Positions 1 to 64,000 of a stretch of 64,000 bases of DNA are shown one piece after another. Location of the stretch: assembly GCA_029237775.1 (NCBI GenBank), contig JAQZBR010000005.1:248001-312000 (forward strand). The letters are read 5' to 3'. Origin of the DNA: Bacteroidota bacterium (GTDB taxonomy: Bacteria; Bacteroidota; Bacteroidia; 2-12-FULL-35-15). The position numbers and the translations under genes were made by a program. Position 1 is the first letter of the stretch; each line of letters starts with the position of its first letter. The notes beneath the pieces were generated by a model. That model ran no database searches. It saw only the letters and a program-made list of their open reading frames with translations, and was not told the origin of the DNA.

Positions 1-2
1 GT

Positions 3-152
3 CATACGGTTTTCGGACATGTTGTAACCGGACAGGAGGTTGTGAATGCAATACAACAAAATGATACAATCATCAAAGTAAAGATCATCCGTAAAGGAAA
101 AGCCGCTAAAAAATTCAAAGCGGATAAGGTTTTTACGGAGCTGAATAAGTAG
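3..152 (+). CDS. Cyclophilin-type peptidyl-prolyl isomerase, C-terminal fragment
   Basis: The window opens inside this gene; 49 codons and a TAG stop are visible. The fragment reads HTVFGHVVTGQEVVNAI, which matches the conserved end of cyclophilin-type PPIases (the FG.V..G..VV..I block), followed by a lysine-rich tail ending in TELNK. Cyclophilins catalyse cis-trans isomerisation of Xaa-Pro bonds and act as folding helpers. Whether this one is cytoplasmic, periplasmic or a lipoprotein cannot be told because the N-terminus lies outside the window. Confidence 0.85.
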   Translation, partial: HTVFGHVVTGQEVVNAIQQNDTIIKVKIIRKGKAAKKFKADKVFTELNK

Positions 153-397
153 TACTGCGTTAGGAGTCGGAAGAGCGGAGTTGGGAGTTAGTAGTTTGGG
201 AGTTCGAAGACAAACGCACGTTCTCGATACATTTTTTCTGAAAAGGAAAAAACACTCGAACTGACATTCGCACACATCGATCAGAAGATCATTATTCGCT
301 GATTCGGTTTCGCAAAACACAGATTCGTAAATTCGTATCAATTCGGTATCCGTACCACCTCTTCGTAGATTCGTAAAGATTAGTAAATTCGTAGATA
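153..397. repeat. Intergenic spacer with degenerate short repeats
   Basis: No gene is seen here. The first part (about 158-215) is a run of imperfect GGAGT/TAGTTTGGGAGTTCG-like units. The last part (about 300-395) repeats ATTCGTAAATTCGTA-like and GATTCGTAAAG-like units. Similar but different quasi-repeats fill several other spacers of this window, so this seems to be a genome-wide style of intergenic DNA rather than a single element. No promoter consensus stands out. Confidence 0.5.
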
Positions 398-667
398 ATG
401 CAAGCAACAGTAGAAATATCCATGTACGCCCTTGAAGATGGCTACGAACAAAAAGTGATTGATTTCATTCAGCGCGTGAAGCGCAATAAAAATATACGTG
501 TTGAAGTTAACGGACTTAGCACTCAGCTTTTCGGAGAGTATGATGAACTGATGGATCTATTAAAAAATGAAATGAGGTCATCCTTTGAAAACGGAAAAGC
601 TGTATTTCTGGTAAAGCTGGCGGGAAGCGAGCTGACAAAAGAAAAGCTACCCGATGTGTTGAAATAA
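398..667 (+). CDS. YkoF/thiamine-binding-like small protein
   Basis: This 89-residue protein begins with an EISMYALEDGYEQKVIDFIQ stretch followed by STQLFGEYDELM. That combination (EISMYPL..GYE..I..FI, then STQ..GEYD) is what I know from the YkoF/thiamine-binding (MTH1187/YkoF superfamily) proteins, ferredoxin-like folds that bind thiamine or hydroxymethylpyrimidine. The length fits a single ferredoxin-like domain; YkoF proper has two. No signal peptide is present, so it is probably cytoplasmic. No thiamine genes lie nearby, so the ligand is inferred from family resemblance only. Confidence 0.65.
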   Translation: MQATVEISMYALEDGYEQKVIDFIQRVKRNKNIRVEVNGLSTQLFGEYDELMDLLKNEMRSSFENGKAVFLVKLAGSELTKEKLPDVLK

Positions 668-709
668 AAACGGCACGATTATTTACCTCTTTGTTACAAA
701 CAAAAACCT

Positions 710-1276
710 ATGAAAAAGATCATTCTTTCACTTTTTTTAATAGCAACAGTGATATTCCTTTCTTTTAAAACTCCGGGAGCCGTTGGCAAAATGTTTCCTG
801 ATATAAGCTGTGAAAACTATGAAGGAAAAATGGTAAATATCCCAACGGATACCAAAGGGAAATACACTTTAATAGCAATGGCTTTCAGTACTGCCGCGGA
901 AGATGATTTAAAAACCTGGATCAATCCTGTCTATAATAAATTCATTGGAAAACTGGATGCTTCGCAGGCTGATGTTTTTGACGTGAGCTACGATTACGAC
1001 ATCAATCTATATTTCATCCCAATGTTTACAGGTGCGAACCAGCTTGCAAGCAAATCCTCAAAGGAAAAGATCAAGGAGAAGACTGATAAAGAACTATACC
1101 CTTATTTGCTGTTTTATGACGGAGGCAAAACATATAAAGAAGAACTTGATTTTCAGAAAAGAGATATTCCTTATTTCTTCGTTCTGGATAAAACCGGAAA
1201 GGTTGCTTACACTACCTCAGGGAAATACGATGATAAGAAAATGGAAAAGATCCTTGATATTATCGAGGAAAATTAA
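710..1276 (+). CDS. Secreted thioredoxin-fold-like protein of unknown function
   Basis: This 188-residue protein has an N-terminal hydrophobic signal segment (residues 1-20, KKIILSLFLIATVIFLSF). The layout after it resembles thioredoxin/ATP10-like folds: a GKMFPDISCENYEGK opening, a KGKYTLIAMAFST strand, and a late PYFFVLDKTGKVAYTTSGKY segment that looks like the strand-turn after the cis-proline. No CxxC redox pair is visible, so disulfide chemistry is unlikely. It ends with a 4-base convergent overlap with the DUF6495-like gene on the other strand. The fold assignment is an inference from pattern, not a family match. Confidence 0.5.
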   Translation: MKKIILSLFLIATVIFLSFKTPGAVGKMFPDISCENYEGKMVNIPTDTKGKYTLIAMAFSTAAEDDLKTWINPVYNKFIGKLDASQADVFDVSYDYDINLYFIPMFTGANQLASKSSKEKIKEKTDKELYPYLLFYDGGKTYKEELDFQKRDIPYFFVLDKTGKVAYTTSGKYDDKKMEKILDIIEEN

Positions 1277-1740
1277 GCCATTGAGCTTAGTAATCTAAAA
1301 AGCTTATCATCGGTGATCAGGCAGCCCGTCTGGAGCAATTCAAAAACTTCAAGCTGTTTTTCTTTTTCATATTTTCGTTCGGAGCGGATAATATTTACTG
1401 AAGCATTGTCGGCTTCATTCCATTGCTTCATAACCGCATCTGAAGTAAGATCCAGATGACTATTATCTTTTACACGTAAACCGATTAACTGTACATTCTC
1501 TGCTGCGAAATGAAACAGATTCAGAGACTTGGCATCGCGGTATTCAAGATAATTTATTTTACTCAACACCTTATCGTACACCACGTCACTGAACACATCT
1601 ATCAGTTCATTTGCTTTATCATTTTCATTCTGCTTCATTTTCTCCCAATCCGGCCCGGTAATTTGTGCCGATGCAAGAAAGTTGATAAAGTCAGCCTCCA
1701 GGGCTTTCAACTCTTCAGGTGTAAGTCTTTTGTATTTCAT
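1273..1740 (-). CDS. DUF6495-like conserved protein
   Basis: This 155-residue cytoplasmic protein starts MKYKRLTPEELKALEADFI and contains DWEKMK, FSDVVYDKVLSKINYLEYRD and a late CLITDDKLFRLL segment. I associate this layout with the Bacteroidota-restricted DUF6495 family. The reading frame stays open 21 codons upstream to 1803, but the family-typical start MKY.RLTPEEL is at 1740, so that start is preferred. Function is unknown. It is convergent with the preceding secreted protein and overlaps its stop. Confidence 0.6.
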   Translation of the reverse strand: MKYKRLTPEELKALEADFINFLASAQITGPDWEKMKQNENDKANELIDVFSDVVYDKVLSKINYLEYRDAKSLNLFHFAAENVQLIGLRVKDNSHLDLTSDAVMKQWNEADNASVNIIRSERKYEKEKQLEVFELLQTGCLITDDKLFRLLSSMA

Positions 1741-1937
1741 GATTGATTTTTTTAAACCTATCTCTGCCGTCTGCGAGAATAAATCATTTTGATAATTGCA
1801 CAAAATTACGGTAATTCGTGTTTGGTTGATTGGTTAATTAGGGATTAGTTATTTAGACTTCTCCTAAATCATCTACCTATAGATTTTTTTGCTCTGGTGC
1901 CTCATTTAACCCATTTAACTTATTTAACTATTAACCA

Positions 1938-3182
1938 ATGACCATCAATCACACCGTTACCGAACGCTTCCTTAAATACGTTAAAATAGACACTCAAAGC
2001 GATCCGGAATCACCTACCTGTCCGTCAACCGAAAAACAAAAAGATCTTGCACGCGTGCTTGTTGCAGAAATGCTCGAAATGGGAATTAAGGATGCGCACA
2101 TGGATGAGAACGGATATGTTTATGGAACGATCGAAAGCAACACCTCCAAAAAAGTTCCTGTGATCTGCTTCTGTTCTCACATGGATACTTCTCCTGATTC
2201 ATCCGGAACGAACGTAAATCCGCAGTTACATTCAAAATATGATGGACGTGATATTCAACTCAAGAATGATCCGACTCAAATCATTCGTGTTAGTGAACAT
2301 CCCTCATTACTGAAACAAATCGGAAACGACATTATCACAACAGACGGAACAACGTTGCTGGGCGCGGATAATAAAGCGGGTGTCGCAGAGATCATGGACG
2401 CTGCACATCACCTGATGACAAATCCGTCTATAAAACATGGAACAATAAAAATATTATTTACCCCCGATGAAGAGATCGGACGTGGTGCTGACAAAGCCGA
2501 CCTTAAAAAAGTCGGAGCTGATTTCGGTTATACTGTTGATGGCGAAGAACTCGGACATCTGGAGAACGAAACATTTTCCGCTGACGGAGTGACGATCACC
2601 ATCAATGGTGTAAGCACACATCCCGGTTTTGCAAAAAACAAAATGCAAAGCGCGATAAAAATAGCAAGTGAAATTGTTGCCGCTTTGCCAAAGGATAAAA
2701 TGAGTCCGGAAAGCACCGAGAAGAAAGAACCATTCATTCATCCTGTAAGTATTTCAGGGGGAATTGAAAAAACAGTTCTCCAATTTATCATTCGCGCATT
2801 TGATGAAGAGACATTGAAGATCCAGGAAGATTTTTTAAAAGAGCTTACAAAACAAGTTATTGCATCTTATCCTAAATCCACATTCGATTTTGTTGTTAAA
2901 GAGCAATACAGAAACATGAAGCAGGTGCTTGATAAAAATCCTGAGATCGTGAGTTATGCCTTGGAGGCAATCAAACGTGCAGGAGTTGAACCTGTACTCT
3001 CAAGCATTCGCGGGGGAACTGACGGATCGCGCTTTTCATACATGGGACTACCTTGTCCGAATATTTTTGCCGGAGAACATGCATTCCATTCAAAACTGGA
3101 ATGGGTGTCCGTTCAGGACATGGAAAAAGCTGTTGCTACTATTGTTAACCTTGCAATGATCTGGGAGGAGAATTCTAAATAA
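1938..3182 (+). CDS. pepT: Peptidase T (tripeptide aminopeptidase)
   Basis: PepT is an M20-family zinc exopeptidase that removes the N-terminal residue of tripeptides in the cytoplasm. This 414-residue protein has the usual family length. Visible marks are the SHMDTSPD metal-binding segment near residue 82, TTLLGADNKAGVAEIMD with its bridging Asp, the catalytic TPDEEIGRGAD, VDGEELG, and the C-terminal RGGTDGSRFSYMGLPCPNIF and GEHAFHSKLEWV segments. The spacer upstream (about 1895-1937) has TTTAACCCATTTAACTTATTTAAC-like triplets. Five bases downstream begins the first of two DUF3592 genes, suggesting co-transcription. Confidence 0.95.
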   Translation: MTINHTVTERFLKYVKIDTQSDPESPTCPSTEKQKDLARVLVAEMLEMGIKDAHMDENGYVYGTIESNTSKKVPVICFCSHMDTSPDSSGTNVNPQLHSKYDGRDIQLKNDPTQIIRVSEHPSLLKQIGNDIITTDGTTLLGADNKAGVAEIMDAAHHLMTNPSIKHGTIKILFTPDEEIGRGADKADLKKVGADFGYTVDGEELGHLENETFSADGVTITINGVSTHPGFAKNKMQSAIKIASEIVAALPKDKMSPESTEKKEPFIHPVSISGGIEKTVLQFIIRAFDEETLKIQEDFLKELTKQVIASYPKSTFDFVVKEQYRNMKQVLDKNPEIVSYALEAIKRAGVEPVLSSIRGGTDGSRFSYMGLPCPNIFAGEHAFHSKLEWVSVQDMEKAVATIVNLAMIWEENSK

Positions 3183-3187
3183 ATAAA

Positions 3188-3685
3188 ATGAAATTTGGAT
3201 TCTGGTATATAGTTCTCTATCTCTTCTTTTTGACAATGGCTGTTGCTGCTTTGGCAGGAGGTATATCGGTTCTTTACAAAACCTTCGATCTTAAATATAA
3301 TGGCGTGTATGCCACAGCTACTATCACCGATTGGAGAACAAGCAGCACATCCCTTCACGACCGCAACAACGGCTCAACTGTCACTAACGATGGAAGCAGC
3401 TACTTTCCGATAGTCACATTTGAAATCAATAAAAGAAAATTATCTGTCGCCACCCGTTCTGCTGCAGACAATGACCCTGTCGCAATTGGAGATAATGTTG
3501 GTATCGTTTATAGAAAATCTGATCCGTATTACGTGGAGCTGCAGCAGCATATATCAGGGAGCTTTATTGCAGGAGGCGTTTGTCTCTTCATTGGATTAAT
3601 ATTCACTTCCATAATTGGAATATTCGGATACAAAGCATGGAAAAATCGTAGTCTTAAACAGGGTACATCCGATCAATTAAACTAA
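3188..3685 (+). CDS. DUF3592-type membrane protein (copy 1)
   Basis: This 165-residue protein has one N-terminal membrane segment (about residues 8-30) and one near the C-terminus (about 125-150), with a soluble loop of beta character between them. The loop holds ATATITDW, YFPIVTFEIN and VGIVYRKSDPYYVEL, the layout of DUF3592 proteins. The gene starts five bases after pepT and is followed 12 bases later by a paralogue of the same architecture. Function is unknown. The pairing suggests a tandem duplication, and the short spacings suggest one operon with pepT. Confidence 0.65.
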   Translation: MKFGFWYIVLYLFFLTMAVAALAGGISVLYKTFDLKYNGVYATATITDWRTSSTSLHDRNNGSTVTNDGSSYFPIVTFEINKRKLSVATRSAADNDPVAIGDNVGIVYRKSDPYYVELQQHISGSFIAGGVCLFIGLIFTSIIGIFGYKAWKNRSLKQGTSDQLN

Positions 3686-3697
3686 ATTAAGTTTCTT

Positions 3698-4189
3698 ATG
3701 AAAGGCTTCTGGCTATGGTTATTTATGTCACTTCTACTTGCCCTAAGTATCGGTGGTGTAATTGGAGGAAGTATGCTTCTTTTCAAAAACATAGAGCTTA
3801 GAATACTCGGAGAAAAAACAACGGGAACAATAGTTGACTGGGAGAGTAGCTCTTCATTAACCGATCTTGACTATAAAAATCAAAAACGGATCCATTACTA
3901 TCCTGTTGTAGCTTATACGGTGAACGGTAAGGAATATGTAGTGAGGTCACATTCATCTGCAGATAAGATAAAAAAAGGAAAAGGTGATGAAGTGGAAATC
4001 CTATACAGGCCAACCCAGCCGGAATATTTTGTCCTGAAACTACAAATGAAAGAGGATCTCATTGCCGGTATTGCATGCCTTTTCATTGGCGGCATCTTTA
4101 CTACAATAATATCGCTGGTTATTATTTCCTCCATAAAAGAGTGGAAGGAAAAGCGCACGAAGCTAAAAGCTGAAAAATTAAAATTCTAA
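3698..4189 (+). CDS. DUF3592-type membrane protein (copy 2)
   Basis: This 163-residue protein is a paralogue of the preceding gene: an N-terminal membrane segment (about residues 5-28), an extracytoplasmic-type loop with TTGTIVDWESSSS, YYPVVAYTVNGKEYVV and VEILYRPTQPEYFVL, and a C-terminal membrane segment (about 120-145) followed by a lysine-rich tail. The loop motifs match DUF3592. Substrate and role are unknown. It appears co-transcribed with pepT and copy 1. Confidence 0.65.
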   Translation: MKGFWLWLFMSLLLALSIGGVIGGSMLLFKNIELRILGEKTTGTIVDWESSSSLTDLDYKNQKRIHYYPVVAYTVNGKEYVVRSHSSADKIKKGKGDEVEILYRPTQPEYFVLKLQMKEDLIAGIACLFIGGIFTTIISLVIISSIKEWKEKRTKLKAEKLKF

Positions 4190-4225
4190 TGCAAAAAAAA
4201 AATTAAATAGTATGGAATATTAAAA

Positions 4226-4861
4226 ATGCATGCATCTCCATTTAAAAAAATCTCAAAAATGGAAGATCAGAAAAATTTAAACATCAGCATTCCGAAACCA
4301 TGTCATGAAGACTGGAACAAAATGACTCCTAACGAAAGAGGTGCGTTTTGCGGCAAGTGTGCAAAAACCGTTGTCGACTTTACAAAGAAATCCACGAAAG
4401 AAATCCAGATTTTTTTTCAGGGACGATCAGAAAAGAAAACATGCGGCCGATTTCTCTCAACACAATTGAACTCTCCGACAAAATCCATAGATCTCGTAAT
4501 CCCTCTTAATCTTCTCCCACGAAACCTCACATTCAATAAAGCATTTGCTTTTGCACTATTCATAACATTCGGAACTGCATTATTCAGCTGCAGTACGCAA
4601 AAAGGAGAAGTTGTTGGTAAGATAGCGGTAACAGACACCTCACATTCTGTTCAACGTACAACAACTGCTAATGGCCCGGATAGTTCAACGCATATGATAA
4701 ATGGTGAAGCTGTACCTCTAAAATGCACCTTGCAAAAAGGAGATGTTGATATAAGCCCGATGCTCGGTGAGGTTACAATACCGAATGATACTATTCAACA
4801 GGAAATTGATTCGGTAAACTCAGGAAATATTAAAACAGGAGAATTAAAAATTCAGAAATAA
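4226..4861 (+). CDS. Membrane-anchored protein with an N-terminal cysteine-motif domain
   Basis: This 211-residue protein has three parts. An N-terminal cytoplasmic domain (about 17-80) carries ISIPKPCHEDW and FCGKCAKTVVDFT, an arrangement I have seen in many Bacteroidota hypothetical proteins; the CxxC could bind metal. A hydrophobic segment (about 105-120, AFALFITFGTALFSC) follows. The C-terminal part is probably exported and rich in Thr/Ser. The first ATG is at 4226, but an internal ATG at 4259 (MEDQKNLNIS) is a likely true start because the conserved domain begins just after it. No function can be assigned. Confidence 0.55.
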   Translation: MHASPFKKISKMEDQKNLNISIPKPCHEDWNKMTPNERGAFCGKCAKTVVDFTKKSTKEIQIFFQGRSEKKTCGRFLSTQLNSPTKSIDLVIPLNLLPRNLTFNKAFAFALFITFGTALFSCSTQKGEVVGKIAVTDTSHSVQRTTTANGPDSSTHMINGEAVPLKCTLQKGDVDISPMLGEVTIPNDTIQQEIDSVNSGNIKTGELKIQK

Positions 4862-4900
4862 AAAAAATCCCTGATGATTTTATCATCAGGGATTTTTTTT
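4862..4900. terminator. Bidirectional rho-independent terminator
   Basis: A perfect stem ATCCCTGATGA/TCATCAGGGAT with a short loop is flanked by an A-run on the left and a T-run on the right. It lies between the convergent cysteine-motif gene and the HU gene and can serve both. Confidence 0.85.
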
Positions 4901-4914
4901 GAACGTTGACAATA

Positions 4915-5190
4915 CTATTTGTTAACTATCTTAGCTAATTCAGCGCCAGCTTTAAACTTAGCAACTTTCTTAGCAGCAATTTTAATTGCTTTTCCAGTTT
5001 GTGGGTTACGTCCGTTACGTGCAGCTCTTTTAGAAACTGAGAAAGATCCGAAACCTACTAAAGCAACTCTGTCGCCTTTTTTAAGCGCTTTTGAAGTTGC
5101 AGTAACAAATGCATCTAATGCTCTTTGTGAATCAGCTTTTGTCAATTTTGACTCAGCTGCAATTGCGTCAACTAATTCTGCTTTGTTCAT
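4915..5190 (-). CDS. HU-family DNA-binding protein
   Basis: This 91-residue histone-like protein bends and compacts DNA in the nucleoid as a dimer. It has the full HU layout: MNKAELVDAIAAESKLTKAD helix-turn-helix dimerisation region, GFGSFSVSKRAARNGRNPQTG leading into the DNA-binding arm with the conserved RNPQTG tip, and a C-terminal FKAGAELAKIVN helix. The length is standard. It appears monocistronic, with a shared terminator downstream and about 220 bases of non-coding DNA upstream. Confidence 0.95.
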   Translation of the reverse strand: MNKAELVDAIAAESKLTKADSQRALDAFVTATSKALKKGDRVALVGFGSFSVSKRAARNGRNPQTGKAIKIAAKKVAKFKAGAELAKIVNK

Positions 5191-5413
5191 TTTGTTTTTT
5201 GTTTTTTGGGTTAAACATTAATTTATATGACTAATGTATAACAGAAACCTTATACAAAGCAAGTTTTATTCGTTATTTTTCAAAAAATAGTAATAATTAG
5301 GCGTATTCCGATAGAATTGAGGCTTGCAAACCCTTATTTACGTGCGCTCCGGAAATTCCGAATTCCCCTTTCCTGCTTTTAGAAAAAGTATATTTTTACA
5401 AAAAACAAAGAAC

Positions 5414-5599
5414 ATGTCCTCCGATTCTAATCAAGACAATATAAAAAACTCTGATGAAGAGTTGCCGAAAAATTACGAAGTGACTGCACAAGGTTCGCTC
5501 GGACTGCTTGCTTTAGGAGCTGTTGGAATAAAAGCCTGGAGAAAAAAAAGGAAAGAAGAAGAAGAAAAGCAATTGAAAACAAAAAAAGAAAATGAGTAA
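5414..5599 (+). CDS. Micro-ORF coupled to the phosphodiesterase fusion gene
   Basis: This 61-residue protein has an acidic N-terminus, one short hydrophobic segment (GSLGLLALGAVGIKAW, about residues 27-43) and a strongly basic/acidic tail (KKRKEEEEKQLK). The frame is open back to 5324, but the ATG at 5414 follows a TATATTTT promoter-like element at 5391 and gives a compact protein, so it is preferred. Its last 8 bases overlap the start of the large fusion gene, which implies translational coupling. It could be a small membrane anchor or partner for that enzyme; this is inference. I recognise no family. Confidence 0.5.
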   Translation: MSSDSNQDNIKNSDEELPKNYEVTAQGSLGLLALGAVGIKAWRKKRKEEEEKQLKTKKENE

Positions 5600-8129
5600 A
5601 CGACTCGCTAAGAAAGTGCTTGTGATCGGATGGGATGCTGCCGACTGGAAAATTATACATCCTTTGTTAGACGCAGGACTGATGCCTGCACTCGAAGGAT
5701 TGATCAACAAAGGCGCAATGGGAAAAATTGCTACCCTCGATCCTCCTTTGTCGCCAGTATTATGGACATCAATTGCAACAGGAAAGACCGCTGACAAACA
5801 TGGTATTCTTAATTTTGTGGAGCCGGATCCCGCCACTTCTGACTTAAGACCTGTTTCTGTTACATCAAGAAAGGTCAAAGCAATTTGGAATATTCTAACA
5901 CAGGAAGGTTTTAAAACCCATCTTGTTGGCTGGTGGCCAAGCCATCCGGCTGAGCCTATAAATGGTGTATGTGTGTCTAACTCTTTTCAAAAACAATCGA
6001 AAAAGCCTGACGAGCCGTGGACTATGCCCAAAGGCGCTGTTCATCCCAAAGACCTGGAGGAAGTTCTTGCGGAATACAGAATTGAATTAAGTGAGATCAC
6101 AAGCGCGATGCTGCTGCCTTTTGTGCCAGACGCAGCGAAGGTTGACCAGGAAAACGACAAGTCGTTATTTGCAATTGCAAATCATCTCGCTGAAGCGTCC
6201 TCCATTCATGCTGCTTCTACGTGGATCCTGGAAAACAAGGACTGGGATTTTATGGGTGTTTATTTCGACACAATCGATCATTTTTGTCATGGCTTCATGA
6301 AATATCATCCTCCGAAAATGGATGGTATTCCTCAGGAATATTTTGACTTATATAAGGATGTAATAAATAGTGCATACCGTTTCCAGGATATGATGCTGGA
6401 GCGAACATTGAAACTAGCCGGAGATGACGCCACTATAATATTATTATCCGACCACGGATTTCACTCGGATCATCTACGCCCGAAGAAGCTTCCAAAAGAG
6501 CCGATCGCGCCTGCACTTGAACACTCTCCTTATGGGATCATTTGTATGGCGGGACCAAACATACAGGAAGATGAACAGATCTTTGGCGCAACATTACTTG
6601 ACATTACACCAACTATCCTCACACTATTCGGTTTACCCCTTGGCAAAGATATGGACGGCAAACCGCTTCTGCAGGCTTTTAAGGAAGATGTAAAACCTGA
6701 ATACATAGAAAGCTGGGAATCTGTTCCCGGTGAATGCGGAATGCACCCTGCGGATATTCAGGAAGATCCATGGGCTGCACAGGAAGCCATGAATCAACTA
6801 ATTGAGCTTGGTTATGTTGAAGCGCCCGGTGAGAACAAACAAGAGCGGTTACAGAAAACCAGGAACGAAACAGACTTCATCCTCGCGAAAGTTTATGCGG
6901 GATCCAGACGAATGGAACCTGCAATTGAAATACTCGAACGCTTATATAAAGAAAATCCGGATGTCGCACGTTATGGGTTGAAGCTCGCACATTGTTATCA
7001 GGTAACACGTAATATCAAAGGTTTAAGAAAAACAATAGATGAGTTACGCGCAAAAAATCTCAAAGAGCTGCCACATCTTGATTTTCTTGAAGGCACCTTG
7101 CTCCTCTTCGAGAATAAGCCGCGCAAAGCACTACTTATGTTACAGGAAGCGGAGAAAAGCATTTCACACATGCCGAATCTCCATATACAGATCGGTAATG
7201 TTTACAATAAGATCAAGAGATGGGCGGATGCAGAACGTGCTTTCAAAACTGCGTTGGAGATTGACATGAACAATTCAGGAGCTTATCACGGACTGGCGAT
7301 CAGCTATCTCCGTCAGAAGGAATATGAGCTTGCAGCGGATGCTGCGTTCAACGCTATCGGCCTCTCCTATCATTTTCCGGAAGCACATTATCACCTTGGT
7401 GAGATCCTTTATCACATGAAGGAATACAAAAGTTCTTCTGAAGCATTTAATGTGGCCATCACCATGGTTCCCGGATTTAAGAAAGCGCATCAGTGGCTGA
7501 TCAAAATTTATGAGGAGCATCTCAACGAACCGGAAAAAGCTGAGCAATCAAAGAAGTTCATCAAGGATCAGATCAAAGGAAGTATAACAATTGTTTCCGG
7601 ACTCCCGCGTTCAGGAACTTCTATGATGATGCAAATGCTAAAAGCCGGAGGTATGCCGATCCTTACCGATGATCTCAGAGCCAACGATGACAACAATCCT
7701 AAAGGATATCTCGAATACGATGATGTAAAAAAACTCGCTAAAGATAAGTCCTGGCTTGTGAATGCAGAGGGGAAAGCGGTAAAGATCATTGCACAATTGC
7801 TTCAGCATTTACCGGACACCTATACTTATAAGATCATTTTTATGCAGCGGGACATGATCGAGATCCTTCAATCGCAGCAAAAGATGCTTGGAAAAAACAC
7901 TTCTGTTTTTCCGATGGGATTAGCGGATACATTCGCAAAGCAGCTTTCTAAAACGGAAAGCTGGCTTAACGGACAGCCGAATATGGAAGTGCTTTATGTT
8001 AATTATAAGGATGTCATTATGAACCCGGAAGAGCAGGCGGAAAATGTTAATGCCTTTCTAAGTGGCGATCTTGATATTCAAAAAATGAGTGAGGCTACCG
8101 ACAAAAAGCTATACCGGAACAAAAATTAG
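5592..8129 (+). CDS. Three-domain protein: phosphodiesterase/phosphatase, TPR, sulfotransferase
   Basis: This 845-residue protein fuses three modules. Residues 1-380 are an alkaline-phosphatase-superfamily phosphodiesterase/nucleotide pyrophosphatase-like domain with the metal-binding GWDAADW (Asp15), the nucleophile segment SPVLWTSIATGK (probable Thr59), DTIDHFCHGF near 226 and SDHGFHSDH near 286. Residues about 425-655 are TPR repeats (for example RWADAERAFKTALEIDMNN). Residues about 660-845 begin SITIVSGLPRSGTSMMMQML, the PAPS-binding 5' loop of sulfotransferases, followed by IIFMQRDMIEILQSQQKML. No signal peptide is seen, so it is probably cytoplasmic. It follows the 61-residue ORF with overlap. 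Substrates are unknown; the domain pairing suggests handling of a sulfated or phosphorylated molecule. Confidence 0.85.
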   Translation: MSKRLAKKVLVIGWDAADWKIIHPLLDAGLMPALEGLINKGAMGKIATLDPPLSPVLWTSIATGKTADKHGILNFVEPDPATSDLRPVSVTSRKVKAIWNILTQEGFKTHLVGWWPSHPAEPINGVCVSNSFQKQSKKPDEPWTMPKGAVHPKDLEEVLAEYRIELSEITSAMLLPFVPDAAKVDQENDKSLFAIANHLAEASSIHAASTWILENKDWDFMGVYFDTIDHFCHGFMKYHPPKMDGIPQEYFDLYKDVINSAYRFQDMMLERTLKLAGDDATIILLSDHGFHSDHLRPKKLPKEPIAPALEHSPYGIICMAGPNIQEDEQIFGATLLDITPTILTLFGLPLGKDMDGKPLLQAFKEDVKPEYIESWESVPGECGMHPADIQEDPWAAQEAMNQLIELGYVEAPGENKQERLQKTRNETDFILAKVYAGSRRMEPAIEILERLYKENPDVARYGLKLAHCYQVTRNIKGLRKTIDELRAKNLKELPHLDFLEGTLLLFENKPRKALLMLQEAEKSISHMPNLHIQIGNVYNKIKRWADAERAFKTALEIDMNNSGAYHGLAISYLRQKEYELAADAAFNAIGLSYHFPEAHYHLGEILYHMKEYKSSSEAFNVAITMVPGFKKAHQWLIKIYEEHLNEPEKAEQSKKFIKDQIKGSITIVSGLPRSGTSMMMQMLKAGGMPILTDDLRANDDNNPKGYLEYDDVKKLAKDKSWLVNAEGKAVKIIAQLLQHLPDTYTYKIIFMQRDMIEILQSQQKMLGKNTSVFPMGLADTFAKQLSKTESWLNGQPNMEVLYVNYKDVIMNPEEQAENVNAFLSGDLDIQKMSEATDKKLYRNKN

Positions 8130-8148
8130 CGCCATATTAAAAAAGTAT

Positions 8149-8156
8149 TATATTTG
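8149..8156 (+). promoter_or_regulatory. Bacteroidota -7 promoter element (TATATTTG)
   Basis: TATATTTG matches the Bacteroidota TAnnTTTG -7 consensus exactly and lies 16 bases before the ATG of the first T9SS cargo gene. The TTG -33 box is not clear. Confidence 0.55.
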
Positions 8157-8172
8157 AATTAAATTCATACAC

Positions 8173-8997
8173 ATGAACGAAACTACTTCGCGGAACCTTC
8201 ATAATAAATTAAAATCATATTCTGCTCTTGCAGGAACGCTTTTCGTTGCCCATCAGGCAAGCTCACAAATCGTTTACACTGATATTATACCGGATTCGAC
8301 AGTAAACACTGATGGAGCCATGTATGATCTTGACCTTAATAATGATGGAACTTTTGATTTTACCTTCAAACAAACCATCACTACTTACATGAGTTACCCG
8401 GTACAAAAAGTCTCGGTTAATGCTCTTAACCTAAATGAGGTTGCGGGATCCGTTGCTGGTGCATATATCTATCCTACCGCAATGAATGCCGGTGACACGA
8501 TTCAATCATCCCTTGTTTGGAATGTAGGAACAAGTCAATCAATGGCAAGCTATTTCGGTGCATCGTACTCTTATGGCCAATGGCTTGGAGCTACTGACAA
8601 ATATATCCCTCTGAAAATAAATGTTGCGGGAACTATATATTATGGCTGGGCACGTTTAGATGTCGCCACTCTTGCAAACAGCTTTACAATTAAAGATTAT
8701 GCATACATGAATTCTCCTGGGCAGCCAATACTTGCGGGAGCAACAATGTCGGTCGGAATTGCCAAAGCTGAATCAAAAGGCATTACGGTTTACAACAACA
8801 ACAGAGAAATTCATATAAATACACAAACTTCACAGGGCATTGTTACAATAACTAATGCTCTCGGGCAAGCAGTGCTTTCTCAGCAGATCAACTCGGAGCA
8901 AAATATCGTTTCTCTCGAGACAGAAAAAGCAGGTGTATATTTCGTAAATGTTAAATCACAACAGATCAGTTATACAAAAAAAATAGTTATTAATTAA
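8173..8997 (+). CDS. T9SS type A sorted secreted protein (paralogue 1)
   Basis: This 274-residue exported protein starts with a weak N-terminal signal region ending near SSQIVYTDI. A body domain carries the Asp/Asn-rich loop DLDLNNDGTFDFTF (possible Ca2+ loop) and YYGWARLDVA. The C-terminus (about 195-274) is a T9SS type A sorting domain: VYNNNREIHIN, VTITNALGQ and ending GVYFVNVKSQQISYTKKIVI. T9SS carries such cargo across the outer membrane and trims the domain. A paralogue follows 9 bases downstream, so the two are probably one transcription unit. The function of the body domain is unknown. Confidence 0.8.
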   Translation: MNETTSRNLHNKLKSYSALAGTLFVAHQASSQIVYTDIIPDSTVNTDGAMYDLDLNNDGTFDFTFKQTITTYMSYPVQKVSVNALNLNEVAGSVAGAYIYPTAMNAGDTIQSSLVWNVGTSQSMASYFGASYSYGQWLGATDKYIPLKINVAGTIYYGWARLDVATLANSFTIKDYAYMNSPGQPILAGATMSVGIAKAESKGITVYNNNREIHINTQTSQGIVTITNALGQAVLSQQINSEQNIVSLETEKAGVYFVNVKSQQISYTKKIVIN

Positions 8998-9006
8998 TCA
9001 AGAAAT

Positions 9007-9864
9007 ATGAAAACGAATAAAACCAACATTCAGAAAAAGCTAAAAACATACTCTGCGCTTGCAGGTACTTTTGCAGCCGCTATGAACAGTGCAGATGCAC
9101 AGGTTATGTACACCAATGTTGCTCCTGACGACACATTGAATGCAGGAGAAATGTTCAATCTTGATTTGAACAATGATGCTATTGCAGATTTTAAATTATT
9201 ACAGAAATCAGGAGTGTATGCAAGTTACTTCAGCTATGATGCAGTGGCAGTGTATGCACTGAATGCTCCTAACGCTATTGATACCGCAGGTGGAAATGGA
9301 ACAGCTGCTGCATTTGATGCTGGTGTAAGGATCGATCAGACTTTAAACTGGGTTGACTCAATGGAAGCGGCCCTGCAAACTCCTGCTGTTTCCAATGGTC
9401 TTGCTTTGTATTTACCGGCTTTCGGACAGGGCATCGGTAACTTTGTTGGTGTAACAGGCAAATTCCTTCCGTTACGTTTTGATGTTGGAACTGCAAGATA
9501 TTATGGATGGGTAAGACTTGATGTTGCTGCTGATGCAAGATCCTTCACTGTTATTGATTATGCTTATACCAATTATCTGAATGCATTCTCTATTACAGGT
9601 GACATGGTAGGAATCTCTGAATCTGCTTTGAATAATAAAGTAAATATCTATTCTTATGACAAGGCAATCACTGTTGAGCTGGATGCAGCAGTAAGTCCGG
9701 AAGGAACCATCATAATATCCGATATAAGCGGAAAAAAGATCTCTGAAACATCGATCAGTGCTACGAAGATGAATATTCCTGTGAATGAGGCTAAAACAGG
9801 GGTTTATCTGGTTACCATTAACCAAACAAATGGCTCTTACACAAAACGCGTTTTTGTAAAATAA
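9007..9864 (+). CDS. T9SS type A sorted secreted protein (paralogue 2)
   Basis: This 285-residue protein parallels the upstream gene segment by segment: KKLKTYSALAGT at the N-terminus, NLDLNNDAIADFKL, YYGWVRLDVAADARSFTVIDYAYTN-type motif and a C-terminal T9SS type A domain (KVNIYSYDKAITVEL, IISDISGKKI, GVYLVTINQTNGSYTKRVF). Both are about the same length, and they sit 9 bases apart, so tandem duplication is the simplest origin. It is presumably surface-exposed or secreted. Transcription ends at the strong hairpin at 9883. Confidence 0.8.
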   Translation: MKTNKTNIQKKLKTYSALAGTFAAAMNSADAQVMYTNVAPDDTLNAGEMFNLDLNNDAIADFKLLQKSGVYASYFSYDAVAVYALNAPNAIDTAGGNGTAAAFDAGVRIDQTLNWVDSMEAALQTPAVSNGLALYLPAFGQGIGNFVGVTGKFLPLRFDVGTARYYGWVRLDVAADARSFTVIDYAYTNYLNAFSITGDMVGISESALNNKVNIYSYDKAITVELDAAVSPEGTIIISDISGKKISETSISATKMNIPVNEAKTGVYLVTINQTNGSYTKRVFVK

Positions 9865-9882
9865 GCTATCACTTATACTATT

Positions 9883-9917
9883 AAAAGCCGCTCTTGTAAC
9901 CAAGAAGCGGCTTTTTT
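9883..9917 (+). terminator. Rho-independent terminator
   Basis: AAAAGCCGCT pairs with AGCGGCTTTT around a short loop (with an internal TTG/CAA extension) and is followed by a T-run. It ends the two-gene T9SS cargo unit. Confidence 0.85.
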
Positions 9918-9920
9918 GCG

Positions 9921-9928
9921 TAATTTTG
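9921..9928 (+). promoter_or_regulatory. -7 promoter element (TAATTTTG)
   Basis: An exact TAnnTTTG element lies just after the terminator and 15 bases before the ATG of the sterol-desaturase-family gene, giving that gene its own promoter. Confidence 0.5.
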
Positions 9929-9943
9929 TAAGACTTAAACGCC

Positions 9944-10879
9944 ATGAACGAGTTCAGAGAAGCCTTATTAATAGCCATCACCACCCCAATTTATGCAATC
10001 GTAATTGGTGCGGAGATCATTTTCAGCTATCTGCATGAAAAGCACTACTATTCTGTAAAAGGAACTCTTGCGAATGTTTATCTGACCATTCTGAATTTCA
10101 GCCTTGACATACTAGTGCGCGGTGTTTGTCTTTTTGTACTCAATTATTTCTTTCAGTTCAAATTTACCGAGATCAGCAATCCGATACTATACTGGACCTT
10201 GCTTGTGATCGCTCAGGATTTTATGTTTTACTGGCTTCACCGTGTGGATCATTATTGCCGCTTGTTCTGGGCAGTACATGTAACGCATCATTCCTCCGAA
10301 GAATTTAACCTCACCGTAGGATTTCGTTCGTCCGTGTTTCAGCCTTTGTACAGATTCATTTATTTTATACCTCTGGCGATGCTGGGATTTAAAGGTATTG
10401 ATATCATGTTTATTTATGCCGCTACTCAGATCTACGGAATTCTTATCCATACGAAAACGGTAGGCAAGCTGGGCTTTCTTGAATGGTTCATGTCAACCCC
10501 TTCTCATCACCGTGTTCATCACGCGTCAAATGTGCTATACCTGGATAAAAACATGGGTATGCTTCTGATCATATGGGACAGGATGTTCGGCACCTTCCAG
10601 GAAGAAGAGGAAACAGTACCCGTTGTTTACGGCCTTACCGAAAATATCAAGACCAACAATCCCTTGAAGATGGTTTTTCATGAATTTATAGCCATTGTGG
10701 GAGATCTGAAAAAACCGGCATCTATAAAAGCTAAGTTAATGTATGTGTTTGGGCCTCCGGGATGGAGCCATGACGGGAGCAAAAAGACAGCAGCAGAATT
10801 AAGAAAAGAGTTGGAGAACAGTGCTCTGAAATCTGATCCGGAAACTCAGAGCTGTAAGGCGGAACTTGGAACTAAATAA
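9944..10879 (+). CDS. Sterol desaturase / fatty acid hydroxylase family membrane protein
   Basis: This 311-residue integral membrane di-iron enzyme family member has about four hydrophobic segments (near 5-30, 40-65, 85-105, 145-165). The three histidine clusters expected of the family are visible: HRVDH (about 98-102), HVTHHS (about 111-115) and HHRVHH (about 187-192). Members hydroxylate or desaturate lipids using O2. The substrate here may be a fatty acid, sphingolipid or other membrane lipid; the sequence alone does not say. It has its own promoter element and is followed by pbpC after about 50 bases. Confidence 0.88.
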   Translation: MNEFREALLIAITTPIYAIVIGAEIIFSYLHEKHYYSVKGTLANVYLTILNFSLDILVRGVCLFVLNYFFQFKFTEISNPILYWTLLVIAQDFMFYWLHRVDHYCRLFWAVHVTHHSSEEFNLTVGFRSSVFQPLYRFIYFIPLAMLGFKGIDIMFIYAATQIYGILIHTKTVGKLGFLEWFMSTPSHHRVHHASNVLYLDKNMGMLLIIWDRMFGTFQEEEETVPVVYGLTENIKTNNPLKMVFHEFIAIVGDLKKPASIKAKLMYVFGPPGWSHDGSKKTAAELRKELENSALKSDPETQSCKAELGTK

Positions 10880-10928
10880 GGGTTCATATTGGTTTAACAC
10901 TAAATTTTATTTCAATAGAAATCATTAG

Positions 10929-13334
10929 GTGAACCTAAGAACCACAAACTACAAACTAATTTCAGGCTTAAAATCAACAGGAGAATTCCTTAAAAGCCGA
11001 AAGGGCTTGATCCTGAGCATTTTTTTGCTTTTACTCATTTGGTTTCTACTCTGCTTACCTGATCCTCTCTTCAAAAACAAAACAAGCACAGTCCTCGAAG
11101 ACCGCAATGGAAATCTTTTGTCCGCACAGATAGCCGAAGATGGTCAATGGCGGTTTCCATACAACGAACATGTTCCTGATAAATTTACAGCAAGCATCAT
11201 CCAATTCGAGGACCGTTCTTTTTACAAGCATCCCGGGTTTAATCCAATTGCCTTTTGCAGGGCATTTGTGCAAAATATAAAAGCAGGGAGAACAATAAGC
11301 GGTGGAAGTACGCTGAGCATGCAGGTCATACGCCTTTCCAGAAAAGGAAAAAAAAGAACTTATTTAGAAAAAGTCATTGAGATCATACAGGCCGCCCGCC
11401 TTGAGCTCAGATTTTCAAAAGAAGAAATTCTCGCATTGTATGCTTCTAACGCACCGTTTGGAAGTAACGTAATTGGTATTGATGCAGCTTCATGGCGTTA
11501 TTTCGGGAGAAGCCCTGATAAGCTGTCCTGGTCGGAAAGTGCGACTCTTGCAGTCTTACCGAATGCTCCCGGACTTATTTACCCGGGCAAAAATCAGGAA
11601 CGGTTAAAGTTAAAACGAAACAGGCTGCTTGATCAGCTTTTCAAAACCGGCATACTCGATAAGGAATCGTGTGAACTGGCCAAGGAGGAACCTTTACCCG
11701 GCAAGCCGCACCAGATCCCGAAACTGGCCACACATCTTCTTCAGAGAGCTGCGAAGGAAAATCACAAAGGTGAACGTGTACTTAGCACACTTGACGGCCA
11801 CCTTCAGGAACGGGTAAATGAGATCCTGGAAAATCATCACAAGATCTTAAAAGGAAATGAGATCCATAATGCATGCGCTGTTGTTATTGAAGTCAGCACC
11901 GGAAATGTACTTGCATATGCCGGAAACACAAACAATGCAGGGAAGCCTGAATACAACAGTGATGTAGATGTGATCAATGCCCCAAGAAGTACGGGGAGCA
12001 TCCTTAAACCGTTTTTATTCACAAGCATGCTTAATGACGGGGATATTCTTCCGGGAACCCTTATTCCTGACATCCCCACACAGATAGCAGGTTATGCCCC
12101 GCAGAATTATAACACAACATTTGATGGTGCTGTAACTGCGAAGCGCGCACTCGCAAGAAGCCTGAATGTGCCTGCGGTGCGAATGCTTCAAAATTACGGG
12201 ATTGAAAAATTTAACTACAATCTGAAAAAGATCGGCATGACGACCTTGGATCACACACCCGACCATTATGGCCTCTCAATCATTTTAGGTGGCTCAGAAG
12301 CCAAATTATGGGACCTCACAGGGATGTATGCAAGCATGGCAAGAGCTCTAAACAATTATATTCCAAATGGAGGAAAATATGATCAGAATGATCTTCATGC
12401 AAATACATACATTGAGAAACCTAAGACAGAAAAGATCTTAAACACGATCAATTATTTTGATGCTGCGTCCATTTATCTCACTTTCGAAGCGATGGTTGAA
12501 GTCGCCCGCCCTGATGAGGATGCAGGCTGGCGGCAATACACTTCAGCAAATAAGGTTGCATGGAAAACCGGAACAAGTTTCGGCTTCCGGGATGGGTGGG
12601 CAATTGGAGTTACACCAAAATATGTTGTGGGTGTATGGGCAGGAAATGCTGATGGTGAGGGTCGTCCCGGGCTGACAGGAATCCAGGCTGCAGCACCGAT
12701 CTTGTTTGATATTTTCAGTTTATTAAAACCTTCCAAATGGTTTGATATTCCGTTTGATGAAATGGAAAAAGTGGGTGTATGCCGTTTAAGCGGTTGTCGT
12801 GCAACAGAATTATGCGAACCTGTTGATACCATTCGCGTTCAACGAGCAGGATTACGTTCAATGCCATGTCCTTATCACAAATTAATTCATCTCGACAAGC
12901 AAAAAGTTTACAGAGTCAACAGCAATTGCGAGGATATTTCGCAGATGAATCACGTAAGCTGGTTTGTGCTTCCTCCTGCAATGGAATGGTATTATAAATC
13001 AAAAAATCCTTCTTACAAGGAATTACCGCCATTCCGCAGCGATTGTGAAACACAGGGTTCCGGTGCAATGGAGATCATTTACCCGAAACAATACAGCAAG
13101 ATCTATGTCCCCATTGAGCTGGATGGCAGCATTGGAAAAACGGTTTTTGAAGTTGCACACAGGAAAGCAGATGCAATGATCTACTGGCATCTTGACGGAA
13201 AATACATGGGAAGCACGCAAAACATTCACCAGATGGGATTGACCCCGGATGAAGGAAATCACACGCTTACTCTTGTGGATGAAGAAGGAGAATCGATTAT
13301 TGAGAAATTTGAAATTATCAGTAAAAGGAAGTAG
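10929..13334 (+). CDS. pbpC: Penicillin-binding protein 1C
   Basis: PBP1C is a bifunctional peptidoglycan glycosyltransferase/transpeptidase in the inner membrane. This 801-residue protein has a membrane anchor (about 28-45), a GT51 domain (about 60-235) with the catalytic-Glu segment QFEDRSFYKHPGF and GGSTLSMQ, and a transpeptidase domain with SILK (Ser near 357), SLN (near 411) and KTGTS (near 545). A C-terminal BiPBP-type domain follows. The start is a GTG; the first codons (TTNYKL) are encoded by the ACAAACTACAAACTAA repeat seen in spacers elsewhere, so the true start is uncertain. The alpha-2-macroglobulin gene often beside pbpC is not here. Confidence 0.92.
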   Translation: MNLRTTNYKLISGLKSTGEFLKSRKGLILSIFLLLLIWFLLCLPDPLFKNKTSTVLEDRNGNLLSAQIAEDGQWRFPYNEHVPDKFTASIIQFEDRSFYKHPGFNPIAFCRAFVQNIKAGRTISGGSTLSMQVIRLSRKGKKRTYLEKVIEIIQAARLELRFSKEEILALYASNAPFGSNVIGIDAASWRYFGRSPDKLSWSESATLAVLPNAPGLIYPGKNQERLKLKRNRLLDQLFKTGILDKESCELAKEEPLPGKPHQIPKLATHLLQRAAKENHKGERVLSTLDGHLQERVNEILENHHKILKGNEIHNACAVVIEVSTGNVLAYAGNTNNAGKPEYNSDVDVINAPRSTGSILKPFLFTSMLNDGDILPGTLIPDIPTQIAGYAPQNYNTTFDGAVTAKRALARSLNVPAVRMLQNYGIEKFNYNLKKIGMTTLDHTPDHYGLSIILGGSEAKLWDLTGMYASMARALNNYIPNGGKYDQNDLHANTYIEKPKTEKILNTINYFDAASIYLTFEAMVEVARPDEDAGWRQYTSANKVAWKTGTSFGFRDGWAIGVTPKYVVGVWAGNADGEGRPGLTGIQAAAPILFDIFSLLKPSKWFDIPFDEMEKVGVCRLSGCRATELCEPVDTIRVQRAGLRSMPCPYHKLIHLDKQKVYRVNSNCEDISQMNHVSWFVLPPAMEWYYKSKNPSYKELPPFRSDCETQGSGAMEIIYPKQYSKIYVPIELDGSIGKTVFEVAHRKADAMIYWHLDGKYMGSTQNIHQMGLTPDEGNHTLTLVDEEGESIIEKFEIISKRK

Positions 13335-13408
13335 TTTGTAGTTGGTAGTTCGTAGACGGTTAACCAGATGACATTGATAGTAATCAAAATCTATCTTATT
13401 AATATATC

Positions 13409-13438
13409 ATTCTGAGCGGAGCGAATGAATCTGATAAG
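13409..13438. repeat. REP-like short palindromic sequence
   Basis: In the 168-base spacer after pbpC, the segment CATTCTGAGCGGAGCGAATG is an imperfect inverted repeat (ATTC...GAAT around GAGCGGAGCG). It resembles interspersed REP-like sequences reported widely in bacteria. A second kind of repeat, GTAGTTTGTAGTTGGTAGTTCGTAG, lies at about 13332-13357. Only one copy of the palindrome is seen in the window. Confidence 0.35.
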
Positions 13439-13502
13439 GATTCCTCAAATTACCATGATCCACACATCGGTTTATAAATTCGTTTTTTATTCGTTATAAG
13501 CA

Positions 13503-14546
13503 CTACAGCTTCTTTTTCAACATTTTCCTGATATCAAAGCGATGTCCGTAATAAAATTTAAATGTCCCGTATTTGTATTGTATTGATGCCTGCTTATCGT
13601 CACCGAGCACAAAATTATTTCCCATCCAGTAAACACCGATAAAATAATTCTTCCGGTTATAGCCCATTGAAAGCCGCGACTGAAGTGAAAATGCCGCAGT
13701 GTTGTTTGTGAACGTGGATTTATCAAATGCGTTTACGCTGTAAAATTGCTGGTAGGAAATTCCGGGCAGCGTAGCAATATTTATGAACCAGTTTTTCTTT
13801 TTACCGAAAACAAGTGTGTAAGTGTACCCGCATGACACGCCAAAAGTATATGATGCTGCGGCACTGAATTGCAGCTCTTTTCTGAATGAGCGAAAAACAC
13901 TATCAGGATATATTATTGAATCTGCTGTTAAACCATATAAGAATGCATATGTTCCCAGCAAGAATGATCCCGCGCTTTTCCTCTGCTTCTGCGAAAGGCT
14001 GTAAGGCGCTGCGCTCGAATATCTTTTGTTATTGAAAACATAAGTCAACGTAAATCCAGCGTGATAATTCCTGATATCAGCTCTTTTTGAATAATCAAAG
14101 ACTGTATCATTCGCGACATTATACATTGCAGTTGTTCTGAACCCATTGTACTGTCTGTAATAAACATCATAAATAAATTTTCTGCCGTTAGCTGATGTTG
14201 ATACCGCAAACTGGCTGGATTTCCCATATTTAGCGTCATCATTGTTCAGTCCGGGCGGACTGTATTCGATATCGAAGCCAACACCTTTGAAAGTGAAGCC
14301 AATACCCATGTTTAGCTTGGTATTGATGGTATACTGAATGCTTGAAAGAGAATCGCGATCAGAAACAGTGAAAGAATTAGTTCTCACCACCGCAAACAAT
14401 TTCACATTAAGCAAGTCCTTGAAACTAACAACATAGTTGGTATCCACCTTTTGATAAATATTGGTGGAGTCTTTTGCGCGCCTGTTTTCATGAGCGTAAC
14501 ACGAAAAGGCCAAAACAGAAAAAAGTATGAGTAAATATTTTTGCAT
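13503..14546 (-). CDS. DUF4421 outer-membrane-type protein
   Basis: This protein of about 347 residues has an N-terminal signal sequence (MQKYLLILFSVLAFSCYAH) and a body of short alternating beta-strand-like segments (LNMGIGFTFKGVGFDIEY, YDVYYRQYNGF, FYYGHRFD). I recognise the pattern from DUF4421 proteins, which are predicted outer-membrane beta-barrels in Bacteroidota. The frame opens eight codons earlier (14570), but the ATG at 14546 starts the signal peptide cleanly and avoids a long overlap with the oxidoreductase gene. Probably the last gene of the TonB-domain/oxidoreductase operon. Function unknown. Confidence 0.7.
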   Translation of the reverse strand: MQKYLLILFSVLAFSCYAHENRRAKDSTNIYQKVDTNYVVSFKDLLNVKLFAVVRTNSFTVSDRDSLSSIQYTINTKLNMGIGFTFKGVGFDIEYSPPGLNNDDAKYGKSSQFAVSTSANGRKFIYDVYYRQYNGFRTTAMYNVANDTVFDYSKRADIRNYHAGFTLTYVFNNKRYSSAAPYSLSQKQRKSAGSFLLGTYAFLYGLTADSIIYPDSVFRSFRKELQFSAAASYTFGVSCGYTYTLVFGKKKNWFINIATLPGISYQQFYSVNAFDKSTFTNNTAAFSLQSRLSMGYNRKNYFIGVYWMGNNFVLGDDKQASIQYKYGTFKFYYGHRFDIRKMLKKKL

Positions 14547-14554
14547 GATGCGAT

Positions 14555-15217
14555 TCAAAATGTAATACACTTTACATCTTCAATTTTCAAAAGTACATTT
14601 TTGTATTTCAGCAACTGCGTATTTCTCTCCTCTTCGGTTAATCGGGCCGGGCTAAATACAATATGCGGCTCCAATGCATCCATTCCAACAAAATAGAAAA
14701 TTCCATGATTAATGGAATAAAGAATTTTTTCCAGCTCTCCGTTTTTTCCATTAGGGCCATAAGCTATTTCAGGTCCGCCTGTGGTGATACATAACATTCC
14801 TTTTTTTCCTTTAAATATCCCGTTATCATACACACCTTTTCCTCCCCCATACGCAAACCCCATCGCGAAAACCCTGTCTACCCAGCCTTTTAAAATTGCC
14901 GGCAGGGAGAACCACCATAAAGGAAAATTAAAGATCACAAGATCGGCCCATTCAAGTTTTTCCATTTCTGCCTTTAATTCTTCTGAGAAAAGATCGTTAT
15001 TAAAAGCATTTAATTGTTCTGCCTGGTATTTAAAATAATCGGGAGCAGTAAGGGATTTAAAATCAGCCTTCCCTCCAACCGGATCGAACCGCATCGCATA
15101 AAGATCAGAGACCTGTACTTCATGACCGCTCACCTCCAGGATTTTGACTGCTTCATCTTTCAATGCAGAGTTAAAGGACAAAGGTTCAGGATGGGCGTGT
15201 ACGATAAAGACTTTCAT
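14555..15217 (-). CDS. NAD(P)H-dependent flavin oxidoreductase (quinone-reductase family)
   Basis: This 220-residue cytoplasmic protein has a flavodoxin-like fold of the NAD(P)H dehydrogenase (quinone)/KefF/MdaB type. Visible are the N-terminal VFIVHAHPEPLSFNSALK phosphate/FMN-binding segment, ADLVIFNFPLWWFSLPAILKGW, DRVFAMGFAYGGG and CITTGG. Such enzymes reduce quinones or nitro compounds with two electrons using FMN/FAD. It overlaps the upstream TonB-domain gene by 4 bases (ATGA), so they are translationally coupled. The substrate is not determinable. Confidence 0.85.
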   Translation of the reverse strand: MKVFIVHAHPEPLSFNSALKDEAVKILEVSGHEVQVSDLYAMRFDPVGGKADFKSLTAPDYFKYQAEQLNAFNNDLFSEELKAEMEKLEWADLVIFNFPLWWFSLPAILKGWVDRVFAMGFAYGGGKGVYDNGIFKGKKGMLCITTGGPEIAYGPNGKNGELEKILYSINHGIFYFVGMDALEPHIVFSPARLTEEERNTQLLKYKNVLLKIEDVKCITF

Positions 15218-15603
15218 TTCAAGGTAGCGTTAACAGGAAAACTGTACATGACATTCATTTTTACCGGCTTGCCATTCTGCATGGCCGGGGAGAACTTCAG
15301 TTTTTCCACGTAGCTTCTCACTGCTTCGTCAACCCCTGCTCCCACTCCACTTAATATCTTAGCGTTTGAAACGGTACTGTCTGATCTGATATCGAAGCTC
15401 AATGTCACTTCACCGTTTACCTTTTTTTGTTTGGCTTCGTCAGAATAGTTTATCAGTGATACCACCTCATCGTACAAGGCCTGCTCGCCTTTTGGATAGG
15501 CCGGCTCATGGTCCATAACGACCTTAATATTCTTATTGCCTTCATTCTGTGCAATCAGACCCAGGTTTAAAAGCAGCAGTATAACAGTCAGAATTCTTTT
15601 CAT
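15214..15603 (-). CDS. Small exported TonB C-terminal-domain protein
   Basis: This 129-residue protein has an N-terminal signal peptide (KRILTVILLLLNLGLIAQ) and one TonB C-terminal-like domain (about 60-128: GEVTLSFDIRSDSTVSNAKI, ...SYVEKLKFSPAMQNGKPV). It lacks the membrane anchor and proline-rich linker of a true energy transducer. Many Bacteroidota carry such lone TonB-domain proteins, usually named 'energy transducer TonB'; whether this one couples to ExbB/D is doubtful. It is first in a three-gene unit with the oxidoreductase and the DUF4421 gene. Confidence 0.75.
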   Translation of the reverse strand: MKRILTVILLLLNLGLIAQNEGNKNIKVVMDHEPAYPKGEQALYDEVVSLINYSDEAKQKKVNGEVTLSFDIRSDSTVSNAKILSGVGAGVDEAVRSYVEKLKFSPAMQNGKPVKMNVMYSFPVNATLK

Positions 15604-15692
15604 ATTATTTACAGTTGAAATGAAGCATTCATTTATTAGAATTGCCCTGACAATATTGTAATAAAGTCGCCTGATTCATTCTTATTAAAACG

Positions 15693-15724
15693 AAAAAAGC
15701 CTCAGATATTCAGAGGCTTTTTTT
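15693..15724. terminator. Rho-independent terminator
   Basis: AAAAAAGCCTC pairs with GAGGCTTTTTT around a 9-base loop. On the minus strand it follows the DUF805 gene; the flanking A- and T-runs allow it to work both ways. Confidence 0.8.
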
Positions 15725-15744
15725 AACAATCAAAATATTATCAA

Positions 15745-16113
15745 TTAATTAGCTAAATGACTGTCTAAAGCATCATCATTCATAGCAGCTTCGATTTTAG
15801 GATCTGCGCCATATGAATTTTCTCCCTGATCACCTTCGGTACATGCCAGAATCAAATTGTAAATTGGTATCAGGAGAAACCACCCGCTTTTACCAACATC
15901 ATGCATCCTTCTCACTCCCACAGCAAGGGATGGAAGAAACACTGCCAAAGAATAAATTGAACTTAATATTGAGAGCTGTTCCCCCATCGTTGCAACTATT
16001 GTTAGGACAATTGAAACGATCGTACTGAACAATGTAAACATCCAATACTCTTTACGTCTTGCTCTTCCACTGAAGATAGCATACTTTTTTAATACAATTA
16101 AATACCAATTCAT
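15745..16113 (-). CDS. DUF805 membrane protein
   Basis: This 122-residue inner-membrane protein has the DUF805 hallmarks: the opening FSGRARRKEYWMFTLFSTI, a central pair of hydrophobic helices, and LAVGVRRMHDVGKSGWF, then a final helix LIPIYNLILACTEGD. The family has no settled function. It lies 47 bases downstream of the DUF58 gene on the same strand and could be transcribed from that operon or from its own promoter. Confidence 0.88.
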   Translation of the reverse strand: MNWYLIVLKKYAIFSGRARRKEYWMFTLFSTIVSIVLTIVATMGEQLSILSSIYSLAVFLPSLAVGVRRMHDVGKSGWFLLIPIYNLILACTEGDQGENSYGADPKIEAAMNDDALDSHLAN

Positions 16114-16160
16114 GTTTTTTTAGTTTTCAAGTTTAGTCTTTAAAGATAAGAAAAAAAAGT

Positions 16161-17492
16161 TTACAAAAAACCATTGCTTTTTAATTCTAAATATTTGTTA
16201 ATTGTTTTTGTTGACAATTGTTCCGGAGGTGATTTAATTGCGTGAATGCCCTGTGCTCTCAATTCTTTTATTATCTGAAACTTTTCTAAAATACTTTTTT
16301 TCGCCAGTGTTTTTTGATAGATCTCCAAAACTGATGAGGCAGGTGATTTGGAAAAAGTTTCAAGCTCTGTATTTTCAAAAAAAACAATGATAAGAGCATG
16401 ATACTTATTGATCATCTTTAGAATTTTCATGTTTCTTTCCAATGAATAGATGCTATCAAAATTAGTATACAAAAAAAGAAGGCTTCTGTTTGTAATTGTT
16501 TTTCTGATAGTCGAGTATAGCGCTTCGTAATTTGCTTCTGAATAATCATACTTTTCCTTATACAGGGAAAACATTATTTTTTTCAAATGGAGTGGGCCAC
16601 GGCTTGCCTTTACAGTCGTATCAACCTTTTTTGAGAATACGATCAAACCGGCCTTGTCCTGCTTTTTCAAAACGATATTGGAAAATGCCAAAGTGGAATT
16701 AATTGCGTAGTCCACTAATGTCAAACCGTCAAATGGTGTTCTCATCACTCTGCTCTTATCTACAATGGAATAGATCTGCTGAGAACGTTCATCTTCATAA
16801 TGATTTACCATCACTTTATTTAACGAACTGGTAGCTTTCCAATTAATGTTCCTGGTGTCATCACCATCCACATAACTTTTAATCTGATCAAACTCATAGC
16901 TACGTCCCACTTTCTTGTTGGTCTTATCTCCTTGAGTGAAAGATGGGTGCTTCAATGCGGCAAGCTCCTGCTGCTTCATTAACATTATTGATGGGTATAC
17001 GGCTACAAATCTTTCACAATAAGTTGTTTCCCTTTTTCTTGCCAGACCTAACCGGGTTCCGACAAACACATGGAGATTTCCAAAAAAATACTCACCTCTG
17101 ATTTTTGGCGACAAATAATATGTAACTGTCTCTGTACGTCTTTTTTGAATGCCTACCCGAATTGAAAAATCTCTTTCATTAAATTGGTAGGGTACCTCAT
17201 CGATAATCTTAATAGTCAAAAAGCGGTCGGTTTTGTTTTCAACATAAAGGCTCACGCTATTTTGATCTCCAAGGGAAAATACCGAAGCCATTGTACGATC
17301 AATCGTAACGTTTAATTTTTTAAACAAAATATAAATATCGATGCTTAAAGACACAAAACAACCGATCAAAAAAACAATTGCCAGATAAAATACGGGATGA
17401 ATCAAATACGATAGAAAGAAAAGGAATACAACACCTCCCAAGCAATAGAAGATCCGATCGGTCAAATATAAATTCTTAAAAAGTGAGATCAT
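16161..17492 (-). CDS. DUF58 domain protein of the MoxR operon
   Basis: This 443-residue protein has two N-terminal membrane segments (about 12-28 and 32-52), an intermediate beta domain (about 60-180), and the DUF58 segment with YEFDQIKSYVDGDDTRNINWK (near 195-215), the family hallmark (R.Y..GD..R.I.W). A vWA-like region follows. DUF58 proteins are nearly always beside a MoxR ATPase and are thought to act with it as a chaperone-like pair. Its start overlaps the MoxR stop by 4 bases. Substrates are unknown. Confidence 0.88.
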   Translation of the reverse strand: MISLFKNLYLTDRIFYCLGGVVFLFFLSYLIHPVFYLAIVFLIGCFVSLSIDIYILFKKLNVTIDRTMASVFSLGDQNSVSLYVENKTDRFLTIKIIDEVPYQFNERDFSIRVGIQKRRTETVTYYLSPKIRGEYFFGNLHVFVGTRLGLARKRETTYCERFVAVYPSIMLMKQQELAALKHPSFTQGDKTNKKVGRSYEFDQIKSYVDGDDTRNINWKATSSLNKVMVNHYEDERSQQIYSIVDKSRVMRTPFDGLTLVDYAINSTLAFSNIVLKKQDKAGLIVFSKKVDTTVKASRGPLHLKKIMFSLYKEKYDYSEANYEALYSTIRKTITNRSLLFLYTNFDSIYSLERNMKILKMINKYHALIIVFFENTELETFSKSPASSVLEIYQKTLAKKSILEKFQIIKELRAQGIHAIKSPPEQLSTKTINKYLELKSNGFL

Positions 17493-18565
17493 CTGGGCAC
17501 CTCAATGTTTTGAATGATCTCTTTTATAACATGCTGTACGGTAACTCCCTCCATTTCTTTTTCTGGAGACAATATAATTCTGTGATTTAATACAGGAAAA
17601 CAAACGCTTTGAATATCATCGGGGGATACAAAATCTCTACCGTTGATAGCTGCGATCGCTTTTGCCGTTTTCATGATCGCCATTGATGCTCTTGGCGATG
17701 CACCCATGTATAGATTTCCGTTATTTCTTGTCTGAAAAACGATATTAGCTATATATGCCAGAAGCTCTTCCTTTATATGAACTTTTTCTATGATTTTTAA
17801 GCAGCCTGCTATTTCTGAAGAAGTTAAAACATGATTTATTTTTTGAGTTTCTTTTTGGTAGAAATCATGTTGAAAACGTTTTAATATACTTATTTCACTT
17901 GCCAGGTCAGGGTAGTTCACTTTTAGTTTAAAAAGAAATCTGTCTAATTGAGCCTCGGGTAATTTATAAGTCCCTTCCTGATCAACCGGATTTTGAGTTG
18001 CTATTACGAAAAATGGTGTGCCCAGTTCATAGGAGGTACCATCAACAGTAACCTGTTTTTCTTCCATCGCTTCAAATAGCGCAGCTTGTGTTTTCGCAGG
18101 AGATCTGTTTATCTCATCGATCAATATCAAATTAGAAAATATTGGCCCCTTTTTGAATGTGAAATCTGACGTTTGTAAATTAAAAACCGTGACGCCAATT
18201 AAATCGGACGGCATAAGGTCAGGAGTGAATTGGATTCTTTTAAAATCTATTGCAAAGCACTGAGATATAAGCTTAGCTATTAGTGTTTTCGCTACACCCG
18301 GAGACCCTTCCATCAGAACGTGACCACCTGTAAACATTCCCGCAAGTAATAGCTTTATAACATCTTCGTTTCCTACGATCACCTTTTGGATCTCGTTCTT
18401 TGTCTTTTCATAGATATCCTTGACATGGTTAATTTCCTTATTGGTTCTGACGTCATTTATAATACCGTCCCCTAGTTCTTCCCCAGTCGTACCCCCCGTT
18501 ATTAGCGGTGTTTGTAAATTTAATTCAGGAATTAACCCGTCATTGTTATTGATATTATCTTCCAT
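17489..18565 (-). CDS. MoxR-family AAA+ ATPase
   Basis: This 358-residue cytoplasmic ATPase has Walker A MEGSPGVAKTLIAK (near 87-100), Walker B LILIDEINRSPAKTQAALFE (near 146-165), the sensor-1 region ATQNPVDQEGTYKLPEAQLD, and a C-terminal lid with GASPRASMAIMKTAKA and ISPDD-like FVSPDD. The first 45 residues are a low-complexity extension not usual in MoxR. MoxR proteins remodel partner proteins, often vWA/DUF58 proteins. It sits 1 base from the DUF4350 stop and overlaps DUF58 by 4 bases. Confidence 0.93.
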   Translation of the reverse strand: MEDNINNNDGLIPELNLQTPLITGGTTGEELGDGIINDVRTNKEINHVKDIYEKTKNEIQKVIVGNEDVIKLLLAGMFTGGHVLMEGSPGVAKTLIAKLISQCFAIDFKRIQFTPDLMPSDLIGVTVFNLQTSDFTFKKGPIFSNLILIDEINRSPAKTQAALFEAMEEKQVTVDGTSYELGTPFFVIATQNPVDQEGTYKLPEAQLDRFLFKLKVNYPDLASEISILKRFQHDFYQKETQKINHVLTSSEIAGCLKIIEKVHIKEELLAYIANIVFQTRNNGNLYMGASPRASMAIMKTAKAIAAINGRDFVSPDDIQSVCFPVLNHRIILSPEKEMEGVTVQHVIKEIIQNIEVPR

Positions 18566-18566
18566 G

Positions 18567-19805
18567 TTATTTTTTTATTTTATTAAAATTCTCCAATGCC
18601 TTATATAATTCAACTAATTCTTTTGGCTTTGCATTAGTATCGTGTTTCACCTCGTTAAACTTTTTAAAAAGGTCTAATACAATCTCCCTGTTGATTTCTG
18701 TGCGTTCAACAACTTGTTCTATGAGATCCTTCTGCTCCCTAAACGTAATGATATTGTATCTTGTTCTGATATCCGACAAAAACATATTATACATCTCCGT
18801 AGCAATATTATGATGGGCTTTTTTCTGATAGTAAAGCGATCCTATATCCTTTGCAAAATCGATTGAACTGTTTTTATTTTTAAAGAGAACCGGAATGATT
18901 CGCTGCTCTCTTTTAGATCTGAAAAGAACATATATAAAGATACTAAACAGAAACAAATACCATCCGGCTTTTAAGGTATAATGGGAAAACAGAAATTTCA
19001 AGGGATTACTACCATATCCATGTCCGTTATCCAGTTCACTAAAATTGTCGTATTCACTCCAGTAAATCGGTCCGTTATTCAGATAAGAAAAAACATTGTT
19101 TGCATTTTTGAATCCACTTGTTTGAATCATGTTGTAGTTCGTAAACAATATCGGATCAGAATGGAAAATAAACCCGCCCTTACCATATTGAACATAAAAA
19201 CAATTGACCACGCTATCATTAAAAAAAGAAATCGGAACGACACTATCATTTCTCAATACACTATTGAAGTAAAAAGGCTTGTACCCAGACCAGTTTCGTT
19301 TAGTAACTTTTTTTAAATACTGATAATGAAATTTAAGATATTCCGGATGAGGGATGTCAGACGAGAAATAATTAACTTTTATGCTATCCGATTCATAAAA
19401 ATCATATTCGTCAATTGAGTCATTTAAGGACATGGACAGAGAACTTTTCAGCAGTGTTTTGGGCACAGCGTCTGTAGAAATAAAAGCCTTGTTCCCGTTT
19501 TTTACGTAAGCAAGCAGAAATAAGGTATTTGCCGAATCTAATTCCAGCTCAGAATCGATCGCAATTAAATTAGTGTTAGATACATTTGTGTCTAAAAGGT
19601 CAAAGGATTGATTACTTACAAAATTTAACTTCTTTTCCTTTAACAGATCATAAAGATATTTTAACCCGTAAGGTTGCTCACTCTTTCTTGAGTATTCACT
19701 ATCCCATTTATATTTAGGAGTGTGGCCCTGAATATAAAAAACAAAGACGCCAATCACAGTCCCTATCAATAAAATCGCGACAGTATTGCTTATCTTCCTA
19801 TTCAC
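18567..19805 (-). CDS. DUF4350 membrane protein
   Basis: This 412-residue protein has an N-terminal membrane segment (about 7-27), a periplasmic-type domain (about 40-275), a second membrane segment (about 280-298) and a charged cytoplasmic tail (ending FNEVKHDTNAKPKELVELYK). The start of the soluble part (SEQPYGLKYLYDLLKEKKL...) and the SNTNLIAIDSELELDS segment fit DUF4350, which commonly occurs in MoxR/DUF58 operons. It overlaps the DUF4129-like gene by 8 bases. No enzymatic motif is seen. Confidence 0.75.
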   Translation of the reverse strand: MNRKISNTVAILLIGTVIGVFVFYIQGHTPKYKWDSEYSRKSEQPYGLKYLYDLLKEKKLNFVSNQSFDLLDTNVSNTNLIAIDSELELDSANTLFLLAYVKNGNKAFISTDAVPKTLLKSSLSMSLNDSIDEYDFYESDSIKVNYFSSDIPHPEYLKFHYQYLKKVTKRNWSGYKPFYFNSVLRNDSVVPISFFNDSVVNCFYVQYGKGGFIFHSDPILFTNYNMIQTSGFKNANNVFSYLNNGPIYWSEYDNFSELDNGHGYGSNPLKFLFSHYTLKAGWYLFLFSIFIYVLFRSKREQRIIPVLFKNKNSSIDFAKDIGSLYYQKKAHHNIATEMYNMFLSDIRTRYNIITFREQKDLIEQVVERTEINREIVLDLFKKFNEVKHDTNAKPKELVELYKALENFNKIKK

Positions 19806-20469
19806 TGGCCACCATATTTATGAATGTTTCATAGGTCGGTTGTAGTTTAGCAAACTGGTCTTCGTTTAGGGGGCGCTCCCCATACCAAATCGCTTCAAAC
19901 GTAACTACAATCTCTTTAAATTTAATGGCCGTTGCCTGGTGCTTAATTTCGCTGACGTATTCCCAGTTTGTTTTTTCTTTCTTCCATGTAATTTGATTCT
20001 TTAACGAAAGTGCTTTGATAATAATTAAAAAATTAATTCTTAAGGCCAATCTGAAATCCTTCACACTAAGAGCTTCAACCAGAAATTTATCAAGATCTAC
20101 CTCGAGGATCTGCTCTTCAACGTCTGACAATGTGAAAACCTTACCACTATCAGGATTTTCAATAACCGGATTTGAATTTATGTTTTGAATAATTTTTATA
20201 ATCACAAAAAGAATAGCAGCTCCTATAAGGATATAAAACAAATATTTTAAGCCGCCAAGATCCCAGGAATGCGTTTTTGAATTTGCACTTTCCGAATCTT
20301 TTTCGCTGGTCTGAGACTCTTTATAGGTCTCTATATAATTTTTGCCTTTCGTTTCTGTTTTCCAGGAGGTTGCAGAAATGTTCAGGCAAGAGTCGTTTGA
20401 TGCTTTGTGCTTATTAAACAACATTAACATCACAAAAAACAAAAAGAAAAATCTTCGCGATAAGATCAT
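19798..20469 (-). CDS. DUF4129-like membrane protein
   Basis: This 223-residue protein has a signal/anchor segment at the N-terminus (RRFFFLFFVMLMLF), a central membrane segment (about 74-92, LFYILIGAAILFVIIKII) and a C-terminal domain with RLALRINFLIIIKAL, TNWEYVSEI and AIWYGERPLNEDQF. The last pattern (a helical pair ending in .WYG..P..) is what DUF4129 proteins of this gene neighbourhood show. It overlaps both neighbours (4 and 8 bases), so it is an integral part of the operon. Confidence 0.7.
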   Translation of the reverse strand: MILSRRFFFLFFVMLMLFNKHKASNDSCLNISATSWKTETKGKNYIETYKESQTSEKDSESANSKTHSWDLGGLKYLFYILIGAAILFVIIKIIQNINSNPVIENPDSGKVFTLSDVEEQILEVDLDKFLVEALSVKDFRLALRINFLIIIKALSLKNQITWKKEKTNWEYVSEIKHQATAIKFKEIVVTFEAIWYGERPLNEDQFAKLQPTYETFINMVASE

Positions 20470-22268
20470 TTAGATGTCTTTATTTGATTGATCTTCGAAA
20501 TTAAATTTTCCGCGGTATTGATCTCCTTCAGCGTATAAAAAAAGAGACTGTTAAATATGGAATTTAAAACAATATAAAAAAAGAACCCCACGCAAGTTTG
20601 GAACACCGAAAGCCCTAATCTTATTTTTTCTGCGGTCATTTCATCATCAGTCAACATCCACAATAGTGAATTTTCAACAAACAAGAATTGTGTTCCATAA
20701 GCAATAATTATAAAGAGAATCCAACTCACTACAAAAGTAAAACATGAACCGATCAGAAAAGTGGTCCATTGTTTTTTTAACAGACTTCCCATGAAATTAA
20801 TTCCTTTCAGAAGAGAAACATTAAGGTTAATAATAATAGTGGAAATTAAAGTGAACACAGGTAACAAAACAAAAGCAAAAAGTTTAAATCCACTTTCAAC
20901 CATCGATTCAAATCCAACGAAAACAATACTAAATGCCAATAGGCTATAAAAAGTGGCCTTCACGGAAAAGTTTTCATCATGATTGAGACTGTTTTTTAAA
21001 AACACAAGACATTTATAGTATAGGAATATCAGACAAACTAAACTTACTATAGCCAACATCGGATAATCAGAATAATTAAAAAAATCAATGGGTGCGAACC
21101 ATAGAGTTTCATTATTGAAGAAGAGATCCAGAGAATCAGAAGAAATGATTAAAGTGAGAATAGCAGACAATCCACATATTAATCCACCAAAATATTTAAA
21201 ATCTTTCAAAAACACTCGTAGCGAATGTTTCATGAGTTCAGTCCTCGTTAATATTTCATGAGGGTTAAAAACAAAATGAGCTTTATACACCGGCTCATCC
21301 GCCATCTCATCTGACTCCATATTTTTCTTTGAGATATAACGTGGATACCAAAAAAAATAAATAAATACAAACAATAGAGATAATAAAATAAATGAGAATC
21401 TGATTACACTGGGAATGTTGGTGTGACGGGTCAGAAAGCCTTCTATAAAAGCTGCCACTAAAGTAACAGGAATAACACCTATAATTATCTTCAAGCCCTT
21501 CATACCACTGATCTTTAAGGCATCAAATCTTGAATGCGTACCCGGAAAAAGAAATCCTTTGCCGAGGGTTAAACCGGCACCACCGCTTAAAATAATTGCG
21601 GAAATTTCTAAAGTGCCGTGGGTCCAGATCGCCAAAAAAGATTCCCAAAATAATCCTTTCGTAATGAAGAAATATTGAAACACACCCACCATTACGCCAT
21701 TTACAATCATAATGACCAAAGATCCAATACCCATAAATATCCCCGAAAAAAAAGTAAGAAAGTCAACTTTGAGGTTATTGACCAAAATAGGGAGAAAGGT
21801 TTCGAGTTCACTTCGCGACTTATATACTGCCATAGGATCTCCTTTGGCAATGTTTTCATTCGTCATATTGATATAGTCTGCGCTTAAAATGCTTTTAGAG
21901 AAATCCGGATCATACCTGCTGGTAATAACACCCAGAATAAAACAAGTTAGAAACACAATGGAAGAAATCAGCATGCTCCTGCGACAAGAATACATAATAA
22001 GAGGAAGGTCCGTTTTCCAAAATTTTATAAATGATTTAAAATTACTTTGCTTTGATTTATTGATGTCATTGAATAAAAGCTTGGCAATTTCATTTAAATA
22101 TATTTTAACAGAGCGATTTTTATAAAATGTACGAGCATATGATAAATCATTGGTGACCTGCACGAATAACTTACTGGTTTCGGAAGGACTAACATCCTTG
22201 TTAGTCAGATTCTTTTCAACCTCAATCCATTTGTTTTTATTCTGCTCAATAAAATCTGATTCCTTCAT
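20466..22268 (-). CDS. SpoIIM-like (stage II sporulation protein M family) multi-pass membrane protein
   Basis: This 600-residue protein is the first gene of the operon. The N-terminal half has the SpoIIM domain: MKESDFIEQNKNKWIEVEKN start, four or five helices, ILVNNLKVDFLTFFSGIFMG and AIWTHGTLEISAIILSGGAG, the latter being the family's best-known motif. The C-terminal half adds about six more hydrophobic helices not present in the ~320-residue family norm. SpoIIM in Firmicutes works in engulfment; homologues in non-sporulating bacteria have no assigned role. A divergent RDD gene starts about 80 bases away. Confidence 0.85.
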   Translation of the reverse strand: MKESDFIEQNKNKWIEVEKNLTNKDVSPSETSKLFVQVTNDLSYARTFYKNRSVKIYLNEIAKLLFNDINKSKQSNFKSFIKFWKTDLPLIMYSCRRSMLISSIVFLTCFILGVITSRYDPDFSKSILSADYINMTNENIAKGDPMAVYKSRSELETFLPILVNNLKVDFLTFFSGIFMGIGSLVIMIVNGVMVGVFQYFFITKGLFWESFLAIWTHGTLEISAIILSGGAGLTLGKGFLFPGTHSRFDALKISGMKGLKIIIGVIPVTLVAAFIEGFLTRHTNIPSVIRFSFILLSLLFVFIYFFWYPRYISKKNMESDEMADEPVYKAHFVFNPHEILTRTELMKHSLRVFLKDFKYFGGLICGLSAILTLIISSDSLDLFFNNETLWFAPIDFFNYSDYPMLAIVSLVCLIFLYYKCLVFLKNSLNHDENFSVKATFYSLLAFSIVFVGFESMVESGFKLFAFVLLPVFTLISTIIINLNVSLLKGINFMGSLLKKQWTTFLIGSCFTFVVSWILFIIIAYGTQFLFVENSLLWMLTDDEMTAEKIRLGLSVFQTCVGFFFYIVLNSIFNSLFFYTLKEINTAENLISKINQIKTSK

Positions 22269-22345
22269 TGGTAAAGCTCATTACAGATACAAAATACGTA
22301 AAAATTCATATTTTTTTGTTAATTTTAAACTAATACTTATTGACC

Positions 22346-23068
22346 ATGGACGAAATTGAAATTACGACCACCCAGAATATTACTATTCAATATGAACTCG
22401 CTAGCACCTGGGAACGTATATTGGCATTTGTGATTGATCTTATTATAATATCTCTCTCATCATTAATTTTGTATGCGATATCCAAAGCTTTAATTTCAAG
22501 TTCTTCGGATATATTAATTTATTTAACTCTTCTACCGATAATTGTTTTTTACACTTTATTTTTTGAATTTTTTAATAACGGACAGTCCATCGGCAAATTA
22601 GCGTTAAAGCTTCGGGTAATTAGGGTAGATGGCGAAAAAACATCTTTTTCAAATTACTTTATGCGCTGGATGTTCAGAATTCCGGATATATATGGTTCGT
22701 TTGGAGGAATTGCATTCCTGAGTATTATTTCATCAACCAATAATCAACGAAGTGGAGACCTTTTAGCAAACACCGTTGTTGTTAGTTTAAAAAAAGACAA
22801 CCGGATGAAGTTGAATAATCTATTCAAGTTAAACACTAAAACAAAATATGCCCCTGTATATCCTGAAGTAGTAAGATTTGATGAAGAAGCTATGATAATA
22901 GTAAAGGAGGTATTGAAAAGGCAAATCAAGTATTCCAATTTTGCTCATCAACGAGCGCTTGATTTGCTGGCAGAAAAAATTGCAACTGAATTAGAATTAA
23001 AAGTTCCTAAGAATAAAGTAGACTTCCTGAAAACCGTACTCAAAGATTATATCTTATTAACTCGGTAG
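22346..23068 (+). CDS. RDD-family membrane protein
   Basis: This 240-residue protein has the RDD layout: TWERILAFVIDLIIISLSSL with the Arg/Asp pair in the first helix, a second helix (about 50-70), NGQSIGKLALKLRVIRVDGE (the family's second signature), a third helix and RSGDLLANTVVV. A soluble C-terminal tail of about 80 residues follows. A TTG two codons upstream is in frame, but ATG at 22346 is the better start. It is divergent from the SpoIIM operon; RDD and SpoIIM genes are regular partners, so joint function is likely. Confidence 0.88.
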   Translation: MDEIEITTTQNITIQYELASTWERILAFVIDLIIISLSSLILYAISKALISSSSDILIYLTLLPIIVFYTLFFEFFNNGQSIGKLALKLRVIRVDGEKTSFSNYFMRWMFRIPDIYGSFGGIAFLSIISSTNNQRSGDLLANTVVVSLKKDNRMKLNNLFKLNTKTKYAPVYPEVVRFDEEAMIIVKEVLKRQIKYSNFAHQRALDLLAEKIATELELKVPKNKVDFLKTVLKDYILLTR

Positions 23069-23267
23069 CACACTATATCGCGGATTAATATTCACGCTTC
23101 TCCGTTTAACTTCAAATTGCACTTCATACACTTCCCTTTTTTTATTTTATTTTAACTGAAATTAATACTTAGTGCCAAATGGTGTACTGAAACTGGTTGC
23201 TTTAAGTGCTCCATTTCAATTTCGTAATTATGTGTTTAAATACGCATTGGTAACGAAAAAAGTCTGA

Positions 23268-24506
23268 TTATTTACAGTTAAACATTCGTTTACTTATTGC
23301 TGTACCATCTCCCAGTGCCTCAGCTTTTTTATAATCTTCGCAGGCGAATTCTTTTTTATTTACATAAAGATAAAGATCCCCTCTGGTTAATAATGCTTTT
23401 GCATGCTTCGGATTTAATTCTATCACACGCGTGAGATCAGATAAAGCTCCTACAATATCCTTTTGCCGCGCCTTCGCGATCGCTCTCTGCTCGTAACCTG
23501 CAGTCTGCTCCGGAAAAAGAATTATCGCTTTGTTATAATCAGACAGGGCACCCTGATAATCATTCAAAAGATCCTTTGCATTCCCACGCAAAATATAAGC
23601 TTCGCTATGATCTGCCTTTAGCTTAATTGCCTGCGTGCAATCTTCAATTACCGAACGGTAATCCGGCAAATCATATTCTGCCCGTGCTTTCAGGTAAAAT
23701 GCCTGAGCATTATCCGGCTGCAGCCTGATAGCAGTCACACAATCTTCGACAGCACCTTTGTGATCACCCAATTCATCCTTTAGTTTGCTTCTTGCCAGCA
23801 ATGCTTTTACATCAGCACCATCCAACTGCAATCCGCTGTTGTAATCCTGAAGCGCCTTTTTTTTATCGCCCGTTGCTTCATATTGTAATGCTCTGTTCAT
23901 GTACGCTTCAGAAGCATCAGGGACTCTTTTGATAAGCTCAGTAAGCGTTATAATAGCAGCATCTTTATCCCCAACCGTACTTTCAGATAATGCCTTATTC
24001 ACATACGCCTTGCTGTAACTTGGATTTAAAGCGATGGCCTTGCTGAAATCAACAATTGCTTCCTGATGTTTATTCTGCAAGCTTAAGAGATATCCTCTGT
24101 TATTGAATACTTCCGGGATGCCGGGTGAAAGACTTATTGCTTTATCGTAATCTGCTATCGCTTCCGTGAACTTCTGTTGTTCGCTTAATGCAGAACCACG
24201 ATTGATATAAGCATTTACAAATTTTGGATCGAGGGAAATTGCTTTATTATAATCAAGTATGGCTTTTTCAGTATTTCCGGTTGATGCATGAATAGTTCCT
24301 CTTGCAAAATAACCTTTTGCATCATCAGGATGAAGTATGATGTATTCATTGAAACTTGCCAACGCTTCGGCAAACTGCTGCTTCCTTCCCTGCTCCGACC
24401 CTTGCTTCAACAGATCAGTTATTTGAGCAACAGCAACATTTATCAATAAACTAAAAAATATGATCAGCGTTTTCACTAAAAGCTGTCTTTTATATATGCC
24501 AGACAA
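23268..24506 (-). CDS. Secreted TPR-repeat protein
   Basis: This protein of up to 412 residues has a hydrophobic signal segment (KTLIIFFSLLINVAVAQ) and then about ten consecutive TPR repeats of 34 residues (for example FVNAYINRGSALSEQQKFTEAIADYDKAISLSPG, split here as AYINRGSALSEQQKFTEAI). TPR proteins are scaffolds. The ATG at 24506 lies 31 bases inside the upstream aminopeptidase gene; a GTG at 24476 that overlaps that gene's stop by one base would begin directly at the signal peptide and may be the real start. No catalytic domain is seen. Confidence 0.8.
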   Translation of the reverse strand: MSGIYKRQLLVKTLIIFFSLLINVAVAQITDLLKQGSEQGRKQQFAEALASFNEYIILHPDDAKGYFARGTIHASTGNTEKAILDYNKAISLDPKFVNAYINRGSALSEQQKFTEAIADYDKAISLSPGIPEVFNNRGYLLSLQNKHQEAIVDFSKAIALNPSYSKAYVNKALSESTVGDKDAAIITLTELIKRVPDASEAYMNRALQYEATGDKKKALQDYNSGLQLDGADVKALLARSKLKDELGDHKGAVEDCVTAIRLQPDNAQAFYLKARAEYDLPDYRSVIEDCTQAIKLKADHSEAYILRGNAKDLLNDYQGALSDYNKAIILFPEQTAGYEQRAIAKARQKDIVGALSDLTRVIELNPKHAKALLTRGDLYLYVNKKEFACEDYKKAEALGDGTAISKRMFNCK

Positions 24507-25486
24507 AGATCTATCGTAGCTTCAATTCCCTTTTTATGTGTACGCTCTACGCCATGTGAAGCAGCAACGCCCGGACCGATAAGAGCTACTCTGAAATCTT
24601 TCCCGGCACGAAGAGCGGCCGATCCATCAGAACCGTAGTAAGGGTAAACATCGAGCTTATATGGGATCTTATTCTTTTCTGAAAGGGCTACCAGCTTTTT
24701 ACGGAAGTTATAATCGTAAGGACCGGATGAATCTTTTACACAGATAGAACAACTTACTTCATTCCCTTCACATGCATCACCTAACACGCCCATATCAATT
24801 ACAAGCAGCTCTTTTATCGTATCTGCATAACCAACGGTTCCTCCATGTCCAACTTCTTCATAATTTGAAAAGAACAACTCCACAGGGACTTCTTTTTTCT
24901 TTTCTTTTAGTCTGCGTGCTATTTCAAACAATGCATAACAACCTGCCTTGTTATCCATAAAACGCGATTTAATGAATCCGTTTGTATACTCCCTGTAACG
25001 CGGCTCAAAGCAGATCATATCACCTGTTCGTATGCCCAGCTTTGCAACGTCAGCTTTTGAATACACCTCTTCATCCAGACGAATATGCATAGTGTCATAA
25101 TTTCTTTTTTCATCTTCACGTTTATTGTTTGCATGGGAGGATGGATTATTAAGCAATAAAGTGCCGGTAAATTCTTTTCCGCTCATGGTCATCACCTTTA
25201 CATATTCTCCTTCCGCACTGACAAGCTGCAGTCCGCCCAATGTTGAAAAGGTAAGTGTCCCGTTTGGCCGCGTACCGGAAACAATTGCTCCAAGAGTATC
25301 CACATGTGCAGCGATGGCAAGCGTAGGATTTTTTCCAAGCGCACATTTCACAGCCCCTTTATTGGTGTATTCGGGTTTTAATCCATAGCTTTTCAGCAGG
25401 TCAAAAATATATTTACACGCTTTTTCTGTGTAACCTGTTGGTGAATCTATATCAACTAATTGTTGCAATGTTTTGTACGAAGACAT
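24476..25486 (-). CDS. M42-family metallo-aminopeptidase
   Basis: This 336-residue protein is a glutamyl/deblocking-aminopeptidase-type (M42) zinc enzyme. Metal and active-site segments are visible: AAHVDTLGAIV, RFMDNKAGCYALFE, FFSNYEEVGHGG, ELLVIDMGVLGD and a late VAASHGVERTHKKG. The frame is open up to 25543, but that stretch crosses a transcription terminator and a -7 promoter element, so the ATG at 25486 (MSSYKTLQQLVDIDSPTGYT) is chosen; the family start fits. M42 enzymes form tetrahedral dodecamers that trim peptides. Followed by the TPR gene, with overlap. Confidence 0.9.
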   Translation of the reverse strand: MSSYKTLQQLVDIDSPTGYTEKACKYIFDLLKSYGLKPEYTNKGAVKCALGKNPTLAIAAHVDTLGAIVSGTRPNGTLTFSTLGGLQLVSAEGEYVKVMTMSGKEFTGTLLLNNPSSHANNKREDEKRNYDTMHIRLDEEVYSKADVAKLGIRTGDMICFEPRYREYTNGFIKSRFMDNKAGCYALFEIARRLKEKKKEVPVELFFSNYEEVGHGGTVGYADTIKELLVIDMGVLGDACEGNEVSCSICVKDSSGPYDYNFRKKLVALSEKNKIPYKLDVYPYYGSDGSAALRAGKDFRVALIGPGVAASHGVERTHKKGIEATIDLCLAYIKDSF

Positions 25487-25512
25487 GAGGCTGGCGATTG
25501 TTTCTGTTTTGT

Positions 25513-25520
25513 CAAATATA
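25513..25520 (-). promoter_or_regulatory. -7 promoter element (TATATTTG, minus strand)
   Basis: Reading on the minus strand, TATATTTG matches TAnnTTTG exactly and lies 26 bases upstream of the M42 ATG at 25486. The upstream side is the terminator of the preceding cupredoxin gene, so promoter and terminator abut. Confidence 0.55.
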
Positions 25521-25559
25521 AAAATAAAAACGCCCCAACACAAGAAGTGTTGGGGCGTT
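25521..25559 (-). terminator. Rho-independent terminator of the cupredoxin gene
   Basis: A long perfect stem, AACGCCCCAACAC with GTGTTGGGGCGTT, has a 5-base loop; on the minus strand it is followed by a T-rich tract. It lies 20 bases past the cupredoxin stop. Confidence 0.9.
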
Positions 25560-25579
25560 CAGCATTTCTGCTTTTAAAC

Positions 25580-26191
25580 TTATTTTGCTTTCACAATTTT
25601 ACGTGTTCCAACGATCTCACCATCTTTGTAAGAACGGAAGAAATAAATTCCTGAAGGTAATGTTTCCATATCCACTTCAAGCTTTCCTTCTACCTGGTCC
25701 ATCTCGATGCTTTTTACCTTTTCGCCAACAACATTGTAAAATTCAACTTTTTCGATTCCGTTGTATTTCACATTCAGTTTGTCTTTGAAAGGGTTTGGGT
25801 AAACCTGAGTCAGTAAATCGATGGCCGGATCAGCGATACCAACTGCAGCAACCGTCATAGTCCCGTTCATACCATTATGAAAAGTGCATCTGAAAGCATA
25901 CGATCCAGCTACAGTTACAGTGTAATTGTACATCTGGCCGATAGTGCTCATAGTACCTGAGCTCATTGGAGCAGCTGTAGCAGGTACACTCGTACTTGTT
26001 ACGTTATGTTGAACAGTTGATCCCTGAATGAATTGAATCACATCACCTACGTTTGCAGTGATCGCACTCGGGGTAAAAACACTCGCAGGCGTACCGGTTC
26101 CATTAATACCTACACCAACCTGAATAGTTGCTGCAGATAAAGAAGCGATAGTTAATGAAGAGGCAATAATAAATGAGTAAAGTTTTTTCAT
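25580..26191 (-). CDS. Cupredoxin (plastocyanin/azurin-like) with T9SS type A sorting domain
   Basis: This 203-residue exported protein has a signal peptide (KKLYSFIIASSLTIASLSA), a blue-copper domain (about 20-118) and a C-terminal T9SS type A sorting domain (about 125-203: VYPNPFKDKLNV, VEFYNVVGEKV, GIYFFRSYKDGE). The copper ligand set looks intact: His in TVQHNVTS, then RCTFHNGMNGTM giving Cys, His and Met. A small blue copper protein sent to the cell surface could shuttle electrons outside the cell or bind copper; this role is inference. It has its own terminator and a -7 element upstream. Confidence 0.85.
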   Translation of the reverse strand: MKKLYSFIIASSLTIASLSAATIQVGVGINGTGTPASVFTPSAITANVGDVIQFIQGSTVQHNVTSTSVPATAAPMSSGTMSTIGQMYNYTVTVAGSYAFRCTFHNGMNGTMTVAAVGIADPAIDLLTQVYPNPFKDKLNVKYNGIEKVEFYNVVGEKVKSIEMDQVEGKLEVDMETLPSGIYFFRSYKDGEIVGTRKIVKAK

Positions 26192-26231
26192 ATGAATAGG
26201 TTTTAAATGGTTAATTTCTATAAAATTAGAA

Positions 26232-26239
26232 CAAAATTA
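26232..26239 (-). promoter_or_regulatory. -7 promoter element (TAATTTTG, minus strand)
   Basis: An exact TAnnTTTG element on the minus strand lies between the recO stop and the cupredoxin ATG, about 40 bases before the latter. It would allow the cupredoxin gene to be expressed independently of porZ-recO. Confidence 0.45.
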
Positions 26240-26259
26240 CTTTAAAAGCAATATTGTTT

Positions 26260-26985
26260 TCATGAGATCACTTCTTCAAGGACTTCCAGCGACCTGACAG
26301 ATCCAAAACCGTTTATGTGCAGCTGAAAGTAAAGCACAATGGCATGCAGCAACTGTTTCCGCTCTGTTCTATCAAGCCTTACCGATGACAAACTTTCATA
26401 ATCTGTTCTCAATAATTCGCTTAACAATCGTGAACGCATGGAGGTGATATAATGAGGGTGCTGCGGAAGCAGGCTCATAAACTTACCTTCCTGAAGATCA
26501 AAGACAGGATTCTTTTCAGAAAATTCGCCCTGGGGGGAAAACCCAAGAAAACGGCTAAGCTGCAACATAAATCCGAGATGGAAATTGGAAGGATTCTCTG
26601 TTGTAAGATCAAGAATAAGCAGGGAGCTTTTAATAAACTCAAACAGCTCTTCATCCTGATGAGCTTCTTTAAGTGATCGCGATAAAACCTCGTTAAGAAA
26701 TAAGGCGATAGAACTCTTGATTATATCAAAGGGTAAACTGGTATATTGCTGTTGAATCCCGATCTCGGAGATTCGCTGTAATCCGGGTTTTTCATTGATG
26801 AACAGAACAACATCAACAAGTGCAAGAGGCTGAAAAAGGCTGGCTTTGTTTTTTGAGCGCTTGCTTCTTACACCATTAATAATGCAAGATTGCAAGCCAT
26901 GATCCCGTGTATATAATTTAACTATAAGGCTCGATTCGGAATATTTTGTTGTATGCAAAACGATCCCGGAAGTTTTCTGTAACAT
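26260..26985 (-). CDS. recO: DNA repair protein RecO
   Basis: RecO helps RecR load RecA on SSB-coated single-stranded DNA in the RecFOR pathway. This 241-residue protein has the family length and layout: the OB-fold start TSGIVLHTTKYSESSLIVKLYTRDHG, SRSLKEAHQDEELFEFIKSS helical segment, and the C-terminal helices QLLHAIVLYFQLHINGFGSV. The four-cysteine zinc site of some RecO proteins is not seen, as is normal for Bacteroidota. It starts 15 bases after porZ and is probably co-transcribed with it. Confidence 0.9.
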   Translation of the reverse strand: MLQKTSGIVLHTTKYSESSLIVKLYTRDHGLQSCIINGVRSKRSKNKASLFQPLALVDVVLFINEKPGLQRISEIGIQQQYTSLPFDIIKSSIALFLNEVLSRSLKEAHQDEELFEFIKSSLLILDLTTENPSNFHLGFMLQLSRFLGFSPQGEFSEKNPVFDLQEGKFMSLLPQHPHYITSMRSRLLSELLRTDYESLSSVRLDRTERKQLLHAIVLYFQLHINGFGSVRSLEVLEEVIS

Positions 26986-26999
26986 CCGTGTGCAAAATA

Positions 27000-29327
27000 T
27001 TAATTCACAAGCAGGATCTTTGTCGCGATCTTTTGGCAGTTTGCATCTTCGCTGGTGCAGAAAACCATGTAAACACCCGAAGAAACTCTTTCACCTTTAA
27101 AATTATTACCGTACCAGATCGCCTGTCCGCCTTCCGATTTGGTCTCAAATACCAGGCTTCCGCTGATATCAGTGATCTTAACTGTAGTTTCATCCATTAG
27201 CCCTTTAATGGCGATAGGACCGGAATATCCCGGTTTCACAGGATTTGGAAAGGAATAAACATCTTTAAAACATTCTTCGCCTTGAATAGCCGTACCACGG
27301 TAAGCTACAATTCCTTTATCTGTCCCGAAATAGACCTCTCCTGTTTTATGGTCGATCACGATACTCTTAATGTTATTGCTGAAAAGAGGACTATTATCAA
27401 TATCGAAATGCTCTAATTGTTCTGTTCCGTCTGCCGACATCAGGAACACGCCCGATTTAGCTGTTCCTATCCATTTCCTGTTAGCATCATCAACAGCGAT
27501 TGCCTGCACAGTTTCTGTTTCTAATAAGATCTGAACATGGCCGTCCTGTTCGATCAGGATCTGCTGTGCATCATAATTCGACCCTGAAAACATGTTCTCA
27601 GGATTATAAAAAACACCGATGCCTTTATTGGTTCCAATCCAGATCTCCCCTTCCTTATCTTCTGCCATTGCATACACATCCTCACTTGGCAAATGGCCAT
27701 TCCCCACCGAAGGTGATAGCTCACGTGCATTTGTTCCCAAAACAGCATTATCAGTAGTTCCGCCTTTATAAACCAGAAGCCCTCCGCCTTTGGTGATCTG
27801 GATCCACTTCTGATCGTTCTTATCAATTAATATTTTCCCTAGCCTCTTTGATGTTGCCAGGACTCCCTGAAAACTGATCGAATTCCAATTACCCGAAGCG
27901 TCCTTAACCGAAAGCGGTTCGGCAACTCCCGTGTTAGCAACCCATAGGCTGCCATTGGCATCGATTGCCATTCCGTAAACCCATTTCTGATGGTAGCCCA
28001 CTACATCCAGCGGCCTTATTGTGCTGTTTGATTCATTGTAAACTTTTGTGGGGATCCCGTCATTGAATTCGATAACGCCTTTGGCATAGGATGAAGCATA
28101 AGCTTTCGTGGCATTATTAGGATCAACCAGTACATCAACAATATCATAAATGCTGTCCATGCTCACCGGAGCAGAAAATCCACGCGGGCTCTTCCATTCG
28201 TTTCCTGAATAAATGTAAGGTCCGTCAGTATAAAATGTTTCCTGTCCGCCCGGAGCTACCCATAAATTCCCATCACTTAAATCCATATTCAATACCTTAT
28301 CGCTTGCAGGACCATTTGGATAAAGTCGCTCAACCGGTGATGAAGCCGCTTTTTTCAGAAGACCATAATTCATATCAGCGATCCAGAAGGTACCTATATT
28401 ATCCATGATCGCAGCTTTCGGGTTATTAAGCCAATCGGTGAAATAACCACCGAATACCGCACCGGATAAGAGGCGGATACTGTCTTGAGTAAGCACCAAT
28501 TCGTTATTACAAACACGCATTAAATATGTTGTTTTATCCTGTCCGGGAAAAACACTTATGCCCGACCATGTAGCAGATGCAACATCATAAACATATAATG
28601 AATCCTGCTTCTTTACCCCGCTGGTCATGTATTTAGAGTAATTAGCATAGATCTTCCCATTAAATGCTGCGATCGTATTATAGGCACCGGTTGGAAAAGG
28701 CGTACCCGTCATCGGCATGCGTGTCCAATTGGTGTAATTCGCTAAATTGGGATTATTCATCGAAGCCTTATAAACACCGGCTGCGGTAGATGCATAGATA
28801 ACAGAGTTATAAGATGTGATGTCGGTAACATTCAGAAGATCGCCATTTGGTCCAATATAGTAAGTGTCTTTAACTTCCATTCTTTCCATATCGATCACCA
28901 CAATCCCGAAACCGCAGGCGAGGTAAGCAAGATCACCTACGAAATAAATGTTATTGATTGACTTGTTTCCTCCAATCGTTTTTCTTTTCAGATCGGAAAT
29001 ATTGACGATCGCATCATTGGAAACAATATCAATGTTTGAATTTTTATAAGCAATGAGAAGCTTATTGTTATTGGTATTGTAATTCAGCACGGAAGCCTGA
29101 ATATCTGACAGGCCGTTCACTTTAGAATAACGGTCCATCGAGTTGTCAGCCTTATTTAAAGAATAGATCCCGCTTGTTGTGGCACAATATATTTTACCGT
29201 TTCCCTCTGCAACAGAAATTGCATTTTTATAAGAAAGATGCTCTTTCCAGCCTCCGATGGGAACATCCTGGGCTGTAATGGAAAATGAATAAAAAAGAAT
29301 AGAAAAGAAAATAAAAATCCTGGCCAT
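27000..29327 (-). CDS. porZ: PorZ-like T9SS component (beta-propeller protein)
   Basis: PorZ is a surface protein of the type IX secretion attachment complex that delivers A-LPS to the sortase step. This 775-residue protein has a signal peptide (FIFFSILFYSFSITAQ), the family opening VPIGGWKEHLSYKNAISVAE, about a dozen two-component-regulator-propeller strands (KIYCATTSGIYSLN, EIWIGTNKGIGVFYN, RKWIGTAKSGVFLMS, EVYFGTDKGIVAYRG), and a C-terminal sorting-like domain (YSFPNPVKPGYSGPIAI ... GVYMVFC). This domain order and length are those of PorZ. It precedes recO by 15 bases. Confidence 0.85.
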   Translation of the reverse strand: MARIFIFFSILFYSFSITAQDVPIGGWKEHLSYKNAISVAEGNGKIYCATTSGIYSLNKADNSMDRYSKVNGLSDIQASVLNYNTNNNKLLIAYKNSNIDIVSNDAIVNISDLKRKTIGGNKSINNIYFVGDLAYLACGFGIVVIDMERMEVKDTYYIGPNGDLLNVTDITSYNSVIYASTAAGVYKASMNNPNLANYTNWTRMPMTGTPFPTGAYNTIAAFNGKIYANYSKYMTSGVKKQDSLYVYDVASATWSGISVFPGQDKTTYLMRVCNNELVLTQDSIRLLSGAVFGGYFTDWLNNPKAAIMDNIGTFWIADMNYGLLKKAASSPVERLYPNGPASDKVLNMDLSDGNLWVAPGGQETFYTDGPYIYSGNEWKSPRGFSAPVSMDSIYDIVDVLVDPNNATKAYASSYAKGVIEFNDGIPTKVYNESNSTIRPLDVVGYHQKWVYGMAIDANGSLWVANTGVAEPLSVKDASGNWNSISFQGVLATSKRLGKILIDKNDQKWIQITKGGGLLVYKGGTTDNAVLGTNARELSPSVGNGHLPSEDVYAMAEDKEGEIWIGTNKGIGVFYNPENMFSGSNYDAQQILIEQDGHVQILLETETVQAIAVDDANRKWIGTAKSGVFLMSADGTEQLEHFDIDNSPLFSNNIKSIVIDHKTGEVYFGTDKGIVAYRGTAIQGEECFKDVYSFPNPVKPGYSGPIAIKGLMDETTVKITDISGSLVFETKSEGGQAIWYGNNFKGERVSSGVYMVFCTSEDANCQKIATKILLVN

Positions 29328-29360
29328 AGAAGTGATCTTTTTTATCGCATTAGAGAAACA

Positions 29361-29392
29361 TAAAAGTACTGATTTTATTGTATGGACTCAAA
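29361..29392 (-). promoter_or_regulatory. Probable porZ-recO promoter
   Basis: On the minus strand a TTTG box is followed after 20 bases by TACTTTTA, one mismatch from TAnnTTTG. The spacing suits Bacteroidota sigma-70 promoters. The predicted transcript would begin about 30 bases before the porZ ATG. Confidence 0.4.
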
Positions 29393-29418
29393 AAAACAAG
29401 AAATGAAATCTGTCAATA

Positions 29419-29452
29419 TTTGAGCAATTAAAGAAGGATAATAATATCTTTG
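29419..29452 (+). promoter_or_regulatory. Promoter of tRNA-Arg (TTTG ... TATCTTTG)
   Basis: A TTTG box at 29419 and an exact -7 element TATCTTTG at 29445-29452 are separated by about 22 bases. The tRNA begins 40 bases further on, a normal leader length. Confidence 0.55.
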
Positions 29453-29492
29453 CATTAATTCAGGCTGTGATTATTTAACAGTTCGTGATCAT

Positions 29493-29566
29493 GGCTCCAT
29501 AGCTCAATTGGATAGAGTGTTGGTTTCCGGTACCAAAGGTTGGGGGTTCGACTCCCTCTGGGGTCA
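29493..29566 (+). tRNA. tRNA-Arg (anticodon CCG)
   Basis: The cloverleaf folds completely: acceptor GGCTCCA/TGGGGTC with G-T pairs, D-arm GCTC/GAGT with the GG loop, anticodon stem TTGGT/ACCAA around loop TTCCGGT (anticodon CCG, reading CGG arginine codons), and T-arm GGGGG/CCCTC around TTCGACT. A short variable loop and an A discriminator are present. The 3' CCA is not encoded. A terminator follows immediately. Confidence 0.95.
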
Positions 29567-29567
29567 C

Positions 29568-29598
29568 AAAAAGAGCATCATTACGATGCTCTTTTTTA
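29568..29598 (+). terminator. Rho-independent terminator after tRNA-Arg
   Basis: AAAAGAGCATC pairs with GATGCTCTTTT around a short loop and is followed by a T-run; it ends the single-tRNA transcript. Confidence 0.85.
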
Positions 29599-29685
29599 TT
29601 CTTACCAATTTAAGCAATTGGATTTTATCATTTAATTCATTTGCTTTACGGCATATTTTTTTCCTCATAATTTAAAAACAAATCC

Positions 29686-30195
29686 ATGAGTTGGGAAGAC
29701 GATGATGATAATGACAATTTCGGTTTCGGATCGGATGACAATGATGAATTGTCAGAAGAAGAAATGAAAAAGTTTGAATGGGAGCGCAAGCAAAAATACA
29801 AAGCGATTCATAATCACCCGCTGTATGTGCTTGCCATTGAGATCATGGAAACCGTGAATGCACTTAATGAAAGTATTCTGAATGACCGCGACCGGCAGAT
29901 GTATGAAATGACATTAACGGAGTCTTCATTGATGCTTGCACCAAAGATCGCAGGTGCAATGGGTTCTGAATCTAGGATCCTTTCTCTTCAAAATGCTTCG
30001 ATCATACGCTATCATGCAGAATTCCTTTTAACATCCACTTCCGGTTTAAAGTCACTCGACTCTGTAGACAAAAAATATGTGCAGTTGCTTCGTGATGATA
30101 TGATTCAGTTTCGCGATCTGTTCAAAGCTTGGGTTCTGGAGATCAAGAAAATGGAGAGAGATTCGTATGAAGATGAATGGGGTTTGTATACTTAA
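29686..30195 (+). CDS. Conserved acidic hypothetical protein
   Basis: This 169-residue protein begins with a very acidic, glycine/phenylalanine-containing tail (SWEDDDDNDNFGFGSDDNDE), then a mostly helical domain with KYKAIHNHPLYVLAIEIMET, RQMYEMTLTESSLMLAPKI and DMIQFRDLFKAWVLEIKKME. No signal peptide or membrane segment is present. The conserved-looking KAI.NHPL..LA.EI start suggests a real domain family in Bacteroidota, but I cannot name a function. Confidence 0.6.
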   Translation: MSWEDDDDNDNFGFGSDDNDELSEEEMKKFEWERKQKYKAIHNHPLYVLAIEIMETVNALNESILNDRDRQMYEMTLTESSLMLAPKIAGAMGSESRILSLQNASIIRYHAEFLLTSTSGLKSLDSVDKKYVQLLRDDMIQFRDLFKAWVLEIKKMERDSYEDEWGLYT

Positions 30196-30226
30196 TTGGA
30201 TCCAAAGCTATAATTCAAAAGTTACC

Positions 30227-30375
30227 GTCATCCCGTGCTCCGACACGGGATCTTGTTTTTTTGAAACCCCTCTTTGATTCTGCTATCATTAATGAAGATC
30301 CCGTGTGGTACCACGGGATGACATTCTCATTAATAATAATGCAAAAGAAAGATCCGTGTCGTAGCACGGGATGAC
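30227..30375. repeat. Three palindromic interspersed repeat copies
   Basis: The 213-base spacer holds three copies of a 25-26-base imperfect palindrome: 30227-30252 (GTCATCCCGTG...CACGGGATC), 30297-30322 (GATCCCGTG...CACGGGATGAC) and 30351-30375 (GATCCGTG...CACGGGATGAC). The first is inverted relative to the other two, so the first and second can also pair into a larger hairpin. Size, GC-rich ends and location resemble REP/BIME elements. Copy three has lost one C of the CCC run. No transposase lies near. Confidence 0.7.
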
Positions 30376-30408
30376 GTATTAATGAGAACCTGACCGGCTG
30401 AAGAATCA

Positions 30409-31125
30409 CTACTCCATCATTTCCCTTATCGACATTGCATTCGCGACAGCGGCAACAAAAAACGTATTATTGAAATATACATATCGCTCCTTACATTCAA
30501 CCGGAATGCTTTTCACCACTTTTTTTAATTGCGGAATGCTGTACTCCGATTTGTAGAGAACCGGTTTCCCGTGAAAACGCATATAGAAACGCTTTTTAGT
30601 CTGCACAATTTCATTTGGCATTCCCGGATAATCATTGTTGCAAAAAGTGATGTTATGGCTTTCCAGTGTATCATACACTTTTTTATCCCACCAGGACGGA
30701 TGGCGAAACTCAATGGCCGTGGATGGCTCATTGGGAACGGAAAGTAAAATATTTTCGAGATGCTCTTCAGTGTACTGAAAAGATGGCGGTAATTGAAAAA
30801 GAACACAACCCAGTTTATCACCGATGCCTTCATTCACAACACCCATAAATTCATTCACCTTTTCCTTCGCATTGTGCATCTTCATGGAATGGGTCATTAT
30901 CTTATGAGCCTTTATTGTGATCTTAAAATCGGGCGGAGTGCCATTATACAATACCTTAAGATTTTTGACTACAGGAAAACGGTAGAAAGAGGCATTCAAC
31001 TCAAGCGTATTGAATTTGGAACTGTAATGAGCTAGCCATTTAGAACGTGCGAGATCATTCGGATAGAAGGTACCCTTCCAACCGGGATATACGAATCCTG
31101 AGCATCCCACACGTGTTTCTTTCAT
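30409..31125 (-). CDS. DUF72 family protein (YecE-like)
   Basis: This 238-residue cytoplasmic protein has a TIM-barrel-like DUF72 layout: VGCSGFVYPGWKGTFYP at the N-terminus, FNTLELNASFYRFP, FKITIKAHKIMTH, GCVLFQLPPSFQYTEEHLE, AIEFRHPSWWDKKVYDTLE and YVYFNNTFFVAAVANAMS at the C-terminus. All the usual blocks are present and the length is normal. The biochemical role of DUF72 proteins is unknown. The gene runs toward the palindromic repeat cluster. Confidence 0.9.
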   Translation of the reverse strand: MKETRVGCSGFVYPGWKGTFYPNDLARSKWLAHYSSKFNTLELNASFYRFPVVKNLKVLYNGTPPDFKITIKAHKIMTHSMKMHNAKEKVNEFMGVVNEGIGDKLGCVLFQLPPSFQYTEEHLENILLSVPNEPSTAIEFRHPSWWDKKVYDTLESHNITFCNNDYPGMPNEIVQTKKRFYMRFHGKPVLYKSEYSIPQLKKVVKSIPVECKERYVYFNNTFFVAAVANAMSIREMME

Positions 31126-31308
31126 ACTGACGCATGAAAAAAATATATTCCAATGGAGATCTGAGGAATTTAATACACTCAGGAATAAATGGTTGCGTTG
31201 AAATAAGACTCGAGTAAAAGTTGCAAATCATAAATTAATATGCCTTTCAATTTCATAAACTACCTCGCATGTTTTTTGTAAGATGGTATTAGTACTTAAA
31301 TTTAGACT

Positions 31309-31761
31309 ATGGAATCCAACACAAAACTGTTAATTGATATGGAAGAGCTATCTGCTTTACAGATGGACAGCATTAACGGTTTTAAGCAACTTGCGGAAAG
31401 AATTGAACATGCGTATGTAAGAACTTTTGTTTTAGAATCTGAAAAGCAAAGCACATTATTGTGGCAAGAAATAAATGCAGAGATTGAATCATTGCATGGC
31501 GATATAAAAACTCAGGGCACTCTAAAAGGCGCTATCAATCATCTCTGGATGAAATTAAAAGCCGATGTGATTCATAGTGATTTGCCCAAGGTGCTTGAAA
31601 ACATTAAGATTTGTGAAGAGTTCAATATCAGCAGGTACCAAAGCGTGCTTTCTGAAAAATTACCTCCACAAATTAAACTCAAGTTACTAAAGCATCTCGA
31701 TACGTTAAACAGCAGACTGAAAACTCTGATAAAGCTTCAGGAAGATCTGAATCATAAATAA
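31309..31761 (+). CDS. DUF2383 / PA2169-like four-helix protein
   Basis: This 150-residue protein is all-helical and matches the ferritin-like PA2169/DUF2383 family: DSINGFKQLAERIEHAYVRTF, LLWQEINAEIESL and the C-terminal FNISRYQSVLSEKLPPQIK..LLKHLDTLNSRLKTL, quoted in parts. Such proteins are often induced by stress. A TAAATTTA element overlaps the start region closely, so translation might begin at the internal ATG at 31339 (MEELSALQMDS). No metal-binding function can be shown from sequence alone. Confidence 0.75.
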   Translation: MESNTKLLIDMEELSALQMDSINGFKQLAERIEHAYVRTFVLESEKQSTLLWQEINAEIESLHGDIKTQGTLKGAINHLWMKLKADVIHSDLPKVLENIKICEEFNISRYQSVLSEKLPPQIKLKLLKHLDTLNSRLKTLIKLQEDLNHK

Positions 31762-31762
31762 C

Positions 31763-31786
31763 AAAATCCCGCCTTCGCGGGATTTT
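31763..31786. terminator. Bidirectional terminator
   Basis: AAAATCCCGC pairs with GCGGGATTTT around a CTTC loop. It sits between the convergent DUF2383 and carA genes, two to four bases from each stop. Confidence 0.88.
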
Positions 31787-31789
31787 GTT

Positions 31790-32920
31790 TTATGCATGCT
31801 GTACTTTTTTACTTTCTTTCAGCGATGAGATCATTGAGATGAAATTATCAAAAAGATAACGTGAATCAAATGGGCCCGGACAAGCTTCCGGATGGTATTG
31901 AACTGAAAACACGTTACGATCAGTAAAACGAATCCCTTCCACCGTGTTATCATTCAGGTTCATGTGAGTGATCTCCACATTTTTCACTTTCGCAACATCC
32001 TCCGGTTTTACGCTAAAACCGTGATTTTGGGAAGTGATCTCGCTTTTTCCGGTAATAAGATTCTTTACCGGCTGGTTGATTCCTCTGTGCCCCTTATGAA
32101 GCTTGAAAGTCGGGATCCCTGAAGCTTCAGCGATGAGCTGATGACCCAGACAAATTCCAAATGTTGGAACTCCGGAATCAATGATCTTTTTTACAGTCTT
32201 CATTTCCTCTTTCATTGCTGAAGGATCCCCGGGTCCGTTGGAGATCATAAAACCGTCCGGATTCCAGGCCATCATTTCCTCGAAAGTTGCCTTCATAGGA
32301 AACACCTGTAAGTAACATCCTCGTTCGGTTAATGAGCGGAGAATATTTGTTTTCGTTCCGTAATCGGTTACGGCAACTTTGTATTTAGAATTGGGATCAC
32401 CCAGAAAATAAGCTTTTGAAGTCGTTACTTTCGAAGAAAGCTCGAGACCAGCCATAGAAGGCACTTTTTTAAGCTTTTCTTTTAAAATATCAATATCCAG
32501 GGTTTCTGAAGATATGATGCAGTTCATCGCCCCTTTATCACGAATATATCTTACGATTGCGCGTGTATCTACATCCGAAATGGCAACTATGCCATCTTTA
32601 AGGAAATAATCCTTTAAAGAGCCTTCTGAGCGTTTTCTGGAAGGGAATTCATTAAATTGTTTACAAACCAGTCCGGAAATCTTGATACCTGCCGATTCCA
32701 CTTCATCCTTATTCACCCCATAGTTTCCGATGTGCACATTGGTACACACTACTATCTGTCCGAAATACGAAGGATCCGTAAATATTTCCTGATATCCGGT
32801 CATACCGGTGTTAAAGCAGATCTCCCCTGTAGTCGTTCCAATTGCACCTGCCGCTTTTCCGTGAAATACTTTTCCGTCTTCGAGTAATAAAATTGCAGGA
32901 GCTTTAGCTGTATATTTCAT
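31790..32920 (-). CDS. carA: Carbamoyl-phosphate synthase small (glutaminase) subunit
   Basis: CarA hydrolyses glutamine and channels ammonia to CarB for carbamoyl phosphate, feeding pyrimidine and arginine synthesis. This 376-residue protein has the full layout: N-terminal domain (AILLLEDGKVFHGKAAGA, FNTGMTGYQEIFTDPSYFGQ), then a class I glutamine amidotransferase with GICLGHQLIAEASG (nucleophile Cys) and FSVQYHPEACPGP (catalytic His/Glu). The carB gene is not adjacent. It lies just downstream of the ribosomal cluster in transcription order but is separated by a terminator and about 220 bases. Confidence 0.95.
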   Translation of the reverse strand: MKYTAKAPAILLLEDGKVFHGKAAGAIGTTTGEICFNTGMTGYQEIFTDPSYFGQIVVCTNVHIGNYGVNKDEVESAGIKISGLVCKQFNEFPSRKRSEGSLKDYFLKDGIVAISDVDTRAIVRYIRDKGAMNCIISSETLDIDILKEKLKKVPSMAGLELSSKVTTSKAYFLGDPNSKYKVAVTDYGTKTNILRSLTERGCYLQVFPMKATFEEMMAWNPDGFMISNGPGDPSAMKEEMKTVKKIIDSGVPTFGICLGHQLIAEASGIPTFKLHKGHRGINQPVKNLITGKSEITSQNHGFSVKPEDVAKVKNVEITHMNLNDNTVEGIRFTDRNVFSVQYHPEACPGPFDSRYLFDNFISMISSLKESKKVQHA

Positions 32921-33140
32921 GTTATTTCTTTACTACTTTTTTTTCTTTACCACTAAGGCACTAAGGTCACTTAGCATGTTGCTTTCAAAGCTGTAAACTC
33001 AAAGGGTGTTTTCTTTTGCTCTGAGTTCCGGATTAATTCTATCTCTAAGGCTTATGTTCAATAAATCCGGGATTTTTGTCTGAAAACAATCTTTGCCAAC
33101 TTGTTTATTGCCAACCGCTAACTGTGCGATTCGGTCATAA
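32921..33140. other. Non-coding spacer between carA and the ribosomal cluster
   Basis: No gene is supported. A short degenerate repeat (ACTAAGGCACTAAGGTCACTTAG) is at about 32951-32974. A promoter for carA is expected here on the minus strand but I do not see a good TAnnTTTG match. Confidence 0.4.
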
Positions 33141-33174
33141 AAAAAGGATAAAGCAAAAATACTTTATCCTTTTT
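33141..33174 (-). terminator. Terminator of the ribosomal protein supercluster
   Basis: AAAAAGGATAAAG pairs with CTTTATCCTTTTT around an 8-base A-rich loop. On the minus strand it lies about 27 bases after the rplQ stop and is followed by T residues. Confidence 0.85.
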
Positions 33175-33200
33175 ATGAATTATAATTTACATTTCACAAA

Positions 33201-33698
33201 TTATTCACTTTTTGAGCTTTCGTCTGATGATTCTTCCTTTGAAGACTCTTCTTTCTTAGCTGTTCCTTCAGCGGCTTTCTTTTTACCACCACGTCTTGAA
33301 GTTTTTGCTTTTGCAGGTGCTTTAGCAGCAAGCATGTTTTCGTTGAAGTCAACAAGCTCGATAAAGCACATGTCAGCATTATCCCCTAAACGGTGACCTG
33401 TTTTAAGGATTCTAGTGTATCCACCCGGACGATCAGCCACTTTTGTAGCTACATCTTTGAACAGCATGCTTACAGCTTCCTTGTTTCCAAGGTAAGCAAA
33501 TACTGTACGTCTTGAATGAGTTGAATCATCTTTTGACTTTGTTATAAGTGGCTCAACATATGTTCTTAATGCTTTTGCTTTCGCAAGAGTAGTATTGATA
33601 CGTTTGTGCAGAATTAAAGAACAAGCCATGTTCGACAACATCGCTTTGCGGTGTGCTGACTTTCTGCCTAAATTGTTTATTTTATCTCCGTGTCTCAT
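33201..33698 (-). CDS. rplQ: 50S ribosomal protein L17
   Basis: bL17 lies near the polypeptide exit tunnel. This 165-residue version has the full core ([58 protein letters not shown]) and a long low-complexity tail (about 125-165) that is first basic ([17 protein letters not shown]) and then Ser/Glu-rich ([15 protein letters not shown]). Bacterial L17 core length is about 120, so the tail is extra, as is usual in Bacteroidota. It is the last gene of the cluster, ending in a terminator. Confidence 0.97.
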
Positions 33699-33704
33699 TT
33701 TTTA

Positions 33705-33802
33705 TTGAATTATTGAATTGTTGATCTGGTGATTTAGTGAATTAAGATTTAGTGTAATGGGACTAAATCTCCATTTCTCTAATTCTCTATTTCTCCAATT
33801 TT
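33705..33802. repeat. Degenerate repeat spacer between rpoA and rplQ
   Basis: The 107-base spacer reads as imperfect repeats: GAATTATTGAATTGTTGA then GTGATTTAGTGAATTAAGATTTAG, then ATTTCTCTAATTCTCTATTTCTCC. The last part is close to the rpsE/rpmD spacer (39635-39712). No hairpin or SD-like element is obvious. Confidence 0.5.
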
Positions 33803-33805
33803 ATT

Positions 33806-34723
33806 TTAGTCTTTATCTAATTTATATTTTGCTAAGTTCATTCCGAAATTCAAACCTTTATTAGCAACAAGGTCTTCTAACTCAGTTAATGATTTTTTAC
33901 CGAAGTTACGGAATTTCAACAGGTCATGTTTCGCGAAAGAAACAAGATCAGCCAATGTTTCAACGTCAGCAGCTTTTAAGCAATTTAAAGCGCGAACAGA
34001 AAGATCCATATCAACTAATTTTGTTTTCAAAAGCTGACGCATGTGCAATGAAGTTTCATCAAATTCTTCAGTCGCCATTTTTTCTTCAGTATCCAGAGTG
34101 ATACGCTCGTCAGAGAATAACATGAAGTGGTGAATAAGGATCTTTGCTGCTTCTTTCAAAGCTTCTTTCGGATGAATAGAACCATCTGTAACGATATTCA
34201 TTACAAGCTTCTCATAATCCGTTTTTTGTTCTACACGGTAGTTCTCAATGCTGTATTGTACATTTTTGATCGGAGTGTAGATAGAATCGATTGGAATCAA
34301 ACCTGCGCTTGAGTTAACCGGTTTATTTTCCTCTGCAGGAACGTAACCACGGCCTTTATCAATTGTAAGTTCTATCTTTAATTTAACATTGGATTCCATA
34401 TTGCAGATAACAAGATCTGAGTTCAACACCTGGAAACCTGAAGTGAATTTTCCGATATCACCAGCAGTAAGCTGAGTTTTACCTGAAATGTTCACTGTTA
34501 CTTTTTCGAAATCTGTTGTATCTATTTGTTTCTTAAAACGAACTTGTTTAAGGTTCAGGATAATTTCAGTTACATCTTCTGTTACACCTTTCAATGTTGA
34601 AAATTCGTGATCAACACCTTCAATTTTAACAGTAGTGATAGCATGCCCTTCAAGAGATGATAATAAAATTCTGCGCAAAGCATTACCTACAGTAATACCA
34701 TAGCCAGGTTCTAGCGGACGGAA
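33806..34723 (-). CDS. rpoA: RNA polymerase alpha subunit, 5'-truncated
   Basis: RpoA dimerises to nucleate RNA polymerase assembly and contacts promoters through its C-terminal domain. From about residue 26 of a normal protein the sequence is intact: [36 protein letters not shown], then the alpha-CTD with [17 protein letters not shown]-type [20 protein letters not shown] and [16 protein letters not shown]. However, no start codon or the first ~26 residues precede it: the recognisable frame begins at about 34723, inside the 3' end of rpsD in another frame. A TTG at 34678 gives a frame of 290 residues but would lack the assembly domain's first strands. See the finding on this junction. Confidence 0.9.
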
Positions 34724-35271
34724 TTTTCCGGAACATTGATGAACTTACCTGTCATGGTCGATTTATCGAAATCGATCCAAGGGAACTGGTTTGTAGCACC
34801 CGATACAGAAGTATTGATAACTTCAAGTGACTTAGAACGCTCACGAACGCCAACCACATCACCCGGCTTAAGGATGTAAGAAGCAATGTTTACAACGCTT
34901 CCATTAACTGTGATATGACGGTGACCAACAAGCTGACGAGCACCATCACGTGTAGGAGCGATCCCCATACGATAAACAACGTTATCTAAACGAGACTCGA
35001 TCAACTGTAATAACACCTCACCTGTAACACCATGAGCACGCTGTGCCATGTGGTAGATCTTCGCAAACTGACGCTCTAAGATACCGTAAGTATATTTTGC
35101 TTTTTGCTTTTCCTGCAACTGAACAGCATATTCCGATTGCTTAGCACGTTTTTTAGACAAACCGTGCTGTCCCGGAGGGTAATTCTTTTTTTCTAAAACT
35201 TTATCCGGACCAAATATTGGTTCTTTGAATTTTCTAGCTATTCTTGACTTTGGGCCTGTATATCTTGCCAT
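34711..35271 (-). CDS. rpsD: 30S ribosomal protein S4, 3'-truncated
   Basis: uS4 is a primary 16S rRNA-binding protein that nucleates 30S assembly. This 186-residue frame has the normal N-terminus ([20 protein letters not shown]) and S4 RNA-binding domain ([36 protein letters not shown]). It should end in about 14 more residues (..IPE.I.EQ.IVELYSK in related proteins). Instead, after GKFINVPE it reads NSVR and stops, because the sequence passes directly into rpoA codons in another frame. Family length is about 201. Confidence 0.93.
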
Positions 35272-35364
35272 TTGTATTTTCTATTAAATATGTTAAATGT
35301 TTGTTATTTTTTGTTTGTTGTTCATTGCTCGAAACATTTTCAACAACAAACTACAAACTATATA

Positions 35365-35775
35365 TTAAACTCTTCTGCGTTTTGGAGGACGACATCCGTT
35401 GTGAGGGATTGGAGTGATATCCATGATCTCAGAGATCTCGATTCCAACGCCTGAAAGAGTTCTGATAGCTGACTCACGTCCTGCTCCAGGTCCTTTTACG
35501 AATACTTTTACTTTTCTTAAGCCCGCATCGTGCGCAACTTTACCGCAATCCTGAGCTGCTAACTGAGCTGCATAAGGAGTGTTCTTTTTAGAACCACGGA
35601 ATCCCATTTTACCTGCTGAAGACCAGGAAATAACCTGTCCTGCATTGTTTGTTAAAGAAATGATGATATTGTTAAACGTGGCGTTGATATGAGCCTGGCC
35701 CACTGCCTCCACCTTAACAACTCTCTTCTTTGCTGCTGCTTTTGTAGCAGTAGTCTGTTGATTTTGCTTTGCCAT
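35365..35775 (-). CDS. rpsK: 30S ribosomal protein S11
   Basis: uS11 lines the mRNA exit/platform region of the 30S subunit. This 136-residue protein has a lysine/alanine-rich N-terminal extension followed by the conserved core ([75 protein letters not shown]). The length is normal and it is complete. A perfect hairpin lies in the spacer upstream of it. Confidence 0.97.
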
Positions 35776-35800
35776 TTTGGTTTTTTATATAATGATCGTC

Positions 35801-35823
35801 ACCTTTCCGACCATCGGAAAGGT
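35801..35823. other. Intercistronic hairpin, rpsM-rpsK
   Basis: ACCTTTCCGA and TCGGAAAGGT form a perfect 10-base stem around CCA. It lacks a T-run on either side, so it is not a normal terminator; it could affect mRNA processing or stability between rpsM and rpsK. Confidence 0.6.
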
Positions 35824-35839
35824 AACCGGGTATTACTTA

Positions 35840-36217
35840 TTATTTAGTAACTTTCTTCTTGTTTGCAACTGTCTTACGTTTTCCTTTACGTGTACGTGCA
35901 TTGTTTTTTGTAGTCTGGCCACGAACAGGTAAACCTAAACGGTGACGGATACCACGATATGAACCAATGTCCATTAAACGCTTGATGTGTAACTGAACCT
36001 CAGAACGTAAAGCTCCTTCTAACTTGTATTTATCATTAAGGATAGTACGGATAGCAGTTAACTGCTCATCATTCCAGTCCTGAACTTTAACGTTTACATC
36101 GATACCTGCTTCGCTTAATACTTTACGGGCAGTGCTACGACCGATACCGAAAATATAAGTTAAACCAATTTCGCCTCTTTTGTTGTTTGGTAAATCAATA
36201 CCTGCAATTCTAGCCAT
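35840..36217 (-). CDS. rpsM: 30S ribosomal protein S13
   Basis: uS13 sits in the 30S head and contacts the P-site tRNA and the 50S subunit. This 125-residue protein is complete: [48 protein letters not shown] and the basic C-terminal tail [20 protein letters not shown]. Length and order (infA, rpmJ, rpsM, rpsK) are standard. Confidence 0.97.
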
Positions 36218-36292
36218 TATTTTATTTTTTGATTTGTTGAATGATTACCGAAATGAAACCGGAATGACTCCGGATCCAGTTCTTAAACCAAA

Positions 36293-36409
36293 TTATTTTT
36301 GTCTTTGTTTAAACTTTGGATTCTTTTTGTTGATCACATATAAACGCCCGTTTCTACGAACAATCTTACAATCAACACTTCTCTTTTTTACTGATGCTCT
36401 AACTTTCAT
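36293..36409 (-). CDS. rpmJ: 50S ribosomal protein L36
   Basis: bL36 is a 38-residue zinc-ribbon-type protein of the large subunit, too short for most gene tracks. The minus strand from 36409 reads [20 protein letters not shown], then [18 protein letters not shown] and a TAA stop. The usual cysteine-containing C-.. pattern is reduced: only one Cys remains (VDCKIV), so this is a zinc-lacking form, as found in many Bacteroidota. It lies between infA and rpsM. Confidence 0.93.
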
Positions 36410-36417
36410 TTTGTTTT

Positions 36418-36482
36418 TAGATTTGAGACCTGAGATGTGAGATTTGAGATCTAATATCTCATATCTAATATCTCATATCTGT
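36418..36482. repeat. Degenerate repeat spacer infA-rpmJ
   Basis: A run of about 65 bases built from imperfect GAGATTTGAGAT, AATATCTCATATCT and ATATCTCATATCTG units. It lies between infA and rpmJ. Its make-up is a GAGATNT/ATATCTC theme not shared exactly with other spacers, but the style is the same. Confidence 0.5.
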
Positions 36483-36484
36483 TT

Positions 36485-36703
36485 TTATTTGTACCTGTAT
36501 GAAATTCTTCCTTTTGTCAAATCGTAGGGCGACATTTCAACCTTTACTTTGTCACCCGTCAATATCTTTATATAGTGCATGCGCATCTTTCCTGAAATAT
36601 GCGCAGTAATAACATGTCCGTTCTCAAGCTCAACACGAAACATTGCATTTGACAATGCTTCTAAAATAGTCCCATCCTGCTCTATTGATGCTTGTTTTGC
36701 CAT
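36485..36703 (-). CDS. infA: Translation initiation factor IF-1
   Basis: IF-1 binds the A site and supports IF-2/IF-3 during initiation. The 72-residue S1-type OB-fold protein is complete: [60 protein letters not shown]. This is the standard length for the family. It lies between map and rpmJ. Confidence 0.97.
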
Positions 36704-36780
36704 ATATTAATTATTGAGTTACTGATTTTTTGAATTTTAGAATCAATTCTGAAATTCAACAACTCTTAAATTCTAAAATT

Positions 36781-37566
36781 TTATTTCTTTTTTAAAACTT
36801 CTTCAACAAATTCAAAGCTTGATAAAATATCTGCTTTTTCTCTTCCTACAGCAACAGTATGTTCAAAATGTGCTGAAGGCAAATTATCTGCTGTTCTGAT
36901 CGTCCAGCCGTCATTTTCCTGAATGATCGCTTTTTTACCGAGGTTGATCATTGGCTCAATTGCTATGACCAAACCTTCCTGCAACTTTAAACCGGTTCCC
37001 TTTTTCCCATAATTTGGTACTTCGGGTGATTCGTGAAGGCTTTTTCCTATTCCATGCCCTACCAGCTCTCTTACCACTGAATATCCATTTCCTTCTGCAT
37101 GCGATTGAACCGCATCGCTGATATCACCTATTCTTTTTCCGGCCACAACATTTTCGATTGCTTTATACAAGCTTTCTTTTGTGACCTTCAGAAGATTAAG
37201 AACTTCAGGTTTTACTTCACCGACCGCAAACGTGTATGCTGAGTCTCCAAAAAATTTATTTTTTACAACTCCGCAATCAACAGAGATAATATCACCGTCC
37301 TTCAGTTCATATTTACCCGGCAATCCATGAACCACATGAGCATTTACAGAAATGCACAGTGAATTCGGAAAACCGTTGTAATTCAAAAAAGCAGGAACTG
37401 CTTTATTATCGTTAATAAACTCGTAAGCTACTTTATCAAGTGATAATGTAGTCACTCCGGGCTTAATAACTTTTGCTACTTCGGCTAAAGTTTTTCCAAC
37501 AAGTAAAGAACTTTCTCTTATTAATTCAATCTCTTCTTTTGTTTTATAATACAATCCTTTCGACAC
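36781..37566 (-). CDS. map: Methionine aminopeptidase type I
   Basis: Removes the N-terminal methionine from nascent proteins. This 261-residue metalloenzyme has the metal ligands visible: ISVDCGVVKNKFFGDSAYT with two Asp, VGHGIGKSLHESPEVPNYG with a His, LVIAIEPMINLG (Glu) and SAHFEHTVAVG (Glu). Length is normal for the bacterial type Ia enzyme. In Bacteroidota map commonly follows secY, as here; co-translational Met removal with the ribosome makes that location sensible. Confidence 0.96.
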   Translation of the reverse strand: MSKGLYYKTKEEIELIRESSLLVGKTLAEVAKVIKPGVTTLSLDKVAYEFINDNKAVPAFLNYNGFPNSLCISVNAHVVHGLPGKYELKDGDIISVDCGVVKNKFFGDSAYTFAVGEVKPEVLNLLKVTKESLYKAIENVVAGKRIGDISDAVQSHAEGNGYSVVRELVGHGIGKSLHESPEVPNYGKKGTGLKLQEGLVIAIEPMINLGKKAIIQENDGWTIRTADNLPSAHFEHTVAVGREKADILSSFEFVEEVLKKK

Positions 37567-37587
37567 GGTCCTTCTTCCCTTCTTGTA

Positions 37588-38931
37588 TTATGCTGCGGTC
37601 ATACTCGCTGAAGTACGGCCTTTTATTCTTCCGGTTTTCATTAAACCATCGTAATGACGATTCAATAAATGGCTTTCGATCTGTTGCAATGTATCTAACA
37701 CAACACCTACAAGGATCAATAAAGATGTTCCTCCGTAAAATTGTGCAAATTCCTGCTGAATGTTCAATTTAATAGCAAAGGCAGGTAATATCGCGATCAA
37801 TGCCAGGAATAAAGATCCCGGGAAAGTGATACGTGACATGATCTGATCAATGAATTCAGCTGTTTTTTTACCAGGTTGAATTCCCGGTACAAAACCACCA
37901 TTACGCTTCATGTCTTCTGCCATCTGGTTAGGGTTAACAGTGATCGCAGTGTAAAAATACGTGAACACAATGATCAGAAGCGCAAAAATAAAGTTGTATA
38001 CAAATCCGTAGTGATTAGACAACGGAGCTAAAAAGTTCTGCATTGATGCTGATTGAGAAAAACCAACCAGAGTTAATGGGATGAACATGATCGCCTGAGC
38101 AAAGATGATAGGCATTACACCTGCAGCATTCACTTTTAACGGGATCCACTGACGAACACCACCAAATTGTTTGTTTCCAACGATCTTCTTTGCAAACTGA
38201 ACCGGAATTCTTCTTGTTCCCTGGACAAGCATGATAGACCCAACAACAATTAACATTAAAAGAACCATTTCAATTAAAAGCATGATCAATCCACCACCAT
38301 CACCGCTAACACGGGATCCGAATTCAGATACGAAAGCGAATGGTAAACGTGCAATGATACCAATCATGATGATGATAGAAATACCGTTTCCAATACCTTT
38401 ATCAGTGATCTTTTCACCTAGCCACATTACGAACATCGTTCCTGTAACAAGGATCAAGACAGATTGTACCCACCAGAACATGCTTGGATCCGATACAACA
38501 CCTGCTTTATTTGTAATTTGAGTTGCAATATAACCAGGACACTGGAAAACCGTTATGATAACAGTTAAAAAACGAGTGATCTGGTTGATCTTCTTACGGC
38601 CGCTCTCCCCTTCCATCTGCATCTTACGGAAATAAGGCAAAGCCATACCAAGTAACTGAACAACGATAGAAGCTGAAATGTACGGCATGATCCCTAAACC
38701 GAAGATAGAGGCACGTGAAAAGGCCCCTCCTGCGAAAATATTGATCAGTCCAACGATACCTTCATTAGCACTTGCGCTGTTTGCATCAGAAAGAACTTCT
38801 GAATTTACACCTGGCAACACTACATAAGAACCTAAACGGTAGATCAGGATAAATCCAAGAGTGTTTAAGATACGCACTCTCAGATCATCGATCTTCCAGA
38901 TATTCTTTAATGTATTTATTAAATTTTTCAT
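37588..38931 (-). CDS. secY: Preprotein translocase subunit SecY
   Basis: SecY is the channel of the Sec translocon in the inner membrane. This 447-residue protein has about ten hydrophobic helices and the family marks LGFILIYRLGSYVVLPGVNS, NIFAGGAFSRASIFGLGIMP, MWLGEKITDKGIGNGIS, AGVMPIIFAQAI and SHLLNRHYDGLMKTGRIKGR near the end. Length fits Bacteroidota SecY. It follows rplO and precedes map. Confidence 0.96.
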   Translation of the reverse strand: MKNLINTLKNIWKIDDLRVRILNTLGFILIYRLGSYVVLPGVNSEVLSDANSASANEGIVGLINIFAGGAFSRASIFGLGIMPYISASIVVQLLGMALPYFRKMQMEGESGRKKINQITRFLTVIITVFQCPGYIATQITNKAGVVSDPSMFWWVQSVLILVTGTMFVMWLGEKITDKGIGNGISIIIMIGIIARLPFAFVSEFGSRVSGDGGGLIMLLIEMVLLMLIVVGSIMLVQGTRRIPVQFAKKIVGNKQFGGVRQWIPLKVNAAGVMPIIFAQAIMFIPLTLVGFSQSASMQNFLAPLSNHYGFVYNFIFALLIIVFTYFYTAITVNPNQMAEDMKRNGGFVPGIQPGKKTAEFIDQIMSRITFPGSLFLALIAILPAFAIKLNIQQEFAQFYGGTSLLILVGVVLDTLQQIESHLLNRHYDGLMKTGRIKGRTSASMTAA

Positions 38932-38953
38932 ATACCGTTTTTACACGTAAATA

Positions 38954-39427
38954 TTATGCTTTTTCAGCAGCTGCTTTTTCAACTGATTCTGCTTTTCCAC
39001 CTTTAGCTTCGATAGCTGATTTAGCTGATGCAGAGAATGCATGAACTTTAACATCCACTTTAGCATTCAACTCACCGCGACCAAGGATCTTAACCTTGTC
39101 ATTCTTGTGAGCTAACCCTTTAGAAATAAGGAATTCAAGATCAACTGTTGTTACTTTGTTATTGTCAACCAATCCCTGGATAACATCTAAATTGATTCCG
39201 CGGTATTCAACACGGTTGATATTTTTGAAACCAAATTTAGGAACACGTCTTTGTAATGGCATCTGACCACCTTCGAATCCTCTTTTCGCAGAGTATCCAG
39301 AACGTGACTGAGCACCTTTGTGTCCTTTTGTAGAAGTTCCGCCTTTACCTGATCCCTGACCACGTCCTAAACGTTTCTTAGCGTTTTTTACCGAACCTTC
39401 TGCAGGAGTTAATTTACTTAAGTTCAT
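38954..39427 (-). CDS. rplO: 50S ribosomal protein L15
   Basis: uL15 is a late-assembling protein of the central large subunit. The protein (157 residues from the second ATG) has MNLSKLTPAEGSVKNAKKRL, GRGQGSGKGGTSTKGHKGAQ, RGFEGGQMPLQRRVPKFGF and a lysine/alanine-rich tail. The frame also has an ATG directly before (39430); MNLSKL is the usual start. Complete and normal. Confidence 0.96.
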   Translation of the reverse strand: MNLSKLTPAEGSVKNAKKRLGRGQGSGKGGTSTKGHKGAQSRSGYSAKRGFEGGQMPLQRRVPKFGFKNINRVEYRGINLDVIQGLVDNNKVTTVDLEFLISKGLAHKNDKVKILGRGELNAKVDVKVHAFSASAKSAIEAKGGKAESVEKAAAEKA

Positions 39428-39454
39428 CACTTATATATTATTTCTTGTTATTAA

Positions 39455-39631
39455 CTATTTAATTACTGTCACTAGATGTGCGACTTTGTGGATCATTCCA
39501 AGGATCTGAGGATTTTCCTCTTTCTCAATGGTCTGGTTCATTTTTGTGAAACCAAGTGCACGTAAAGTACGCTTTTGACGCTCCGGGCGGTCGATCCCAC
39601 TTTTAATTTGTTTGATTTTAATTGTTGCCAT
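39455..39631 (-). CDS. rpmD: 50S ribosomal protein L30
   Basis: uL30 is a small large-subunit protein of about 60 residues. This version begins MATIKIKQIKSGIDRPERQK and ends IHKVAHLVTVIK, with the family RTLRALGFTKMNQTI block. The reading frame extends 22 codons further upstream into the spacer repeats, but those residues (RWRIRELIHQITRSPNQQ) match nothing in the family; the ATG at 39631 is taken. Confidence 0.95.
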   Translation of the reverse strand: MATIKIKQIKSGIDRPERQKRTLRALGFTKMNQTIEKEENPQILGMIHKVAHLVTVIK

Positions 39632-39634
39632 TTT

Positions 39635-39712
39635 TTCTAATTGTTGATTTGGTGATCTGGTGATTTGGTGAATTAATTCTCTAATTCTCCATCTCACTAA
39701 TTCTCCAATTAT
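39635..39712. repeat. Degenerate repeat spacer rpsE-rpmD
   Basis: The spacer reads GTTGATTTGGTGATCTGGTG then GATTTGGTGAATTAATTCTC and TAATTCTCCATCTCACTAATTCTCC. It shares phrases with the rpoA-rplQ spacer, although the two are separated by 6 kb, and is thus a dispersed repeat family in this genome. Confidence 0.5.
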
Positions 39713-39715
39713 TTA

Positions 39716-40118
39716 TTATCCGTTGAATACTTTTTCCATTGAGATGCCACGTTGCTGAGCAACAGTAGCTGCATCACGCATCTTCATTAACGCATCCATT
39801 GTAGCTTTAACCACATTATGAGGATTTGAAGAACCTTTTGATTTAGCCAAAACGTCTGTTACACCAACGCTCTCAAGAACAGCACGCATCGCACCACCAG
39901 CAATAACACCGGTACCGTGAGCTGCAGGCTTCAAGAAAACCACAGATCCGCTGAACTTACCAAGTTGTTCGTGAGGAACAGTTCCTTTAACGATTGCAAC
40001 TTTGATCAGGTTCTTCTTAGCATCATCGATACCTTTAGTGATAGCATCAGTAACCTCTTTGTTTATCTTTTAATTCGATATCACTTGATTTAACTCTTTT
40101 TATGTTTGCGTTTGACAC
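39716..40118 (-). pseudogene. rpsE: 30S ribosomal protein S5, with internal frameshifting deletion
   Basis: uS5 guards translational accuracy in the 30S body. Two pieces are visible on the minus strand. The N-terminal piece starts at a GTG (40118) and reads [19 protein letters not shown], then stops at a TGA (40047-40049). The second piece resumes in another frame near 40063 with [20 protein letters not shown] and runs to the normal end ([10 protein letters not shown], stop 39716). About 40 residues that should join them, the double-stranded RNA-binding-like core with GGR.FSF.A.VVVG..., are missing. Total span is 403 bases against about 519 expected. Likely an assembly artefact, since rpsE is essential. 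Confidence 0.9.
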
Positions 40119-40150
40119 GATATAAAATTTTTAAATTTTTACTTTATTAA

Positions 40151-40510
40151 TTAGAATTTAAGGCCTGCTTCACGTGCTGCTTCAGCCAATGATTTAATTC
40201 TGCCATGGTACAAGTACCCGTTTCTGTCGAAACGTACAGAGTTAATACCTGCTGTTGCTGCTTTTTCAGCAATCGCTTTACCTACCATTTTAGCCTGGTC
40301 GATCTTGTTGCCTTTTGCGTCCGCGATACCTTTGTCGGCTGAAGATGCTGCTACAAGAGTTTTACCTGTTGTATCATCGATCAACTGAACATAGATTCCT
40401 TTATTGCTTCTGAATACAGATAAGCGTGGGCTTTGAGCGTCACCAACAACCACCTTGCGGATACGTTGTTTAATTCTGTTTCTTCTGAATGCTTTTGTTA
40501 CTACTGCCAT
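40151..40510 (-). CDS. rplR: 50S ribosomal protein L18
   Basis: uL18 binds 5S rRNA together with uL5. This 119-residue protein is complete: [40 protein letters not shown], then [13 protein letters not shown] and [20 protein letters not shown]. Position between rplF and rpsE is the normal spc order. Confidence 0.96.
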
Positions 40511-40527
40511 TTTATTTACCTTGTTGC

Positions 40528-40545
40528 TACCGGTTTGTGCCGGTA
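40528..40545. other. Intercistronic hairpin, rplF-rplR
   Basis: TACCGG and CCGGTA form a perfect 6-base stem around TTTGTG. No T-run follows. One of several such small hairpins in the cluster's spacers. Confidence 0.45.
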
Positions 40546-40565
40546 ATAGTGAAATTTTCTATTTA

Positions 40566-41120
40566 TTATTTACCTGCTGATTTACCTGCTTTTCTTCTTA
40601 AGATCTCGCCAGTAAACTTGATACCTTTACCTTTGTATGGCTCTGGCTTACGCAATGAGCGGATCTTTGCAGCAACCATTCCAAGAAGTTGCTTATCTGC
40701 AGACTCCATGATGATCGTTGGATTTTTTCCTTTTTCAGCGGTTGTTGTTACTTTGATCTCTACAGGAAGATCGAAAGACACGTTGTGAGAATAACCTAAA
40801 GTTAATTCTAGCAACTGGCCTTTATTAGCAGCACGGTAACCCACACCAACTAATTCCTGCTCTGTTTTATATCCTTCGCTAACACCTTTGATCATAGAAG
40901 CTACAAGTGCGCGGTATAAACCATGCATTGCTTTATGACGCTTCTGTTCAGTTGCGCGGTTAACGATAAGCTTATCTTCTTCTTTTGTGAAAGTGATAGC
41001 TGAATCTACATTTTGAGTTAAAGTTCCTTTTGGTCCTTTAACAGTTACAACGTTCTTATCAGAAACATTGAACTCTATTCCTTTCGGAAGTGCTATTGGT
41101 AATTTACCTATTCTTGACAT
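40566..41120 (-). CDS. rplF: 50S ribosomal protein L6
   Basis: uL6 lies near the GTPase-associated centre of the large subunit. This 184-residue protein is complete: MSRIGKLPIALPKGIEFNVS, VTVKGPKGTLTQNVDS, ELVGVGYRAANKGQLLELTL and the conserved C-terminal RKPEPYKGKGIKFTGEILRR. Length is standard. Confidence 0.96.
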   Translation of the reverse strand: MSRIGKLPIALPKGIEFNVSDKNVVTVKGPKGTLTQNVDSAITFTKEEDKLIVNRATEQKRHKAMHGLYRALVASMIKGVSEGYKTEQELVGVGYRAANKGQLLELTLGYSHNVSFDLPVEIKVTTTAEKGKNPTIIMESADKQLLGMVAAKIRSLRKPEPYKGKGIKFTGEILRRKAGKSAGK

Positions 41121-41139
41121 GATCTGTTCCTCCTAAAGA

Positions 41140-41535
41140 TTAATAAACGTAACACAATACTTCACCACCAACTTTTTGCGTTCTTGCTTCTTTGTCGGTC
41201 ATAACACCTTTAGAAGTAGAAAGAATTGCAATACCCAATCCGTTAAGGACACGCGGAAGTTTTGCAGCGCCTGTATACTTACGTAAACCAGGAGTTGAAA
41301 TTCTTTGCAGGTCTTTAATTGCAGACTGCTTTGTTGCAGGATGATACTTAAGAGCTATTTTAATAGTCCCCTGAGTATTGTTGTTCTCAAATTTGTAACT
41401 TAGGATGTATCCCTTTTCGAAAAGAATTTTAGTGATTTCTTTCTTCAGGTTTGAAGCCGGGATTTCAACGATTCTGTGGTTTGCTCCGATAGCATTTCTC
41501 ACGCGTGTGAGATAATCTGATATTGTATCTGTCAT
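41140..41535 (-). CDS. rpsH: 30S ribosomal protein S8
   Basis: uS8 binds the central domain of 16S rRNA; in enterobacteria it also represses the spc operon. This 131-residue protein is complete: [75 protein letters not shown] and [10 protein letters not shown]. Whether autoregulation operates here cannot be said. Confidence 0.96.
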
Positions 41536-41553
41536 TTTATTTTGGTTTATATT

Positions 41554-41573
41554 TTATCCCGCACGCAGGATAA
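41554..41573. other. Intercistronic hairpin, rpsN-rpsH
   Basis: TTATCC pairs with GGATAA around an 8-base loop (CGCACGCA) in the rpsN-rpsH spacer. No T-run follows. Confidence 0.4.
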
Positions 41574-41611
41574 TTATATTAATACTCATACTTGAACAAG
41601 TTGGTTTGTGC

Positions 41612-41881
41612 TTACCAGCTTGATTTTGTCAATCCCGGGATCAAGCCATCAAGAACCATCTCACGGAATGTGTTACGGGAGATTCCGAACTGACGTATAT
41701 ATCCTCTTGGACGACCTGTTAATTTACAACGGTTACGTTGACGTGTAGGTGAAGAATTACGTGGTAATTTTTGTAAACCTACTACATCTCCAGCTGCTTT
41801 TAAAGCTTTTCTTCTGTCAGCGTAAAGGTCAGCAAGTTTCTTACGTTTAACTTCTCTTGCTTTCATTGATTCTTTTGCCAT
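41612..41881 (-). CDS. rpsN: 30S ribosomal protein S14
   Basis: uS14 is a 30S head protein. At 89 residues this is the longer zinc-free form: [67 protein letters not shown]. It carries one Cys only, so it does not bind zinc. Complete. Confidence 0.96.
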
Positions 41882-41935
41882 CTTTTTTTCTTTAAGATTT
41901 GATTTAACTTCCGATTTAATTCGGATTATAAATCA

Positions 41936-42505
41936 TTATTTTTTTTCTTCTTTTTTCTGATTCTTGAAAGGTAATCCAAATTCGCTTAATAAAGCTAAAG
42001 CCTGGTCATCGCTAGGTGCAGAAGTTACAAAAGTAATATCCATACCCATGATCTTTGTTACTTTATCGATATCAATTTCAGGGAAAATGATCTGCTCGGT
42101 TACACCTAAAGTGTAGTTTCCGTTTCCGTCAAACCCTTTTTCATTGATTCCTCTAAAATCACGAATGCGGGGCAAAGCTACGGAAATTAATCGATCTAAA
42201 AACTCATACATTGTATCTCCGCGTAAAGTTACTCTTACTCCGATTGGAACTCCTTTACGAAGTTTGAAGTTAGAGATATCTTTTTTAGAGATAGTAGATA
42301 CCGCCTTTTGACCAGTAATAGTGGTCATTTCCTTGATAGCACCTTCGATCAATTTCTTATCAGAAACTGCATCTCCGATACCCTGGTTAACACAGATTTT
42401 TTCCAATTTAGGAACCTGCATTGAACTGCTGTATCCGTATTTTTTCTGTAAAGCCGGAATTACATCCGCTTTATACTTGTCTTTTAAACGTGGTGAATAA
42501 GCCAT
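41936..42505 (-). CDS. rplE: 50S ribosomal protein L5
   Basis: uL5 binds 5S rRNA and the P-site tRNA side of the central protuberance. This 189-residue protein is complete: [76 protein letters not shown] and a short lysine/glutamate tail. Its start overlaps the rplX stop by one base. Confidence 0.96.
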
Positions 42506-42828
42506 TATTTAATTACCTCCCCTGATTTTTTTGAGTAACGAACTATGTTTTTGCTTTTTTCATCTAATCTTCTTCCAACACGTGTCGGTTTTCCTGTAGA
42601 TGCTTCAATAAGCATCAGATTAGAGATATGGATCGAAGCTTCTTTTTTAACGATCCCGCCCTGAGGGTTCTTTGCATCAGGTTTAGCGCTTTTCGATACA
42701 AGGTTAACACCTTCAACAAAAGCGCGGTTCTTTGTTCTGTCGATCGACAGTACTTTACCTTCCTGGCCTTTTGAATCACCGGCAATTACTTTTACCGTAT
42801 CGTTTTTCTTAATGTTTAATTTTGACAT
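42505..42828 (-). CDS. rplX: 50S ribosomal protein L24
   Basis: uL24 is an early assembly protein near the exit tunnel. This 107-residue protein has a KOW motif ([20 protein letters not shown]) and the family end [20 protein letters not shown]. Complete; the stop shares one base with the rplE start. Confidence 0.96.
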
Positions 42829-42869
42829 CTTGTTTATTTTTATTTTCCTCAGACTTTAGTCAGTGGTTA

Positions 42870-43238
42870 TTATAACACTTCCGGAGCAAGTGATACGATT
42901 TTCATAAATTGCTTATCTCTTAATTCACGGGCAACAGGTCCGAAAATACGAGTTCCTCTTAATTCGTCTGCTGCGTTTAACAACACAACCGCGTTGTCAT
43001 CGAAACGAATGTAAGATCCATCAGGACGTCTAACTTCTTTTCTCACTCTCACAACAACTGCTTTAGAAACAGCGCCTTTTTTAATGTTACCTGATGGTAA
43101 TGCATGTTTAACGGTAACTACCACTTTGTCGCCAATGGAAGCATATCTTTTTTTAGTTCCGCCCAGTACACGAATAACAAGCACTTCTTTTGCTCCGCTG
43201 TTATCCGCTACAATTAATCTTGATTCCTGTTGTACCAT
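42870..43238 (-). CDS. rplN: 50S ribosomal protein L14
   Basis: uL14 contacts the 30S subunit and the ribosome silencing factor. The 122-residue protein has the standard length and blocks: [60 protein letters not shown] and [20 protein letters not shown]. Complete. Confidence 0.97.
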
Positions 43239-43316
43239 TTCTTGTTTTTGTTAACTATATTAATTTGGATTGATAAACTACCTTAGCCAGCGCAATCTCA
43301 AATTCACTATTAAGTA

Positions 43317-43574
43317 TTACTTTACTTTCTCAAGAACTTCAACCAGTCTCCAGCATTTATTCTTGCTTAAAGGACGAGTCTCCATAATTTTAACTGTATC
43401 ACCGATGTTACAAGCGTTAGCTTCATCGTGAGCGATAAACTTTGTAGTTTTCTTAAGGAACTTCCCGTATTTCGGGTGCTTTACCTTACGTTCAACTGCA
43501 ACTACAATTGATTTATCCATTTTGTTGGATGTTACCAAACCAACTTTTTCTTTTCTTAAATTTCTTTCTTCCAT
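43317..43574 (-). CDS. rpsQ: 30S ribosomal protein S17
   Basis: uS17 is an early 16S rRNA binder with an OB fold. The 85-residue protein is complete: [40 protein letters not shown], then [19 protein letters not shown]. Standard spc order between rplN and rpmC. Confidence 0.96.
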
Positions 43575-43582
43575 TTTTGAAA

Positions 43583-43786
43583 TTATTTTTTAGCTTCCGC
43601 TAATTGTCTTTTGCGAAGTTCTGTGTTTAATCTAGCTACTGCTTTTCTGCTTCCGGTGATCTTTGCAGGATTTTCAATAGGAGATACTGCGTGATTCAGC
43701 TTTAATTTTGCTAAAACACCTTTTTCTTCTTTAACTTTCTCGATAAGATCGTTGGTAGAAAGTCCTTTAATGTCTGATTGCTTCAT
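43583..43786 (-). CDS. rpmC: 50S ribosomal protein L29
   Basis: uL29 is a two-helix protein at the exit tunnel where chaperones and SRP dock. The 67-residue protein is complete: [40 protein letters not shown], then the arginine-containing end [20 protein letters not shown]. Confidence 0.96.
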
Positions 43787-43806
43787 TTTTTAACTTTATA
43801 TAATTA

Positions 43807-44232
43807 TTATGCTTCAGCTGAATAATCTCTTCTAACAACAAACTTAGTTGTTACTGGTAATTTCTGTGATGCTAAACGTAATGCTTCTTTAGCTACTTCC
43901 ATAGGAACACCTTCAGCTTCGAACATAATACGGCCCGGCTTAACAACTGCTACCCAATATTCAGGAGCACCTTTACCTTTACCCATACGTACTTCAGCAG
44001 GCTTGCTTGTGATTGGCTTGTCAGGGAACACACGGATCCAGATCTGACCTTCACGTTTCATAAAACGTGTTACCGCAACCCTAGCTGCTTCTAATTGACG
44101 TGCTGTAACCCAGCACCCTTCTGTCGCCTTTAGTCCGAATGAACCGAAAGATAATTGGTCGCCACGCTTGGCGTCACCCTTCATCTTCATTTTGTGCATC
44201 TTTCTAAATTTGGTTCTTTTAGGCTGTAACAT
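43807..44232 (-). CDS. rplP: 50S ribosomal protein L16
   Basis: uL16 helps organise the A site and peptidyl-transferase region. The 141-residue protein is complete: [80 protein letters not shown]. Standard S10-operon position after rpsC. Confidence 0.97.
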
Positions 44233-44271
44233 CTTGTATACTATTTATATAACTTAATATTTCCTTATTTA

Positions 44272-45063
44272 TTACTTAGAATTCCTTCTATCGTTGCTTC
44301 TGTTGTCGTTTCCGCCTTTTCTAGGTCCTGAAGGACCGCGTTTGTCGAATTTACGATCATTATTTCCTTTTGGAGCTCCACCTTTACCGTCTTTAGAACC
44401 GGCTGCAGCATTTCCAACATTTGGAGAAAGATCACGTTTTCCGTAAACTTCACCTTTGCAGATCCATACTTTTACACCGATACGGCCGTAAGTTGTATGT
44501 GCTTCACCCAAAGCGTAATCGATATCAGCACGTAAAGTATGTAATGGAGTACGTCCTTCTTTGTATCCTTCCACACGAGCCATCTCTGCTCCTGCCAAAC
44601 GACCAGAACATTTTACTTTGATACCTTCTGCTCCCATTCTCATTGTAGAAGCTACAGCCATTTTAACTGCTCTTCTGAAAGAGATACGGCCTTCGATCTG
44701 GCGAGCGATACTGTCTGCTACTAAACGAGCGTCAAGTTCCGGACGTTTGATCTCAAAAATATTGATCTGAATATCTTTTTTAGTGATCTTCTTTAACTCT
44801 TCTTTGATCTTATCTACTTCCTGACCACCTTTTCCAATAATAATACCCGGACGAGATGTGTTGATAGTAACGGTAATGATCTTAACTGTTCTTTCGATAA
44901 CAATTTTAGAAATGCTTGCTTTTGCCAAACGAGCTTTCAAATAGTTTCTGATTTTGAAATCTTCAACTAATTTGTCAGAAAAATTTTTCCCACCATACCA
45001 GTTAGAATCCCATCCTTTAATGATGCCTAAGCGTAAGCCTACCGGATTTGCTTTTTGTCCCAT
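44272..45063 (-). CDS. rpsC: 30S ribosomal protein S3
   Basis: uS3 forms part of the mRNA entry helicase of the 30S head. This 263-residue protein has the KH domain ([20 protein letters not shown]), the C-terminal domain ([40 protein letters not shown]) and an extra 40-50-residue tail rich in Gly/Asn/Arg ([20 protein letters not shown]). The tail exceeds the usual length and is disordered; otherwise normal. Confidence 0.97.
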
Positions 45064-45073
45064 TTAAATATTA

Positions 45074-45379
45074 TTATTTAGTTTTTGGACTGTCAACAAA
45101 CACTTCTTTTACCACTAAGTTGCTGTCTTCTGGACGTTCTCCAGTTTTAGCTTCGTAGTTTGCAATTGCTGATGTCAGCAATTTTTCTAATCTTCCAGAC
45201 GCTTCTTTTGGATTGAACTTTAAAATATTCAAAGCCAGGTATACATCTTTACCTCTTACAAGGTCTGCTAACAATCTCATTTTACGGGGAGATGTCGGGC
45301 AATTTTTCAAAACAGCAAAATATCTGCTTTTGTTTGCCTCTTTGCGTGCGTCCGCTGTATTTTGTTTTCTAACACCCAT
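45074..45379 (-). CDS. rplV: 50S ribosomal protein L22, with internal loss
   Basis: uL22 lines the polypeptide exit tunnel with a long beta-hairpin. This frame has 101 residues against about 135 expected. The start and core are normal (CPTSPRKMRLLADLVRGKDV, ILKFNPKEASGRLEKLL) through SNLVVKEVFVD. After that the ~30-residue hairpin segment (the ..KR.RP.PQGR..RI.KRS.H.T.. block of relatives) is absent and the sequence ends SPKTK. The loss leaves the frame open. The gene overlaps nothing and its 3' end is 10 bases from rpsC. Confidence 0.92.
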   Translation of the reverse strand: MGVRKQNTADARKEANKSRYFAVLKNCPTSPRKMRLLADLVRGKDVYLALNILKFNPKEASGRLEKLLTSAIANYEAKTGERPEDSNLVVKEVFVDSPKTK

Positions 45380-45412
45380 TTTTTTGTTATATTATAATCT
45401 CTTTACTACTAT

Positions 45413-45691
45413 TTATTTAGACCCTTTATCTTTGTTACCTGCATGGCCTCTGAAAGTTCTTGTCGGAGCGAACTCACCGAACTTATGACCTACCATGTTC
45501 TCTGTAACATACACAGGAATGAATTTATTCCCGTTGTGAACTGCTACTGTCAAACCAACGAAATCTGGAGAGATCATTGATCTGCGTGACCATGTTTTAA
45601 TAACTGTTTTCTTTCCTGAAGACTGAAGATCTAATAATTTCTTCTCCAGTTTCCAGTCGATAAAAGGACCTTTTTTTAATGAACGTGACAT
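45413..45691 (-). CDS. rpsS: 30S ribosomal protein S19
   Basis: uS19 works with uS13 in the 30S head near the A-site tRNA. The 92-residue protein is complete: [80 protein letters not shown]. The spacer upstream holds a GGCTGCAGCC palindrome (45728-45737). Confidence 0.96.
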
Positions 45692-45754
45692 TGTGTGTGT
45701 TTTTTAGTTGTGAAACTGAGCGGTTAGGCTGCAGCCATTAAACTGTTTATATTA

Positions 45755-46579
45755 CTATTTTTTTCTCTTCTCGATGATGTATTTGTTGGAAGCTTTCTTA
45801 GGATAACGTGTTTTGAATCCTTTTGAAGGCAATCCTTTGCGTGAACGAGGGTGACCTCCTGAAGCTCTACCTTCTCCACCACCCATAGGATGATCAACAG
45901 GGTTCATAGCTACCGGACGAGTTCTCGGTCTGCGGCCCTGCCATCTTGTACGACCTGCTTTACCGCTTATTTCTAAGTTATGATCAGCATTCGATACTGA
46001 TCCGATAGTAGCCATACAAGTTACAAGGATCATACGTGTTTCACCTGAAGGCATTTTCACGATAGCATACTTACCATCACGAGCGCTTAGCTGTGCAGAT
46101 GAACCTGCAGAACGAGCCATGATAGCTCCTTGTCCAGGACGTAATTCAATATTGTGGATTGTAGTTCCTAATGGAATTTCAGAAAGTAAAAGTGCATTTC
46201 CTACCGTAGGTGCTGCATCTTTTCCTGATACGATCTTTTGACCAACCTGTAAACCTGTAGGAGCGATGATATAACGCTTCTCTCCATCAGCATAAACAAC
46301 AAGGGCAATACGTGCAGTACGGTTTGGATCGTACTCAATAGTTTTAACAGTTGCGGGAACACCTGCTTTGTCGCGTTTAAAATCAATGATACGGTACTGT
46401 TGTTTGTGACCGCCACCGATGTAACGCATTGTCATTTTACCTGTATTATCACGTCCTCCGGACTTCTTAACCGGAACTAATAAACTTTTTTCAGGTTTAT
46501 CATGAGTAATATCAGCATTATCACTTACTAATTTAAAGCGCTGCCCAGGTGTTAAGGGTCTTAATTTCTTTAAAGCCAT
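45755..46579 (-). CDS. rplB: 50S ribosomal protein L2
   Basis: uL2 supports the peptidyl-transferase centre and subunit joining. This 274-residue protein is complete: [80 protein letters not shown], which includes the His of the conserved active-site neighbourhood. Standard length and location. Confidence 0.97.
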
Positions 46580-46597
46580 CTCAGTTTTTTTATTTTC

Positions 46598-46615
46598 ACA
46601 GGTTACCTAACCTGT
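46598..46615. other. Intercistronic hairpin, rplW-rplB
   Basis: ACAGGTTA and TAACCTGT form a perfect inverted repeat around CC; a second small one (GCAGG/CCTGC) is at 46635-46649. Neither is followed by a T-run. They lie in the rplW-rplB spacer. Confidence 0.45.
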
Positions 46616-46657
46616 ATATTTATAATATGTCTTCGCAGGGCGTACCTGCATCATCTC

Positions 46658-46948
46658 TTAAATGCTAGCGTAAAAATCAATTGTTTCGCCATCTTTCAGG
46701 GTAACAACCGCTTTTTTATGCTTGTTCACTCTCCCGATCGCCAACCCTTGTGTTGTGTTCCGGGATTTCACTTTCCCTACGTAATTCTGTGTATTCACTG
46801 AAGAAACACTCACTCCGTAAAGCTTTTCAACAGCATCCTTGATCTGAACCTTGTTAGCAGTTTTCTCTACAACAAAGCCATAGCGATTATGTTTCTCGCC
46901 CTGTGCTGTCATTTTCTCGGTAATAACCGGTTTTACAATTATGCTCAT
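46658..46948 (-). CDS. rplW: 50S ribosomal protein L23
   Basis: uL23 is at the exit tunnel and docks trigger factor and SRP. This 96-residue protein is complete: SIIVKPVITEKMTAQGEKHN, RYGFVVEKTANKVQIKDAVE, KLYGVSVSSVNTQNYVGKVK. The family length is about 95-100. Confidence 0.96.
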   Translation of the reverse strand: MSIIVKPVITEKMTAQGEKHNRYGFVVEKTANKVQIKDAVEKLYGVSVSSVNTQNYVGKVKSRNTTQGLAIGRVNKHKKAVVTLKDGETIDFYASI

Positions 46949-46952
46949 CTTA

Positions 46953-47582
46953 TTAATTACCTAATAAATTTTCAATTTCTTTAACTGCACCCTCTACTAA
47001 AAGCAGGTTTTGAGCATTCAAAATATCGTAAGTGTTTAAATCCGAAGCAGTTACGACTTTTGTGTTGGTCAAATTTCGGGACGACAAATATACGTTTTTA
47101 TTTGATTCCCCCAACACTAATAATGTTTTTTTATCGGAAAGCTTCAAATTATTGATCAAATCAGCATATTTTTTTGTCTTTGGAGCATCAAAGCTGAAAT
47201 CTTCAAGGATCGTCAGGCTGCTTTCTTTAGCTTTGTAAGCTAAAGCAGACATACGAGCAAGTCTTTTCAGTTTTTTGTTCAGTTTGAAAGAGTAATCTCT
47301 CGGACGTGGTCCGAAGATACGTCCACCACCTACGATAGTACCAGACTTAATGCTACCAGCACGTGCTCCACCGGTACCTTTTTGTTTTTTCAGCTTCTTA
47401 GTAGAACCTGAAACTTCATTTCTTTCTTTTGATTTATGAGTACCCTGACGTTTATTTGCTAAATGTTGTTTAACATCCAAATAAATGGCGTGGTCATTTG
47501 GCTCGATGCCGAAAATTGCATCATTTAAATTTACCTTCTTAGAGGTAGATTTGCCGCTTATGTTTACTACTGCTACTTCCAT
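46953..47582 (-). CDS. rplD: 50S ribosomal protein L4
   Basis: uL4 reaches into the exit tunnel and in some bacteria represses its own operon. The 209-residue protein starts [19 protein letters not shown] (47582) and contains the tunnel loop region [40 protein letters not shown]. The frame is open 14 codons upstream into rplC, but those residues are not part of the family. Complete; its start is 1 base from the rplC stop region. Confidence 0.96.
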
Positions 47583-47583
47583 T

Positions 47584-48207
47584 TTATTTTTCGATTGTAA
47601 CGAATGAACCTTTTGCGCCTGCAACAGAACCTTTGATGATCAAAAGATTTTTTTCTGCAATCACTTTAATTACCTCTAAGTTTTGTGTTTTAACACGGTC
47701 TCCACCCATACGTCCGCCCATTCTCATTCCTTTGAATACGCGTGATGGCCATGAAGATGCACCTAATGAACCTGGTGCTCTTTCACGATCGTGCTGACCG
47801 TGAGATTTGTTAGCGTGTCCAACCCCACTGAATCCGTGACGCTTAACAACACCTTGCCAGCCTTTACCTTTTGAAGTACCTGCAACATCAACGAAATCGC
47901 CTTCTGCAAAAACTTCAACTGTAACTGTTTCACCAAGATTTTTTTCTCCGTCAAATTCTTTGAATTCAACAATCTTACGTTTAGGAGTGGTAGCGGCTTT
48001 AGCGAAGTGACCTTTCATTGCAGAAGAAGTGTGTTTTTCTTTCTTCTCTCCGAACGCTAACTGAACTGAAGCATAACCGTCTTTCTCCAAGGTTTTTACT
48101 TGCGTAACAACGCAAGGACCGGCTTCGATAACTGTGCATGGTATGTATTTACCATTGGCACCGAAAACACTGGTCATTCCAATTTTTTTACCTATTATTC
48201 CAGACAT
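47584..48207 (-). CDS. rplC: 50S ribosomal protein L3
   Basis: uL3 is an early assembly protein whose long loop reaches the peptidyl-transferase centre. The 207-residue protein is complete: [60 protein letters not shown] and SKVRVPGS-type [20 protein letters not shown]. Its first 20 bases overlap the altered end of rpsJ. Confidence 0.96.
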
Positions 48208-48442
48208 TTTTGTTGTAGATATCTAACAATCTTTTGTAAGAACACAACTGGAACTGCTCACGAGCTTTTTTGTTAACGTGCGGTGAACGTAATACAGTGT
48301 AGATCTTTTTGTGAGTTGGCAATGGAATTGGTCCGCTTACTACTGCACCCGTCATTTTAACGGTTTTAACAATTTTCTCTGCTGATTTATCAACTAAGTT
48401 GAAATCGTAAGATTTTAATTTGATTCTGATTTTCTGGCTCAT
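48188..48442 (-). CDS. rpsJ: 30S ribosomal protein S10, 3'-altered
   Basis: uS10 is in the 30S head and, free, partners NusB in antitermination. The first 76 residues are normal ([60 protein letters not shown]). After LLDIY the frame reads NKNVWNNR and stops inside rplC, 20 bases past the rplC start. The usual ~22-residue end (..TVDALM.L.LP.GV.VEIK.) and the spacer are missing. Expected length is about 101 residues; seen is 84. Confidence 0.92.
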
Positions 48443-48468
48443 GCTTTTTTTTATAAAGAACGTTATGA

Positions 48469-50586
48469 TTAAACTTTTTCTGCTTTACCTTTTGATTTTG
48501 CAATTACATCATCTGCAATGTTGCGTGGTGTTTCTGCATAGTGATCAAATTCCATTGTGCTTGTAGCACGTCCTGAAGTGATAGTACGCAACTGAGTTAC
48601 ATAACCAAACATTTCTGACAATGGAACTTTAGCTTTGATAACCTGAGTTACACCTTTAGAGTCCATTCCTTCGATCTGACCTCTACGCTTGTTCAAGTCA
48701 CCTACAACATCCCCCATGTTCTGCTCTGGAGTAAGAACTTCAATTTTCATGATCGGCTCTAATAATACAGGCTTACATTTTGGTAATGCTTCGCGGAAAG
48801 CTGTACGTGCTGCGATCTCGAATGATAATGCATCTGAATCGACATTGTGGTAAGAACCATCAATTAATCGGATCTTCAATGAATCCATCGGATAACCGGC
48901 TAATACACCGTTAACCATTGCTTGTTTGAATCCTTTCTCAACTGCAGGAATAAATTCGCGAGGAATGTTACCACCTGAAATCTCGTTGATGAATTGCAAT
49001 CCACCATCTTTTGCGATATCCCAATCAGCGTCAACAGGAGATGCCACAAATTTAATGTCGGCAAACTTACCGCGACCACCGGATTGTTTCTTATAAACTT
49101 CTCTGTGTTCAACAGATCCGTTGATTGTCTCTTTGTAAGAAACCTGAGGAGCACCCTGGTTTACTTCTACTTTGAATTCACGCTTCAAACGGTCAACAAT
49201 GATCTCAAGGTGAAGCTCACCCATACCGCTGATGATAGTCTGTCCGCTGTCCTCATCCGTTTTAACGCGGAAAGTAGGATCCTCTTCAGATAATTTATTC
49301 AATGCAACACCAAGCTTGTCAAGATCTGCCTGAGTTTTAGGCTCAATGGCAACACCGATTACAGGCTCAGGGAAGTTCATCGCCTCAAGAACGATCGGAT
49401 GCTTCTCATCACATAAAGTATCTCCTGTGCGGATATCTTTAAATCCAACTGCCGCTCCGATATCTCCTGCTTCAATAAAATCAATTGCATTTTGTTTGTT
49501 TGCATGCATCTGGAAGATACGGGAGATACGCTCCTTGTTTCCACTGCGTGTGTTCAATACGTAAGAACCTGCATCAAGACGTCCGGAATATGCACGGAAG
49601 AAACACAAACGACCTACGAAAGGATCTGTTGCGATCTTAAATGCAAGAGCTGTGAAAGGCTCTTTTACATCAGGTTTACGTGTAACAGGCTCATCTGTGT
49701 CAGGATTTGTTCCATGGGTAACGTCCTTATCCAATGGAGAAGGCATTAATTCCATAACAAGATCCAGCATTGTCTGAACACCTTTGTTTTTGAAAGCTGA
49801 TCCGCAAAGCATTGGAACCACTTTGTTCGCAACGCAAGCCTGACGTAATGCAGTAAGAACTTCTCTTTCTGTGATAGAGTTTGGATCTTCAAAGAATTTT
49901 TCCATCAATGACTCATCGAATTCAGCGATAGCTTCAAGAAGCTGGCCTCTCCAATAAGTAACATCTTCCATCATATCTTCAGGAATAGGAACAACTTTGT
50001 AAGTCATACCTTTATCTTCTTCATTCCACACGATTCCGCGGTTATTGATCAAATCAACAACACCGATGAATGTTTCTTCAGCACCGATAGGTAACTGAAG
50101 CGGTAATGGATTTCCACCTAAAACTTCTTTCACCTGTTTTACCACGTTTAAGAAATCGGCACCTGAACGGTCCATTTTATTAACGAAACCTAAACGGGTT
50201 ACGTTATAGTTATTTGCAAGTCTCCAGTTTGTTTCAGATTGCGGCTCAACACCATCAACTGCAGAAAATAAGAAAACAAGACCATCAAGTACACGCAATG
50301 AACGATTCACCTCAACGGTGAAATCCACGTGGCCCGGAGTATCAATGATATTAACTTTGTATTGCTGATCACGGTATTTCCAGAAACATGTTGTTGCAGC
50401 TGACGTGATTGTTATCCCGCGCTCCTGCTCCTGAACCATCCAATCCATAGTAGCTGCACCATCGTGCACCTCACCTATTTTATGCGTAACTCCTGTATAA
50501 TAAAGGATACGCTCAGTACATGTAGTTTTACCTGCATCGATGTGAGCTGCAATTCCAATATTTCTTGTATATCTTAAATCTGACAT
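48469..50586 (-). CDS. fusA: Elongation factor G
   Basis: EF-G is the GTPase that drives translocation. This 705-residue protein has all five domains: G1 [20 protein letters not shown], switch [29 protein letters not shown], domain [23 protein letters not shown], domain IV (...[15 protein letters not shown]) and the C-terminal [20 protein letters not shown]. Complete and normal. It lies between rpsG and rpsJ; no tuf follows. Confidence 0.97.
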
Positions 50587-50620
50587 TTTATCTTTCTTTC
50601 TTTTTATTCTTAATTAAGGC

Positions 50621-50634
50621 CCGTTCTACAACGG
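50621..50634. other. Intercistronic hairpin, rpsG-fusA
   Basis: CCGTT and AACGG pair around CTAC in the rpsG-fusA spacer. It is short and lacks a T-run. Confidence 0.35.
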
Positions 50635-50670
50635 TATAAATCAATGCAAAGTGCCGAGCACTAACATTAA

Positions 50671-51138
50671 TTAAAATCTAAAGTGGGAGAATGCTTTGTT
50701 AGCCTCTGCCATTTTATGAACGTCTTCTTTCTTTTTGAAAGCAGCACCTTCTTCTTTAGAAGCAGCAACGATCTCACCAGCTAATTTCTGAGCCATTGAT
50801 TTCTCATTACGCTTACGAGCATAAAGGATCATCCATTTGATACCCATAGAAACTTTTCTTTCAGGACGGATCTCAGAAGGGATCTGGAATGTTGCCCCAC
50901 CTACTCTGCGGCTACGAACCTCAACTGCTGGCGTTACATTCGCCAAAGCTTTTTTCCACACATCTAAACCTTCAGACTCAGTTCTTTTGTGAACGATTTC
51001 CATCGCGTCATAAAAAACATCATATGAAATGCTTTTCTTGCCATCATACATCAGGTTGTTAACGAAACGTGTTACTAACACATCATTAAACTTTGGATCC
51101 GGTAAAAGGATTCTCTTTTTTGCTTTGGTCTTTCTCAT
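50671..51138 (-). CDS. rpsG: 30S ribosomal protein S7
   Basis: uS7 nucleates assembly of the 30S head and contacts the E-site tRNA; in E. coli it can repress the str operon. This 155-residue protein is complete: [80 protein letters not shown]. Length and order (rpsL-rpsG-fusA) are normal. Confidence 0.97.
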
Positions 51139-51172
51139 TGTAATTTTTATTTGGGCGCGTATTTGTTGCTTC

Positions 51173-51185
51173 AGGGATTATCCCT
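51173..51185. other. Intercistronic hairpin, rpsL-rpsG
   Basis: AGGGAT and ATCCCT pair around a single T, nested within a looser GGGCG...CGCCC pair. It lies in the rpsL-rpsG spacer. Confidence 0.35.
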
Positions 51186-51214
51186 TACTCAAACCCTCGC
51201 CCGGTTCTGTAATA

Positions 51215-51619
51215 TTATTTCTTTTTAGCCGGTGCAGCTTTAGCTCCTGCTTTTGGTTTTTTAGTTCCGTATTTAGAACGTCTCTGATTACGACCATCAA
51301 CTCCTGAAGTATCCAATGCTCCACGAACAATATGGTAACGTACACCTGGAAGATCTTTCACCCTTCCACCACGGATCAATACGATCGAGTGTTCCTGAAG
51401 ATTGTGACCCTCTCCCGGGATATATGCATTCACCTCTTTTTTGTTTGTTAAACGAACACGGGCAACCTTTCTCATAGCTGAGTTTGGCTTCTTAGGTGTA
51501 GTTGTATAAACACGGGTACATACTCCACGTTTCTGAGGACTTGCTTCAAGGGCAGCAGATTTGCTTTTGTTAGCAGCTTTTGTTCTTCCTTTACGCACTA
51601 ATTGCTGGATAGTAGGCAT
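51215..51619 (-). CDS. rpsL: 30S ribosomal protein S12
   Basis: uS12 monitors decoding at the A site. This 134-residue protein is complete: [80 protein letters not shown]. Both lysines linked to streptomycin response (in TTPKKPNS and GRVKDLPG) are the susceptible type. It is the first gene of the supercluster, behind the promoter at 51688. Confidence 0.97.
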
Positions 51620-51687
51620 TTTTCTGGTATTAGATTTTTATCGATTTTTACTGTATATAAAATATACCCCCGCTTTTTTGGGGAGGG

Positions 51688-51716
51688 CAAAGGTAATAAT
51701 TATTTATTATAAACAA
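51688..51716 (-). promoter_or_regulatory. Promoter of the str-S10-spc-alpha supercluster
   Basis: On the minus strand a TTG box is followed after 18 bases by TACCTTTG, an exact TAnnTTTG element. The transcript would begin near 51680 with a leader of about 60 bases that holds a CCCC...GGGG hairpin (51667-51683) and the palindrome GTATATTTTATATAC (51653-51667). This layout fits a strong Bacteroidota promoter. Confidence 0.6.
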
Positions 51717-51835
51717 TAGCACGTTCAAAAAAAAAGTGCTTTTTATTGGAAAATAATTGAGAAAATCGCCTAAATCGAGGAAAATCGGGATACAGCCCTT
51801 ATTTCAGGAGGTAAAAAATTATTCACAATCGGGTA

Positions 51836-51874
51836 CAAAAAATAAAACCGGGAAGACTATCAAGCCTTCCCGGT
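51836..51874 (-). terminator. Terminator of the giant surface-protein gene
   Basis: ACCGGGAAG pairs with CTTCCCGGT around a short loop; on the minus strand it is followed by TTTTATTTTTT. It lies 22 bases beyond the stop of the large gene. Confidence 0.85.
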
Positions 51875-51896
51875 AGCAAAATTACTTAATTTATTT

Positions 51897-54800
51897 TTAT
51901 CTGATCAATTCGAAAGATCCTTTTTCGAAATATTCTTTTCCGTCAATTCCTTTCGCACTGATGATGAAGAAATACGTTCCATCCGGAACCAGCACGCCTG
52001 CTGCTGTACGGCCATCCCAACCTCCGTTGGTCGTGTGCCATTCATATTCTTTCTGCCCCCATCTGTTATATATCTCTGCATCCATTTTTTCCAGACCTAC
52101 ATTTTTAACGGTAAATATATCATTGATATCATCACCATTTGGTGTAAATACATTTGGAATAACAAAAGTAGAATTGATAAATATATCAATGTCGACACAA
52201 GTACTATCCGAACAACCCGCACCATTGTTGGCAACCAGACAAACTCTCTGATTTCCGATCTGCGTGCATGTAAAAAATGCATTTGTTGTTGTATCCGTGC
52301 TTCCATCAGGGAACTGCCATAAATATGTTGCTCCGCCTACAGATGTATTAACAAAACTTACAGGCAACGGTGTTTCTCCTGTAATCTGATCTGCCGTGAA
52401 TGATGCAGTAACACCGCTTGTTGAACTAACTGTGGACCCTGAACCACCACCAATCTGTGCCGAACAGCCGTTTGCATCAGTAACCGTAAGCGTGTAAACA
52501 CCTGGGCCTACGTTACTAAGATCAAGTGCAGTTCCAACAGTTGTACCAGCAGCATCCTGCCACACATAAGTAAACGGACTCTGCCCTGAAACGACTGCAA
52601 CATTTGATATTGAGCCTGTGGTTGCACCGCAGGTAGCATCTGTCAATACCATATTCGTAGAATCTAACACAGGAAGCGGGTTGAATGTAATAGTAACAGC
52701 TGACGAAAAACTGGTACATGAACCAATGATCTCAGTTACATAAATTGTTGTATCTCCCGTGATTCCTACCGGTGTAAAAGGAAGTCCTGTCCCTATTGAA
52801 TCTGTAAGAGCAGCATCAGAGTACCAGTTTACAACACCTCCGGAAGATGTATATGTAATAGCGCCTACGGTTGCACCCACACAATACGGTGCAGGGCTGG
52901 TAACCGATGGTGCCTGAGGCAACGGAGTGATCGTAAGGATCATGCTGTCGACAACTGCATTACACACTCCTGAGGGCTCATCAGTTGTGAAATACAACGT
53001 TACTGATCCATTTGCATTATCTGCAGCTGAAGGTGTATATGTCGTATTCGGTAGTGTATTGTCGTTGAATGACCCCGTGCCGTTGCTTGTCCAGCTTCCT
53101 GACAATGCGCTCCCCCCTACACTGGCACCAACCACCGTGTAAGCTGTTCCGGAACAAACCGAAGTATCATTACCGGCATTTGCAATAGCAGGTTGATTTA
53201 TTGTAATGATAAGTGAATCAGAAGCGGATGCGCATCCGCCTGCCGCTACAATATTGTTATACAATGTATATGTACCGGGCGCTGAATTCGAAAGATCTAT
53301 TTGACCCGGAGTACTTGTAAAAGTTAAGCCTGCAGGCGATGCCGTAAAGACTCCGCCACTAGCACCAGTATTGAATACCGGAGCAGGATTCGAATCTGTC
53401 TGGCAGAAAGATGTAGCTGCAGAAGAATATGTGAAAGTCGCCACCGGTGCATCAGTAATAGTTACGGACACTGTATCAGTAGTAGGACATGGCCCATTCG
53501 TAGTATAAACAACATCGTAAGTGCCGACTGTACTTCCTGCAAGATTAATCTCTCCTGTGGAAGTGCTTACAAATACAAGACCTGGTGATGAGCTGAACAC
53601 CCCTCCCGCTGTTCCCGTAACTGTTGGTAGAGGATTCGTCCCTGATTGGCAGAAAGTTCCCCCTGAATAGCTAAACGAAGCGTCATCAAGAGGTGTAATT
53701 GTTAGAACTACGAAATCAGTAACCGCACCGCACACACCGGAAGGATCATTAGTGGTAGCAGTTAATACTACCTGTCCTGCAGCAATATCCGCTGCTGAAG
53801 GCGTATACACCGCAGCCGCTAAAGTAGTATCGTTGAACGTTCCTGTTCCACTTGTAGTCCAAGCAATGCTTATTGCACTTCCACCGATCACTCCGGCCAG
53901 AGTTGCATTTTGAGCTTCACATATTGTATCATTAACGCCTGCATCAATAGTTGCTGCCTGATTAATAATAATAGTACCTGATGCAGAAGCTGCAGCACAG
54001 CCACCACCCGCGGCAATCGAATTCGTTAAGGTATACGTTCCGGGCGCTGAAAGGCTTAGATCTATTTCGCCCGTTGCCGGATCCACAAAGACAAGGCCTG
54101 CAGGAGTCGAACTGAATGTTCCTGCACTTGCCCCCGCTCCGAAATTCGGAATTGGGTTAGGATCTGTTGAACACACTGACGCTGCATAAGTAAAGTTGGC
54201 ATCCGGTGCAGTTGTGATCGTAATGTTCACTACAGATGAATTCGGACAAGCACCAGAAGTCTGATATGTAATTGTGTAGTTTCCAAGCGGGCTCGCGCTA
54301 AGATCTATCACTCCGGTTGCAGAATTGATTACAAGCGTTGATGGAGAGGCAGTAAACACTCCTCCGGAAACCCCTGTAATTGAAGGGCTGGGATCAACTC
54401 CTGTCTGGCAGAATGTGCTAGATGGATAAGTGAAAGCTGAATTATCAATTGGATTAACAGTTACTGTTACATCCGTTGGAGGTCCCGCACAACCATTGTC
54501 TGTCGGAATGATCGAATAAACCACGGTACCTGCTGAAGTACCTGTTAAATTCAGGAGATGTGTAATTGAATTACCTGTGCCATTGGTTGCACCACTAACT
54601 CCTGTTTGAGTAACTGTCCAGTCAAAAGTGGTTGCAGATAAACTGCTTGTCAGATTTATTGAACTTGCTGAACCAGTACACAAAATTTGCGATGAAGGTG
54701 TTGCAATTGCGGTTGGCAGTGGGTTAACAGTTATGGTTACAAATACCGGTGAAGCAGATGCACAACCGCTTGCAGATGGTGTAATTGTATATACCGCAGT

Positions 54801-57800
54801 TCCGGGAGATGTACCCGTAGCGGATAATGTTTGAGTGATCACAGAGCCGCTTCCGGCTGATGCACCGGATACTCCGGTTTGTGTGACCGTCCACGAGAAT
54901 GTTGTTCCGCTTACATTACTTGTTAACACACAATTTGTAGCTGTACCTGAACAAATTGTTGCACTGGCAGGTGTGGCACTCACGTTCGGAGCTGGATTCA
55001 CAGTTATTACAATTGGAGGTATAGTGGATGTACAACCTGCAGATGTTGTTGCCGTGACATTATAAGTTACAGTCCCCGCAGTGGCACCGGTTGAATTCAG
55101 AACCTGAGAAATAGAGCTTCCGGAGCCCGCTGATTCACCGGTAGTGCCGGAAGATATAACAGTCCATGAAAAAGTGGTTCCCGGGATATTGCTGGTAAGA
55201 GCGACAGAAGTAGATGTGCCAGAACAAATAGTTGCTGAAGCCGGGGTTGCTGTTGCATTTGGATTCGGCTCCACTGTAATTGCTACTGATACCGCAGTTC
55301 CCGGACATGAGTTAGCGGTTGGGGTTATGTTATAAGTAACAGTACCGGCCGAAGTACCTGTCGCGTTAAGATTCTGTGTGATTGAACTGCCGCTTCCTGA
55401 CGCTCCGCCTGAAGCACCACTTTGTGATGGTGCTGACCAGCTGAAGGTAGCGCCTGACACATTGCTTGATAAACTTATTGCTGTTGAACCGCCTGAACAG
55501 ATAGTCTGCGCAGGAGGAGTTGCAACCACAGATGGAACGGGATTTACAGTTACCGTTACATTAACAGGGCTGCCCGGGCATCCGCTTGCAGAAGGTGTAA
55601 CTGAATATGTTGCTGTACCACCTGAAGTTCCGGTATTATTTAAGATCTGATTTATTGAGGTACCTGATCCGGCTGAAGCTCCGGTAATTCCTGCACCGTT
55701 AGATGCAGTCCAGGAGAATGTTGTACCGGCTGTAAAGCTGCTGATATTGATCGCGGTGCTTGCTCCTGAACAAATAGTTGAATTGGCGGGTGTGGCAGTT
55801 GCAAAAGGAACAGGGTTAACAGTTATTATTACCGGAACAGAGGGACCGGAACATCCATTAGCTGTAGGAACAATATTGTATGTTACTGTTCCTGCAGAAG
55901 CACCTGAAGTTAGTAATGTCTGCCCGATTGAAGTTCCGCTGCCGGCACTTCCACCTGTCGCACCCGACTGTGATGGAGCAACCCATGCAAATGTAGTACC
56001 TGGAATAGTACCGGTAAGCGTAATTGCAGTTGTAGATCCGGAACAAATCGTCTGAGCCACCGGACTGGCATTTACATTTGGGGTTGGACTAACATCTATG
56101 GTGACCGTTATCGGTGAACCCGCACAACCCGAAGCCGTTGGTGTTATCGTATAAATAGCTGATGCAGATGCAGTAGAACTATTATTCAATGTTTGGTTAA
56201 TTGCGGTACCTGACCCCGAGGAAGCCCCTGAAATTCCGGTTCCGTTGGCTGCAATCCAGTTAAAGGTTGTTCCTGCCACAGGACTTGATAATGTTACTGC
56301 AGTGGTCGCACCTGAACAAATTGAAGAAACAGCTGGAGTTGCCGTAGCAACAGGTGTAGGGTTAACTGTGATGATTACCGGCACTGATGCGCCAGGACAA
56401 GAATTTGCTGTCGGAACAATGTTATAAGTTACCGTGCCTGCCGAAGAACCGCTCGCAGTCAATGTCTGAACTATACTGGAACCTGATCCTGCCGTTCCTC
56501 CGGTAGCTCCCGTTTGGGTAGGGGCAACCCAGGCAAAGGTAGTTCCGGGTAAGCTTCCTGATAAAGAAATACTGGTAGTGTTACCGGAACAGATCGTCTG
56601 AGCTACCGGGCTTGGTGTTACAGTAGGAACAGGATTAACAGTTACCGGAATTGTCAAGGTATTTCCGGCACAACCACCTGCAGTGGATGTAACCGTATAA
56701 GTTGCAGTACCTGAAACTCCTGCTGTGGTATTTAATGTCTGAGCGATGTTACTTCCGGATCCGGCACCGGCACCCGATACTCCGGATTGAGTAACTGTCC
56801 AGTTATAAGAAGTTCCTGCAATTGAACTCGATAAAGCAATTGAAGTTGCCGTGCCGGAGCAAATAGTTTGAGAAGCTGGTGTTGCAGCTACTACAGGTGA
56901 TGGGGTGATTGTCACTGTTGCCGTAGCTGTTGCAGCTGCGCATCCACCGCTGGCAGTTATTGAATTTGTTACAGTGTATGTACCGGCTGTACTTGCAGAT
57001 AAATTGATCTGTCCAGTATTTGCATTAACAAATACCAATCCGGCAGTTGAGGTAAATGTACCTGCACTTCCGGAACCTATGAATGTTGGTGATGGATTAG
57101 CAGCCGACTTACAATAAGGGCCCGCATAACTGAAAGCTGCAGAAGGGGCACTGGTGATAGTAACTGACAATGTGAAGTTATTCGGACATGCACCGTTCGT
57201 TGTATAAGTGACATTATACGTGCCTAATGTGCTGGCTGCCAAATTAATCGCACCTGTTGATGTATTAAGTGAAAGTCCGCCAGGAGATGAACTGAAAGGA
57301 TTAGCTCCTCCAGCCTGTCCTGTAACCGTAGCCGTAGGATTAGTTCCTGTCTGGCAAAAGGTTGTTGAGCCACCATAATTAAAACCAGCGTTATCCATCG
57401 GGTTTACTGTTATCAATCTGCTTGCAGTACCACTGCATCCGGAAAGAGTATAGGTTACAGTGTAAGTTGTGGATGATGCAGGAGAAACCGTGATGGCAGA
57501 AGTTGTAGCTCCTCCGGGTGACCATGAGTAAGTACCTCCGCCCAGAGATGGTGTAGCCGTTAAAGTGGCGGATGATCCTGCACAAATTGTTGACGTTGCA
57601 GGGCTGATAGTTACAGTTGGTGTCGGATTAACGGTAACGACACTGGTCCCTGTCCCTGAGCAACCTGCTAAAGTATAAGTAACTGTATAAGTAGTGGAAG
57701 ATGCAGGAGAAACAGTGATCGATTGAGTGGTTGCTCCACCCGGAGCCCATGAATATGTTCCACCTCCTGTAGAAGGTGTTGCCGTTAAACTTGCTGAACT

Positions 57801-60317
57801 TCCGGAGCAGATCGCTGCCGGTGTATTAACTGTAACTGTAGGCACTGGATTTACTGTTATCAAACGCGATGCAGTCCCTACACAGCCAGATAAAGTATAT
57901 GTAACTGTATATGTTGTTGAAGATGCTGGCGAAACCGTAATTGCTGCAGTTGTTGCACCTCCGGGAGACCAGGAATAGGTTCCGCCACCGGTGGATGGTG
58001 TAGCTGTAAGCGTTGCAGGAGACCCTGCACAAACCGTAGAGGTTGCAGGACTTATTGTTACAGTTGGTATTGGATTGACTGTAATAGTTCCCGTTGCGGT
58101 TCCTGAACAACCGGACAGTGTATACGTAACGGTATAGGTCGTTGTTGAAGCAGGTGCCAATGTGATGGAAGCTGTTGTCGCACCGCCCGGTGACCATGAA
58201 TACGTACCTCCTGCCGTTGATGGAGTGGCAGTCAAAGTTGCCGATGTACCATTACAAACAGGAGCCGAATTTGCAACGCTGACAGTTGGTACAGGATTTA
58301 CAGTTATTAAACGGGTTGCAGTTGCAGAGCAACCCGACAAGGTATAAGTCACTGTATAAGTGGTAGTGCTGCCAGGTGACACAGTGATGGATGCCGTACT
58401 AGCGCCTCCAGGTGACCATGAATAATTACCACCGCCAGTTGAAGGTGTAGCTGTTAAGGTTACTGAAGTCCCGGCACAAACAGGTGCAGGGGAGTTGATA
58501 CTTACAGTAGGAACCGGATTAACAGTAATTGTGCTGGTTCCTGTACCCGAGCAACCTGCCAGAGTATAGGTTACAGTGTATGTGGTTGTTGATGCAGGAG
58601 AAACACTTATAGATTGAGTCGTTGCACCACCCGGAGCCCAGGAGTATGTTCCACCACCTGTCGAAGGTGTTGCAGTAAGGGTCGCAGATGCGCCATTACA
58701 AATTGGAGCCGGTGTATTAACACTAACTGTTGGAACCGGATTAATTGTGATCGTGCGGCTTGCTGTTCCTGAACATCCTGCTAATGTATATGTCACCGTA
58801 TACGTAGTGCTTGTTCCCGGTGAAACGGTAATTGAAGATGTGGTTGCACCTCCCGGAGCCCATGAGTATGAACCGCCACCAGCAGATGGTGTTGCTGTAA
58901 GCGTCACGGAAGTTCCTGCACAAACAGGTGCGGGAGAATTAATTGAAACTGTCGGAACAGGATTCACAGTAATACTATGTGTTACGGCTGCACTACATCC
59001 GCCAGATCCCACGGTGTATGTTACCGGAATGCTTCCCGATAAACCTGAAGGATTGAATGTACTCCCTGAAACACCCGATCCGCTCCAGGTTCCACCTGTT
59101 GTTCCTGTTATATATGAATTTAAATTTATAGAGGCTGCACTGGCGCACATTGCTGCAGGAGTTGTCCAGGCGGCATTATTAGGATTTGTTACCGTTATCG
59201 ACTGGCAATAATTATATGTTGCACAGGTTCCCGGAGGATCAAATGAATAACAGATATTATAAGTTCCTGCACCTGCTGCAGCTGCAGCCGCAGGGCTGAA
59301 TGTTGTATATCCCCAGTCAGTTGAAGTTAAGCAACCCGGACATGCAGGACTGATCGACCAAGAAGAAACACCACTGATAGTGCCCGGAGGAATATTTATA
59401 TTAAGACAAGCACCATCTGTAACCCACGTTCCGGAACTAAGAACAGCTCCGTTGGTCACATCGGTGATCGTATACGCGAAGTCACCACTGGCAGTGCTTG
59501 TTTCACAGAGCTGTATCTGGTTGGTTGCAGATGGAGACATTGTAGAATATTGAATATCATTATTTGTACTTGCTGGGATATTCAGGGACGTACCTCCGCA
59601 ACCGGAGCACAAGACAAAAGCTCCATTCTCATACCAATTGATCCTTAATCCGTTATTGGCGGTGGAAGTAAATGAGATCATTATCCCGGGGGTAATCGGA
59701 TTCCCGAAGGGGGCATTACCCGAGGCTATCAGTCCGAAGCTGGCTGCATTACAGGCAATTGAGGCCGGCATATTGCCACCTGCAGCAAGAAGGAAACCGT
59801 TTCCTGCTACAACAGATGGGCAGGTAATGGAACAATCCGCAGCAGGTCCTGCAGTCTGATCAAAAGTAATTGTACCCGCTTGTCCACTGTAATTAGTAAT
59901 TAACACCATAAAATATTGTCCGGCTGCAGTTGCAGTTAGATTCATATATTCAACTGCAGCTGTGCTGTAACTGCAATCAGTACTTGAAGAAGAACCTAAA
60001 CTGCTACAAATATTAGCACTGGCAAATGGCCCCCATGCGATAAAGTCAACGTCAATGCCCGCACCACCGTTTGTTTGCTGACTTATGGTAAAATCCATTG
60101 TGCCCGCAGCGGTTGACTTAATAAGGAACCAGGCGGGGTTTGGCTGAGTGGTTAAACAACCGTAATTAGGACCTGATTGTGACGTGGTTGCAGTGTTATT
60201 CGGGAACGTTACATCCCCACAAAAAGGGGTTGCACTGGCACAATTACTTCCCTGGCTGAAAACCGAACCTGTTGACAAAACTAGTATTGCAGCAAAAAAG
60301 AATAAGATTCTTTTCAT
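51897..60317 (-). CDS. Giant repetitive surface protein with T9SS type B (gliding-associated) C-terminal domain
   Basis: This 2806-residue exported protein has a signal peptide (KRILFFFAAILVLSTGSVFS) and an N-terminal domain opening NCASATPFCGDVTFPN. Then come seven ~74-residue Ig/PKD-like repeats (for example the block LTATPSTGGGTYSWSPGGAT), nine ~91-residue repeats (for example TICSG.(S/T)(T/S).I.LSS then GTTFSWTAS-type), further mixed domains with DPSGVCGAV, and a C-terminal type B sorting domain (IPNVFTPNGDDINDIFTVKN, IYNRWGQKEYEW, VLVPDGTYFFIIS). Cysteines at matching places in each repeat suggest stabilising bonds. It is predicted to be a surface adhesin or gliding-related filament; function is inferred. 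A small secreted protein gene sits 42 bases upstream. Confidence 0.9.
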   Translation of the reverse strand: MKRILFFFAAILVLSTGSVFSQGSNCASATPFCGDVTFPNNTATTSQSGPNYGCLTTQPNPAWFLIKSTAAGTMDFTISQQTNGGAGIDVDFIAWGPFASANICSSLGSSSSTDCSYSTAAVEYMNLTATAAGQYFMVLITNYSGQAGTITFDQTAGPAADCSITCPSVVAGNGFLLAAGGNMPASIACNAASFGLIASGNAPFGNPITPGIMISFTSTANNGLRINWYENGAFVLCSGCGGTSLNIPASTNNDIQYSTMSPSATNQIQLCETSTASGDFAYTITDVTNGAVLSSGTWVTDGACLNINIPPGTISGVSSWSISPACPGCLTSTDWGYTTFSPAAAAAAGAGTYNICYSFDPPGTCATYNYCQSITVTNPNNAAWTTPAAMCASAASINLNSYITGTTGGTWSGSGVSGSTFNPSGLSGSIPVTYTVGSGGCSAAVTHSITVNPVPTVSINSPAPVCAGTSVTLTATPSAGGGSYSWAPGGATTSSITVSPGTSTTYTVTYTLAGCSGTASRTITINPVPTVSVNTPAPICNGASATLTATPSTGGGTYSWAPGGATTQSISVSPASTTTYTVTYTLAGCSGTGTSTITVNPVPTVSINSPAPVCAGTSVTLTATPSTGGGNYSWSPGGASTASITVSPGSTTTYTVTYTLSGCSATATRLITVNPVPTVSVANSAPVCNGTSATLTATPSTAGGTYSWSPGGATTASITLAPASTTTYTVTYTLSGCSGTATGTITVNPIPTVTISPATSTVCAGSPATLTATPSTGGGTYSWSPGGATTAAITVSPASSTTYTVTYTLSGCVGTASRLITVNPVPTVTVNTPAAICSGSSASLTATPSTGGGTYSWAPGGATTQSITVSPASSTTYTVTYTLAGCSGTGTSVVTVNPTPTVTISPATSTICAGSSATLTATPSLGGGTYSWSPGGATTSAITVSPASSTTYTVTYTLSGCSGTASRLITVNPMDNAGFNYGGSTTFCQTGTNPTATVTGQAGGANPFSSSPGGLSLNTSTGAINLAASTLGTYNVTYTTNGACPNNFTLSVTITSAPSAAFSYAGPYCKSAANPSPTFIGSGSAGTFTSTAGLVFVNANTGQINLSASTAGTYTVTNSITASGGCAAATATATVTITPSPVVAATPASQTICSGTATSIALSSSIAGTSYNWTVTQSGVSGAGAGSGSNIAQTLNTTAGVSGTATYTVTSTAGGCAGNTLTIPVTVNPVPTVTPSPVAQTICSGNTTSISLSGSLPGTTFAWVAPTQTGATGGTAGSGSSIVQTLTASGSSAGTVTYNIVPTANSCPGASVPVIITVNPTPVATATPAVSSICSGATTAVTLSSPVAGTTFNWIAANGTGISGASSGSGTAINQTLNNSSTASASAIYTITPTASGCAGSPITVTIDVSPTPNVNASPVAQTICSGSTTAITLTGTIPGTTFAWVAPSQSGATGGSAGSGTSIGQTLLTSGASAGTVTYNIVPTANGCSGPSVPVIITVNPVPFATATPANSTICSGASTAINISSFTAGTTFSWTASNGAGITGASAGSGTSINQILNNTGTSGGTATYSVTPSASGCPGSPVNVTVTVNPVPSVVATPPAQTICSGGSTAISLSSNVSGATFSWSAPSQSGASGGASGSGSSITQNLNATGTSAGTVTYNITPTANSCPGTAVSVAITVEPNPNATATPASATICSGTSTSVALTSNIPGTTFSWTVISSGTTGESAGSGSSISQVLNSTGATAGTVTYNVTATTSAGCTSTIPPIVITVNPAPNVSATPASATICSGTATNCVLTSNVSGTTFSWTVTQTGVSGASAGSGSVITQTLSATGTSPGTAVYTITPSASGCASASPVFVTITVNPLPTAIATPSSQILCTGSASSINLTSSLSATTFDWTVTQTGVSGATNGTGNSITHLLNLTGTSAGTVVYSIIPTDNGCAGPPTDVTVTVNPIDNSAFTYPSSTFCQTGVDPSPSITGVSGGVFTASPSTLVINSATGVIDLSASPLGNYTITYQTSGACPNSSVVNITITTAPDANFTYAASVCSTDPNPIPNFGAGASAGTFSSTPAGLVFVDPATGEIDLSLSAPGTYTLTNSIAAGGGCAAASASGTIIINQAATIDAGVNDTICEAQNATLAGVIGGSAISIAWTTSGTGTFNDTTLAAAVYTPSAADIAAGQVVLTATTNDPSGVCGAVTDFVVLTITPLDDASFSYSGGTFCQSGTNPLPTVTGTAGGVFSSSPGLVFVSTSTGEINLAGSTVGTYDVVYTTNGPCPTTDTVSVTITDAPVATFTYSSAATSFCQTDSNPAPVFNTGASGGVFTASPAGLTFTSTPGQIDLSNSAPGTYTLYNNIVAAGGCASASDSLIITINQPAIANAGNDTSVCSGTAYTVVGASVGGSALSGSWTSNGTGSFNDNTLPNTTYTPSAADNANGSVTLYFTTDEPSGVCNAVVDSMILTITPLPQAPSVTSPAPYCVGATVGAITYTSSGGVVNWYSDAALTDSIGTGLPFTPVGITGDTTIYVTEIIGSCTSFSSAVTITFNPLPVLDSTNMVLTDATCGATTGSISNVAVVSGQSPFTYVWQDAAGTTVGTALDLSNVGPGVYTLTVTDANGCSAQIGGGSGSTVSSTSGVTASFTADQITGETPLPVSFVNTSVGGATYLWQFPDGSTDTTTNAFFTCTQIGNQRVCLVANNGAGCSDSTCVDIDIFINSTFVIPNVFTPNGDDINDIFTVKNVGLEKMDAEIYNRWGQKEYEWHTTNGGWDGRTAAGVLVPDGTYFFIISAKGIDGKEYFEKGSFELIR
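54438..56900 (-). repeat. Nine in-frame ~273-bp repeats in the giant gene
   Basis: Each unit of about 91 codons starts at TP..QTICSG and ends at ..ITVNP. Units are similar but not identical. Units 2 and 4 share the phrase TFAWVAP.Q.GATGG, and units 3 and 5 share PFATATPA..ICSG-type openings, pointing to a two-unit block copied once. Confidence 0.75.
57400..58955 (-). repeat. Seven in-frame 222-bp repeats in the giant gene
   Basis: Seven consecutive 74-codon units, each with PTV.I or PTVSV start, C(A/N/S)G, LTATPS.GGG.YSW.PGGAT, and TTYTVTYTL.GC(S/V)(G/A)T. Spacing is constant at 222 bases. Cys at units' residues about 12 and 61 recurs. Confidence 0.8.
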
Positions 60318-60323
60318 GTTTAA

Positions 60324-60359
60324 TGGTGTTAAGTTTAGTATGAAGCGTGGTGTTAAGTT
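60324..60359. repeat. Twin direct repeats between the small secreted gene and the giant gene
   Basis: TGGTGTTAAGTT occurs at 60324-60335 and again at 60348-60359, 24 bases apart, filling most of the 42-base spacer. The periodicity of two to three helical turns could reflect a regulator-binding site; none is known to me. Confidence 0.4.
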
Positions 60360-60728
60360 CTAGTGTTTCAATTTTTCTTTCACAGGCTCGCGTACGATGT
60401 CCATGTGCTTATAATAGAAAGCCTCTACAGCCTGATCGTATTCCTTTAAGCCCATCGTCTTTTCATAGACCGGAAAATCAGCCGGTAGCTGGGAAACCGT
60501 TAAATTACCAAGGAACTCAGAAGCTCTGCCCATGTATCGGTCATTAAGATCATAAGGTAGTTTCACAGGCTCAGAAGTTCTGATTTGTGTTGACGTTGCA
60601 GCAGAACGTGCCGATACAGCACTCTGACCGGAGCGGCCCGTAGTACTTTCTGCAGGAACAGAAGCCTTTTCCTGTCCAATTAAAGCAATACTTAAGAATA
60701 AGAGAAAGAGAGTAAAAAAATGTTTCAT
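60360..60728 (-). CDS. Small secreted protein of unknown function
   Basis: This 122-residue protein has a signal peptide (HFFTLFLLFLSIALIGQ), a Ser/Ala/Thr-rich linker (about 22-50), and a short compact region with LNDRYMGRASEFLGNLTVSQ and YDQAVEAFYYKHMDIVREPV. It does not match a family I know. It lies 42 bases upstream of the giant T9SS gene on the same strand and may be co-expressed with it. Confidence 0.55.
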   Translation of the reverse strand: MKHFFTLFLLFLSIALIGQEKASVPAESTTGRSGQSAVSARSAATSTQIRTSEPVKLPYDLNDRYMGRASEFLGNLTVSQLPADFPVYEKTMGLKEYDQAVEAFYYKHMDIVREPVKEKLKH

Positions 60729-60896
60729 GAACGATGAGAATTACGTTTATCTATATAAAACCTACAATTTTACCGATAAAGATATAAAAAAATAAATCTC
60801 TTCCAAAAAAAGCAAATTTATAAATCAGAGATGCTTTTCGGCCAAAAAGGGTTGCATATAAGGTTTTTAGCAAAATTGGGAATGAAATCAGATGAT

Positions 60897-62855
60897 TTAT
60901 TTAGATGAGCTGCTTATAAGACGTGAGTATTTCGCAGATCTTTCTACATCACCATGTCGCCTGTAATAATCAGATAAAAAGGTATTGACGCCTTTGTTAT
61001 TAGGATTGAACGAGATAGCCTTTTCGAGGTAAGGAATCGCTTTTAGAGTATCGCCATTCAGATAATAAACATTACCTATATTGATATACATGATATCTGA
61101 TTTCACTCCCTTGCTGATAGCTTTTTCATTCACTTCAATGATCTTATCATATTTTTTCTGCGATGCATACAAATTGCTTAATGACAGATAGCTACTTGCA
61201 AAATCGGGTTTTAATTCTATCGCTTTAAGATATGCTTGTTCTGCCTTATCAAATTTTTTTAGTGCTGCATATGAGGATCCAAGATTAAAATAAGCTTCCA
61301 CATATTCTTTGTCAAGCTCAACAGCTTTTTCAAGATGATAAATTGCTTTTTGAGGATTGTTCATGTATGTATAATACACCGTCCCAAGGTTATTATGTGA
61401 AGCAATGTAATCAGGTATTATTCTTATTGATTCAAGGTACTCATGCTCTGCTTCCAGGACAAGATCCCTTTTCTGAGTTTTTGAAAGCCGCTTGTCGTTC
61501 TTGACTTTTGACACTGCTGCGGACGCCAGCAATGAATGCGTATGAGCGGATTCGGTCGCATTGGCTGCATCGGCTTTATAAAGCGTATATGTATCTTTCC
61601 ATGCCGGGCTTCGTGCAAATGACCTTGCCCCATAGACAACAACTATCAGAAATAGAAAAATCCAGAATCTATTACTGATCAATTTAAGCTTTAGCAGTGG
61701 CTCATCCAGGCGGATCTTAAAATATTTGAGAAGCAGAGCCGCAGACGTAATACATAGGCCGAGCGAAGCTATAAACTCAAAACGCTCCCCTACTATACCA
61801 ACAACAGGCTTCACGACATTAGTAAACATTGAGATAGTGATGAGAAAGAATATCAACCCGTACACCCATAATTCTTTTAGTGCTTTCTTTTTAAAGATAA
61901 GGTAAGCTGTAAGGATTAACAAAACAATTATCAGCCAGACACGATAATCATCCCAACCAACTATTGGCGCTTGATTATATCCATAATAACACAACAAGGG
62001 ATGCGGTATCAAGAACATTTTAAGGTAAAACCAAAGGCAGTAAAATGCTTCGGGAATCCTTTGAAAAAATGAATAATTATTTACAAATAGTGGATTTTCC
62101 CATAGTAATAAAGTTCTTGCACTTTCATTTATTACTGCCTTGGCAGCCAAACGGAATGAAATGAGAACCGGCAGAAAAGTAAACATTATCCAACCCAATT
62201 GTTTCAAATTGATCTTTCTGAAAAACCATATCGTAAACGGAATAAGCACGAAAAAGGTCATCACATCTTTTTTTGACAAATAGGCAAATAATAGAAATAT
62301 GAAACCATATATCAGGTTGATCTTACCCTTGTTTTCTGCAAAGCGCAAATAAAATAACAGGGCCGTCAGACCACCAATAAAACTAAGCATCACATCCCGG
62401 TTCTTCAGACTAAGCACGACCTCTGAATGTATAGGATGAATCAGAAAAAGCAAGCATGCTGTCAGATGAAAAATGTAATGGTGGTCAGGCAATAATCTAA
62501 GCAGAACATAGAATATCAGTATGACCAAAGAACTATAAAGAAGAACATTGATGAAGTGACTTACATATGGATTTCGTCCAAAGATCTGATACTCGATTGC
62601 ATAGGTGACTTTAACAATAGGCCTGTATTCAAAACTTGATTTATTGTCCAGTGCATAAGTAGTCCGGAATATCTCAGGAATACCTGCCAGGCCTTTTTCA
62701 ACCTGTTTATTATTATTCGTAACGTATTCATCATCCATTGAATATTTATTGGCTATACTTCTGCCATAAATAATAAATGAGAGTGAAATGAATAACAAAA
62801 CGCATTTGCGAAACGCTTTCGTGTCGATATTACCGAATGAAATTTTAGGAAACAT
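60897..62855 (-). CDS. TMTC-like multi-pass membrane protein with TPR tail
   Basis: This protein of about 652 residues has roughly ten to twelve hydrophobic segments in its first 400 residues and about six TPR repeats in the rest (FNLGSSYAALKKFDKAEQAY, LKAIELKPDFASSYLSLSNL). The N-terminal part starts with YGRSIANKYSMDDEYVTNNN, containing the early acidic DDE motif of GT-C glycosyltransferases, and HSEVVLSLKNRDVMLSFIGG. It resembles protein O-mannosyltransferase/TMTC proteins. The ATG at 62909 is possible, but a TATATTTG element at 62870 favours the start at 62855 (MFPKISFGNI). Substrate unknown. Confidence 0.75.
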   Translation of the reverse strand: MFPKISFGNIDTKAFRKCVLLFISLSFIIYGRSIANKYSMDDEYVTNNNKQVEKGLAGIPEIFRTTYALDNKSSFEYRPIVKVTYAIEYQIFGRNPYVSHFINVLLYSSLVILIFYVLLRLLPDHHYIFHLTACLLFLIHPIHSEVVLSLKNRDVMLSFIGGLTALLFYLRFAENKGKINLIYGFIFLLFAYLSKKDVMTFFVLIPFTIWFFRKINLKQLGWIMFTFLPVLISFRLAAKAVINESARTLLLWENPLFVNNYSFFQRIPEAFYCLWFYLKMFLIPHPLLCYYGYNQAPIVGWDDYRVWLIIVLLILTAYLIFKKKALKELWVYGLIFFLITISMFTNVVKPVVGIVGERFEFIASLGLCITSAALLLKYFKIRLDEPLLKLKLISNRFWIFLFLIVVVYGARSFARSPAWKDTYTLYKADAANATESAHTHSLLASAAVSKVKNDKRLSKTQKRDLVLEAEHEYLESIRIIPDYIASHNNLGTVYYTYMNNPQKAIYHLEKAVELDKEYVEAYFNLGSSYAALKKFDKAEQAYLKAIELKPDFASSYLSLSNLYASQKKYDKIIEVNEKAISKGVKSDIMYINIGNVYYLNGDTLKAIPYLEKAISFNPNNKGVNTFLSDYYRRHGDVERSAKYSRLISSSSK

Positions 62856-62869
62856 AGAATAGATATTTT

Positions 62870-62877
62870 CAAATATA
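62870..62877 (-). promoter_or_regulatory. -7 element of the TMTC-like gene (TATATTTG)
   Basis: An exact TAnnTTTG on the minus strand lies 15 bases before the ATG at 62855, implying a very short leader and excluding the upstream ATG at 62909 from the transcript. Confidence 0.5.
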
Positions 62878-62929
62878 CTAATTAAATAAATTTGCTGATT
62901 AATATTCACAGTAAGTTAATCAGGTTTAT

Positions 62930-62937
62930 TATTTTTG
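62930..62937 (+). promoter_or_regulatory. -7 element of the FabH-like gene (TATTTTTG)
   Basis: An exact TAnnTTTG on the plus strand lies 13 bases before the TTG start at 62951. It is about 52 bases from the divergent element at 62870, so both promoters share the spacer. Confidence 0.5.
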
Positions 62938-62950
62938 TATAAAAACTGAC

Positions 62951-63958
62951 TTGAAAGCATCCATTCATTCCACTAGCTATTATCTGCCTCCCGGAACACT
63001 CAGCAACAGCGATCTTTGCGAATTATTCCCTCAGCTTACGGAAAAGGATATTTATAAACGCACCGGAATCAACAACCGCCACATTACTAGTACAGGCGTA
63101 GTTGGCTCTGATCTTGGTTTTAATGCTGCTATAAAATTATTCGAAGAAAATAACATCGACAGGTCTCAAATAGATTATCTTATTTTTTGCACCGAAGGAC
63201 TTGACTATAAAGGCCCCGCTACTGCGTGTATCTTACAACACAGGCTTGGATTAAATCAGAATTGCGGTGCTATTGACCTTCCATTCGGCTGCACAGGCTT
63301 CACATATTGCCTTAGTGTCGCAAAAGGATTAATAGAAAGCGAGCAGGCAAGTTCAGTTTTAATTATAACCTCCGATATACCTTCAACAGTAATACATCCA
63401 GATGATTCAGAATTACGAATGATTTTCGGTGATGCAGGAGCGGCCACTCTCGTTGTCGCGAAAGAAGCATCTGATATTGGAGTGGGAAGATATAGTTTCG
63501 GAACAGACGGAAGTGGCGCAGAGAATTTAATGGTTGAAAGAAGCGGGACCAGAAATCCGGCTAACGCTGAATGGTTCCAAAAGAATGAAGCAGCAGGCGG
63601 AATGGTTTATGGCCAGATGAAAATGAACTCCGTGGAAATTTTCACATTTGCGCTAAGGGTTGTCCCTCCTATGATTGCTGATATTCTTGAAAAAAACATG
63701 TTGAATAAAAATGATATAGATCTGTTTATTTTTCATCAGGCCAATGCTTTTCTTCTCAGCGTTCTAAGAAGAAAGCTGAAAATCGAGGAAGATAAATTCT
63801 TCATTTGTATGGAGAATGTTGGCAACACAGTTTCAGCATCCATTCCGATTGCATTAAATGAAGCAATTAAAAAAGGGAAAATTAAATCAGGCAATAAAGT
63901 TCTTTTAGCGTCATTTGGAATAGGATACTCGTGGTCAGGAACGGTAGTGACATTCTAG
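62951..63958 (+). CDS. FabH-like 3-oxoacyl-ACP synthase III
   Basis: Condensing enzymes of the FabH type start fatty-acid or related chains by joining an acyl-CoA to malonyl-ACP. This 335-residue protein has the thiolase-fold triad: Cys114 (LPFGCTGFTY), His262 (IFHQANAF) and Asn292 (ENVGNTVSAS), with the FGDAGAATLV segment. The start is TTG, chosen because the family opens with a .A.I.S..YYLP segment as here. FabH-type proteins outside the main fab cluster often serve special lipids or pigments; no partner genes are within the window's end. Confidence 0.88.
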   Translation: MKASIHSTSYYLPPGTLSNSDLCELFPQLTEKDIYKRTGINNRHITSTGVVGSDLGFNAAIKLFEENNIDRSQIDYLIFCTEGLDYKGPATACILQHRLGLNQNCGAIDLPFGCTGFTYCLSVAKGLIESEQASSVLIITSDIPSTVIHPDDSELRMIFGDAGAATLVVAKEASDIGVGRYSFGTDGSGAENLMVERSGTRNPANAEWFQKNEAAGGMVYGQMKMNSVEIFTFALRVVPPMIADILEKNMLNKNDIDLFIFHQANAFLLSVLRRKLKIEEDKFFICMENVGNTVSASIPIALNEAIKKGKIKSGNKVLLASFGIGYSWSGTVVTF

Positions 63959-64000
63959 AAAGAATTATTATATTAGAGGAAAATTTCCACTCATCACCAC

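Follow-up and report, generated by a model that had tools for sequence, protein, structure and literature searches.

A phosphodiesterase-TPR-sulfotransferase fusion accompanied by a PEP-CTERM-like micro-ORF and a secreted protein family: a possible pre-export modification system

In the window (the whole 64,000 nt stretch of DNA that was analysed), a gene for a phosphodiesterase-TPR-sulfotransferase fusion is directly followed by two genes for paralogous secreted proteins with type IX tails, and its start is overlapped by a 61-residue micro-ORF. Comparison of related loci points to a gene partnership between the enzyme and the secreted family, and this partnership is well supported. A helix motif, LGLLAxGxxGLxxWR, occurs in three settings: in the micro-ORF, at the N-terminus of the enzyme, and in the secreted partner, whose C-terminal tail carries it with PEP (PEP-CTERM) or without. 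The fusion may be the cytoplasmic enzyme of a small export-linked (pre-export) modification system, with the helix docking on or activating the enzyme; we give this reading close to an even chance.

The fusion enzyme and its relatives

The fusion gene (5592–8129, + strand) was delimited by ORF calling and Pfam profiles, encodes 845 aa and has co-linear relatives in several phyla. Its N-terminal alkaline-phosphatase-superfamily domain, of NPP type (5616–6650, + strand, end approximate), is matched by Phosphodiest (PF01663) over residues 9–291 at 85.6 bits (cut-off 23). The TPR scaffold in the middle (6852–7547, + strand, limits approximate) matches several Pfam TPR models above their cut-offs. 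The C-terminal PAPS-type sulfotransferase domain (7581–8126, + strand), with the P-loop GLPRSGTS (670–677), R753 and S761, scores 41.7 bits with Sulfotransfer_3 (cut-off 27) and 23.0 bits with Sulfotransfer_1 over residues 666–832 (cut-off 22). The first-pass annotation had described one protein with these modules in this order and with complete motifs in both catalytic ends, and both statements hold, the candidate residues being invariant in homologues (64/64).

This alignment draws 64 proteins from 81 loci, window included, near-copies and incomplete or split proteins being omitted. D15, S54, D229, H233, D287, H288 and H311 of the phosphodiesterase domain are identical in all 64 proteins; we take S54 to be the putative nucleophile and the other six the putative metal ligands of the NPP motifs. 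Likewise, G670, P672, R673, G675, T676, S677, R753 and S761 of the sulfotransferase are identical throughout, and the P-loop Ser674 is Ser in 60 proteins and Thr in 4. In PAPS-dependent sulfotransferases the 3′-phosphate site comprises an Arg and a Ser eight residues apart, a spacing that R753 and S761 match. Conservation is what was measured here; the roles of these positions are assumed from family knowledge.

The best structural neighbours of the phosphodiesterase domain were ENPP3 (6c01; Z 27.5, 286 residues aligned, 2.7 Å) and the Xanthomonas NPP (7n1s; Z 26.4, 271 residues aligned, 2.5 Å), with choline sulfatase (Z 24.6) below the NPP enzymes. As modelled, the domain appears closest to NPP-type phosphodiesterases, and hydrolysis is putative. 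The fusion shares with the NPP family this structural neighbourhood and the invariant candidate nucleophile and metal ligands. However, the matched NPP structures are, we presume, mostly secreted or surface enzymes, whereas the fusion is joined to TPR and sulfotransferase modules and looks cytoplasmic, with no evident signal peptide. The sulfotransferase assignment is made by profile and P-loop, and activity is predicted; searched against solved structures, this module gave one match up to E 10, to an unrelated protein (E 0.6). Sulfotransfer_1 matches more strongly at another place in the window's own genome (G000:C4:316633-317433). The fusion itself has no second copy there, the protein's other matches covering the TPR part only.

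Type I sulfatases carry a [CS]xPxR formylglycine motif. None is present in the window protein or in the proteins of L049 and L051, and a match within the first 170 residues was found in 1 of the 64 aligned proteins. The sulfotransferase is a gene of its own in L045, L052, L053 and L093, and a separate sulfotransferase ORF is also present in L085, L091, L096 and L098. In L083 no ORF of at least 80 aa follows the phosphodiesterase-TPR gene within 0.8 kb, and no adjoining sulfotransferase was seen; the locus L078 is truncated by the end of its contig. The first-pass suggestion that the fusion could make and unmake one modification, in effect one sulfate ester, is thus without support, because the N-terminal domain is NPP-type, the sulfatase motif is absent and the sulfotransferase is separable.

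The relatives come from a scan of named genomes in which the best 80 of 175 confirmed loci were retained, giving 81 with the window; the set is therefore biased towards close relatives. Many are Bacteroidota, and Proteobacteria, Acidobacteria, Nitrospirae, Planctomycetota and others are also represented. Most loci outside Bacteroidota are from metagenome bins; cultured named strains, e.g. of Winogradskyella and Psychroserpens, are among the loci. The first domain of the enzyme was detected in 2 of 395 phylum genomes at E≤1e-25, own genome included. In the search of the window's family the fusion was present in 12 of 36 genomes, all of one genus; in one of these 12, G004, the enzyme is split between two contig pieces.

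The secreted partner family

The first secreted partner (8173–8997, + strand, 274 aa) has an LxxYS signal peptide, a beta-rich domain and a type IX tail; the second (9007–9864, + strand, 285 aa) is its paralogue. Por_Secre_tail matches them at 38.6 and 32.2 bits, respectively (cut-off 23). With a profile built from the family's first 192 residues, members (93 ORFs) were found in 69 of the 81 loci, no more than 3.6 kb from the enzyme gene; many of the scored sequences are also in the profile's alignment. No partner was found in the other 12 loci; several of these have short flanks, and L030, L036, L041, L044 and L046 have none despite about 6 kb per side. The Thiotrichaceae genome of L044 has the enzyme and the micro-ORF, with no partner at E≤1e-10. 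Placement varies: in many Bacteroidota the partner is downstream on the same strand, in many Flavobacteriaceae it adjoins the enzyme on the opposite strand, and in other phyla it is often upstream. The first-pass annotation missed this family, as well as the likeness of the micro-ORF to its tail elsewhere.

The signal peptide follows the pattern LxxY[SG]A, with Tyr in 50 of 50 aligned members that have a letter at that position; the beta domain of the family is conserved as well. The Tyr pattern occurs in 64 of 88 partner ORFs vs 12 of 506 other ORFs, and in 4 of 165 other ORFs with a crude signal-peptide-like start. Within the genus, all 12 genomes with the fusion gave partner hits at E<1e-70 extending over the signal peptide, as did 1 of the 24 genomes lacking it. 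In that lone fusion-less genome the contig is 3,188 bases long and the hit runs to base 3179, the point at which the enzyme gene would be expected to start. Weaker partner-like hits lacking the signal peptide are present in some fusion-less genomes (e.g. G020, 9.9e-26).

Tails of 51 aligned members were classified at E≤0.001 as type IX (42), PEP-CTERM (4) and IPTL-CTERM (1). The partner model is mostly beta, with a mean pLDDT of 86.7; structure searches mostly matched the type IX tail (residues about 198–274) and barely covered the N-terminal beta domain. A promoter-like box, TAnnTTTG (8149–8156, + strand), which we take to be of the Bacteroidota type, is located 24 bases before the first secreted gene. 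Such a box is found within 80 bases upstream of 20 of 81 secreted genes. Stretches drawn at random from the fusion gene contain it in 2.3 % of cases, but they are a poor control given that intergenic DNA is AT-rich, and the result is weak.

The micro-ORF and its helix motif

The micro-ORF (5414–5599, + strand) encodes a PEP-CTERM-like helix protein of 61 aa without an evident signal peptide. It starts with ATG at 5414, stops at 5597–5599 and shares 8 bases (5592–5599) with the fusion gene, as the first-pass annotation had stated. Its conserved helix core, residues 27–47 (GSLGLLALGAVGIKAWRKKRK; 5492–5554, + strand), has the consensus GSLGLLALGxxGLxAWRKKR. A33 and G35 are invariant in 44 copies, and G27, L29, G30, L31, L32, G38, W42 and R43 are each kept in at least 90 % of them. 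Across eight close relatives pN/pS is 0.16 for core codons and 0.51 for the whole ORF, values obtained with synonymous sites near saturation. By these sequence measures the micro-ORF is more than a chance ORF, its core being under purifying selection.

A profile search of six frames of the 81 loci, window included, with fused forms added, placed the micro-ORF as a separate ORF in 63 loci, fused in frame to the enzyme in 2 (L049 and L051) and absent from 16. The first-pass annotation had named two refuting outcomes, a micro-ORF that is not conserved and active-site residues lost in close homologues, and neither was observed. Two of the 63 are weak or distant, L086 (E 0.06) and L048 (511 bases off). 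A tree of the 81 phosphodiesterase domains requires five changes of micro-ORF state. Among 36 same-genus genomes the micro-ORF occurs in 11 of 12 with the fusion and 0 of 24 without; the exception is G004. At E≤1e-4 the profile matched 3 of 395 phylum genomes, own genome included. One phylum genome, G278, has a micro-ORF match and no enzyme match at the threshold used. A joint alignment of enzyme and micro-protein misplaced the micro-proteins and was dropped.

According to PMC12188702, a PEP-CTERM protein has an N-terminal signal sequence followed by PEP, a transmembrane helix and a basic tail. The micro-protein has the helix and basic end in common with this system, and the commonest of its weak matches include PFE-CTERM, XDP1 and PEP-CTERM. 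It differs in having no secreted domain and in being coupled to a cytoplasmic-looking enzyme. Nor does it qualify as a PEP-CTERM protein: its N-terminus is polar with no evident signal sequence, PEP is present in 0 of 44 aligned copies, the helix is often charged and the window copy scores below threshold. It reaches 16.1 with PEP-CTERM (cut-off 20.7) and 18.5 with PFE-CTERM (cut-off 24). At E≤0.1, weak matches among the 44 micro-proteins are to PFE-CTERM (15) and XDP1 (10) of NCBIfam, Pfam PEP-CTERM (10), FAM165 (7) and TIGR02595 (3).

Full-length exosortases (E<1e-20) were assessed for 63 of the 81 loci, L030 and L049 sharing one genome: 12 of the 16 tested without the micro-ORF are positive, against 0 of the 47 that carry it, separate or fused. 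On the tree this split amounts to only two to four independent contrasts, so ancestry alone could explain it. Genomes with the micro-ORF are nevertheless not devoid of exosortases. In the window's genus, shorter exosortase-like hits (E≤0.01) occur in all 12 genomes with the fusion and in 11 of the 24 without it. The own genome encodes a 179-aa exosortase-like protein of 24.1 bits, or 26.5 bits with its frame neighbours, against a cut-off of 25.7. The hit in L046 (1.4e-16) is nearly full-length, and that in L054 is at 3.4e-12.

Outside Bacteroidota, the secreted protein of several genomes with an exosortase ends in a micro-ORF-like tail, and partner-family proteins of other phyla have PEP-CTERM tails above cut-off; Bacteroidota partners mostly end in a type IX tail, with the helix encoded by a gene of its own. 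The micro-ORF profile was run at E≤0.1 on 15 genomes, 11 from loci lacking the micro-ORF and 4 from loci with it. It matched 14 genomes at 41 places, 5 of them micro-ORFs and 36 elsewhere. Of the 36, 25 were assigned to loci: 19 belong to the partner family, 6 of which had already contributed to its alignment, and the remaining 6 score below 19.4 bits, with some partner-family members lower still. One further place, in the exosortase-bearing genome of L053, is a short motif-containing frame that lacks the partner domain, with no enzyme motif seen in 6 kb; it may be what is left of a gene, or a micro-ORF present alongside an exosortase.

The likeness to PEP-CTERM tails could be a convergence of short hydrophobic helices, the micro-protein then being an unrelated subunit. 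Such tails are short and of low complexity, the PEP-CTERM and PFE-CTERM models match the window micro-ORF below their cut-offs only, and weak matches of the micro-ORF profile include some PEP-CTERM tails of unrelated proteins and one membrane protein that is likewise unrelated. Set against this, the sole two matches of the profile in G438 are partner tails beside the enzyme (genome-wide E 5.5e-10 and 1.4e-9), its single place in G439 is the partner beside the enzyme, and the profile matched just 3 of 395 phylum genomes. We consider convergence unlikely.

The micro-protein could instead act as a membrane anchor, recruiting the cytoplasmic enzyme to the inner membrane close to the Sec exit. Its sequence resembles a transmembrane sorting tail with a basic end, and the order of the fused forms (helix, basic residues, enzyme) would keep the enzyme cytoplasmic. 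The single hydrophobic stretch of the first-pass annotation does exist, as residues 29–39, and is uncharged in 18 of 44 copies; however, a charged residue lies within this short stretch in 26 of 44, and in 37 of 44, the window copy among them, once residue 40 is counted, so the hydrophobic character did not hold generally. Moreover, specific residues are conserved beyond the needs of a mere anchor. The micro-protein is no clear membrane anchor, as judged from its sequence, and this role is rather unlikely.

A further possibility is that the fusion sulfates the micro-protein itself, just as RaxX is the sulfated small peptide of the Xanthomonas rax system. RaxST is a bacterial PAPS-using tyrosine sulfotransferase of Xanthomonas (PMC4216712), and the precursor of RaxX has 60 residues (PMC6637879), near the size of the small ORF beside the sulfotransferase here. 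The two systems share a PAPS-type sulfotransferase, a small protein and a link to export. They differ in that no RaxA/B-type exporter is prominent nearby, and phosphodiesterase and TPR modules are extra here. The small protein is also not a plausible substrate: its core has no conserved acceptor, Tyr being present in 12 of 44 copies and absent from the window copy's core, and the Ser of GSLG being replaced in 8 of 44. Furthermore, the micro-ORF is fused to the enzyme in L049 and L051, no transporter is prominent among neighbour clusters of at least four loci, and the lone neighbour peptidase, PepT-like by the Pfam matches of the copy in the window, occurs in 8 Bacteroidota loci at distances that vary. 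With no conserved acceptor and with enzyme-fused forms, this explanation was rejected as quite improbable.

Finally, a role of the short ORF chiefly in translational coupling to the large gene fits the 46 of 59 micro-ORFs with a clear next-gene start that overlap it by 1–23 bases (most commonly by 8, 19/59; 1 other abuts), but was rejected as highly improbable given the selected amino-acid sequence of the core, the 12 of 59 that stop 1–511 bases short, the two enzyme fusions and the occurrence of the motif as a protein tail.

A possible pre-export modification system

The reading given close to an even chance, a cytoplasmic enzyme acting on an export-bound precursor with the helix as its docking or activating element, could proceed as follows. 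The helix would dock on, or activate, the enzyme; with an exosortase-using partner it would be carried on the partner itself, and with a type IX-using partner it would be given in trans. Before Sec export, the TPRs would grip the precursor, the sulfotransferase would meanwhile modify this precursor or a molecule attached to it, and the phosphodiesterase would perform a coupled phosphoester step. Such a docking or activating helix would have moved between substrate, free peptide and enzyme.

Individual parts of this scheme carry different weight. Docking of the helix on the enzyme is moderately likely. The model of the fused L051 protein has a mean pLDDT of 88.0 and a pTM of 0.79; its N-terminal helix is poorly placed (mean pLDDT 62 for residues 11–20 and 56 for 21–30), and no docking site could be read from this model, in which only two alignment rows covered the helix. 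That the secreted partner is sulfated is a reasoned guess, with about one chance in three. A more specific version is tentative and somewhat doubtful: the sorting-tail-like helix would be a portable ligand of the enzyme, supplied in cis, in trans or built in, and the enzyme would recognise, and possibly sulfate, the Tyr of the signal peptide, thereby licensing or tagging the precursor.

In the acidobacterial partners of L128, L138, L145 and L150 the motif lacks PEP and a charged residue stands in the helix before the Trp. We infer a second reader of the tail because the motif is kept where the exosortase signal looks degraded. The model libraries searched hold the separate modules and no model for the whole gene set, and in open-licence PubMed Central text no paper was recognised as describing it.

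To our knowledge, PEP-CTERM-like tails are understood solely as exosortase signals. The occurrence of a similar helix as a free gene, an enzyme fusion or a PEP-less tail suggests a second, intracellular reader of such tails. The cultured strains of Winogradskyella and Psychroserpens make the system testable, and if the proposal is true, bacterial sulfotransferases of this type would gain a dedicated role in protein export.

Genes around the fusion in the window

The secreted pair of the partner family (8173–8997 and 9007–9864, + strand) is followed by a gene of the fatty-acid-hydroxylase family at 9944–10879. When the neighbours of the enzyme loci were clustered, the cluster of this gene was found to span 10 loci, the window included. 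Further along, the ORF listing of the window contains a frame of 2806 aa on the minus strand (51897–60317).

Exosortase-like protein of the same genome

Elsewhere in the window's own genome, an exosortase-like protein of 179 aa is encoded at locus L102 (1447–1986, − strand), and its Cys, Arg and His residues occur in the expected order. The gene lies beside an ORF whose end is type IX-like.

Micro-ORF copies in other genomes

An orphan micro-ORF is present at L104 (1459–1692) in G278, a genome of the phylum sample; no enzyme was found among the ORFs of this 3.1-kb locus, nor genome-wide at E ≤ 1e-25. The genome of L045 carries a second micro-ORF (L135) on contig C37, about 2 kb from a second partner-family match, also on this contig. 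A search of the acidobacterial genome of L053 with the micro-ORF profile returned matches at 13 places; the four given loci among these are partner-family proteins. Another match in this genome, L172 (622–795), is a short frame with the helix motif and without the partner domain.
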